From assembly GCA_903896535.1 (NCBI GenBank), contig CAITYE010000230.1, forward strand, positions 1 to 43,482: a stretch of 43,482 nucleotides of DNA, in the 5' to 3' direction. The stretch is from an uncultured Paracraurococcus sp. (GTDB lineage: Bacteria > Pseudomonadota > Alphaproteobacteria > Acetobacterales > Acetobacteraceae). Position 1 is the first letter of the stretch; the number at the start of each line of letters is the position of its first letter. Shown piece after piece: positions 1 through 43,482 of the stretch. Made by a program: the position numbers and the translations under genes. The notes under the pieces are model-generated. The model searched no databases and was not told the origin of the DNA. It saw only the letters and a list, made by a program, of their open reading frames with translations.

Positions 1-1194
1 GAGGCCGAGCGGGCCGATGATCTTGCCCAAGCCCCCAAACCCATAGGCGCTGCCCATGCCGGAGGTCCGCAGATGCGCCGGCCATACCTCGGCGGCATAG
101 GGACCGACGATGGCGAAGCCCCCATCGGCGAAGAAGAAGGCGGCGACCAGCAGCAGCCAGAAGACCGATACCGCGCCCAACATATCGTTATGAAAGACGC
201 CGGCGAGCACCAGCAGGATCGCCGCGCCGAAGCCGAGCAGCCCGCCACCCCGGCGCCGGCCGATCTTCTCCGACAGGAAGGCGAAGCTGATCCGCCCCGC
301 CAGGCCACCCAGGGTCAGGCCGATCATCAGCTTGCTGGCCTGCGCCGGCGTGACCTTCAGCAGCAGCACAAAAAGCGTCGGCGCCCAGAGCGTGACACCA
401 TAGACCCCGGTCTGCGCCCCGAGATTGCCGAGCCAGGAAACGAGGAGGCTGCGCGGGTGCTGGAACAACTCGCTCCAGCGCGTCGGGCGGCCTTCGGCCA
501 TGTCCTCGGGCCGCGGGTCGGGGATGGTGCTCGGATCGACCTCCAGCGCCCAGGCGAGCGACTTCTTGGCTTCCTCAACCCGGCCCTGGCGCAGCAACCA
601 GCGCGGCGATTCCGGCACCCACACGCGCACCAGAAGCACCAGCAGCGCCGGCAGCACGCCGATCGCAAACAAGCCACGCCAGCCCACCGCTTCCGCCAGG
701 AAGCCGCCCATGAAAGCGCCCAGCATGACGCCCACCGGGATGAAGCAGGTCACCAGGCCGCCGACGAGACCGCGCTTCTTGGCCGGCATGAACTCCTGGA
801 CCAAGGGCAGATCGACGCAATAGAGGCCGCCCACGCCGAAGCCGACCAGGACGCGCATCAGGGTCAGGTAAACAAGGCCGTCATCGGGCGTGAAATAGAG
901 CGCGCCGGTCGCCAGCGCGAAGTTCAGAATGGTCAGATTGAAAACCGGGCGACGCCCGATGCGGTCAGCCATCCAGCCCCAGAAAAAGGCGCCGAGCATG
1001 GCGCCGATACCCGAGGAGAGCAGCATCACCGCCGATTGCAGAAAGGTCAGCTTCCAGCTCCCGATCATGAAGGGAAGCACGAAACCGATAAGAAAGTAGT
1101 CAAAAAATTCCAGCATGTCGCCCAATACGGCGGCGGTAATGATCTTCTTCTGGTTCCCGGTGAGCGTTGTGCGCCGGTCGAGTTCGGTGAACAT
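1..1194 (-). CDS. MFS transporter (sugar/aromatic acid:H+ symporter type), 3' end outside window
   Basis: Reverse strand reads open from ATG at 1194: MFTELDRRTTLTGNQKKIITAAVLGDMLEFFDYFLIGFVLPFMIGSW...GWMADRIGRRPVFN...VPESPRWLLRQGR. Contains the MFS D-R-x-G-R-R and PESPRW motifs. Missing from the ORF track because no stop lies in the window. Confidence 0.9.
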   Translation of the reverse strand, partial: MFTELDRRTTLTGNQKKIITAAVLGDMLEFFDYFLIGFVLPFMIGSWKLTFLQSAVMLLSSGIGAMLGAFFWGWMADRIGRRPVFNLTILNFALATGALYFTPDDGLVYLTLMRVLVGFGVGGLYCVDLPLVQEFMPAKKRGLVGGLVTCFIPVGVMLGAFMGGFLAEAVGWRGLFAIGVLPALLVLLVRVWVPESPRWLLRQGRVEEAKKSLAWALEVDPSTIPDPRPEDMAEGRPTRWSELFQHPRSLLVSWLGNLGAQTGVYGVTLWAPTLFVLLLKVTPAQASKLMIGLTLGGLAGRISFAFLSEKIGRRRGGGLLGFGAAILLVLAGVFHNDMLGAVSVFWLLLVAAFFFADGGFAIVGPYAAEVWPAHLRTSGMGSAYGFGGLGKIIGPLGL

Positions 1195-1377
1195 AGGGGT
1201 TTCTCCCATTGCGCGAGGCTCTCCGTCCTTCACGCATTGCTCCCGGCGACCTTCTGCGAGGTATTGTCACGCAGCCTCGGCGTTCCCCCGCCAAGCGTCA
1301 ATCGCTCTTCTCTGCCTGACAATCGCCACAGTCCCCCCGGATTCTTCTTCATGCGCTTTGTGCGTCCGGAACCGATC

Positions 1378-2367
1378 ATGCGCCGCCTGCCTCGAAGGTT
1401 TCTGCTTGCCGCGCCGCTGCTGGCCCCCATCGGGGCCAGCGCGACGGGGACGCCTGCCTACCCGTTGGGGCCGGTGACGCTGGTGGCACCCTTCTCCGCC
1501 GGCGGCACCGCTGATCGTTCGGCCCGCCTGCTCGCCGAACGCGCGCCCGCGCATCTGCCCAACAGGGCGGCGCGGATCCTCGTGCAAAACCAGATCGGGG
1601 CGTCAGGGGCGATCGGCACCGCCGTGGTCGCCCGGGCCGCGCCAGATGGCCTCACCCTGCTGCTAGCGCGCGTCGCCTCCTCGGCCATCCTGCCCGCGCT
1701 CGATCCCCGAACCCCCTATACCTGGGACGAGTTCAGTACCCTTGGGCTGCTCGATCAATCGCCCTTCGTCCTGTGCGTCTCCCGCAATGCGGCCTGGGGA
1801 TCGCTGGAGGCCGTGCTCAACGCGCTGCGCGAGCAGCCGGGTCAGCTGCGCTTTGCGACCACCGGCCCAGCAACGCTGCTCGATCTCGGGATGCGGGAGC
1901 TGTTCACCCTCGCCGGACTGCCCTTCGATGCCGCCAACGCGGTGCCATTCGCCGGCGCAGGGGAAGCGGCGCAGGCGCTGATCGAGCAAAAGGTCGAGCT
2001 GCTGGGCAGCAATCTTGGCGATGTCCTGCCGGCCATCCGGGCGGGCAAGCTCCGTCCCCTGCTGATCGGCAGCCGGGAACGCTTCGAAGGGTTGCCGCAG
2101 GTGCCCAGCGCGCTGGAGACCGGCCTCGCGCCGCTCGCCCGGATCGTTGGCTGGAATGCCGTCTTCGGCCCGGCTGGATTGCCCGAACCGGTCATCGCCG
2201 CCTGGGCACAAGCGATTGCCGGGCTGCGCCAGGATGCCGTCTGGCAACGCACAATCCGGGCCGAAGGGTCGGTGCCCATGTTGCTGACGCCAGAGGCGAC
2301 GCGCGGCTTTCTCGCCGATCAGGTCGCGCTGTACCGGGATTTGGGACGCAAGCTGGGCCTTGTCTGA
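1378..2367 (+). CDS. Tripartite tricarboxylate transporter substrate-binding protein (TctC/Bug family)
   Basis: MRRLPRRFLLAAPLLAPIGASATGTPAYPLGPVTLVAPFSAGGTADRSARLLAER...; signal peptide and the Bug-type VAPFxAGGxAD motif. The track ORF 73..2367 is an upstream over-extension. Confidence 0.88.
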   Translation: MRRLPRRFLLAAPLLAPIGASATGTPAYPLGPVTLVAPFSAGGTADRSARLLAERAPAHLPNRAARILVQNQIGASGAIGTAVVARAAPDGLTLLLARVASSAILPALDPRTPYTWDEFSTLGLLDQSPFVLCVSRNAAWGSLEAVLNALREQPGQLRFATTGPATLLDLGMRELFTLAGLPFDAANAVPFAGAGEAAQALIEQKVELLGSNLGDVLPAIRAGKLRPLLIGSRERFEGLPQVPSALETGLAPLARIVGWNAVFGPAGLPEPVIAAWAQAIAGLRQDAVWQRTIRAEGSVPMLLTPEATRGFLADQVALYRDLGRKLGLV

Positions 2368-2421
2368 CGCCCGCCGGCATGCGATGCCGACACCCGCGTT
2401 TAGTCCGAAAGGAAATCAGGC

Positions 2422-3258
2422 ATGGACGGCAGCATCAAGCCGACGGCAGATCAGCAGCGCGCGCTGGCAGCGCGCTACGGTCAGGCAGCACCAGCGGCAG
2501 GCCCGTGGAACCCGGTGATCGATTGCCTGCTGCAGCATCGTTCGGTGCGCGGCTACAAGCCCGATGCCGTGCCGGCCGGCACGCTGGAGACGCTGATCGC
2601 CGCCGCTTCCTCCGCCGCCACCTCCTCGAACCTGCAGACCTGGTCGGTTGTGGTGGTCGAGGACCCGGCGGTGCGGGCGGAGTTGGCCAAGATCGCGGGC
2701 AACCAGAAGCATATCGAACAATGCCCGCTATTTATGGTTTGGGTCGCCGATACATCCCGCAATGAGCGCCTGGGGATCGCCGAGGGCAAGCCGCTGGAGG
2801 GCCTGCCCTATCTGGAAACCTTCCTGGTGGCCGCGATCGATGCCGCGCTGGCTGCACAGAACGCCGTCGTCGCGGCGGAATCGATCGGCCTGTCCACGGT
2901 CTATATCGGCGCACTCCGGAACAATGTCCCGCGCGTGGCCGAGCTGCTGAAGCTGCCGCAGGGCGTCAGCTGCGTCTTCGGGCTTTGCGTCGGCTATCCG
3001 TTGGCGGGCCGCGAGGGCGAGGTGAAGCCGCGCCTGCCGCAGCATGTCGTGGTCCATCACGGCACCTACGACCACTCTGAGGAGCACGACCACCGCGCGA
3101 CCTACGATGCGGCGATGTCGGATTTCTCCGCGCGGCACGAAATGGCCGCCGCCACCTGGTCCGAGCGGGTGATCGAGCGGAACGGCACCGTCGCCGCGCT
3201 GCGCGGCCGCGACAAGCTGGGTGAGCATCTGCGCGGGCTCGGTTTCCCGCTGAAGTAG
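2422..3258 (+). CDS. Nitroreductase family / NADPH-dependent oxidoreductase (NfsA-like)
   Basis: NPVIDCLLQHRSVRGYKPDAVPAGTLETLIAAASSAATSSNLQTWSVVVVEDP; typical nitroreductase N-terminal RSxRxY and SNLQxW. Confidence 0.88.
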   Translation: MDGSIKPTADQQRALAARYGQAAPAAGPWNPVIDCLLQHRSVRGYKPDAVPAGTLETLIAAASSAATSSNLQTWSVVVVEDPAVRAELAKIAGNQKHIEQCPLFMVWVADTSRNERLGIAEGKPLEGLPYLETFLVAAIDAALAAQNAVVAAESIGLSTVYIGALRNNVPRVAELLKLPQGVSCVFGLCVGYPLAGREGEVKPRLPQHVVVHHGTYDHSEEHDHRATYDAAMSDFSARHEMAAATWSERVIERNGTVAALRGRDKLGEHLRGLGFPLK

Positions 3259-3323
3259 AAGCCGGCTGGTGCCGCGGGGTAACCTGCGGCACCCTCCCCT
3301 CCTACATCTCGGGAGGGACAGTC

Positions 3324-4202
3324 ATGAAGACCAGCTTCGCGCTCGGCGATCTCGAAATCCATCGGGTGATCGAAGAAGAGCGGCCGCTTTTCGACCCGCT
3401 GGAATTCTTCCCCTCGCTCAGCAAGGAAACCCTGGCGGAAAACCGCCCTTGGCTTGAGCAGATGGGCGCGATCGATGCCGCGAGCGGCATGCTTCGCCTT
3501 TGCATCCAAAGCTATCTGGTCAAGACGCCGCATCACACCATCCTGGTGGACACGTGCGTCGGCAACCACAAGAACCGGCCGAGCCGCCCGTTCTGGCACC
3601 AGAAGACCTCCGATGTGTGGGAACGGAACCTCGCCGCAACCGGCTTTTCCGTGACCGATATCGACTTCGTCATGTGCACCCACCTGCACGTCGATCATGT
3701 GGGCTGGAATACCCGGCTGGAAAACGGCCGCTGGGTGCCGACCTTTCCCAACGCGAAATACATCTTCGGCGCCAAGGAATATGCCTATTGGGAAGCCGAG
3801 AACCGCAAGACGCCCAATGAGGTGATCCAGGACAGCGTGCTGCCCATCATCGCCGCTGGCCAAGCAGAACTGGTCAAGACGGATAGCGCCTTGAACGATC
3901 ATGTGCGCCTGACGCCCACACCCGGGCACACACCGGACCACTATGCGGTGGAACTGGGCAAGGACACGACGCTGGCGGTACTGACCGGCGACCTGATCCA
4001 TTCGCCCATCCAGGCGCGCTATCCGGAATTGTCCATGCGCGCCGATACCGACCAGGCCGCCTCCGCCGTGACCCGGCGGAAATTCCTGGAATGCCACTGC
4101 GATAGCGGGCGACTGATGTGCACCGGGCATTTTCCCTCTCCCTCCACCGGGCATTTCACCCGCTGGGGCGAGGGTTTCCGCTTCATGCCGACCAGCGGCT
4201 GA
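3324..4202 (+). CDS. MBL fold metallo-hydrolase
   Basis: THLHVDHVGWN (HxHxDH), TPGHTPDH and LTGDLIH motifs. Confidence 0.92.
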   Translation: MKTSFALGDLEIHRVIEEERPLFDPLEFFPSLSKETLAENRPWLEQMGAIDAASGMLRLCIQSYLVKTPHHTILVDTCVGNHKNRPSRPFWHQKTSDVWERNLAATGFSVTDIDFVMCTHLHVDHVGWNTRLENGRWVPTFPNAKYIFGAKEYAYWEAENRKTPNEVIQDSVLPIIAAGQAELVKTDSALNDHVRLTPTPGHTPDHYAVELGKDTTLAVLTGDLIHSPIQARYPELSMRADTDQAASAVTRRKFLECHCDSGRLMCTGHFPSPSTGHFTRWGEGFRFMPTSG

Positions 4203-4269
4203 AGCTGGCGTCGATGTTGCATCGCCCGGTCCACCGCACCTGCCGTGCGGCGGGCGGTGAGGCTGGGAC

Positions 4270-5433
4270 ATGCGCATCGGGGTTATCGGCACGGGCGTCG
4301 CGGGCAGTCTGCTGACCGAGCTGCTGGCCGCTGCCCCGGGCATCATTGTCGAAGCCTTCGACCACCGCGACCCGGGTGCCGCGGCCGGCACCGGGCTCAA
4401 TCTCGGCCCGAACGCCATGCGGGCGCTGCGGCTGCACCTGCCGGCGCGGCATGCGGCGATCCGCGCGGCCTCCCTGCCCTGGCGTCGCTGGACGGTCGAT
4501 CTGGCCGACGGCACCCGGCTGCTGGATATCGACCTGCTCGATGTGGCCGAAGAAGCCGGGGTCCGCATCGCCTGGGCTGAGTTGTATCGGCTGCTGCGCG
4601 CACCGATCGCCGACCGCACCCGGCAAGACCTGGAATTGGTCGCGTTGGAAGAAGACGCCATGGCACGCTTAGTCCCGGTGCTGCGGGACCCCACGGGCGG
4701 GCTGTTGCGGCCGACCGGCTTCGACCTGCTGGTTGCCGGCGATGGCCGATACTCAGCGCTGCGGCGCCTGTCCGTCGGGCCGCCCATCCCCACCCAGCAT
4801 GGCCTGGCGATGAGCCGCCTGCTGGTACCCGATGCCGCCGACTGCCCCTTCGATGATTACGGGCAATGGTTCAACGGCAATGCCCGGATGCTCGGCTACC
4901 GGCTGCCGCAAGGGGCCGCCTATATCACCGGCGCGCTGCTGCTACCCGACGTGGACAGCGAAATCCCCGACCACTTTCGCAGCCCGGACTATCAGCGCGC
5001 AGTGCTGCTGCCGCGGGACCGGCCGGCCTGCCCCGCGGTTGCCTGGATGGTCGGGCAGATGACGGCGCAGGCCTCGCGCCAGCATTGGGCCAGACTGCAA
5101 TCCGCTCCCATGCTCCGCAGCGCCGCCGGCGGCAGGGTGCTGTTCCTCGGCGATGCGGCGCAGGCAATGGTGCCGACGCTCGGCCAAGGCGCCACCCAGG
5201 CCATCGAGGATGGCGTGCTCGCCGGCTTGATCCTCGGCCGTGGTGGCAGCGTTGTGGAGGTGGCGGCGGCGCGCGACCGCCGCGTGGCCTTCGTCCGCGA
5301 CTTCAGCCTGGCGGCATCGGACACCATGTTTCCGCCCTGCGACCCTATCGCTGGCACGCGGGCCAAGGCGGGGCCGGATTTCCTGGCGAAGCTACGCCGC
5401 ACCTATACCGATATTTACGACAGGCTGGGGTAG
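4270..5433 (+). CDS. FAD-dependent monooxygenase/oxidoreductase
   Basis: MRIGVIGTGVAGSLLTELLAAAPGIIVEAFDH (Rossmann GxGxxG), LFLGDAAQAMVPTLGQGATQAIEDG (FAD-binding GDAAH-like motif). Confidence 0.88.
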   Translation: MRIGVIGTGVAGSLLTELLAAAPGIIVEAFDHRDPGAAAGTGLNLGPNAMRALRLHLPARHAAIRAASLPWRRWTVDLADGTRLLDIDLLDVAEEAGVRIAWAELYRLLRAPIADRTRQDLELVALEEDAMARLVPVLRDPTGGLLRPTGFDLLVAGDGRYSALRRLSVGPPIPTQHGLAMSRLLVPDAADCPFDDYGQWFNGNARMLGYRLPQGAAYITGALLLPDVDSEIPDHFRSPDYQRAVLLPRDRPACPAVAWMVGQMTAQASRQHWARLQSAPMLRSAAGGRVLFLGDAAQAMVPTLGQGATQAIEDGVLAGLILGRGGSVVEVAAARDRRVAFVRDFSLAASDTMFPPCDPIAGTRAKAGPDFLAKLRRTYTDIYDRLG

Positions 5434-5921
5434 CGAGCGGCATCGAAGAAGCTACTGCCTGCAACATAGGCGCGGCCAGGCGACATGTCGGGCAACGGCC
5501 CGGTTTCCGCAGCGCCCTCGAAGGTCAGTTCACACTGCATCCCGGAGGGATCGTAGACGAAAAGCTGCCAGAGCGTGGTGTTGGGCACGATGAATTCGCG
5601 CCAGTCCAGCCCGTGTGTGCGGCAACGCGCGACGTAGCCATGAAAGCCGCGGCAGGCGAGCGAAAGGTGGTCGATCGCCCCAGTCTGCAGCGGCGCCCGG
5701 CCATCCGGCCCCATCGCCGGCCCCCCGGCATAGACATGCAGGATCGCCGGTCCGCCCGCGACCGGCACGTAAAGCCAGGCGCCGGGAAAGCCGAAATCCG
5801 GCCGGAAGCCGTTCCGCAGGCCAAGGATTTTTTCATAGAAGGCCACTGTCTGGGACAGGTTATTGGTCTTCACGGCCACGTGGAACAGGCCTGCTACCAT
5901 GGGTTCGGTGGTCTCGCTCAT
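5415..5921 (-). CDS. VOC family protein (glyoxalase/extradiol dioxygenase superfamily)
   Basis: MSETTEPMVAGLFHVAVKTNNLSQTVAFYEKILGL...GAIDHLSLAC...VYDPSGMQCELTF; candidate H/H/E metal ligands. Start trimmed to the internal Met at 5921. Confidence 0.85.
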   Translation of the reverse strand: MSETTEPMVAGLFHVAVKTNNLSQTVAFYEKILGLRNGFRPDFGFPGAWLYVPVAGGPAILHVYAGGPAMGPDGRAPLQTGAIDHLSLACRGFHGYVARCRTHGLDWREFIVPNTTLWQLFVYDPSGMQCELTFEGAAETGPLPDMSPGRAYVAGSSFFDAARYPSLS

Positions 5922-6010
5922 CTCTGCCTCCGCAGTTACGTGGGCAGCTTGGCACGACAACGGGTTGCAGGCATCGGAATTGCTGCGAGACTGACTGAAG
6001 GAGCCTGCTC

Positions 6011-7318
6011 ATGTCTCGTCAAATGCATCTCGGTGTCTTCGTTCTCGGCACCGGCAATCATATCGCCGGCTGGCGCTTTCCCGGTGCGACCCAAAGCTTT
6101 GAGGACATCGCGGTCATCCAGCAGATCGGTCGCATCGCCGAACAGGGCAAGTTCGACCTGCTCTTTCTGGGCGATAATCTGGCGACCGACCCCGGCATGC
6201 ACCCCAGCTTCGCGGCGAAGTTCGAGCCGCTGACCATGCTCTCGGCGCTGGCCGCGACGACGACGCATGTCGGCCTCGGCGGCACCGCCAGCACCAGCTA
6301 CACGGAACCCTTTAACCTCGCCCGGCAATTCGCCTCGCTCGATCACCTCTCGCATGGCCGTGCCGCATGGAACGCGGTGACCACGAGCGGTGACAAGGCG
6401 GCGGCGAATTTCGGCCGCAGCCATGCCGGCCACGACGCGCGCTATGAAGTCGCCGAGGAATTCGTCGACGTCGTACGCGGGCTTTGGGATTGCTGGGATG
6501 ACGGCGCGGTCATCCGTGACCACGCCACCGGCCGCTATATCGATGCCAGCAAGCTCAAGCCGCTGAACCATGTTGGCCGCTTCTTCCAGGTGAAGGGGCC
6601 GCTGCCCACCAGCCGGACGCCGCAGGGCAATCCGGTGATCATCCAGGCCGGCTCCTCCGAGCCCGGCCTGCAACTCGCCGCCCGCACCGCCGATGTCGTC
6701 TTCACGGTGGTGCAGGACAAAGCGGAAGCACAGGCCGGATACCAGGCGCTGAAATCCCGCCTGCCCGCCTTCGGTCGCACCGCAGATGAGGTCGCCGTGC
6801 TGCCCGGCTGCATGCCGATCGTCGGGCGGACGCGGGAGGAAGCCTTGGCCAAGCTCGACACGCTGATGTCCTTCGTCGATGTCGAGAATTCCCGGGTCAT
6901 GCTGAACTCCCGCCTCGGCATCGATGTCTCTGGCTTCCCACTGGACGCGCGAGTACCGGAGGACTTCCCCCTGCCGGATACCTCGCACGGCTTCGCCAAG
7001 GCGATGCTCGCCAAGGCCTGGCGGGAGAAACTGACCTGGCGGGATATGGTCAATCTCGCCGGCGCGGCGCGCGGGCATTGGGTCATCCTCGGCACGCCGG
7101 AGGAGATTGCCGATATCCTGCAGGACTGGTTCGAGGATTACGCCTGCGACGGCTTCAACATCCTGCCCGCCTATTTCCCCGGCGCCTTTCAGGACTTCGT
7201 CGATCTCGTCGTGCCGATCCTGCAGGACCGCGGGCTGTTCCGCCGGGACTATACCGGCACGACGCTGCGCGAGCATCTGGGACTGGCGCGGCCGCCAAGC
7301 CGGTTGTTCGGGGGATGA
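6011..7318 (+). CDS. LLM class flavin-dependent oxidoreductase, NtaA/SnaA/DszA-type monooxygenase
   Basis: MSRQMHLGVFVLGTGNHIAGWR...LDHLSHGRAAWNAVTTSGDKAAANFG...; typical of this monooxygenase family. Confidence 0.9.
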   Translation: MSRQMHLGVFVLGTGNHIAGWRFPGATQSFEDIAVIQQIGRIAEQGKFDLLFLGDNLATDPGMHPSFAAKFEPLTMLSALAATTTHVGLGGTASTSYTEPFNLARQFASLDHLSHGRAAWNAVTTSGDKAAANFGRSHAGHDARYEVAEEFVDVVRGLWDCWDDGAVIRDHATGRYIDASKLKPLNHVGRFFQVKGPLPTSRTPQGNPVIIQAGSSEPGLQLAARTADVVFTVVQDKAEAQAGYQALKSRLPAFGRTADEVAVLPGCMPIVGRTREEALAKLDTLMSFVDVENSRVMLNSRLGIDVSGFPLDARVPEDFPLPDTSHGFAKAMLAKAWREKLTWRDMVNLAGAARGHWVILGTPEEIADILQDWFEDYACDGFNILPAYFPGAFQDFVDLVVPILQDRGLFRRDYTGTTLREHLGLARPPSRLFGG

Positions 7319-7436
7319 GGAGCGCCGGGCGGGCGCGATCGGGAAGGCCCGCGCCGCGGCCCTAGTCCCTGAAGCAGGAGCCACGAAATTCGCTGGGATA
7401 AGGGCAGGATTTATGCTGTCTCGCCCAGGCCCCAGT

Positions 7437-8198
7437 ATGAACAAGCGATCAGCAGCCCTGAGTAACGCCCCGAAACGCCTTGGCCTTCGCGGACCAGCCC
7501 CATCGCGCCGCGGTGGCGGCGCCGCGCATCCTGACAGTTCGCGCCCCGCATCCCTGCCCAGCATCCTGTTGCGCGACGATCGCCTGCTCATCATCGACAA
7601 GCCGGCGGGGCTTGCCGTGCATGCCGGGCCGCGCGGCGGCCCTTCGCTCGAAGACCTGCTCCCGGCCCTCGCCCTTGGCAAGCGGCGGCCACCGCAGCCG
7701 GCGCATCGGCTGGATACCGATACCGCCGGCTGTCTCGTGCTCGGCCGCAGCAAGCCGGCGCTGGCCATGCTCGGGGCCCTCTTCGCCGGACAGATGGCGC
7801 AGAAGACCTATTGGGCGGTGGTCCAGGGTGGCCCCGGTGCCTCGGCCGGCCGCATCGATGCGCCGCTGGCCAAACGCTCCAGCGCCGCCGAAGGGTGGCG
7901 GATGGTTGTCGATCGAGAAGGGCAGCCCGCCCGCACCGCCTGGGAAGTCATGGGCCGGGGCGAAGGCGTGACGTGGCTCGCGCTGCGCCCCGCGACCGGG
8001 CGGACCCACCAGTTGCGAGTCCATTGCGCGCATGCGGGCTGGCCGATCCTTGGCGATGCCCGCTATGGCGGCGGCGCGGGAGCGATGCAGCTGCTCGCGC
8101 GGGCCATCAGCCTGCCGCTCGACCCACCGGTCGCGGCCGAGGCGCCGGTACCCCGGCATATGATCGCGGCGCTGACCGCCTGCGGATGGCGGGCGTGA
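7437..8198 (+). CDS. RluA family pseudouridine synthase
   Basis: SILLRDDRLLIIDKPAGLAVHAGPRGG, PAHRLDTDTAGCLVLGRS (HRLDxxTxG), LRPATGRTHQLRVHCAHAGWPILGDARYG. Confidence 0.92.
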   Translation: MNKRSAALSNAPKRLGLRGPAPSRRGGGAAHPDSSRPASLPSILLRDDRLLIIDKPAGLAVHAGPRGGPSLEDLLPALALGKRRPPQPAHRLDTDTAGCLVLGRSKPALAMLGALFAGQMAQKTYWAVVQGGPGASAGRIDAPLAKRSSAAEGWRMVVDREGQPARTAWEVMGRGEGVTWLALRPATGRTHQLRVHCAHAGWPILGDARYGGGAGAMQLLARAISLPLDPPVAAEAPVPRHMIAALTACGWRA

Positions 8199-8566
8199 TT
8201 CTGTTGCTTCTGCCGCTGCTGCTCCTGGCCGCCCCTGCGGCGGCGCAGCGGCCCGCCTGTGGCTTCGGCCTGGGCTTGGAGGGATGGGAGGCGGCGGCGC
8301 GCGATCTGGCGACCGGGGCGGCGGCGCCCAGCCTTAGCGAAGGTCGCCTGGCGGCGGGGGCGGCAGCGCGTGCCCTGGATGGGGCGACCCAACGCTTCGG
8401 CGGCTGCGGCTGCCCGGACCTTGCCGCCGCGGTCGGGGAAGCGGCCGCGGCGGCGCAGATGGCCGCGCTGGCGAATGATTTCCCCACGCTGTTGGCGCGG
8501 CTTGCGGGAAGTGGGACCAGGCTGGCCATGGCGAAGGCGCTGCTGGGCCGCCGGGGCTGCGCCTGA
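8186..8566 (+). CDS. Small secreted hypothetical protein, Ala-rich, start overlapping the pseudouridine synthase end
   Basis: MAGVILLLLPLLLLAAPAAAQRPACGFGLG...; signal peptide, ATG 13 nt inside the upstream gene. Confidence 0.6.
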   Translation: MAGVILLLLPLLLLAAPAAAQRPACGFGLGLEGWEAAARDLATGAAAPSLSEGRLAAGAAARALDGATQRFGGCGCPDLAAAVGEAAAAAQMAALANDFPTLLARLAGSGTRLAMAKALLGRRGCA

Positions 8567-8866
8567 CCGGGTTCGGCGGCGTCGTTGCAGCGCTGTGTAA
8601 AGAATTGTTTTTTAATCTCGAATGGCGGGAAAACGTCCACGCATCGGCATGAGGCGTGCTAACCTGTTGAGGCATGGTCCGCGTCGATCGCCAGTATGGC
8701 ATCGAATTTGCTGTCCGTTCTGGCTTGATTGATCGGCGTGACATTTCGGCGCGATGGCTTTGCCCAACACCCGGGCGGTCTGCTACGCGGGGAAGCACGT
8801 CGGGCCAACAGCGCATCCGTTGCGCCGAGGACCCGCATTGGTAATTTGGACAGGAAGATCAGGGGC

Positions 8867-10018
8867 ATGAGCATCCGCCGCGCGATCCGCTTTCGTCGCC
8901 TTTTGCTGGCCGCCAGCCTGACGCTGCTTGGGCTCTTGCCAGCGACCCTGGCGATGGCCCAGGGCGCGCCGCCTGCCGGCCCGCCGGCGGTGCCGGTGAC
9001 GACCGACCCGGTTCGGGTCGGCCCGGTGCCGATCGACATCCTGGCCAATGGGCTCGCCGCGTCGGAATCCGTGATCACCGTGCGGGCCCGGGTCGATGGA
9101 CAGATCGACCAAGTCCTGGTCCAGGAAGGCCAGATGGTGAAAAAGGGCCAGCCGATGTTCGTGCTGGATAGCCGGCTGAGCCGCGCCCTGGCGGCCCAGC
9201 TGGAGGCGAATTCCGTCCGCGACCGGGCCATGCTCACCCGCTACAGGGCCGACCTGCTCCGCTATCAGCAGTTGGGGCGCGAAAGCGTCGCCTCTCAGCA
9301 GCGTTTCGAACAGGCCGAAGCCGATGCCGCGTCCGCCGCGGCCCAGTTGAAGGCGACCGAGGCGCTGATCGAGCAGGCGAAGACCAGCATCGCCTATGCG
9401 ACGATCACCGCGGAGATTGACGGCCAACTTGGCGCTATTCCGTTGAAGGCAGGCAATTTTGTCCGGCAGGCCGAGAACACCGCCATCACCACCCTGACCC
9501 ATCTCGACCCGATCCTGGTGCAATTCTCGGTGCCGGAGAAATGGCTGCCGGAAATCCGCGCGGCGATGCGCCGCGGCAGTGCCCAGGTTCGGGTGAAGGC
9601 GGATGGTGATGCCGGGCCGCCAATCACCGGGCAGGTGGTCTTCGTCGACAGCGCGGTCGATAGCGCGACCGGCACGATCCAGCTCAAGGCCCGTTTCGCC
9701 AACCCCGACCATAGGCTCTGGCCCGGGCAGTACGTCCAGGTGGTGCTCAGCCCGCGTGACGAGGCGGAGGCCATCTCGGTCCCCAGCCCCGCCTTGCAGA
9801 CCGGCCAGGACAGCCGCTTTGTCATGATCCTCAAGCCGGATGGTGTGGCAGAACGACGCAATGTCCAACTGGTTCGCGTCACCGGCGACCGGGTGGTCAT
9901 CACCGGCAACCTCAAGGCCGGGGAGAAAGTCATCGTGGACGGCGCCCAGCGCGTGACCACCGGGACCAAGGCTGTCGAGCGCGCGCCGCAGCCGCAGCGC
10001 GTTTCCAGCGTGAACTGA
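8867..10018 (+). CDS. RND efflux transporter periplasmic adaptor subunit (HlyD/MFP family)
   Basis: MSIRRAIRFRRLLLAASLTLLGLLPATLAMAQGAPP...VRARVDGQIDQVLVQEGQMVKKGQPMFVLD...; MFP biotinyl/lipoyl-like domain. Confidence 0.93.
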   Translation: MSIRRAIRFRRLLLAASLTLLGLLPATLAMAQGAPPAGPPAVPVTTDPVRVGPVPIDILANGLAASESVITVRARVDGQIDQVLVQEGQMVKKGQPMFVLDSRLSRALAAQLEANSVRDRAMLTRYRADLLRYQQLGRESVASQQRFEQAEADAASAAAQLKATEALIEQAKTSIAYATITAEIDGQLGAIPLKAGNFVRQAENTAITTLTHLDPILVQFSVPEKWLPEIRAAMRRGSAQVRVKADGDAGPPITGQVVFVDSAVDSATGTIQLKARFANPDHRLWPGQYVQVVLSPRDEAEAISVPSPALQTGQDSRFVMILKPDGVAERRNVQLVRVTGDRVVITGNLKAGEKVIVDGAQRVTTGTKAVERAPQPQRVSSVN

Positions 10019-10032
10019 GCGAGACCCGGACG

Positions 10033-13000
10033 ATGAACATCTCAGAGCTCTGCATCCGTCGGCCGGTGATGACCAGCCTGCTCTCGATCGCCGCGATCGT
10101 GGCCGGCATCCTGGCTTATATGAAGCTGCCGGTCGCCGCGGTGCCGCGGGTCGACTTCCCGGTCATCACCATTTTCGCCAATTTCCCGGGCGCCAGCCCA
10201 GAGACCATGGCGACCAGCGTCGCCCTACCGATTGAGCGAGAGCTTTCGACCATCGCCGGTGTCGACACCATGTCCTCGATCAACGGTCAGGACACGTCGC
10301 AGATCACCGTGCAGTTCCAATTGACCAAGAACATCGATGCGGCGGCGCAGGACGTGCAGGCGGCATTGACCCGCGCGCAGCGGCGGCTGCCGGTGGACAT
10401 GCTGGTGCCGCCCAGCTACCGGAAAGTGAACCCGGCCGATGCGCCGGTGGTGCTGCTGACGCTCGCGGGCGGTGATAAGCCACTTTATTACCTGAACGAT
10501 CTGGTCAGCACCATCATCAGCCCGGCGCTGTCGCGGGTGCTCGGCGTCGCTCAGGTGCAGGTCTTCGGCGAACAGCTCTATGCAGTCCGGGTCAGGCTCG
10601 ACCCCGATCGGATCGCCGCGATGGGGCTCGGCTTCGATACCATGCTGCAGGCGGTCGCCCAGGCCAATTCGGCAACGCCGGTCGGGGTTTTGAACGGCGA
10701 CCGACAGCAACTCACTCTCCGCGCCAATGATCAGCCGCAGAACGCGGAACAGTTCGGCCGCCTGGTCGTCGCCGGCAAGCCCTTCTCCCCGGTCCGGTTG
10801 AGCGACATCGCCACCATCACCGACGGCGTCTCCAATAACCGCATCGCGGCCTGGCGGAACGCCGACAGCGCTCTGGTGCTTGCCGTCCTGCGCCAGCCGG
10901 ATGCCAATACGGTCGATGTGGTGGACGGGATCAAGGCAACCCTGCCGGAGCTGCGCGCCTCCTTGCCGCCGGGGGCGGAGCTGGAGGTCTTCCTCGACCG
11001 ATCGCTATCCATCCGCGATGCGGTGCATGACGTGCAGGAATCGCTGGTCATTGCCATCGGCCTTGTCGTGCTGGTCTGCTTCCTGTTCCTGCGCAAACTG
11101 AGCGCTACGCTCATCCCCACCCTGGCCGTGCCGATCAGCCTCTGCGTCGCCTTCGGGCTGATGTACGTCATGGGCTACGGCATCGATAACGTGACGCTGC
11201 TCGGTCTTACCATCGCGGTCGGGCTGGTCGTCGACGACGCGATCGTGGTGCTGGAGGCGATCGTCCGACACATCGAAGAGGGCATGGATCCGATACCGGC
11301 GGCCATCAAGGGATCGAAGGAGATCGGCTTTACCGTTCTCTCGATCACCCTCTCACTCGTTGCGGTCTTCTTGCCCATCCTGCTGATGGGTGGCGTGGTC
11401 GGGCGGGTGTTCAATGCCTTCGCCGCGACTGTCACCCTTTCGGTCATTGCATCTTGCGTCGTCTCCCTGACCTTGACCCCGCTGATGGCCTCCCGCCTGC
11501 CAGCGCACGGCAAACCCGGCCTGGTTGATAGGGTCCTGGAACGCGGCTTGGTCGCCTTCGAGCGCAGCTATGCCTGGCTGCTTGATCTCGGCCTGCGGTT
11601 CCGCTGGTTCGTCTGGTTGATGTTCTTCGCGTCGCTCGGGGCTGCCGGCTACATGGCCGTGATAATTCCCAAGGGCTTCTTTCCCATTGAAGACACGGGT
11701 CTGCTGACGATCAATACCGAAGGACCACGCGGCGCGTCGTTCGACGCCATGTCACAAATGCAGGGCCGGCTGGTCGAGATCCTGCGCGCGAACCCCTATG
11801 TTACCAATGTTGTCTCGAACATTGGCGCGACTGGCGGCAATATCTCAATCAATCAAGGTCGCCTCTTCGTCGAATTGAAGGGCCGCCATGACCGGCCGGC
11901 CATTCTGCAGGTCATCCAGCAGCTTCGACGCGAAGCCTCCCGGATCGCCGGCCTCCGGGTCTTCATCAACCCGATCCAAAATTTGAATTTCGGCAGCCGT
12001 GTCACTCGCACCCTCTACCTCTACACCTTGCAGGGTCTGCGGTTGGATGAGCTTTACGAATGGGCGCAGAAGCTGGAAGAAAAGCTCGTCAAGCTGCCGC
12101 AACTGCAGGATGTAAACACCGACCTGCAGATCGATTCCCCAGTGGTGCAGGTGAATGTCGATCGCGACAAGGCGTCCGCACTCGGCGTCTCGGTCGATAA
12201 CGTTCGGCAGGCGCTTTTCTCGGCATTTGGAACCCGCCAGATCAGTACCCTTTACGGTCAGGCCAATGCCTATCAGGTCATCCTTGAAGCCCTGCCCGAG
12301 GATCAACGGGATGAGACCGGGCTCGCCAAGCTCTATATCCGCTCCGTCACCGGCAAGCTCATCCCGCTCTCGGCGGTCGCGAAGATCGAACGGATCACCG
12401 GTCCGCTCAATGTCAGTCACCAGGGCCAGCTCCCCGCCGTGGTCATCGGCTTCAACACTCCCCCGGGTGTCGCCCTCGGCGATGCGGTGAATGCGATCAA
12501 GGAGGTGGAGCGTGAACTCGGCCTCCCGCCCACCGTCGTTACGGGATTCTCCGGCGCTGCCCAGGTCTTCCAGCAGGCTTTGGCCGGCCAGGGGGCGCTG
12601 GTCCTCGCCGCCGTCGCCATCGTCTATGTCGTGCTCGGCGTGCTGTATGAAAGCCTGATCCACCCGCTGACCATCCTGTCCGGCCTGCCGGCGGCAGCCC
12701 TCGGCGCCTTCCTCACGCTCTACTGGTTCAACCTTGACCTCTCGGTCATCGCCGTGATCGGCGTGCTGCTGCTGATCGGCCTGGTGAAGAAAAACGCCAT
12801 CATGATCGTCGACGTTGCCTTGCAGCGACAACGTTCCGGGGTCGATCCCCTGCCCGCGGTGCGGGAAGCCTGCCTAATCCGCTTTCGGCCGATCATGATG
12901 ACGACGCTGGCCGCCGGCGCCGGCGCGGTACCGATCGCCGCCGGCTGGGGCGCGGCCGCCGAGCTGCGCCAGCCACTGGGCCTCGCGGTCATCGGCGGGC

Positions 13001-13119
13001 TGGTCGTGTCGCAGATGCTGACGCTCTTCGTCACCCCCGTGCTCTATTTGGGCTTTGAAGGGCTGGCACGACGCTTCAGCCGCGCGACCGGCGGGCCACA
13101 GCCGCTGCCAGCCGAATGA
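10033..13119 (+). CDS. RND efflux permease (AcrB superfamily, MdtB/MdtC-like)
   Basis: MNISELCIRRPVMTSLLSIAAIVAGILAYMKLPVAAVPRVDFPVI...PGASPETMATSVALPIERELSTIAGV...VGLVVDDAIVVLEAIVRHIEEG. Confidence 0.96.
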   Translation: MNISELCIRRPVMTSLLSIAAIVAGILAYMKLPVAAVPRVDFPVITIFANFPGASPETMATSVALPIERELSTIAGVDTMSSINGQDTSQITVQFQLTKNIDAAAQDVQAALTRAQRRLPVDMLVPPSYRKVNPADAPVVLLTLAGGDKPLYYLNDLVSTIISPALSRVLGVAQVQVFGEQLYAVRVRLDPDRIAAMGLGFDTMLQAVAQANSATPVGVLNGDRQQLTLRANDQPQNAEQFGRLVVAGKPFSPVRLSDIATITDGVSNNRIAAWRNADSALVLAVLRQPDANTVDVVDGIKATLPELRASLPPGAELEVFLDRSLSIRDAVHDVQESLVIAIGLVVLVCFLFLRKLSATLIPTLAVPISLCVAFGLMYVMGYGIDNVTLLGLTIAVGLVVDDAIVVLEAIVRHIEEGMDPIPAAIKGSKEIGFTVLSITLSLVAVFLPILLMGGVVGRVFNAFAATVTLSVIASCVVSLTLTPLMASRLPAHGKPGLVDRVLERGLVAFERSYAWLLDLGLRFRWFVWLMFFASLGAAGYMAVIIPKGFFPIEDTGLLTINTEGPRGASFDAMSQMQGRLVEILRANPYVTNVVSNIGATGGNISINQGRLFVELKGRHDRPAILQVIQQLRREASRIAGLRVFINPIQNLNFGSRVTRTLYLYTLQGLRLDELYEWAQKLEEKLVKLPQLQDVNTDLQIDSPVVQVNVDRDKASALGVSVDNVRQALFSAFGTRQISTLYGQANAYQVILEALPEDQRDETGLAKLYIRSVTGKLIPLSAVAKIERITGPLNVSHQGQLPAVVIGFNTPPGVALGDAVNAIKEVERELGLPPTVVTGFSGAAQVFQQALAGQGALVLAAVAIVYVVLGVLYESLIHPLTILSGLPAAALGAFLTLYWFNLDLSVIAVIGVLLLIGLVKKNAIMIVDVALQRQRSGVDPLPAVREACLIRFRPIMMTTLAAGAGAVPIAAGWGAAAELRQPLGLAVIGGLVVSQMLTLFVTPVLYLGFEGLARRFSRATGGPQPLPAE

Positions 13120-13448
13120 AGCTGCCCAGCAATTCCTTCACCGTCACCGACTGGGCGGCGGTGCCAGAGACCCGCCATGCGGGAGAGACCGGCGAGGCGC
13201 TCTGGCGCACCCTCGAAATCGGCGATCTCCGGATCCGCCAGGTCCGCTACACGCCAGGCTATCTGGCCGACCATTGGTGTGATCGCGGCCATGTTCTCTA
13301 TGTCCTGGAGGGCGAGCTGGACACCGAATTGCGCGATGGCCGCCGCTTCACCCTTAAGCCGGGGATGAGCTACCAGGTGTTCGATTTCGGCGATGCCGCG
13401 CATCGTTCCTCGACCAGCACCGGCGCGACGCTTTTCATCGTCGATTGA
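13116..13448 (+). CDS. Small cupin-fold protein (DHCW-motif type), ATGA-coupled to the RND permease
   Basis: VRYTPGYLADHWCDRGHVLYVLEGELDTELRDGRRFTLKPGMSYQVFD; cupin motif 1-like; 4-nt ATGA overlap with the upstream stop. Confidence 0.82.
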   Translation: MKLPSNSFTVTDWAAVPETRHAGETGEALWRTLEIGDLRIRQVRYTPGYLADHWCDRGHVLYVLEGELDTELRDGRRFTLKPGMSYQVFDFGDAAHRSSTSTGATLFIVD

Positions 13449-14859
13449 TCTCCCCGCCATGGCCGCTGACGGCGGCCCCGGCATCCGTGGAAAGCCGCGC
13501 GAAGAATGGCAGGGAGGCAAGCGCCACCGCCCCCGCCACCAGGAAACCCGCAGCGAAATCCGCCTGTCCCAGGACAGTCCTGCCTGAGATCGCCTCGCTC
13601 GCCTCTAGCACCGCACTTGCCAGGACGATGCCCAATGCCTGGGAGAGCTGCTGGGCGGTTGCGGAAAAGCTGGTTGCCGCCGCCAGCCGCCCACTCGGCA
13701 CATCGACGAAGCCCAGGGTATTCAGCGCGGTGAACTGCAGGCTGCGGCAAAGCCCGCCAAGGGCGAGCACCAGAAAGATGGCAACCAGCGGCCAGGTCGG
13801 GGTGAAGGCCGCACCCACCGCGACCCCAATCGCGGAAAACAGCGCCCCGCCCATCAATACCCGGCGAAACCCGAAGCGCTGCAGGATCGGCCGGACGATC
13901 GGCTTCATCAGCAACGCCCCGAGCGCGGTCGCGAAGGAAACCAGCCCGGCTTCAGAGGCGCTCTGGCCAAAGCCCACCTGCAACAAAAGCGGCACCAGGA
14001 ACGGCGTCGCCCCCGCGCCGATCCGGAACATCGAGCCATAGAGGACCGAGGTGCGGAAGGTGGGGATCGCCAAGAGCCCGAGATCGAGGGCTGGCCGGTC
14101 GGCCTGCCGGCAATGGCGGATCGCGGCGATCCCAAGCATGACGCCGCTCACGATGGCGGCCAGGCTCAGCAGGTCCGGCAGCACATGCCGCCCAAGCGTC
14201 TCCAGCCCGATCATGCCCAGCGCCAGGGAAGCGCCCAGCAGCAGCAGGCCCCGCCGGTCGGGCGGCCCAGGATCATGGGCCGGCAGCCGCGGCACCAGCC
14301 AGGCCACCAGCACAAAGCCGAGCAAGCCGATCGGCAGGTTCATCAAGAACACCGACCGCCACCCGAAGGCATCCGTCAGCAGACCCCCAATCGGCGGTCC
14401 ACTGATCGGCCCAAGGAGCGCCGGCATGGTCAGCCATGCCATGGCGTTCAGCATTTCGTCCTTCCGGACTTGCCGCAACAACAGCAGCCGCGCGACCGGC
14501 ACCATCATGGCCCCACCCAAGCCCTGCAACACCCGCGCCCCGATCAGCGTGCCGATCCCGGTGGCGGCGGCGCAGAAAGCCGAGCCCAGGCTGAAGACCA
14601 GGATTGCCAATAAGAACACGCGCTTTGGCCCGAACCGGTCGGCGACCCAGCCGGAAAACGGGACAAAAACCGTGAGCGAGACGAGATAGGCGGTGATCGC
14701 GACGCTGAGGCTGGCGGGCGATTGACCCAGATCTCGGGCCATGGCGGGCAGCGCGGTCGCCACCGCACTGCTGTCCAGATTCTGCATGAACAATGCGCTG
14801 GCGACGATCGCGGCAAGCAGCCGAGGATCGCGCCGCTGAGGTTCTTTGCTGGACTCCAC
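13435..14859 (-). CDS. MFS transporter, DHA2/EmrB-like drug exporter
   Basis: LDSSAVATALPAMARDLGQSPASLSVAITAYLVSLTVFVPFSGWVADRFGPKRVF...RVLQGLGGAMMVPVARLL. Confidence 0.92.
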   Translation of the reverse strand: MESSKEPQRRDPRLLAAIVASALFMQNLDSSAVATALPAMARDLGQSPASLSVAITAYLVSLTVFVPFSGWVADRFGPKRVFLLAILVFSLGSAFCAAATGIGTLIGARVLQGLGGAMMVPVARLLLLRQVRKDEMLNAMAWLTMPALLGPISGPPIGGLLTDAFGWRSVFLMNLPIGLLGFVLVAWLVPRLPAHDPGPPDRRGLLLLGASLALGMIGLETLGRHVLPDLLSLAAIVSGVMLGIAAIRHCRQADRPALDLGLLAIPTFRTSVLYGSMFRIGAGATPFLVPLLLQVGFGQSASEAGLVSFATALGALLMKPIVRPILQRFGFRRVLMGGALFSAIGVAVGAAFTPTWPLVAIFLVLALGGLCRSLQFTALNTLGFVDVPSGRLAAATSFSATAQQLSQALGIVLASAVLEASEAISGRTVLGQADFAAGFLVAGAVALASLPFFARLSTDAGAAVSGHGGEINRR

Positions 14860-14868
14860 CGGCTGGAA

Positions 14869-15873
14869 TTACGCCTGTCGCGGCAGCAGCACCACCCGCC
14901 CGATCGCATCCCGGCCGCGCACCGTCGCCATGGCTTCGCGGAAGGCCTCGAGCGGCAGCGCAGCATGCACCTCCGGGCGCAATTGCCCCTGCTGCCACCA
15001 CCCGACCAACTGATCCCAAATCGCCCGGGCGCGCGGCGCGTAATGCGCCCGCCGATCGCCAGGTGACCAGCCGAGGTAGGTCCCCCAATTCAGCCCGGAA
15101 ATGCCGATATTCTTCAGCAGCAATAGGTTCAGCGGCACTTGCGGGATACCGCCCGCGGCAAACCCGATCGTCACCAGCGTGCCCCCTTCGGCCACGCATC
15201 GGAGGCTCTCCTCGAAGGTCGCTCCGCCCAGCGTATCCAGCACCGCCTGCACCCCCTGCCCGGCGGTGGCGCCCATCACCGCCTCGCGAAAAGGGGCGGC
15301 GCTATCCAGCACTTCGGCTGCGCCACGCGAGAGCGGAACGGCGCGCTTTCCCGCACCGCACCGCGCGATCACCTTGGCGCCAAGCGCGGTGGCGAGCTCC
15401 ACACCGGCCAAGCCAACACCGGCGGCAGCGCCATGCACCAATACCCAATCGCCGGGTGCCAGCCGTGCCCGCCAGAGCAGCGCGGCGGCGGCGGTCGGGT
15501 AGCTGATCGGCAAGGCGATGGCCGGGAGCAGCGGCAAGCCCGGCGGGATGGCGACAACATGCATCGCATCGGCGACCGCCTCCTCCGCCATGCCGCCCCA
15601 GTCGAGCGCCGCGAAGACTGGCGTTCCGGGCGGCAGCGGTGCCGGCACATCCGGGGCGCTTTCGATCACCCGTCCAACGATCTCAGTCCCTGGCACGAAG
15701 GGCAGTGGTGGTTTGCGCTGGTACTTGCCGGCCACCACAAGTTGGGTGGCGAAAGAAACACCCGCCCCCTCCACCGCGATACGCACGCCGCCAGGGCGAA
15801 GGGGTGGCGGCGCAATCTCTTTCAGTTCGAGGTCATCGAATTCCCGCCAGCTCTCGCAGACCAACGCACGCAT
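14869..15873 (-). CDS. NADPH:quinone oxidoreductase family protein (MDR superfamily)
   Basis: MRALVCESWREFDDLELKEIAPPPLRPGGVRIAVEGAGVSF...WVLVHGAAAGVGLAGVELATALGAKVIA. Confidence 0.9.
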   Translation of the reverse strand: MRALVCESWREFDDLELKEIAPPPLRPGGVRIAVEGAGVSFATQLVVAGKYQRKPPLPFVPGTEIVGRVIESAPDVPAPLPPGTPVFAALDWGGMAEEAVADAMHVVAIPPGLPLLPAIALPISYPTAAAALLWRARLAPGDWVLVHGAAAGVGLAGVELATALGAKVIARCGAGKRAVPLSRGAAEVLDSAAPFREAVMGATAGQGVQAVLDTLGGATFEESLRCVAEGGTLVTIGFAAGGIPQVPLNLLLLKNIGISGLNWGTYLGWSPGDRRAHYAPRARAIWDQLVGWWQQGQLRPEVHAALPLEAFREAMATVRGRDAIGRVVLLPRQA

Positions 15874-15949
15874 GCACCGCTCCTCCTGCCCACCCTCCGC
15901 CGCGGGTAAAACCTCCGTCAGCGGCAGCCGCGCCTCCCGGTCCTACGGA

Positions 15950-16139
15950 TCAGTGGGCAGCGATCCCGGCGGCGCGGACCCGTTTGCCATAGCGCGCGGC
16001 GTCCGCCCCGAGGAAGCGGGGAGGTATGGTCGGCTGCAACGCACCAAAACTGGCCAGCGGGGCGGGCCGGCGACGCCGCCGCCCAGGCGCTATCGGCGAC
16101 CAGCGTCGTGGCAAGGATGGTCCGCCGCGACTGCATCAT
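15950..16139 (-). pseudogene. Decayed TctC/Bug substrate-binding protein remnant (N-terminus joined out of frame to C-terminus)
   Basis: Reverse strand from ATG 16139: MMQSRRTILATTLVADSAWAAASPARP (signal peptide with RR). A different frame ends at the TGA at 15950 with SFGALQPTIPPRFLGADAARYGKRVRAAGIAAH*, resembling the usual TctC C-terminus. Total 190 nt against about 970 nt for an intact gene. Confidence 0.6.
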
Positions 16140-16198
16140 CCCTTCCCTCCCCGGTAATTCCCGGCAGGATAGGCGGCGAAGCAAGCAGGGGAAACGCC

Positions 16199-17329
16199 AT
16201 GGCCGAGCGGCCGCAGCCCTATCATGGGCTTTTCGTGCTGGATGCCAGCCAGGGCATCGCGGGGCCCTATTGCGCGAGTCAGCTCGCCGCCTGCGGAGCC
16301 GATGTGGTGAAGATCGAGCCGCCGGCCGGCGACTGGTCGCGTGGCCTCGGGACACGAGAGGGAACGCAATCGGTGATGCATGTCAGCTTCAACCGCGGCA
16401 AGCGCAGCGCCGTGCTTGACCTGCAGGCGCCGTCGGGCAAGGCGGCGATGCTGAAACTGGCAGCGCGGGCCGATGTGATGCTGGAAGCCTTCCGCCCCGG
16501 CGTCGCGGCACGGCTTGGGATCCAGCCGGAAGCGGGTAAGCCGGATGTGGTGTTCCTCTCCATCTCCGGCTTCGGCCAGCACGGCCCCTATGCGGAGCGG
16601 CCCGCGACCGACAGCGTGGTGCAGGCCTTCAGCGGCATGGTGGCCCTGAATGCCGGCATGGATGGCGTGCCGCATCGCACCGGCGGGGTGATGATGGTCG
16701 ATATGGTCACCGGGCTGTCCGCCATGATCGCAGTGCAGGCGGCAATCGCCGAACAGGCGCAAGACCGCGCCAGCGGGACAGCGCCGCGGCGCCGGGTCCT
16801 CGATGTCTCGCTGATGCAGTCGGCGGCGGCGCTGATGGGCTTCAACATTGCCGAGCAAGGCTTCCTGGGGCAGGCGCCACCGCTGGTGAACGTGCCAGCC
16901 GGGACCTATCAGGGCTCGGATGGGCGCTGGCTGATGGTCGCCATGCTGCGAGAGCCGGAATACCAGACTTTCTGCCGCCTCATCGAGCAGCCGGAATTGG
17001 CAACCGACCCACGTTTCGACAGCTTTCCCAATCGCGCCCAGCATCGGGAAACGCTGCTGCCCATCCTTCGCGCCGCCCTCATCACCCGCCCGGCGGCCGA
17101 GTGGGTGGCACGGTTCCAAGGTGCGCGGATGCTCTGCGACCTGGTGAATGCGCCCCTGGACTGGCTGGCCGAGCCGCATGTCCGGGCGGTCGGGGCGGCG
17201 CTGCCGCTGGCGCAGCCGGGGCTCGGCACCATGCCGTTTCCAAAGTTGCCCGGCCTCGGCCCCTGGTCGGTGCCGGCGCCGGCGCTGGGCGAGCATACGG
17301 CCGAGGTGCTGCGCGAGGTGGGGCTATGA
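16199..17329 (+). CDS. CaiB/BaiF CoA transferase family protein
   Basis: GLFVLDASQGIAGPYCASQLAACGADVVKIEPPAGDWSRGLG...SFNRGKRSAVLDLQAP...VMLEAFRPGVAARLGI. Confidence 0.93.
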   Translation: MAERPQPYHGLFVLDASQGIAGPYCASQLAACGADVVKIEPPAGDWSRGLGTREGTQSVMHVSFNRGKRSAVLDLQAPSGKAAMLKLAARADVMLEAFRPGVAARLGIQPEAGKPDVVFLSISGFGQHGPYAERPATDSVVQAFSGMVALNAGMDGVPHRTGGVMMVDMVTGLSAMIAVQAAIAEQAQDRASGTAPRRRVLDVSLMQSAAALMGFNIAEQGFLGQAPPLVNVPAGTYQGSDGRWLMVAMLREPEYQTFCRLIEQPELATDPRFDSFPNRAQHRETLLPILRAALITRPAAEWVARFQGARMLCDLVNAPLDWLAEPHVRAVGAALPLAQPGLGTMPFPKLPGLGPWSVPAPALGEHTAEVLREVGL

Positions 17330-18579
17330 GCCTCACCGCTGCTGTCGCGGCGCAGCGCCCGCTGATCCAGCGCCTGCTGGATGGCGTGGCCGAAATCGGT
17401 CGCGATCCGCCCGGTATCACCCGCGATGCCTATGGCGCGGGCGAGAACCGGGCGCATGCGCTGCTGGCTGAGACGGCAACGCGCCTCGGCCTTACCTGCG
17501 GCGTCGATGCCGGGGCCAATCTGTCGATGCGCTGGGCCGCGGGGGACGCGCCGCCAACCCTCATTGGCTCGCATCTCGACAGCGTCGTACAGGGCGGCAA
17601 TTTCGACGGCGCTGCCGGCGTGATCGCTGGGCTCGGCGCGGTGGCCGCACTTCGGGCCGCCGGCATCACCCCGCGCGCGCCGATCGAGGTCCTGGCGCTG
17701 CGCTGCGAGGAAGCGGTCTGGTTCGGCCTCGGCCTGATCGGCAGCCGCTGCCTGCTGGCCCGGCTACCGGCAGGTGCGCTTCAACTCCGCCATGCGCGGA
17801 CCGGGGCTACGCTGGCCGAAAGCATCGCCGCGGCGGGCGGCGATCCGGCGCGCCTTGCGGCGGCGCAGCCGCTACGCGACCCGGCAAGCATCGGCGCCTA
17901 TCTGGAAATCCACATCGAGCAGGCGCCGCAACTGATCGAGGCGCGTGCCCCCTTCGGCCTCTGTCTCGCAAATCCAGGCAATCTGCGCCATCCCTTCATC
18001 CAGATTACCGGTGAGGAAGCGCATACCGGCCTGCCGCATCGCTTCCGCCGGGATGCCGCGCTGGCCGGGGCTGATCTGTCGCTGGCGCTGGAGCAGCTCT
18101 GGCTGGCCGAGGAAGCCGCCGGCCGACCCATGGCGGTGACCATCGGCCGTTTCCATACGCCCACCGACCGGCATTCGCTGACGAGCGTCTCTGGCAGCTT
18201 CACGCTGAGCTTGGATCTGCGGGCCTATGCCCCCGCGCATCTGGCGGCGCTGGAGACGCAGCTGGGGGCCATCGTCGCCGAGGTGGCGGCCCGGCGTGGC
18301 GTTGGGATCGCGCTGGGGGAACGCAGCGCGGCAGCCCCGGGGGCGATGGATGCGACCCTGTTGGCAGGCCTGGCCGCGGCAGCTGCCACCGAGGGCTTCA
18401 CGCCGCCGCAGCTAAACTCCCCAGGCAGCCATGACGCCAATAATTTTGCAGCCGCCGGCGTGCCAACCGGCATGCTGCTGGTGAGGAACGCCAATGGCAG
18501 CCACAATCCACACGAGGCCATGGAAACGGCCGATCTCATGGCGGCGATCCAGACGCTGACGCGCTGGCTGGCCGGCTGA
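17326..18579 (+). CDS. M20 family Zn-dependent hydrolase (allantoate amidohydrolase / N-carbamoyl-L-amino-acid hydrolase type)
   Basis: LIGSHLDSVVQGGNFDGAAGVIAGL, ALRCEEAVWFGLGLIGSRCL, YLEIHIEQAPQLIE; ATGA overlap with the CaiB gene. Confidence 0.9.
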   Translation: MSLTAAVAAQRPLIQRLLDGVAEIGRDPPGITRDAYGAGENRAHALLAETATRLGLTCGVDAGANLSMRWAAGDAPPTLIGSHLDSVVQGGNFDGAAGVIAGLGAVAALRAAGITPRAPIEVLALRCEEAVWFGLGLIGSRCLLARLPAGALQLRHARTGATLAESIAAAGGDPARLAAAQPLRDPASIGAYLEIHIEQAPQLIEARAPFGLCLANPGNLRHPFIQITGEEAHTGLPHRFRRDAALAGADLSLALEQLWLAEEAAGRPMAVTIGRFHTPTDRHSLTSVSGSFTLSLDLRAYAPAHLAALETQLGAIVAEVAARRGVGIALGERSAAAPGAMDATLLAGLAAAAATEGFTPPQLNSPGSHDANNFAAAGVPTGMLLVRNANGSHNPHEAMETADLMAAIQTLTRWLAG

Positions 18580-18598
18580 GACAAGGGGGAAAAGGCAC

Positions 18599-19951
18599 AT
18601 GCAAAACGACGCCCGGGGGCTGCCGCTCTCGACCGATAGCGAGCCCGCGGCCCGCGCCTTCGATCATACGATCGCCGGCTATCTGGGGTATCGTCTCGAT
18701 ACACCCCTCCGGCTGCAGGCCCTGCTGGAAGCCGACCCTGAATTCGGCATGGGCCATGCGCTGAAGGCGGCCTTCATGCTGCTTGGCTACAAACAGGCCT
18801 TTCTCGCCCCAGCACAGGCATCGATCGAAACCGCAAGGCGGCTGACCGGGACGGCAAGCGCGCGAGAGCAGGCCCATGTCGCGGCGCTGTCGACCTGGGC
18901 AGGCGGCGCGCCGGAGCGTGCGGTGGCGATGTGGGGTGAAATCCTGGCAGCGCATCCGCACGACATCCTGGCATTTCGCCTGCAGCACTTCTGTGCCTTC
19001 TGGCTGGGGCGACCCGAGGTGATGCTGCGAACGGCAGAGCAGGTGCTACCAAGCTGGTCGGCGGCGCTGCCTGGCTTTGCCAGCGTGCTCGCCTGCCGCA
19101 GCTTCGCACATGAGGAATGCGGCAGTTACACCATCGCCGAAGCGGCCGGGCGGGATGCCATCGCCCTTGATCCACAGGATTTATGGGCCGCGCATGCGGT
19201 CGCCCATGTGCTGGAGATGCAGGGTCGGCGGAGCGAGGGCGAGCAGTGGATCGCCGGCCTCGAGGCGAATTGGGAGGGCGGCAATAACCTGATGCACCAC
19301 CTCTGGTGGCATCAGGCGATGTACCGGCTTGAACGCCAGGACTTCGCCGGGGTGCTGGCGCTTTACGATCGCCGCTTTCGCAACCTGAACTCTCCACTCA
19401 CCCTGCAGCAGCCCGATCTCTATATCGATGCCCAGAATGCGGCATCCATGCTGTTCCGGCTCGGCCTGCACGGCGTCGATCCGGGCGACCGCTGGGCGGA
19501 GCTGGCCGATAAGGCCGAGGCGCGGACCGGCGATTGCCTGTCCGCCTTCACCCTGCCGCATTGGATGATGGCGCTGGCGGCGACCGGCCGGCAGGCGGCC
19601 GCCGAGCGAATGCTGGCCGCGATGGCGGATTTCGCGGCGGCGACGCCTACGGCCAATGGCGCGCTGGTTGGACGCATCGCGCAACCGATCTGTCTTGCGG
19701 TGTGGCGCCGGGCAGCGGGCGACCATGCCGGTGCGGTGGCCGCGATGCGGCCGATCCTCGGCGATATGTATCGCCTGGGCGGCAGCCACGCGCAGCAGGA
19801 CGTGCTGGAGCAGCTCTACCTGCACAGCGCTATGGCCGCCGGGCTGCAAGCCGATGCGCGGCTGCTACTGGAGCGGGTGGCGGGGCGTCACGCGGTGCCG
19901 CCAGCGCGGCGCATCGGCTATGCCGAGGCCGCGCGGCGCCTCCTACACTGA
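18599..19951 (+). CDS. Tetratricopeptide repeat protein, TTC38-like
   Basis: DARGLPLSTDSEPAARAFDHTIAGYLGYRLDTPLRLQALLEADPEFGMGHALKAAFMLL; resembles the TTC38 family N-terminal layout. Confidence 0.75.
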   Translation: MQNDARGLPLSTDSEPAARAFDHTIAGYLGYRLDTPLRLQALLEADPEFGMGHALKAAFMLLGYKQAFLAPAQASIETARRLTGTASAREQAHVAALSTWAGGAPERAVAMWGEILAAHPHDILAFRLQHFCAFWLGRPEVMLRTAEQVLPSWSAALPGFASVLACRSFAHEECGSYTIAEAAGRDAIALDPQDLWAAHAVAHVLEMQGRRSEGEQWIAGLEANWEGGNNLMHHLWWHQAMYRLERQDFAGVLALYDRRFRNLNSPLTLQQPDLYIDAQNAASMLFRLGLHGVDPGDRWAELADKAEARTGDCLSAFTLPHWMMALAATGRQAAAERMLAAMADFAAATPTANGALVGRIAQPICLAVWRRAAGDHAGAVAAMRPILGDMYRLGGSHAQQDVLEQLYLHSAMAAGLQADARLLLERVAGRHAVPPARRIGYAEAARRLLH

Positions 19952-20719
19952 AGGCGCATAGGGGTTGGTCAGGGTGCCGATGCCGGCGATGGTCACCGCC
20001 ACCTCCATACCCGGACGCATCGGCAGGGCACCGAGCGAGGTGCCGCAGGCGATGACATCGCCGGGATGCAGCGTCATCTCGCGGGAGATCAGCGCCACGA
20101 TCCGGGCCGGCGGTAGGATCATGTCGGCCAGCGGATAGTCCTGCCGCACCCGTCCGTTCAGCGCCACCTGCACCGAGAGCGACCGCCAATCGAGGCCGGT
20201 GGCGATCGCCGGGCCGAGCGGGCCGAAACTGTCGCAGCCCTTGGCGCGGGTCCATTGCGGAAAGCTGGCATCGCGGGTGAGCAGATCGAGGGCGGTGACG
20301 TCGTTCACGCAAGTGAGGCCGAAGATCGCCGCCGCTGCCTCAGCCTCATCGGCATTGCTGACGCGCTGGCCGATGACCAGACCGAGTTCACCTTCGTACA
20401 GCACCTTTCCCTCATAGCCGGCAGGCGGGCGGATCGCCTCGCCCGGGCCGATGACCGACCGGCTGTTCTTCAGGAAAAACAGCGGCTCCTCCGGGATCGC
20501 GTTGCCCTGCTTGGCGGCTGCGGCGTGGAAGTTGTTCCATAGCCCGAGGAAGGCGCCGGGCTGCACCGGGGCGAGCAGCCGCACCGCGGCCAGGGCAATG
20601 CTCTCCCCAGTCGGTGCCGCGCCGGCGAAGAGATCCCCCGCATGGACGGCGATCGCTTCCCCCGCCAGCGTGCCGAAGCCCGTCGCGCCATTCCGCGCGA
20701 ACCGCACCCACAAGGTCAT
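19943..20719 (-). CDS. Fumarylacetoacetate hydrolase family protein
   Basis: RSVIGPGEAIRPPAGYEGKVLYEGELGLVIGQRVSNADEAEAAAAIFGLTCVNDVTALD...; FAH E-x-E-L and D motifs. Confidence 0.9.
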   Translation of the reverse strand: MTLWVRFARNGATGFGTLAGEAIAVHAGDLFAGAAPTGESIALAAVRLLAPVQPGAFLGLWNNFHAAAAKQGNAIPEEPLFFLKNSRSVIGPGEAIRPPAGYEGKVLYEGELGLVIGQRVSNADEAEAAAAIFGLTCVNDVTALDLLTRDASFPQWTRAKGCDSFGPLGPAIATGLDWRSLSVQVALNGRVRQDYPLADMILPPARIVALISREMTLHPGDVIACGTSLGALPMRPGMEVAVTIAGIGTLTNPYAPSV

Positions 20720-20734
20720 GCCAAGCCTCCCGCC

Positions 20735-21670
20735 TCAGCCGAAGGGCAGCACCAGCCCCGGCTCATCCCATTCGATAGCCGCGAGCTTGCCGGTGAGCGA
20801 GAGGGTGATGAAAGCGGTCTTCAGGCCGGGGCCGCCGAAGCAGATATTGGTCGGCATGCGCTCCGGCATCTTCACCACGCGGATGATCTCTCCCGTGGGA
20901 GAGACGGTGGTGATCTCGCCACTCACCAGCGTAGCGACGCAGATATTCCCGGCTGCGGTCGTGGCAATGCTGTCCAGCCGACGATAGCCGGGGAACTGGC
21001 AGAGCACGCGCCCGCCATTGGAGGACGGCCAGGGGTCCTTGCGGACTACGCCGGGCCCCTCAATGTCCCAGGCCCAGAGTCGGCCGGTCTCAGTCTCCGC
21101 CACATAAAGCGTGCGGCCATCGGGAGAGAGGGTCACGCCATTGGCGCCACCGAAGATGGGGAAAGCCGCCTCGACGATCTTCGAGCCATCGGCCGCCGCC
21201 CAATAGACGCCGCCATGGTCGCGATCGCGCGCGCGGACCTTGCCGAGATCAGTGAACCAGAAGCCCCCCTCGCCCGGTGAACCCTTGGGCGCGAAGATGA
21301 GATCGTTCGGTCCCTTCAGCTTGTGATCCCCGCAGCGGTCATACAGCACGCGAACGGCACCGCTCGCCGGGTCGATCACCTCGATCCGGCCACCCTGATA
21401 ATCGGGCGGCACGCCGACCGGGCGCAGCATGTCCGGCTCCTCATGCCAGATGAAGCCGCCATTGTTGCAGCAATAGATCTGCCCCCCGGGCCCCATGGCG
21501 ATACCGTTCGGCCCGCCGCCCGGGCGGGCAATGACAGTCTTGCGGCCATCCGCCGCCACCTTGGTAATCTGGCCTGCGGCGATTTCCACCAGGACCACGC
21601 TGCCATCAGGCAACCAGATCGGCCCTTCCGGAAAGCGCAGCCCGTCGGCCAGGATTCGCAACTCGCTCAT
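20735..21670 (-). CDS. SMP-30/gluconolactonase/LRE family protein
   Basis: MSELRILADGLRFPEGPIWLPDGSVVLVEIAAGQITKVAADG...LKGPNDLIFAPKGSPGEGGFWFTD...GANGVTLSPDGRTLYVAETETGRLW. Confidence 0.92.
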   Translation of the reverse strand: MSELRILADGLRFPEGPIWLPDGSVVLVEIAAGQITKVAADGRKTVIARPGGGPNGIAMGPGGQIYCCNNGGFIWHEEPDMLRPVGVPPDYQGGRIEVIDPASGAVRVLYDRCGDHKLKGPNDLIFAPKGSPGEGGFWFTDLGKVRARDRDHGGVYWAAADGSKIVEAAFPIFGGANGVTLSPDGRTLYVAETETGRLWAWDIEGPGVVRKDPWPSSNGGRVLCQFPGYRRLDSIATTAAGNICVATLVSGEITTVSPTGEIIRVVKMPERMPTNICFGGPGLKTAFITLSLTGKLAAIEWDEPGLVLPFG

Positions 21671-21735
21671 GGCGTTCCCCCACCCTGCATTTGGCATCGA
21701 TGATGCCGCGCGCCGGGCGGGGGTGGAAGCCATGC

Positions 21736-22584
21736 TCAGAAATGGCCGAAATCGACCTCGACGAAAGCCTTGGCGAGTTGCGAGACCGGGATGGCGGCAG
21801 GCTCAGCGAAGCCCCAGGGGTTGAGCACTTGGACCGCAGCGGTTTTACCGCTGCCGGTCAGGCTCTGGAACATGTAGCAATGGTTGTTGACGAGGCCGTA
21901 GGGAAGGCTGCTGCCACCGGTATCGAAGGTCATCACATCGCCGGCGGCGATATGCTGGCGCAGAACCGTCTCGGTCACCTGGCTCGCGCTCATCCAGCTC
22001 GCCTTGTGGCCGGTCAGTTCCTCCAGCGCCAGCACCGGATAGCCGCCCCTGCCAATAGCGTCGTAGCCACCATGCAGCGTCGCATAGGCCTTCTCCAGCA
22101 CCTGCACCCAGATCTCCTTCTGGTTGCCGACGACATCCTGGGTGGCGCCGTTGTTGACGCAGCGGGCATCGAAGGTGTTCTGGACAGTGACGCTGACCGC
22201 CTTGAAGGCGGTTGTGGTGAAATTGACCATGCCGCCACGGGCATCGGTGTAGAGCGTGACGGTCTCCGTCCCGTTGCTGTTCTGTTGGATCAGGTTCGGG
22301 ATTTTCGCAGCGGCAAACAACGCTGCCTCGCCAATCGAGGACAGCAGGTAGCAGTCACCGAGTTGGCCCTGATGAATATCCATGGCGCTGATCGCCGCCG
22401 CATCGCCCGCCTCTCGCAAGTAAAGCGTATTCGTCAGGGCCCCGACCGGCCCGGCGCCGAACATGAACATGTCGAACTCAGGGTCCTCCATGCTCCAGCT
22501 ATCGGTCTCCAGCGACGCATTGAAGGCGGCACCAAAGAGGGATGTTGCCCCATTCGGCAAAAGAGGATCGGTCAAACTCGGCAT
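21736..22584 (-). CDS. C2 (calpain-type) cysteine peptidase homologue, 282 aa
   Basis: From Met at 22584: HQGQLGDCYLLSSIGEAA (Cys78), LVNNHCYMFQ (His235), VQVLNPWGF (Asn255); the calpain Cys/His/Asn triad in correct order and context. Confidence 0.8.
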   Translation of the reverse strand: MPSLTDPLLPNGATSLFGAAFNASLETDSWSMEDPEFDMFMFGAGPVGALTNTLYLREAGDAAAISAMDIHQGQLGDCYLLSSIGEAALFAAAKIPNLIQQNSNGTETVTLYTDARGGMVNFTTTAFKAVSVTVQNTFDARCVNNGATQDVVGNQKEIWVQVLEKAYATLHGGYDAIGRGGYPVLALEELTGHKASWMSASQVTETVLRQHIAAGDVMTFDTGGSSLPYGLVNNHCYMFQSLTGSGKTAAVQVLNPWGFAEPAAIPVSQLAKAFVEVDFGHF

Positions 22585-22640
22585 GGCATCTCGTCCGGTG
22601 ATTGCTGTCCCAAGGATGGCAACGCCGGGTAAAAATGCAG

Positions 22641-24221
22641 TTAAGGCTTGGGCCGCCAGAGCTCGACCGGACCGCGTTCCTCCGGGATCGTCAGCTCCAA
22701 CTCGTAGTCGCGGGATAACGCCTCGCTCAGGATCGCCTTGCCGCGCCCTCCCACCTGCGGCCACCAACCGCGATCGACGACCACGAAGCGCGGCCGGCTC
22801 GCCAGCACGCGGCGCAACTCGGCGTCGGCATCAATGCCGGCGACCTGGGTGAAATTCCCGGTCAGATGCTCGGGGAACACGAAACGCGTGGGCAGCGCCG
22901 CATCGGTCAAGGCGTAGAGCACGGGATGGTAATTGGCGACGAAGATCGCCTCGCCCGGCTGCAAGCGCTCGCGGATCGCCCGCGCCACTTCGCGCACCGG
23001 ATCGGCCACCCAAAGCCCGCGTTCCAGCCGCAGCGCCGCTTCCTGCCGCCAGGCGCCGAGACACAGCAGGACGAGCAGGCCGAGAAAGACCGCCCGCTGC
23101 CGCTCCGGTCGGGCAAGCTGCGCAAGCTCCCCAAGGCCGATCGCCGCCAGCACCGCCAGCGGTGGCAGCCAGAGCAGGAAGTAGTGCTGGTAGAAAAATC
23201 CCGGACCGATGATGGCGCAGCTGGCCATGAGGAACCAGATCAGACCAAGCCGTGTCAGCCGGCCCTCCGGGCCGCGGTCAGACAGGCGCCGCCACAGCGC
23301 GACCAGGGCCAGCAGCACGGGACCGGCGAGAATGAGCAGCGCCGTTTGGCTTCGCGCCAGCGCCACCTGCAACCCGACCCGTGCCAGGGAATACCGCCAG
23401 GGGGCAAGCAGCGAACCGTCGATCCAGGCCCAGAACTGGCCCCGCAGCGCATAGGCTAGCCCAAGCAAGGCAGAAGGCAGCAGGGCCAGCGCCGCATAAG
23501 CCGCTGCCATCGCCAGGAAGCGTCCCGGCGGCAAGCGCCCGCACCAGAGCGCAGGCAGGGTCAAGAGGGCGAAGGCGAGACAGCCTTCCGGTGTCACCAC
23601 CGGCTTGATGGCGAAGCCGAGACCGATCAGCAGCCCCATGACCATAAGCCGCGACCACGTCGGCGCGATCCCCTGATCGAGCGCCGCCACGGCCGACCGG
23701 GTGCCGATGACCATCGCCCAGATCACGAAAGGGGCGAACAACACCTCGGTATTGCTCGACAAGCCATAGAGGAGGACGGAATGGGCGATGTAGCCCAGAC
23801 CCGCGGCCAGCCCGAGCAACGTCGCCCCGCCAGCGGCGCGGACCAGCGCATGGAGGCCGGTGCCCGCCGCCGCTACGCAGAAGACCCCGAGCCAACGGAT
23901 GGCCGCCACGCCATCGCCGAAGGCCGCCAGCGCCAAGGCATAGAGCGCAGGCGCGCCAACCGGGTGCATGTCCCAGACAGCAACCAGCGGCCAGTTGCCG
24001 CGCAACCATTCCCGCGCCTGGACCAGGTACAGCCCCTCATCGGTGTCGATGACCGCGAAAAGGAAGCCCACCCCGCGCAGCAGGATCGCCGCAGCCAGCA
24101 TCAGGAGCGGAACGAGCCAAGCCTCGCGCCCGTCCCACCAGGACGGTGGCGCCGTCACGCGGCTGGTTTGGTTGAGATCGATCATGCGCTCCGTCGGCGG
24201 CGGCGTGACCGCATGCGTCAA
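22641..24221 (-). CDS. Glycosyltransferase family 39 / ArnT-PMT-like polytopic membrane protein
   Basis: VIDTDEGLYLVQAREWLRGNWPLVAVWDMHPVGAPALYALALAAFGDGVAAIRWLGVFC plus many hydrophobic segments. Internal Met at 24185 is an alternative start. Confidence 0.78.
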   Translation of the reverse strand: MTHAVTPPPTERMIDLNQTSRVTAPPSWWDGREAWLVPLLMLAAAILLRGVGFLFAVIDTDEGLYLVQAREWLRGNWPLVAVWDMHPVGAPALYALALAAFGDGVAAIRWLGVFCVAAAGTGLHALVRAAGGATLLGLAAGLGYIAHSVLLYGLSSNTEVLFAPFVIWAMVIGTRSAVAALDQGIAPTWSRLMVMGLLIGLGFAIKPVVTPEGCLAFALLTLPALWCGRLPPGRFLAMAAAYAALALLPSALLGLAYALRGQFWAWIDGSLLAPWRYSLARVGLQVALARSQTALLILAGPVLLALVALWRRLSDRGPEGRLTRLGLIWFLMASCAIIGPGFFYQHYFLLWLPPLAVLAAIGLGELAQLARPERQRAVFLGLLVLLCLGAWRQEAALRLERGLWVADPVREVARAIRERLQPGEAIFVANYHPVLYALTDAALPTRFVFPEHLTGNFTQVAGIDADAELRRVLASRPRFVVVDRGWWPQVGGRGKAILSEALSRDYELELTIPEERGPVELWRPKP

Positions 24222-24328
24222 AAGCTTTTATAGCAATATCTGCGCCGATGGAATCACCGGGACGCCCGTGCGGCAGAAAGACCGACCGGCTGGCTTGACC
24301 GGGGTGGTCGGGCGCCGGACCCTTCGGC

Positions 24329-25975
24329 ATGACCGCTCCACCCGATCCTGTCACCCTCGCCGTCCTCGACAACCGGCTGCGCGCCATCGTCGAGGAAATG
24401 GGCGAAGCGCTGCTGCGCACCTCCTACAGCCAGATCCTCAACTCCTCGCGCGATTTCTCGATCGCCCTTTGCGATGCCGAATGTCGGCTGGTCGCGCAGG
24501 CCGATCATATTCCGGTCCATGTCGGCGCCATGCCCTGGGCGGCCAAGGCCGCGGCGGCGGCTTTCGCGGGGAATATCCGAGAGGGCGATACGCTGCTGCT
24601 GAACGACCCCTATCATGGCGGCTCCCACCTCCCCGACCTGACGATCCTGATCCCGATCTTCGCCGAGGGCGCGCTGCGCTTCTGGTCGGTGGTGCGCGCC
24701 CATCAATCCGACATCGGCGGCGCCACCATGGGTGGCTACAATCCCGGCGCGACCGAGATCTGGCAGGAGGGCCTGCGCATCCCGCCGATCCGCCTTGGCG
24801 AAGGGGGCGAGCTGCGCGAGGATCTGGTCGCCATGCTCGCCGCGAACACCCGCATTGCGCGGGATTTCCGCGGCGACCTGATGGCCATGGTCGGCGCCGC
24901 CCGCCTCGGGGAAGCCCGGCTCAAACCGCTGCTCGCCCAGCACGGCGCGGCCCGCATGCAGGCCGGGGTCAGCGCCATCCTGGATCTGTCGGAAGCGCAT
25001 GCCCGGCGCCTGCTGCGCGACTGGCCGGATGGCAGCTGGCTGGGCGAGGCGGTGCTAGATGACGATGGCTTCGGGCGGGAGAATATCGCCATCCGCGCTC
25101 GCTGCACCAAGCAGGGCGACCGCCTGACAATCGATCTGTCCGAGAGCGACGATCAGGTGACCGGCTTCGTCAACTCCTCCTATCCCAATATGCGCAGCGC
25201 GGTGGCGATGGCCTTCGCCTTCTTGCTGGACCCCGATGTCGCCAAAAATGATGGCGCCTTCCGCCCGCTGGAGGTGATCGCCCGCGAGGGCAGCATCGTC
25301 TGGGCACGGGAAGGCGCGCCGGTGACCATGTGCACCTCGCATTGTTCGAATGAGATCGTCGAGGCGATCATCCGGGCGCTGCAGCATTGCTGCCCGGCGC
25401 GCGCCATGGGCGGCTGGGGGCGCCGCTTTCGGGTGGCAATCCAGGGTGCCGATGCACGCCGGCCGGGGCGCAGCTTTGTCTGGCACATGTTCCATGCCCG
25501 CCCCGGCGGGGGGGCCAGCGTCAATGGTGATGGCTGGCACACCAATGGCGAATGGCACTCGGTCGGCGGGCTGAAATTCGGCTCGGTCGAGATGGCCGAA
25601 GCGCGTTTCCCGCTGCATTTCGAGCACCATGAATTCCTCAAAGGCAGCGCCGGCGATGGCAAGCACCGCGGTGGCCTGGGCGGCGAGCTGGTTCTGCGGA
25701 TCGAAAGCGACGGGCCCAGCCGGGCCAATACCGCGGGCGATGGCGCCTTCCACGGCAGCGCCGGAATCTGCGGCGGTGAGGACAGCCCGCCGCATCACTA
25801 CACGCTGCGCCGCGCCGCTGGCCCGGAAGACGTGCTGAAGACCAAATCCGTCGGGCTGCAGATCAATCCCGGCGATCGCCTGCATGTCCGCGCAGCCGGT
25901 GGTGGCGGCTGGGGGCCGAAGGCAGAGCGCAGCCCCGAGGCGCGCGCACAGGATGCGGCGGAGGGCCTGGCATGA
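24329..25975 (+). CDS. Hydantoinase B / oxoprolinase family protein
   Basis: DPVTLAVLDNRLRAIVEEMGEALLRTSYSQILNSSRDFSIALCD...HIPVHVGAMPWAAKAA...GDTLLLNDPYHGGSHLPDLTIL. Confidence 0.95.
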   Translation: MTAPPDPVTLAVLDNRLRAIVEEMGEALLRTSYSQILNSSRDFSIALCDAECRLVAQADHIPVHVGAMPWAAKAAAAAFAGNIREGDTLLLNDPYHGGSHLPDLTILIPIFAEGALRFWSVVRAHQSDIGGATMGGYNPGATEIWQEGLRIPPIRLGEGGELREDLVAMLAANTRIARDFRGDLMAMVGAARLGEARLKPLLAQHGAARMQAGVSAILDLSEAHARRLLRDWPDGSWLGEAVLDDDGFGRENIAIRARCTKQGDRLTIDLSESDDQVTGFVNSSYPNMRSAVAMAFAFLLDPDVAKNDGAFRPLEVIAREGSIVWAREGAPVTMCTSHCSNEIVEAIIRALQHCCPARAMGGWGRRFRVAIQGADARRPGRSFVWHMFHARPGGGASVNGDGWHTNGEWHSVGGLKFGSVEMAEARFPLHFEHHEFLKGSAGDGKHRGGLGGELVLRIESDGPSRANTAGDGAFHGSAGICGGEDSPPHHYTLRRAAGPEDVLKTKSVGLQINPGDRLHVRAAGGGGWGPKAERSPEARAQDAAEGLA

Positions 25976-28020
25976 CCTGGCGGATCGGTATCGATGTCGG
26001 CGGGACCTTCACCGATGTGGTGGCCATCGCGGCCGATGGCGCGGCGACGCTCGCCAAAGCCGCCTCGACCCCGGCCGACCAGTCAGAGGGGGTGATCGCC
26101 GGGCTCGGCAATCTGGCGGCCACGCTGGGGCTCTCGCTGGCGGAGCTGCTGACGCGGACCACACGCATCGTCCATGGCACCACCGTGGCGACCAATGCCC
26201 TACTGGAGAGGAAAGGCGCCCGGGTCGGGCTGCTGACCACCGAAGGCCATCGCGACGTGATCGAGATGCGCGAAGGGCTGAAGCCCGACCGCTACGATTT
26301 GCGCCAGCCGCCGCCTGCCCCGCTCGTGCCGCGTCGGCTTCGCCTGCCGGTCCGCGAACGCCTCCGCCCGGATGGCCAGGTGGAGACCCCGCTCGACACC
26401 GCGTCCTTGGATAACGCCATCGCGGCGCTGCGGGCCGAAGGGGTTGAGAGCGTGGCGATCGGCTTCCTGCACGCCTGGGTGGCGCCACAGCATGAAGCGC
26501 AGGCGGCCGCGGCGGTGCGGGCGGCGATGCCCGAGGCCTATGTCACGACCAGCGCCGAGGTGCTGCCGCAGATCAAGGAGTTCGAGCGCTTCTCCACCAC
26601 CGTGGTGAATGCCTATGTCGGCCCGGTGGTCTCCCGCTACTTGGCGCGCTTGGCGGGCCGGCTGGCGGATGCCGGCTATGCCGGCCCGCTTTTCGTGATC
26701 CTCAGCCATGGTGGCATCGCCCCGGTCGAGGAGGCGCGCCGCCTGGCGGTCGGGACCGCCCTCTCAGGCCCCGCCGGCGGCGTGGCCGCGGCGGTGGCGC
26801 TGGCAGCCCAGGGGATGGGTCAGGAACTCGTCACCTTCGACATGGGCGGCACCTCGACCGATATCGCGCTCATCACCGAGGGCGAAGCCGCACTCGGGCG
26901 GGGCCGCAGCGTCGGCGGTGAGAGGATCGCGTTGGAGAGCTTGGATATCGTCACCCTCGGCGCGGGGGGTGGCTCGATCGGCCATATCGGCCCGGGCGGC
27001 ACGCTGCAGGTGGGCCCCCGCTCGGCCGGCGCGGTACCAGGGCCGGCGGCCTATGGCGCCGGTGGTACCGAGCCGACGGTGACCGATGCCAATCTTGTGC
27101 TTGGTTATCTCGATGCCGGGAATTTCCTGGGTGGGGCCCGTAAGCTCGACCGCGCTGCGGCCGATCGGGCGGTGGATGGGCTGGCCAGCAGCCTTGGCAT
27201 CGACCGCCTCGCCTGCGCGGCTGGTATCCTCGCCCTGGTCAATGCCCGCATGGCCGATGGCGTGCGGCTGGCGACCGTCCGCCGCGGCGTCGATCCGCGG
27301 GGCGCGACGCTGCTCGCCTTCGGTGGTGCGGCCGGGCTGCACGCCTCGGCCGTGGCGCGCGAACTTGGCCTGCGGCGGGCCGCGGTGCCGCTCTTTGCCG
27401 CCGGGCTCTCGGCCTGGGGGATGCTGCACACCGACCTGCGCTATGAACTGGCGCGCAGCGTCGTCAGCCCAACCGGGCTGCCCGCGGACGCGGCGATCCG
27501 CGATCTCTTCGCGGCGTTGGAGGCGGAAGGCCGTACCCGGATGGCGCAATGGCACAGCGGTCCGCTGATTGCGCGCCGCAGCGCCGACATGCGCTATGGC
27601 GAACAGGTCTTCGAGATCGCGGTCCCGCTGGAGACGATGGATTGGGAGAGCGCCGGCCTGGGCGAACGGCTGCGCGCCGCCTTCCATGCCAGGCACCGCG
27701 CCCTGTTTACCTATCACCTGCCGGAGGAAGAGGTGGTGATGGTCAATGCCCGGGTTGCCGTGGTCGGCGCGCTGGACCGCAGTACGGCGGCCGCACCGGC
27801 GGCGCCGACGGCAGCCGCGGCAGGGGAACGGCAGATCGTCTTGGCCGGCATCGCCCAGGCGGTGCCGGTGCATCGCTTCGAGGCGCTGGCGCCTGAGGCA
27901 CACCTTAGCGGCCCGGCCATCGTTGAGAGCACCACCACCACGGTGCTGCTGCAATCGGGCGATACGGCACGAATGGATCCGCGCGGCTGGCTGGAGCTGA
28001 CGCTGCCCGCGCCTATTTGA
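25972..28020 (+). CDS. Hydantoinase A / oxoprolinase family protein
   Basis: MTWRIGIDVGGTFTDVVAIAADGAATLAKAASTPADQSEGVIAGL...RIVHGTTVATNALLERKGARVGLLTTEGHRDVIEMREG; ATGA overlap with the B subunit. Confidence 0.96.
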   Translation: MTWRIGIDVGGTFTDVVAIAADGAATLAKAASTPADQSEGVIAGLGNLAATLGLSLAELLTRTTRIVHGTTVATNALLERKGARVGLLTTEGHRDVIEMREGLKPDRYDLRQPPPAPLVPRRLRLPVRERLRPDGQVETPLDTASLDNAIAALRAEGVESVAIGFLHAWVAPQHEAQAAAAVRAAMPEAYVTTSAEVLPQIKEFERFSTTVVNAYVGPVVSRYLARLAGRLADAGYAGPLFVILSHGGIAPVEEARRLAVGTALSGPAGGVAAAVALAAQGMGQELVTFDMGGTSTDIALITEGEAALGRGRSVGGERIALESLDIVTLGAGGGSIGHIGPGGTLQVGPRSAGAVPGPAAYGAGGTEPTVTDANLVLGYLDAGNFLGGARKLDRAAADRAVDGLASSLGIDRLACAAGILALVNARMADGVRLATVRRGVDPRGATLLAFGGAAGLHASAVARELGLRRAAVPLFAAGLSAWGMLHTDLRYELARSVVSPTGLPADAAIRDLFAALEAEGRTRMAQWHSGPLIARRSADMRYGEQVFEIAVPLETMDWESAGLGERLRAAFHARHRALFTYHLPEEEVVMVNARVAVVGALDRSTAAAPAAPTAAAAGERQIVLAGIAQAVPVHRFEALAPEAHLSGPAIVESTTTTVLLQSGDTARMDPRGWLELTLPAPI

Positions 28021-28816
28021 CGATCGGGTCGAGCCCAACCTGCTTGAGCTTCGCCTGAGCGTCTGGTGAGCGCAAGAAGGCGATGAACTCGCGCGCCACC
28101 GCTGGCTCTCGCGACGCGGTCGCGAGGCCGGCGGAGATCTCGATGATCTGCTGCAGATCCTCCGGCAGCGGGCCGACATAAGTGAGCTTCGCCCCATCGG
28201 GCCCCTGCAGCACCTCGGTGATCTCGCTGACCTGCTGCAAACCAAGGGCGACATCGCCCCGGGCGACCGCGCTCGCCACCCGCTCGCCACCGCCGATCCG
28301 CTTGGACTTCGGCAGCACCTGCTCGGCGATGCCAAGGCGCTGGACCATCTCCGAGGCGTAGTAGGTACCCGAAGCGCTTGCCGAATACCCGATCGACGGA
28401 GCGGCCAGCAGCGCCGTGCGCACGGCACCAACACTGCCGATATCGGGCTTCGGCAGATCGGCACGCGTGACAACGCCGATCCGGGAAATGGCAAGGTCGG
28501 TCTTGCTGCCCGGTACCGCGTAGCCCTGCTGCATCAGCGGCTCCAATTGGCTGCCGACCAGGATCAGCACATCCGCAGGCTCCCCGCGCTTCAGCCGGCT
28601 CGGCATGGCTTCCGGCGCGCTGCCCATGGAGGTGCCATAGGTGTAGTGCAGCTTGTGTCCGGTCCGCTTCTCGAACTCCGGGGCGAGGAGATGATAGGCG
28701 CCGGTAAAAGCGCCGGAGCTCATGACAAAGAGATCCGCTGCCCAGGCTGCACCCGCAGGCGTCCCAGCCACCAGGGCCAAGGCCAGCATGCGGCCCAGCC
28801 ATCCGATCTGCCGCAT
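28013..28816 (-). CDS. ModA-like (molybdate-type) extracellular solute-binding protein, no ABC permease/ATPase nearby
   Basis: MRQIGWLGRMLALALVAGTPAGAAWAADLFVMSSGAFTGAYHLLAPEFEKRTGHKLHYTYGTSMGSAPEAMPSRLKRGEPADVLIL... Confidence 0.85.
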   Translation of the reverse strand: MRQIGWLGRMLALALVAGTPAGAAWAADLFVMSSGAFTGAYHLLAPEFEKRTGHKLHYTYGTSMGSAPEAMPSRLKRGEPADVLILVGSQLEPLMQQGYAVPGSKTDLAISRIGVVTRADLPKPDIGSVGAVRTALLAAPSIGYSASASGTYYASEMVQRLGIAEQVLPKSKRIGGGERVASAVARGDVALGLQQVSEITEVLQGPDGAKLTYVGPLPEDLQQIIEISAGLATASREPAVAREFIAFLRSPDAQAKLKQVGLDPIVK

Positions 28817-28925
28817 CCGTCCCTCCGCTGCCTGACGAGCCATATCTGGCCGCGCCAGACAATCGCGCAAGGCCCTTGCAAAGAACCGCGCAACCGGCAG
28901 GCTGCGGTCGATCCCGGAGGAAACC

Positions 28926-29546
28926 ATGCGCAAATTGCCGATCGCCCTTGCTCTCGCCGCCAGTCTCGCCTTGCCCGCGCTGGCCGAGGACCGCTTCCCA
29001 CCCCTCGATCCAGCCCAGATGACCCCGGCGCAGCGGCAGGTCTATGACGCCATCGCAAGCGGCCCGCGCGGCGGCGTGCGCGGCCCCTTCAACGCCTGGC
29101 TGCGAAGCCCGGAAACCGGCGACCGGCTACAGCGGGTGGGGGAACATCTCCGCTTCAGCAGCGTCATCCCCACGGCACTGAATGAGTTCGCGATTCTCAT
29201 CACGGCCCGCGCCTGGGATGCCCCCTATGAGTGGTACGCGCATTACCCGTTGGCGGTGAAGGCCGGACTGCCGGAAGCGGTCGCGGCGGAACTCGCACAG
29301 GGCAAGCGCCCCGGCAACATGACCGAGGACCAGGCGCTGGTGTACGACTTCCTCACCGAGCTGCATCGCAACCACGGCGTCTCCGATGCCGGCTTTAACG
29401 CCCTGAAGGCCCGCTTCGGCGAACAGGGTGTGGTCGATCTGATCGCGGTCAGCGGGTATTATGTCGCGGTGGCGATGACGCTGAACGTCGCCCAGGTGAA
29501 ACTGCCGGACGGCGTGCCGAACCCCTTGCCGCCGCTGCCGCGTTGA
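28926..29546 (+). CDS. Carboxymuconolactone decarboxylase family protein with predicted signal peptide
   Basis: MRKLPIALALAASLALPALAEDRFPPLDPAQMTPAQRQVYDAI...NEFAILITARAWDAPYEWYAHYPLAVKAGLPEAV. Confidence 0.85.
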   Translation: MRKLPIALALAASLALPALAEDRFPPLDPAQMTPAQRQVYDAIASGPRGGVRGPFNAWLRSPETGDRLQRVGEHLRFSSVIPTALNEFAILITARAWDAPYEWYAHYPLAVKAGLPEAVAAELAQGKRPGNMTEDQALVYDFLTELHRNHGVSDAGFNALKARFGEQGVVDLIAVSGYYVAVAMTLNVAQVKLPDGVPNPLPPLPR

Positions 29547-30296
29547 TCAGCTGAGACCCTTGATCAGCAGCGAAAGGCCGAGCCCGCCGAGCAAGACCTG
29601 GATCAACTGCCGGAACCGCGCTTCCGGCAGCTTTCCCCTGATACTTTGGCCGAACCACAGGCCCAGAAAGCTCGGGACCACACCAAGCAGCGATACCAGT
29701 CCGAGATCGGCCGGCAGCAAGCCCGCGCCGCGCAGGCCAACGCCGAGCGCGACCAAAGCCCCGATAACGCCGAGCCCGAAGGCCTGCACGAATTCGGCTG
29801 GACGCAGCCGGAGCGCGACCAAATAGGGTGCGGCCGGCATCAGATAGCTGCCGGTCAGCCCGGTGATGACGCCGGAGACCAGACCGATCAGCGGCGAAAG
29901 CCACCGTTCCGTCGTCGGTTTGGGGGAGGGAAACGGGCGACCGAACAGCGCGTAAAGGGCACCGCTGATCAGCAGCACACCCAGCATCACGGACAGCAGC
30001 CCCGTATTGACCTTGGAGAGCATGGCCGCACCGCCGGCCGCCCCCAGGGTAGAGCCAAGAAAGAGGCCCCAGAGGCGGCGCAGCAGTGGCTTGAGATGCG
30101 GCCCGGCGAGCGCCTGCCAAAGATTGGTCAGCAACGTCGGCGCCAGGATCAGCGCCATTCCCTCCGGCAATGGCCGGAACAGCACCAGCAGGCCGATCGA
30201 GACGGCGGGAAAGCCAAAACCGGCGATCCCCTTGACCGTGCCGGCCAGGATGAAGATGACGCCGGCGAGGGCTAATTCATGCAGCGGAAGTGGCAT
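29547..30296 (-). CDS. Sulfite exporter TauE/SafE family protein
   Basis: IFILAGTVKGIAGFGFPAVSIGLLVLF...LIGLVSGVITGLTGSYLMPAAPYLVALRL. Confidence 0.9.
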   Translation of the reverse strand: MPLPLHELALAGVIFILAGTVKGIAGFGFPAVSIGLLVLFRPLPEGMALILAPTLLTNLWQALAGPHLKPLLRRLWGLFLGSTLGAAGGAAMLSKVNTGLLSVMLGVLLISGALYALFGRPFPSPKPTTERWLSPLIGLVSGVITGLTGSYLMPAAPYLVALRLRPAEFVQAFGLGVIGALVALGVGLRGAGLLPADLGLVSLLGVVPSFLGLWFGQSIRGKLPEARFRQLIQVLLGGLGLSLLIKGLS

Positions 30297-31627
30297 CAGG
30301 CGGCGCGGCGCATGCGGGGCGAGACAGCCAGCGCCGCAAGCACCGGCGCCAGCCAGATCAGGCGCGCCTCATAGCGATGATGCGGCTTCGACAGGGCGCC
30401 GGTCGCCCAGGCATTGACCAGGAAACCGAGCAGCACGCCGTAGATCAGCCCCCGTCGCCCCGGCGCAGCGACGCCACCGGCCGCCCAGGCCGCGATGAAC
30501 AGACCACAAATGCCAAGCAGGAGCACCGGCATGTGCGGGCGCAACATGGGTGCAACCGCCGCCTCCAGCGTACCCCTTGGCTGCAAGGCGCGTTCGTAGG
30601 CGGCGAGGTCGGCCGCGCCCACGGTTTCGGCCAAGCGCGGCCGCAGCGCCGTCGCCAAGTACCCCGGGCCGAGCGTATCGCCCGCCGCCGCCAAGCCAAG
30701 TTGGCGGAAGGTATTGCGGGCCATTACCCAGGCGACGCCGAAAGGCTCGGATCGCAGCGTCTCGGCGACGATCGCGCGGGCCTCCGGTGCCAGGGCAACG
30801 CCGCCGAGATGGCGCGGCGTACCGTCTGCCGTCTGGTTCAACGGACTGTCCAGCGCCCAGAGGAATTCGTCGCTATCCATCGGCAGCCGCGCCACAAAAC
30901 CGCAGAGATACCAGCCAACCTCGGGGCAGCGGGCGCGGATGACCCGCGTCGCCGGCCCATCATCCTGCAAGCGCGCCAGCATGAAGGTGGCGCCATAGGG
31001 CGAGAGAGTGAGGCGGCCATGGCCCCAGAGATTGCTGAGCAACAAAACCCCAAGGGCGGCCAGCATGGGCAAGGCGACCCGCCCGGCCGCGCGCCAGCCA
31101 GCCATCGCGGCAACGAAGGCCACCAAGGCCAGCCCCAGCGGCAGATGGGAGAGATGCGCGGCAATGCCGAGGGTGGCGATGGTGCCGAGAGCCACAGCCT
31201 CGATGCGGGTCAGCCCGGCTGCAAAGCCGAGCAGCAGCATGGCCAGAAGCACCGCGGGGGTGAAGACATCGGGCATCAACAGCGCCGCGGTGAAGGGTGC
31301 TGTGGTCAGCAGGGCGGCGCCGAGACACACCGCGATGTGGCGCCAGGCGCCCGCCCCGCCGCAAAGCGTGCGTTGCGTCAGCCAGAGCAGCCAGGACAGC
31401 ATGATCCCCTGCGCCAGCACCGCCGGCCAGAGACTGATCCGCCAGGACAGCGCCAGCAGCAGCGGCCCATAGACATGCGGCTTATCCCAGATCACCAGGG
31501 GGCCGGAAGGCGGCGGCGCCACTTGATGCAGGAAGGCACCGGTGTCGCTGAAGACCAACGGGTAGCCGTTCAGAAAGGCCGGCCAAACCAACATGACGCC
31601 GCCCAATAGCACGGCGAGTGCGGCCAT
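30296..31627 (-). CDS. Polytopic membrane protein of unknown function
   Basis: MAALAVLLGGVMLVWPAFLNGYPLVFSDTGAFLHQVAPPPSGPLVIWDKPHVYGPLLLALSW...; multiple TM segments; abuts moaE. Confidence 0.72.
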   Translation of the reverse strand: MAALAVLLGGVMLVWPAFLNGYPLVFSDTGAFLHQVAPPPSGPLVIWDKPHVYGPLLLALSWRISLWPAVLAQGIMLSWLLWLTQRTLCGGAGAWRHIAVCLGAALLTTAPFTAALLMPDVFTPAVLLAMLLLGFAAGLTRIEAVALGTIATLGIAAHLSHLPLGLALVAFVAAMAGWRAAGRVALPMLAALGVLLLSNLWGHGRLTLSPYGATFMLARLQDDGPATRVIRARCPEVGWYLCGFVARLPMDSDEFLWALDSPLNQTADGTPRHLGGVALAPEARAIVAETLRSEPFGVAWVMARNTFRQLGLAAAGDTLGPGYLATALRPRLAETVGAADLAAYERALQPRGTLEAAVAPMLRPHMPVLLLGICGLFIAAWAAGGVAAPGRRGLIYGVLLGFLVNAWATGALSKPHHRYEARLIWLAPVLAALAVSPRMRRAA

Positions 31628-31628
31628 T

Positions 31629-32081
31629 TCAGCGGGCCCAGCGCAGAGCCGCCGCATCGTCGGCTGCCTTGGCCTCGACCCAGCGTTCCCGGCCATCGGC
31701 GAATTCCTCGCGCTTCCAGAAAGGCGCGCCGGTCTTCAGCCAGTCGATCAGGAAGGCGCAAGCCTCAAGCGATGCAGCGCGATGCGCCGAGGCGGTCAGC
31801 ACGAGCACGATGGGCGCCCCAGGCGGCAGGCGGCCGACCCGGTGGATGACGGTGCAGCCGGTCAGCGGCCAGCGGCCGCAGGCCTCAGCAGCGATGCCGG
31901 CGATCGCGCGTTCGGTCATCCCGGGATAATGCTCAAGCGTCAGCGCCGCGAGCCCCTCATCGGCACGTACCAGACCCACGAAGCTGGCAAGGCCGCCGAC
32001 ATCGACCCGCCCGGCGAGCAACGCCGTCATCTCGGCGGCAAGGTCAAAAGGCGCCGCTTGGACCGTGACGCGCGGGGTCAT
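31629..32081 (-). CDS. moaE: Molybdopterin synthase catalytic subunit
   Basis: ASFVGLVRADEGLAALTLEHYPGMTERAIAGIAAEACGRWPLTGCTVIHRVGRLPPGAPIVLVLTASAHRAASLEACAFLIDWLKTGAPFWKRE. Confidence 0.95.
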   Translation of the reverse strand: MTPRVTVQAAPFDLAAEMTALLAGRVDVGGLASFVGLVRADEGLAALTLEHYPGMTERAIAGIAAEACGRWPLTGCTVIHRVGRLPPGAPIVLVLTASAHRAASLEACAFLIDWLKTGAPFWKREEFADGRERWVEAKAADDAAALRWAR

Positions 32082-32084
32082 CGC

Positions 32085-32336
32085 TCAGCCGCCGGTGACC
32101 GGGGGGAAGAACGCAATCTCATCCTCCGGCCCGACAGGCGTCGTGGGATCGGCGAATTCCTGATTGACCGCACAGCGGATCTGCCGCGGATCGGCGAAGG
32201 CGGCCGCATGGCCGGGAGAGCGGGCGGCCAGGAAAGCGACCAGGCCGGCGACGTCGCGGACCGCGGGCGGCGGCGCGATGTCTTCTTCGCCAAGACCGAC
32301 CCGCTGGCGTACCCAAGCGAAATACAGCAGGTGCAT
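32085..32336 (-). CDS. moaD: Molybdopterin synthase sulfur carrier subunit
   Basis: 83-aa ubiquitin-like protein ending in FFPPVTGG (C-terminal GG), adjacent to moaE. Confidence 0.94.
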   Translation of the reverse strand: MHLLYFAWVRQRVGLGEEDIAPPPAVRDVAGLVAFLAARSPGHAAAFADPRQIRCAVNQEFADPTTPVGPEDEIAFFPPVTGG

Positions 32337-32343
32337 GCCGGCT

Positions 32344-33051
32344 TCAGCGCGGGCTTGGTACGGTGGTGATCTGCCCGCCGGGGCCGACCAGCGTCGTCAT
32401 GCCGTTGGCATCACGGATCGCGGTGCCGGCGGCGCCACCAGGTGCCACATACGTCCCGACGCGGTCAGTCCCCGGGCCAGAGACGGCGACGCCGCCAGGC
32501 GTGTTCAGCATCCGGCCATCGGCACGGCGCGGTGGCGGGTCGTCGAGCCCAGGGGGCGGCAGCGCCGACATCGGCCGGCGTTCATCGCGCCGCCAATCGT
32601 TCGGGTCGGGCGACGGCGGGGGCGTGGAACTGCCGCGCGAACGCTGCCGTGGCTCCGGCGCGATGCTCATGCCGGTGACGCCAGCCGGGCTGAGCGACGG
32701 ACCGCCCGGGGGACGGTAATTCGGAATGCCGCGCAACGCTGCATCGGGATTGGCAAGCGTCGCGCGTGGCGGCTCCGGCTGCGGCCAGACATCGCCGCTT
32801 TCGCTGCGCAATGGGTCGACCGCCGGGTTGGGCCCGAAGACGCGGGAAATGGTCAGGCTATCCGGGTCGCGCGGCACATCGGATCGCGGGGCACCCCAAG
32901 GTGCGCCCAGCGCCTTTCCGGTCATGCCGATTTTGTCATAGGTGGCGGCAGAGGTCGAACGCACCCATTGCCGTGGCTGCTCGACCTGGGAGCAGCCAGT
33001 GAGCAGCACGACCAGAGACACCCCGAACGTTGCCCGCACCGCACCCCGCAT
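32344..33051 (-). CDS. Proline-rich putative lipoprotein
   Basis: MRGAVRATFGVSLVVLLTGCSQVEQPRQWVRSTSAATYDKIG...; lipobox VLLTGC; Pro/Gly-rich C-terminal region. Confidence 0.75.
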   Translation of the reverse strand: MRGAVRATFGVSLVVLLTGCSQVEQPRQWVRSTSAATYDKIGMTGKALGAPWGAPRSDVPRDPDSLTISRVFGPNPAVDPLRSESGDVWPQPEPPRATLANPDAALRGIPNYRPPGGPSLSPAGVTGMSIAPEPRQRSRGSSTPPPSPDPNDWRRDERRPMSALPPPGLDDPPPRRADGRMLNTPGGVAVSGPGTDRVGTYVAPGGAAGTAIRDANGMTTLVGPGGQITTVPSPR

Positions 33052-33112
33052 CGACCACTCCTGCCCTGCACACCTTCGGGCGAAAACACCATGCGCCGGG
33101 ACGGCCCCCGCC

Positions 33113-33739
33113 TCAAGGCCGGGCGAGCGGCGCAGCATCCGGACGGGCGGCTGGCTCGGGCGCGGTCGGCTCAGCGCCCGCATAAGCAAGACCGGCCAAA
33201 AGGTAGTCCCAGCCAGTCAGCAAGGTCAGCGCCGCCGCCACCCAGAGCATCGCCTCCCCGATCAGGGAGACCGGGAGGAACCCCAGGCCGATCACAGACG
33301 CCCCGGTATCCCCGGCAATCAGTGTCCCGAGCGCCCCCATCTGAAAACCGGTCTTCCACTTGGCGAGCCGCGTCACAGGCAGGCCAACGCGCAGGCCCGC
33401 CAGGTATTCGCGCAGGCCCGAGACCAGGATTTCCCGCAGCAGGATCACGATGGCCGGGTAGAGCGACCAGCCTGGCAGCCGGTCATAGCCGGCCAACAGC
33501 ATCAGCGCCGCACCGACCAGGAGCTTGTCCGCGATGGGGTCCAGCATCCGCCCGAAGCCCGAGACGAGTTGGCGCTCACGGGCGATCTTGCCATCGAAAT
33601 AATCGGTGATGCCGGCAAGGCCGAAGACCAGGCAGGCGGCAAAATCGGCCCAGGGCTGGCGCAAGGCGACGAACAGCATCAGCACCGGCACGGCGGCGAT
33701 GCGGGAGAGCGTCAGCAAATTCGGCAAATCGGTCGGCAT
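33113..33739 (-). CDS. pgsA: CDP-diacylglycerol--glycerol-3-phosphate 3-phosphatidyltransferase
   Basis: MPTDLPNLLTLSRIAAVPVLMLFVALRQ...FGLAGITDYFDGKIARERQLVSGFGRMLDPIADKLLVG (CDP-alcohol phosphotransferase signature). Confidence 0.95.
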   Translation of the reverse strand: MPTDLPNLLTLSRIAAVPVLMLFVALRQPWADFAACLVFGLAGITDYFDGKIARERQLVSGFGRMLDPIADKLLVGAALMLLAGYDRLPGWSLYPAIVILLREILVSGLREYLAGLRVGLPVTRLAKWKTGFQMGALGTLIAGDTGASVIGLGFLPVSLIGEAMLWVAAALTLLTGWDYLLAGLAYAGAEPTAPEPAARPDAAPLARP

Positions 33740-33802
33740 GGGGCGGGGTCACTGATGGCCGAAGGCGATGGCGCCGGCAAGGCTCTGCCCTGGTTTAACC
33801 CA

Positions 33803-35689
33803 TCACCCCCCTGGGTGGAAATGCTCATAAATCTTCCGGGCGACCGTCGGGCCGACGCCCGCGGCATTGGCCAGATCCTCAAAGGCGGCGTTGCGGACGC
33901 CGCGGGCGCTGCCGAAATGGTTCAACAGCTTGCGTTTCAGAGCCGGCCCAACGCCCGGGATCTCGTCGAGTTCGCTGCGAACCAGCGCCTTGGAGCGGCC
34001 GGCCCGGTGGGTGGTAATGGCGAAGCGATGCGCCTCGTCCCGCAGCCTTTGCAAATAGTACAGCACCGGGTCGCGCGGGGGGAGCTGGAGGGGCGGCGCG
34101 TCGGGGCGGTGGAACCACTCGCGCCCGGCATCCCGATCCGGTCCCTTCGCCACGGCGACCAACGGCAGGTCATCGCAGCCAAGCTCCGCCAGCACCGTCC
34201 GCGCGGCATTGAGTTGGCCTAGGCCGCCATCGATCAGCACAAGGTCGGGCCAGGTGCCACCAGAGCGTGCCGGGTCCTCCTTCAGGGCACGGCCGAAACG
34301 ACGCTCGAAGACCTCGCGCATCATGGCGAAATCGTCACCCGGGGCGGGCGCTGAACGGATAGCGAACTTTCGATAGGCTTGCTTCAGGAAACCCGCTGGC
34401 CCGGCCGCGATCATCACACCATACGCATTGGCACCCTGGATATGGCTGTTGTCGTAGACCTCGATCCGCTCAGGAGAGGCCGGCAGGTCGAAGACGCGGG
34501 CGACCCCGCCCAGCAGCGCCTCCTGCGCCGTGCCCTCGGCCAGGCGGCGTTCCAACGCTTCGCGCGCGTTGCTTTCAGCATGCTCAACCACGGCGCGTTT
34601 GTCGCCGCGCTGCGGACGGTGCAACTCCACCTTCCGCCCGGCCTTGATCGACAGAGCCTCGGCCAAAAGTGGCGTCCCGCTCGGTTGATGGCTCAACAGG
34701 ATCAGCGGCGGGGGCGGCAGGTCGTCGTAAAGCTGGCCAAGAAAGGCGCCCAGGACCGCCTCAGGTCCCTGCTCGCCCCGGGTGAGGAAATAGGGGCGGT
34801 TGCCATTGTTCCGACCGCCCCGGAAAAAGAAGACCTGCACGCAGCTCTGCCCGGCCGCCTGGTGCAGCGCCACCACATCGGCATCCCCAACGCCCGCCAG
34901 ATGCGTACGGTCCTGCCCCTGAATATGGGTCAGGCCCCGGATACGATCGCGCAAAGCCGCAGCCCGCTCGAACTCCAGCCGCTCGGCTGCCGCCTCCATC
35001 TCGCCGGCCAGGCGCTGCTGGATCGACGGCGTCTCCCCGGACAGGAAGCGCTTGGCGTCAGCGACCAGGGCGGCGTAGTCCTCGCTGCCAATCCGCTCAA
35101 CGCAGGGCGCGGCGCAGCGCTTGATTTGATAAAGGAGGCAGGGCCGGTCGCGGCTCTCGAACACCGTGTCGCGACACGAGCGCAGCAGGAAGACTCGTTG
35201 CAGCGCGGTGAGCGTCTGGTTGACCGCCCAGGCGGAGGCGAAGGGCCCCCAATAGCTGGCACCCTTGCGCCGTTCGCCACGATGCTTGGCGATCTGCGGA
35301 AAGGGATGGTCTTCAGTGATCACTAGCCAGGGATAGGATTTGTCGTCCCTGAGGACGATGTTGAAGCGCGGTCGCAGGCGTTTGATAAGATTGGCTTCAA
35401 GCAGCAGCGCCTCCGCTTCGGAGGAGGTGGTGATAATCTCCAGATGGCGGGTCTCGTAGACCATCCGCCGTAGCCGCTCAGGAAGGCGCGAGAGGTGCGT
35501 ATAGGTGGCGACACGACGCTTCAAGGCGCGTGCCTTACCGACATAGAGGGCATCCCCCCGGGCATCGAGCATCCGATAGACACCGGGGCTGAACGGCAGA
35601 GTGGCGAGCGCTGTTTCAATGACCCGCAGCCCCACCATGATCGGTGAACCGGAATCTGTCACTGGCTTGTCATCAGAGGCTTGACTCAT
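33803..35689 (-). CDS. uvrC: Excinuclease ABC subunit C
   Basis: [36 protein letters not shown] (GIY-YIG), [40 protein letters not shown]-terminal helix-hairpin-helix [18 protein letters not shown]. Confidence 0.97.
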
Positions 35690-36066
35690 TGTCGAAGATT
35701 TGGGCCGCAAGGTCTTCCGCGGCAAGCACCGGACCATCCACCAGTCCTGTGGAAAACCTTGTGGATCAGAATGGGCCGAGGCGGTGAAACTGGCCGCCAG
35801 CAAGGAACTTGACGCAATTGCTCAAATTTCAGGCTTGTCTATAACGATCTGATTTTCCTAGTTATTTTTTTGGTAAGACGCGGTTTCCAAGCTGTCCTTC
35901 GCCGATGCGGACAGGATTGGCCTGGATCAAGGGGTTGGCGGGTCGCGGTGGACAAATACCGGAGTGCCCGCGTGAAGGGCGAGTTTCGCCTGACGCTCTG
36001 GAAAACTCAGGGCCGCTGAATATCAACAATAGGTTACAGTGAGGGGACACATGATGGGAGGTGTAA

Positions 36067-36462
36067 TTACCGGACCCGCTCGACCTCCACCCCAACCGCG
36101 GCGGCGTCGGGAAACGCGTCCGGCTTCTCGACCCTCACCCGGCAGCGTTGAACCCGAGGCTCGGCCAGCGCCGCCAGCGCGATCCGCTCCGCCAGCGTCT
36201 CCGCGAGATAGGTATGACCCTCGGCCGCCACCGCCCGCGCCGCCAGCACAACGCGCTCATAATCCGTCACCCGGGCCAACCGGTCAGGTCCGACGCCGCC
36301 CGGCGCTGCGTCGTCCTCCACCAGCATGTCGATCGCGATCACCACCCGCTGTGGCGCCAGTTTTTCATGCGCTTTCACACCAAGCAGCGCGCGCAGCCGC
36401 AAGCCGCGGATGAAAACGCGGCGGAGCCGGCCGGTCGCGTCAGGAGCAAAGCCATCGTTCAT
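36067..36462 (-). CDS. folB: Dihydroneopterin aldolase family protein (copy 1)
   Basis: RRVFIRGLRLRALLGVKAHEKLAPQRVVIAIDM...VTDYERVVLAARAVAAEGHTYLAETLAERIA...RVRVEKPDAF; conserved E, Y and K positions of FolB. Confidence 0.85.
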   Translation of the reverse strand: MNDGFAPDATGRLRRVFIRGLRLRALLGVKAHEKLAPQRVVIAIDMLVEDDAAPGGVGPDRLARVTDYERVVLAARAVAAEGHTYLAETLAERIALAALAEPRVQRCRVRVEKPDAFPDAAAVGVEVERVR

Positions 36463-36589
36463 ACCAATGTGTCCAGCGCCGAGAACGCGACTGAGGATGG
36501 CGAGGGTCGGGCACTGCAGCGGAGGCTCAGCGATCCGGTCACAGCGGCCATAGGCCGGTTCGGCGGAGAAGAGCCGCAGGGCTGGGGAC

Positions 36590-36609
36590 CGCAGGTTGCG
36601 TAACCTGCG
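36590..36609. repeat. Perfect inverted repeat CGCAGGTT-GCGT-AACCTGCG
   Basis: 8-bp arms, 4-nt loop, in the gap between the FolM-like SDR and folB copy 1; no T-tract beside it. Confidence 0.7.
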
Positions 36610-36725
36610 ACCGGCGCACTGAATCGGTATACGTCATCGTGACGGCCAACCTATCGTGCTGAAGGGCCTGGGTCGGTCCAGGGGTAACCGCCAACGGCCA
36701 TGTCTGGGGCTGCAGCACATTTCAC

Positions 36726-37487
36726 CTATTCTACGTCGAATGCGACATCCCGCGGCCGGCGCCGCAACTGCTCCCCACCATCGATCGTGATGGTCGTGCC
36801 GGTCATCGCCGGCACCGAAAGGATAAAGCGTACCGCCGCGACGATGTCGGGCACTTCACTGCTGCGGCCAAGGGGGGTGACCCCGGTCGATTTCTGGAAG
36901 CTATCCGGGGTCTGCTTGCCGCTGATCAGCGTCACGCCGGGCGAAATGCCGCAGACCCGCACCTGTGGCGCCAGCGCCATCGCTAGCAGCTTGGTTGCCC
37001 CATGCAGCCCGACCTTGGAAATGGTGTAGGTGAAGAAGTCCGGATTGAGGTTCTCTGTCTTCTGATCGAGAAGGTTGATGATCACTCCCTCCGCACCCTC
37101 AGGCAGTTGGCGGTGGAAGTCCTGCGCGAGAAACACCGGGGCCCGCAGGTTAGCGGCGACATGTTCGTCGAACAGCGCAACCGTCGCCGTCGCAGCCGTA
37201 TCGTAGCGAAAAGTGGAGGCGTTGTTGACCAACAGCCCGATCGGGCCGAACGGCACCGTGGCTCGTGCGATCAGCGTCGCGACCTCGGCCGCATCTGCCA
37301 GATCGGCGCGGACGATCGCGGCGCGCCCGCCCTCGGCCCGTATGCCGGCCGCAACCGCTTCCGCCTCCTCGACCGAGTTGCGGTAATGGATGACCACCTG
37401 CCACCCGTCGGCGGCAAGCGCACGGGTGATCGCCGCGCCGATCCGCTTCGCGCCGCCAGTGACCAGCGCCGTTCTTGGCTCTGCCAT
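36726..37487 (-). CDS. SDR family oxidoreductase, pteridine reductase/FolM-like
   Basis: LVTGGAKRIGAAI (TGX3RXG), LLVNNASTF, NLLDQKTENLNPDFFTYTISK with Asp141-X12-Tyr154-X3-Lys158, as in PTR1 and FolM. Confidence 0.85.
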   Translation of the reverse strand: MAEPRTALVTGGAKRIGAAITRALAADGWQVVIHYRNSVEEAEAVAAGIRAEGGRAAIVRADLADAAEVATLIARATVPFGPIGLLVNNASTFRYDTAATATVALFDEHVAANLRAPVFLAQDFHRQLPEGAEGVIINLLDQKTENLNPDFFTYTISKVGLHGATKLLAMALAPQVRVCGISPGVTLISGKQTPDSFQKSTGVTPLGRSSEVPDIVAAVRFILSVPAMTGTTITIDGGEQLRRRPRDVAFDVE

Positions 37488-37488
37488 C

Positions 37489-37860
37489 TCAGTTCCTCCG
37501 CCGGCGATACACCTCAATGCCGGCCCCGGCAGCCTCGTTGAATATATCGGGCTTGATCAGTTCTACACGGCATGCATCGACGTTCGAATCCTCGAAGCAT
37601 ACGGTGATCAGATCCTCGGCAAGCTCCTCGAGTAATTCGGTATGCGGGCGGTCACGCCACGTCTTCAGGAAATTCCGGACGCTGTCATAGTTGATCGGCA
37701 CGCGCCTATTGTGGGCTTCCTGGTAGGCAAAAAGGTCAATAGTGACGAGCAGACGGGTGGGGCGCTCGGGGTGGCGCTCCCAGGGATGCAGACCGAGCTT
37801 AACGTCGATCTCAACCTGCTGCAGCGTGATGCGGATGTAGTCCTTCGACCAGTCCCACAT
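37489..37860 (-). CDS. Dihydroneopterin aldolase/epimerase family protein (copy 2)
   Basis: MWDWSKDYIRITLQQVEIDVKLGLHPWERHPERPTRLLVTIDL...INYDSVRNFLKTW...LLEELAEDLI...VELIKPDIFNEAAGAGIEVYR; FolB/FolX fold with E, Y, K retained. Confidence 0.82.
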   Translation of the reverse strand: MWDWSKDYIRITLQQVEIDVKLGLHPWERHPERPTRLLVTIDLFAYQEAHNRRVPINYDSVRNFLKTWRDRPHTELLEELAEDLITVCFEDSNVDACRVELIKPDIFNEAAGAGIEVYRRRRN

Positions 37861-37979
37861 GATGTCGGCATCCCGTTCCGCTCTGGCGCCGGGGTATAGC
37901 CCAGATCGGGACCGCCGAAAGCCGCCCCACACCGGGCGCTCGCTTGCCGGCACCAGGCGGTGCGTGCTTCGGTGGCCGC

Positions 37980-39098
37980 ATGTCGAGCACAGAAACACCG
38001 ACCCCGCCGCCATTACCGAGCGCAACCGATCAGTACGCGACCGTGCGGCTGGTCGAACGCGCGGTCATCCTGCTGCTGCTTGCCCTGCTGCTGGTGGGTG
38101 TGCTCCGGGTGTTGGAGCCCTTCGCGATCGCCATCCTGTTCGGTGGCTTCCTGGCGATCGGTACCTGGCCCCTGCGGAACTGGCTGGTGGGGCGCGGCCT
38201 ACCCCGCCCCGTCGCCGCCGGGGTGCTGTTGATCGCCCTAGTGCTGCTGGTGGCACTACCGGTGGTTATCCTTGCCCCTGGCCTCAGCGGCCAGATCCGC
38301 TTTGGCTCAAGCTTGGCGCGGGACTGGCTGGCGCACGCGCCGGTGGTACCCCCGGACTGGTTGCGCAATCTGCCCTTGGCCGGCGAACGGGCCGCGACAC
38401 TCTGGCCGCAGTTGCGAGAGGCGCAGATCAATTTCCGCGAACTCCTCTCGCCCTATGCCGGGACAATCTCCGAGACGCTGATCGCCCTGGCGGGTGGCGT
38501 GGTGAACAGCTTGGTGCAGATCCTGCTCGCGATGGTGGTCGCCACCGCCTTCTGGGCACATGGCGAAAAAATAGCCGCGAACCTCAAGGATGTCGCCCTA
38601 CGGCTAGGAGGGCCAACTGCGGCAACGGCGCTGGATGCCGCTGGCGGTGCGGTGCGGGGCGTCGCCTGGGGGGTGGTCGGCACGGCGGTATTGCAAGGCG
38701 TTCTGCTCGGCATCGGGCTCTGGATCGCCGGGGTGCCCGGGGCGACGTCGCTCGGCTTCCTCGGCTTCGTCTTCTCGCTCTCGCAGGTGCTCGGGCCGCT
38801 GGTGATCCTGACCTGGCTGGGAGCCGCCTGGTGGCTTTACACCAGCGGCACGGTAGGCTGGGCGATCTTCATGGTGCTCTGGGGCATCGTGCTGGTCTCG
38901 GGCAGCGACAGCGTGGTCCGCCCGCTGCTGATCAGCCGCAGCGTGGCGATGCCGATGACCTTGATCATTCTTGGTGTCTTCGGCGGGCTGATCGCCTTCG
39001 GCTTTCTTGGCATGTTCGTCGGGCCGGCGCTGCTGGCGGTGGGGCATGCGCTGATGAAATCCTGGCGGCACCTGCACGCACCCACACCGGCCGTCTGA
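37980..39098 (+). CDS. AI-2E family transporter
   Basis: LVERAVILLLLALLLVGVLRVLEPFAIAILFGGFLAIGTWPL...SLGFLGFVFSLSQVLGPLVILTWLGAAWWLYTSG...FLGMFVGPALLAVGHALMKSW. Confidence 0.88.
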   Translation: MSSTETPTPPPLPSATDQYATVRLVERAVILLLLALLLVGVLRVLEPFAIAILFGGFLAIGTWPLRNWLVGRGLPRPVAAGVLLIALVLLVALPVVILAPGLSGQIRFGSSLARDWLAHAPVVPPDWLRNLPLAGERAATLWPQLREAQINFRELLSPYAGTISETLIALAGGVVNSLVQILLAMVVATAFWAHGEKIAANLKDVALRLGGPTAATALDAAGGAVRGVAWGVVGTAVLQGVLLGIGLWIAGVPGATSLGFLGFVFSLSQVLGPLVILTWLGAAWWLYTSGTVGWAIFMVLWGIVLVSGSDSVVRPLLISRSVAMPMTLIILGVFGGLIAFGFLGMFVGPALLAVGHALMKSWRHLHAPTPAV

Positions 39099-39105
39099 TC
39101 CCGGC

Positions 39106-39801
39106 TCAGGACGCGGCGCGTAGCCCGGGCGGCGGCTCCCGCTTCAGCGCTGCGAGTTCGGACCGCAGCGCGGCCAGTTCGCCACGCAGCGCCTCAATCT
39201 CATCGCCCACCGGGTCGCAAGGGGGATCAAGCAGCCCATAGCCCGGACTGGCCGCGGCACCACGCACCGGTACCACGCGCTGTTCCTGTGGCGGGCGGGC
39301 GGGCATGGCAATCACGGTCTCTCGTGCCGCAACATCGCCGGTGACCACGGCATTGGCGCCGATCCGCGCCCCATCGCCGACGCTCAGCGGGCCGAGCACC
39401 TGCGCGCCGGCGCCGATCGCCACGCCATGGCCGATAGTCGGGTGGCGCTTGCCGCCGGGCCCGACCTTGTTGGCCAGGGAAAGACCGCCGAGCGTGACGC
39501 CATGATAGATCAGCACATCATCGCCGATCTCCGCCGTCTCACCGATCACCACGCCCATGCCATGGTCGATGAAAAGCCGCCGGCCGATCCGGGCGCCGGG
39601 ATGAATCTCGATGCCAGTCAGCAAACGGCCGAGATGCGAGATCATGCGCGCCACCGCTTTCAGGCGCAGCCGGTAAAGGGCGTGCGAAAGGCGATGCAGC
39701 AGCACCGCGTGCAGCCCGGCATAACAAGTAGCGGCCTCGACCCAAGTGGGCCGGGCCGGATCGCGGGCGCGGATCGTACGAATGAGTTCGAAGAACTCCA
39801 T
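39106..39801 (-). CDS. cysE: Serine O-acetyltransferase
   Basis: [43 protein letters not shown]...[36 protein letters not shown]; left-handed beta-helix hexapeptides. Confidence 0.95.
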
Positions 39802-39810
39802 ACTGACAGT

Positions 39811-40845
39811 CTACTCCAGCCAGGGCGGCACCGGGAGTCCACGCTCGCGCAGGAATTCCGGGTTGAACAGCTTGCTCTGATAGCGCGCGCCGCCGTCACA
39901 GAGGATGGTGACGATGGTGTGGCCGGGCCCAAGCTGGCGCGCCAGTTTGATCGCCGCCGCGACATTGACCCCGGCCGAGCCGCCGACGGAAATGCCCTCA
40001 TGCTGTTGCAGATCGAAGACCTGCGCCAAGGCGGTCGGGTCATCGACCTGCACGGCATCGTCGATGTAGTCCCGGCCATGGATCAGATTGCCCGGCGCGG
40101 CAGAGGCCTGGCCGATACCCTCGGTGATGGAATTGCCTTCGGCTTTCAGCTCGCCGGTCTTGATCCAACTGTAGAGCCCGCTGCCCATGGGGTCTGCCAG
40201 CACAATACGGATTGCCGGGTTACGGGCCTTGAGCGCTCGAGCAACGCCGCTCAGCGTACCGCCGGTGCCGCAGGCGCAGGTGAAGGCATCAAGCCGCCCG
40301 CCGGTCTGCGCCCAGATCTCCGGGCCAGTGGTCGCTTCATGAACCGCGGCATTGGCGAGATTGCCGAACTGGTTGGCCCAGATCGCCGGCTCCCCCTTGG
40401 CCTGCAATTCCTCGGCAATGGCGCGGGAGACGTTCACATAATGCCCGGGGTCGCGCAGCGGCTTCGGATCGACAAGCCGGAGATCGGCACCGATCATGCG
40501 CAGAAAATCCAGCTTCTCCCGGCTTTGGGTCCGGGGGACGATAATGATCGAGCGATAGCCCCGGGCATTGGCGACGAGCGTCAGTCCAATGCCGGTATTG
40601 CCCGCCGTGCCTTCCACCACGATCCCCGGCTTGCCCGGGGTCAGCAGGCCGCGCGCCTCGGCATCCTCGATGATGCCGAGGCCAGCGCGGTCCTTCACCG
40701 AACCGCCGGGCTGCATGAACTCGGCCTTGCCAAGGATCTCGCAACCGGTCGCTGCGCTGGCGCGGCCAAGACGGATAAGGGGGGTATGGCCGATGGCGCC
40801 TATCAGGCCCGCCACCACGCCCGAAGTGCCCGGGTCTGCTGTCAT
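39811..40845 (-). CDS. cysK: Cysteine synthase A (PLP-dependent)
   Basis: LGKAEFMQPGGSVKDRAGLGII, VVEGTAGNTGIGLTLVANARGY, FTCACGTGGTLSGVARALK. Confidence 0.93.
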   Translation of the reverse strand: MTADPGTSGVVAGLIGAIGHTPLIRLGRASAATGCEILGKAEFMQPGGSVKDRAGLGIIEDAEARGLLTPGKPGIVVEGTAGNTGIGLTLVANARGYRSIIIVPRTQSREKLDFLRMIGADLRLVDPKPLRDPGHYVNVSRAIAEELQAKGEPAIWANQFGNLANAAVHEATTGPEIWAQTGGRLDAFTCACGTGGTLSGVARALKARNPAIRIVLADPMGSGLYSWIKTGELKAEGNSITEGIGQASAAPGNLIHGRDYIDDAVQVDDPTALAQVFDLQQHEGISVGGSAGVNVAAAIKLARQLGPGHTIVTILCDGGARYQSKLFNPEFLRERGLPVPPWLE

Positions 40846-40979
40846 CGATACTCTCCCTGGAAGTGATCTGCGGCCGGATTGCGCCAAGACTCAAGGGGGT
40901 GATGCGTACGGCACCTCTATTTCATTCTTAAGAATACAAATGACACGCCAAAAGACTTGACCAAGGGCGATGAAAACAG

Positions 40980-40994
40980 GAACATAAAGTGAAC
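40980..40994 (+). promoter_or_regulatory. LexA operator (SOS box), GAAC-N7-GAAC
   Basis: gaacataaagtgaac: perfect direct repeat GAAC-N7-GAAC, 13 nt before the imuA ATG at 41008. Confidence 0.85.
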
Positions 40995-41007
40995 AATTCG
41001 ACACGCC

Positions 41008-41760
41008 ATGACCCCTCCTCCCCCCCCTGCTGACCACGAGACGGACACCCCCACGGCACCAGGCCTCGACCAGGCGGCGCTCATCGCAGCACTGCGAGCG
41101 CGCATCGCCCGTCTCGACCGCAGTGCGGCGCCTGCGCATGGCAGCTTGCCACTCAGCCCGGCGATCGATGCCGCCTTGCCGGGTGGCGGCTTGGCGCGTG
41201 CCGCTCTGCATGAGGTGTTGGCCGAGGAGCCGGGCGCGGCGGCCGGTTTCTGCGCCCTGCTATTGGCACGCGCCGGCGGCACGGTGCTGTGGATCGCACC
41301 CGAGCCGGATGCCTGGCCGCCCGGCCTGGCCCGCTTCGGCCTCGCGCCAGCCGATCTGGTCCTGGTGAAGGCGCCACGCCGCGCCGAGGCGCTATGGGCC
41401 ATGGAGGAGAGCCTGCGCTGCCCCGGCGTCGCCGGCGTCCTGCTGCTGGCCGAGACGGTGGAAATGACCGCGGCGCGGCGGCTGCAATTGGCGGCCGAGG
41501 CAGGAGGCGGGATCGGCCTGCTGCTGCGCCCGGCCGGCAGCGTAGACGCCGCGACAGTGGCAATGACGCGCTGGCGCGTCGATGCGCTGCCCGGGGCTGG
41601 CGGGGCGCAGGCGCTGGGCGATCCACGCTGGCGGCTCAGCCTGGAACGCGGCCGTGGTGCCCAGCCGCAGAGCTGGGACGTGACCTGGCGGGTGGCGACC
41701 GAGCGCCTGGAGGTGGACGGGATGGCAGCGCTGCGCTCGCTGCCTCGGCGCCGCGCCTGA
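41008..41760 (+). CDS. imuA: ImuA-like mutagenesis cassette protein
   Basis: LPLSPAIDAALPGGGLARAALHEVLAEEPGAAAGFCALLLARAGGTVLWIAPEPDAWPPGLARFGLAPADLVLVKAPRRAEALWAMEESLRCPGVAGVLL; followed directly by imuB. Confidence 0.92.
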   Translation: MTPPPPPADHETDTPTAPGLDQAALIAALRARIARLDRSAAPAHGSLPLSPAIDAALPGGGLARAALHEVLAEEPGAAAGFCALLLARAGGTVLWIAPEPDAWPPGLARFGLAPADLVLVKAPRRAEALWAMEESLRCPGVAGVLLLAETVEMTAARRLQLAAEAGGGIGLLLRPAGSVDAATVAMTRWRVDALPGAGGAQALGDPRWRLSLERGRGAQPQSWDVTWRVATERLEVDGMAALRSLPRRRA

Positions 41761-43340
41761 TGCGCCGCCGCTGCTGCCGCACGCCGCGCCTCGATCTGCC
41801 GCCATCGCCGGGTGCGGTGCCCATGGCAACACCGCTGGCCATGCCGAGCCTGCCCCGCGGCCGGCGCATTGCCGCGCTCTGGCTGCCTTTCGCCGCACTG
41901 GAACGGCGGCGCCTGACCGGCCCGGCTGCGCTCTGGGCGGCGGTGAGCGGACGGCATCTCATCACCGCCGCCACGCCCGCTGCCCTCGCCGCCGGGATCA
42001 GCCCTGGCCAGGCACTGGCCGATGCCACCGCCATCCTGCCCGAACTGCTGCTGCAGCCCGCCGATCCGGACGGCGATGCCGCCTGGCTCCGCCGGCTCGG
42101 ACGTTGGGCGCATATGCTCACGCCGTTGCCCGCGCTTTATCCGCCGGATGGGTTGCTGCTCGATGTTACCGGATTGGCGCACCTGCATGGTGGCGAGGCC
42201 GAGTTGCGGGCGGCGCTGCTCAGCCGCTTCGACCGCGCGGGACTGACCGCCCGCATCGCCATCGCCGGCACCACGGACGCCGCCGCCGCCCTGGCCCGTG
42301 CGGGCGGGACAGAGATCGTACCGGCGGGCGGGGAAGCCGCGGCCCTGGCCCCCTTGCCGCTCATCGCGCTGCGCCTGCCGGCAGCGCAGATCGCCGCGCT
42401 ACACCGGCTTGGGCTGCGGGAAATCGGCGCATTGCTGGCGCAGCCGCGGGCGCCCTTGGCGCGCCGCTTCGGCACAGCGCTGCTGGCGACACTGGACGCC
42501 GCGACCGGCGTTCGGCCACGCCCGCTGCAACCGCTGCGCCCACCCGCCGAATTCCTCGCCACACGCGACCTCGCCGAGCCGATCACCACCCGCCTGGCGA
42601 TCGAGACCGTGCTGGCTGCACTGCTGGTGACGCTCTGCGCGCAGTTGCGGGCGGCCGAGCGCGGAGCACGGCGGCTACTGCTACGGGCCTGGCGAGTTGA
42701 TGGCACGGTGCAGGCGATCGCGCTTGGCACCGGCCAGCCGGCGCGCGCGCCACGCCACCTCGCGCGGCTGTTTCAGGAAAAGCTCGATCAGCTGGACCCT
42801 GGCTTCGGCTTTGAACGGCTCACCCTGGAAGCCCGCGTTACGGCGCCCATGGTGGCAGCCCAGGCCACGCTGCCGGGCGAGGATGGGATAGCGCCGGAAA
42901 GCCGCTCCCAGGCCCTGGCCGAACTGCTCGACCGCCTCAGCCAACGCCTGCCGGTCTGGCGCCTTGCCCCGCGCGCCGGGCATTGGCCGGAACGCGCCGT
43001 CGCCCGCGTCGGGCCCTTCGAGGCCATCCTCCCGCCTGCGAATTGGCCCGGCCCGGCACCACGGCCGATCCGTCTGCTGCGCCGGCCGCTCCGCCTCTCG
43101 GCCGTTGCGCTGCTGCCGGATGCACCGCCTTCGCTGCTGCGGTTGGGTGCGACAAGCTGGCGCGTGGCGCGCGCCGAGGGGCCGGAGCGGCTCGCCCCCG
43201 AATGGTGGCGCGACCGTCCGGATCGCCCCCCGCGCGACTATTATCGGGTGGAGCTCGGCTCCGGCGCCCGGCTCTGGGTGTGTCGTGCCGGACCGCCGGG
43301 CGAGGCGGCGCCCTGGTGGCTGCATGGCCGCTTCGCCTGA
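41760..43340 (+). CDS. imuB: ImuB, catalytically inactive Y-family DNA polymerase homologue
   Basis: [70 protein letters not shown]...[18 protein letters not shown] overlap with imuA. Confidence 0.93.
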
Positions 43341-43482
43341 GTTGTCCCGCTTCGCCGAACTCGCGGCGCTCTCCAACTTCTCCTTCCTCGAAGGTGCATC
43401 GCATCCGGAGGAGTTGGTCGCGCAGGCCGCCGCGCTGGGCCATGCGGCGATCGGCATCGCCGACCGCAACAGCTTCGCCGGC
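43324..43482 (+). CDS. dnaE2: Error-prone DNA polymerase DnaE2/ImuC, N-terminal PHP domain start (truncated by window)
   Basis: [53 protein letters not shown]; typical DnaE2 N-terminus, overlapping the imuB end. Confidence 0.92.

Follow-up and report, generated by a model that had tools for sequence, protein, structure and literature searches.

A pteridine reductase flanked by two FolB paralogs as a candidate source of dihydrofolate reductase activity in a ThyX-dependent member of the Acetobacteraceae

The PruA pteridine reductases are the closest described counterparts of the short-chain dehydrogenase/reductase (SDR) analyzed here. Agrobacterium PruA reduces dihydropterins but does not reduce dihydrofolate effectively, the Pseudomonas aeruginosa homolog prefers dihydrofolate, characterized PruA enzymes reduce dihydromonapterin, and the Brucella enzyme is treated as a PruA homolog (review PMC13259868). 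Dihydrofolate reduction is of particular relevance in bacteria that rely on ThyX, since those without FolA must have some dihydrofolate reductase (DHFR) activity, the gene for which was reported as unidentified in 2007 (PMC1971073). Known dihydropteroate reductases elsewhere include flavin-dependent enzymes (PMC1971073), and a folM-type gene has been proposed as a substitute for folA in Midichloria (PMC8709577).

Here we analyze a stretch of 43,482 nucleotides (hereafter, the window) from an uncultured Paracraurococcus sp., in which an SDR gene is flanked by genes for two FolB-family proteins. On balance, and with moderate confidence, we favor the reading that this SDR supplies the DHFR activity missing from its host, and that the cluster would thus serve the folate supply of a ThyX-dependent bacterium with no detectable DHFR.

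Organization of the locus and family of the reductase

The coordinates and strand assigned to the three genes in the initial annotation were confirmed. Transcription on the minus strand proceeds from FolB2 through the SDR and a 263-nt spacer to FolB1, uvrC and pgsA, with moaE further downstream, and the locus comprises the following features:

37489..37860, minus strand: FolB2, a divergent FolB-fold protein of 123 aa, first gene of the cluster
37488..37488, minus strand: FolB2/SDR spacer, a single base (TGA-G-ATG) read from the sequence
36726..37487, minus strand: SDR, assigned to the PruA family of pteridine reductases, 253 aa, with TGGAKRIG and D141-Y154-K158
36463..36725: SDR/FolB1 spacer, 263 nt, with no recognizable coding remnant
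36067..36462, minus strand: FolB1, a dihydroneopterin aldolase homolog of 131 aa, resident (vertically inherited) as judged from its relatives
33803..35695, minus strand: uvrC, conserved downstream neighbor with Pfam UvrC domains, marker of the putative ancestral SDR-folB1-uvrC locus
33113..33739, minus strand: pgsA-like CDP-alcohol phosphatidyltransferase (PF01066), next gene downstream of uvrC

The near-fusion of the upstream pair is borne out by the sequence: the FolB2 stop codon (TGA, at 37489) is followed by one base (37488) and by the ATG of the SDR at 37487. In relatives this gap spans 5-78 nt, as measured between aligned regions. The gap between the SDR and FolB1, on the other hand, amounts to 263 nt here, compared with a median near 55 nt among relatives, indicating that FolB1 is coupled less tightly than FolB2 and the SDR are to each other. 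Inspection of reading frames in this spacer and tblastn searches with resident SDR and PTPS proteins revealed no remnant of either gene and nothing convincing past the end of the SDR, and a simple pattern scan of the locus returned no promoter or terminator. The FolB1-uvrC-pgsA order is shared with three other loci. An open reading frame between pgsA and moaE (32344-33189, minus strand) carries a lipoprotein-like LTGCS motif, and another, divergent from FolB2 (37944-39098, plus strand), encodes a predicted membrane protein with no counterpart next to the SDR of any relative examined.

Family profile, sequence motif, phylogeny and predicted fold concur in identifying the SDR as a pteridine reductase of the PTR1/FolM/PruA class, and its substrates are predicted from this assignment. 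Its best NCBIfam match is the NF006597/PRK09134 equivalog (326 bits; cut-off 281), against which Brucella FolM scores 435 bits. The Brucella FolM structures 5bt9 and 5tgd are both the solved structures nearest to the SDR by sequence and the closest to its AlphaFold2 model (pLDDT 93.2; TM ~0.9, E-values of 1e-28 to 1e-25), with PTR1 and FabG structures ranking next after a gap in E-value; the comparison with PTR1 and FolM structures that had been proposed as a check therefore came out in favor of a pteridine reductase fold. The motifs singled out in the initial annotation, TGGAKRIG near the N-terminus and D141-X12-Y154-X3-K158, are present, matching the TGX3RXG and YX3K patterns with Asp at the catalytic Ser position, and an alignment of 37 such SDRs shows no variation at T10, G11, R15, G17, D141, Y154 or K158. 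The proposal that the protein is of PTR1/FolM type thus holds at the level of the pteridine reductase class, as judged by motif, profile, tree and fold, but not for FolM proper, the SDR being of PruA type. It shares the PTR1-type motif and the chemistry class of E. coli FolM, the dihydromonapterin reductase, but reaches only 107.4 bits against the corresponding model (NF005066; cut-off 249), which rules out orthology. With Leishmania and Trypanosoma PTR1 it has in common the motif, the D-Y-K spacing and the fold (TM 0.83-0.89), at an identity of only 31-35%; PTR1 also reduces fully oxidized pterins, whereas Agrobacterium PruA does not.

The likeness to Agrobacterium and Brucella PruA extends to the equivalog score, TGX3RXG, the D-Y-K arrangement and the fold, and members of the PruA clade occupy the same uvrC-side locus in the family of the window. 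The window SDR nonetheless lies outside the well-supported clade (100/99) that unites resident same-family SDRs with Brucella PruA. It is placed beside that clade, among SDRs linked to FolB2 (98 SH-aLRT in a quick tree, 89/82 in a careful tree), and on this side of the tree DQK..NLNPDF replaces DQRVW.LTPHF. A tree constrained to place the SDR with the PruA clade is worse by 19.8 log units, but the AU test (p 0.17) does not reject this placement. A further difference from PruA is that the window host has no detectable DHFR.

Two FolB paralogs and the assembly of the cluster

Both proteins flanking the SDR had been described as FolB-fold, and both match the Pfam FolB domain (PF02152) above its cut-off, with 79.8 bits for FolB1 and 48.8 bits for FolB2. 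They are different paralogs with intact catalytic residues: the fold and the catalytic Glu, Tyr, Glu and Lys of FolB aldolases and FolX 2'-epimerases are found in both copies, and neither copy departs from E. coli FolB or E. coli FolX at the active-site G, E, Y, E and K. Against the FolB equivalog TIGR00525 (cut-off 72.15), FolB1 falls just short with 67.4 bits and FolB2 scores 36.0 bits, and on the FolX model NF008418 (cut-off 152) they attain 32.2 and 16.8 bits, respectively. FolB2 thus differs from both FolB and FolX in lying below the cut-offs of both models and in bearing its own signature, GLHPWERHPERPTR ... KPDIFNEAAGAGIEVYR, and its residues G23, E28, Y58, H73, E78 and K103 are invariant across 49 FolB2 sequences. 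The nearest folds to its AlphaFold2 model (pLDDT 89.8) are dihydroneopterin aldolases and FolX.

In a 70-protein tree, the deeper order of which is limited by few columns and long branches, the E. coli FolX branch among them, all 36 FolB2 sequences fall into a single clade (100/100) that includes neither FolB1 nor the E. coli FolB and FolX proteins. The FolB2 cluster hence defines a third FolB clade. Together with the NF008418 score, this phylogeny, which had been suggested as a check, rules out FolB2 as a FolX ortholog. It also speaks against the suggestion that one copy acts as a FolX-like epimerase, as does the finding that about 10 of the roughly 20 FolB2 genomes contain no other FolB-family match, some of them perhaps because of assembly gaps. 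That FolB2 is the lone FolB-family match in about half of its genomes suggests that it is able to act as an aldolase, and it probably retains aldolase activity and possibly 2'-epimerase activity.

The distribution of FolB2 is patchy, with representatives in about 19 of 338 alphaproteobacterial genomes from some 11 families and a few matches in Nevskia and other records. Of 80 named FolB2 loci, 61 have an SDR of the window kind (blastp >100 bits) no more than 300 nt away, and several of the remaining loci are cut by contig ends. The recurrence of this linkage and the invariant residues indicate that the locus pattern reflects more than chance. Two further arrangements include a PTPS-family gene. 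The Caulobacteraceae genera Brevundimonas, Phenylobacterium and Caulobacter share, across 14 loci, the arrangement FolB2-SDR-PTPS-FolB1, the PTPS-family gene between the SDR and FolB1 carrying a C-x3-HGH motif; the one PTPS protein of this type that was checked (locus L154) does not reach the cut-off of the QueD equivalog. The other arrangement, seen at 8 loci in Rhodoblastus and related records, has FolB2 followed by a more distant SDR (32-36% identity), in some cases with no match to TGX3RXG, and by a QueD-like PTPS gene.

About 20 loci of the same family present the order SDR-FolB1-UvrC, with a gap of about 55 nt between SDR and FolB1, and in Roseococcus, Sabulicella, Rubritepida and one Acetobacteraceae MAG a related state is observed, in which FolB2 stands divergent from SDR-FolB1-uvrC. 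The nearest relatives of FolB1 are same-family FolB1 proteins (68-70% identity), and by this sequence criterion FolB1 is vertically inherited. FolB2, in turn, has a GC content of 57.8%, versus 65-70% in neighboring genes. The resident gene order, the vertical descent of FolB1, the grouping of the SDR with FolB2-linked SDRs and the low GC content of FolB2 all point to a replacement, whereby a FolB2-SDR cassette, in which FolB2 would have arrived with its own SDR, appears to have entered an ancestral SDR-folB1-uvrC locus and displaced the resident PruA-type SDR. Given the AU result (p 0.17), this scenario is favored rather than proven.

Folate and pterin genes in the host and across the Alphaproteobacteria

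The initial annotation regarded the cluster as a candidate second pterin module. The genome, however, contains exactly two PF02152 genes, both located in the cluster, and searches of its 561-contig assembly returned no DHFR (PF00186) and no aromatic amino-acid hydroxylase (PF00351, phhA). DHFR was likewise undetected in 35 other genomes of the family, by a search that did recover it from 9 further genomes of the set and from 9 of 14 controls. A second, spare pterin pathway in this genome is therefore ruled out, and a tetrahydromonapterin cofactor serving an aromatic amino-acid hydroxylase would find no known target there. Within the family, PF00351 is detected in only 4 of 36 genomes; in those four, the hydroxylase could be served by a tetrahydropterin cofactor. 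Of the genes that had been proposed for checking, phhA and a separate DHFR were thus not found, whereas HPPK (folK) is present, implying that folate is probably made de novo. As the genome holds only two FolB-family genes and no detectable DHFR, the cluster contains both the folate pathway's own FolB and its best reductase candidate.

ThyX is encoded in all 36 family genomes, including that of the window, and the SDR family is detected in 33 of them (E below 1e-55), at no more than one copy each; the genome under study thus combines ThyX, a folate pathway and the SDR with no detectable DHFR. In two FolB-bearing family genomes, G023 (94% complete) and G034 (82% complete), neither DHFR nor the SDR was detected.

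The same pattern emerges at the level of the class. In a sample of 338 Alphaproteobacteria, the SDR family was found in 135 of 139 genomes with FolB and no DHFR, and in 78 of 95 genomes with both (Fisher p = 1e-4, in a test that ignores common descent). These counts use E-value ceilings of 1e-50 (SDR) and 1e-6 (FolB), take four marginal DHFR matches as absent and, like the family-wide ones, rest on the best-ranked SDR candidates in each genome (35 or 7 of 87 scored, depending on the search), such that a distant second pteridine reductase could escape. Genomes with DHFR and no SDR are scattered over 12 families, and those lacking both over 4.

The need for DHFR activity in the folate pathway even in the presence of ThyX, combined with this class-wide pattern, favors a folate role for the SDR. 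Under this scheme, FolB1 would act as the housekeeping dihydroneopterin aldolase and the SDR as an NADPH-dependent PruA-family reductase supplying dihydrofolate (or dihydropteroate) reductase activity, and presumably essential in that capacity; it may additionally reduce dihydromonapterin or dihydroneopterin and yield a tetrahydropterin product. The case resembles Midichloria, also an alphaproteobacterium with a FolM-type SDR and no folA (PMC8709577), but differs from it in that the replacement was there proposed for one symbiont, whereas here it draws on a pattern seen across the class and on a cassette of linked genes. The 135/139 pattern accordingly singles out one testable candidate for the dihydrofolate-reducing enzyme of ThyX-dependent, FolA-less bacteria across a large class.

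Competing explanations and additional pterin genes

Weighing against a DHFR role are the already high frequency of the SDR in genomes with DHFR (78/95), the poor performance of A. tumefaciens PruA with dihydrofolate (review PMC13259868) and the two FolB-bearing family genomes with neither DHFR nor the SDR. The missing activity may instead be provided by a RibD_C-fold reductase encoded on contig C300 of the same genome, by a flavin-dependent reductase or by an unscored SDR. A scenario in which one of the first two fills the gap and the SDR plays no part in folate metabolism is rather improbable in our estimation: the RibD_C-fold reading frame lies near a PTPS-family gene and flavin-dependent dihydropteroate reductases have precedent (PMC1971073), but the reading frame adjoins no recognized folate genes. 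Somewhat less doubtful, though still tentative, is the possibility that FolB2 arrived as a redundant aldolase, a passenger of the acquired SDR, with only that SDR and FolB1 being of consequence here. Its intact catalytic residues, a GC content consistent with recent acquisition and its apparent ability to serve some genomes alone all accord with redundancy, yet FolB2 has been retained beside FolB1 in the Caulobacteraceae clusters and is separated from the SDR by between a few and some tens of bases, which points to joint use more than to drift.

The remaining alternatives assign the SDR to pterin rather than folate metabolism. A FolX/FolM-like module, in which FolB2 would produce the monapterin epimer from dihydroneopterin (or from the triphosphate) and the SDR would reduce dihydromonapterin to a tetrahydromonapterin cofactor, is compatible with the dihydromonapterin reductase activity of characterized PruA enzymes (PMC13259868), with the status of FolB2 as a distinct paralog tied to the SDR, and with the Caulobacteraceae keeping FolB2 together with FolB1 next to a PTPS-family gene. 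We nevertheless consider it unlikely: neither profile nor tree identifies FolB2 as FolX, the occurrence of FolB2 as sole FolB-family match in about half of its genomes favors an aldolase, phhA is absent here and rare in the family, and the genome would still be left with no DHFR. By analogy with PruA in Agrobacterium, a tetrahydropterin made by the SDR could also feed a PruR-DcpA-type control of c-di-GMP, PruR-DcpA pairs being widespread in Proteobacteria (PMC13259868) and the SDR belonging to the same NCBIfam family as Brucella PruA. This role appears very unlikely, since the window contains no recognized PruR or DcpA, the SDR falls outside the PruA clade proper and the near-universal presence of the SDR in DHFR-less genomes would go unexplained.

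A broader proposal, compatible with the preferred DHFR function but speculative and improbable as a whole, is that FolB2 and the SDR, often joined by a PTPS-family gene, constitute a distinct, horizontally moving alphaproteobacterial pterin cassette. FolB2 would then perform a chemistry unlike that of FolB1 or FolX, and the SDR would yield a new tetrahydropterin besides acting as DHFR in folA-less hosts.

The genome also encodes two PTPS homologs elsewhere, neither of which matches the Caulobacteraceae type, ruling out a PTPS of that type in this host. One lies on contig C300 (L207:3-2312), where the RibD_C-fold reductase (PF01872), a dehydrogenase-like reading frame, the PTPS-family protein and a likely glycosyltransferase are encoded in a row, possibly constituting a modified-pterin cluster. 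The other, on contig C558 (L208:1492-1971), is a divergent PTPS/QueD homolog scoring 30 bits against TIGR03367 (cut-off 89).
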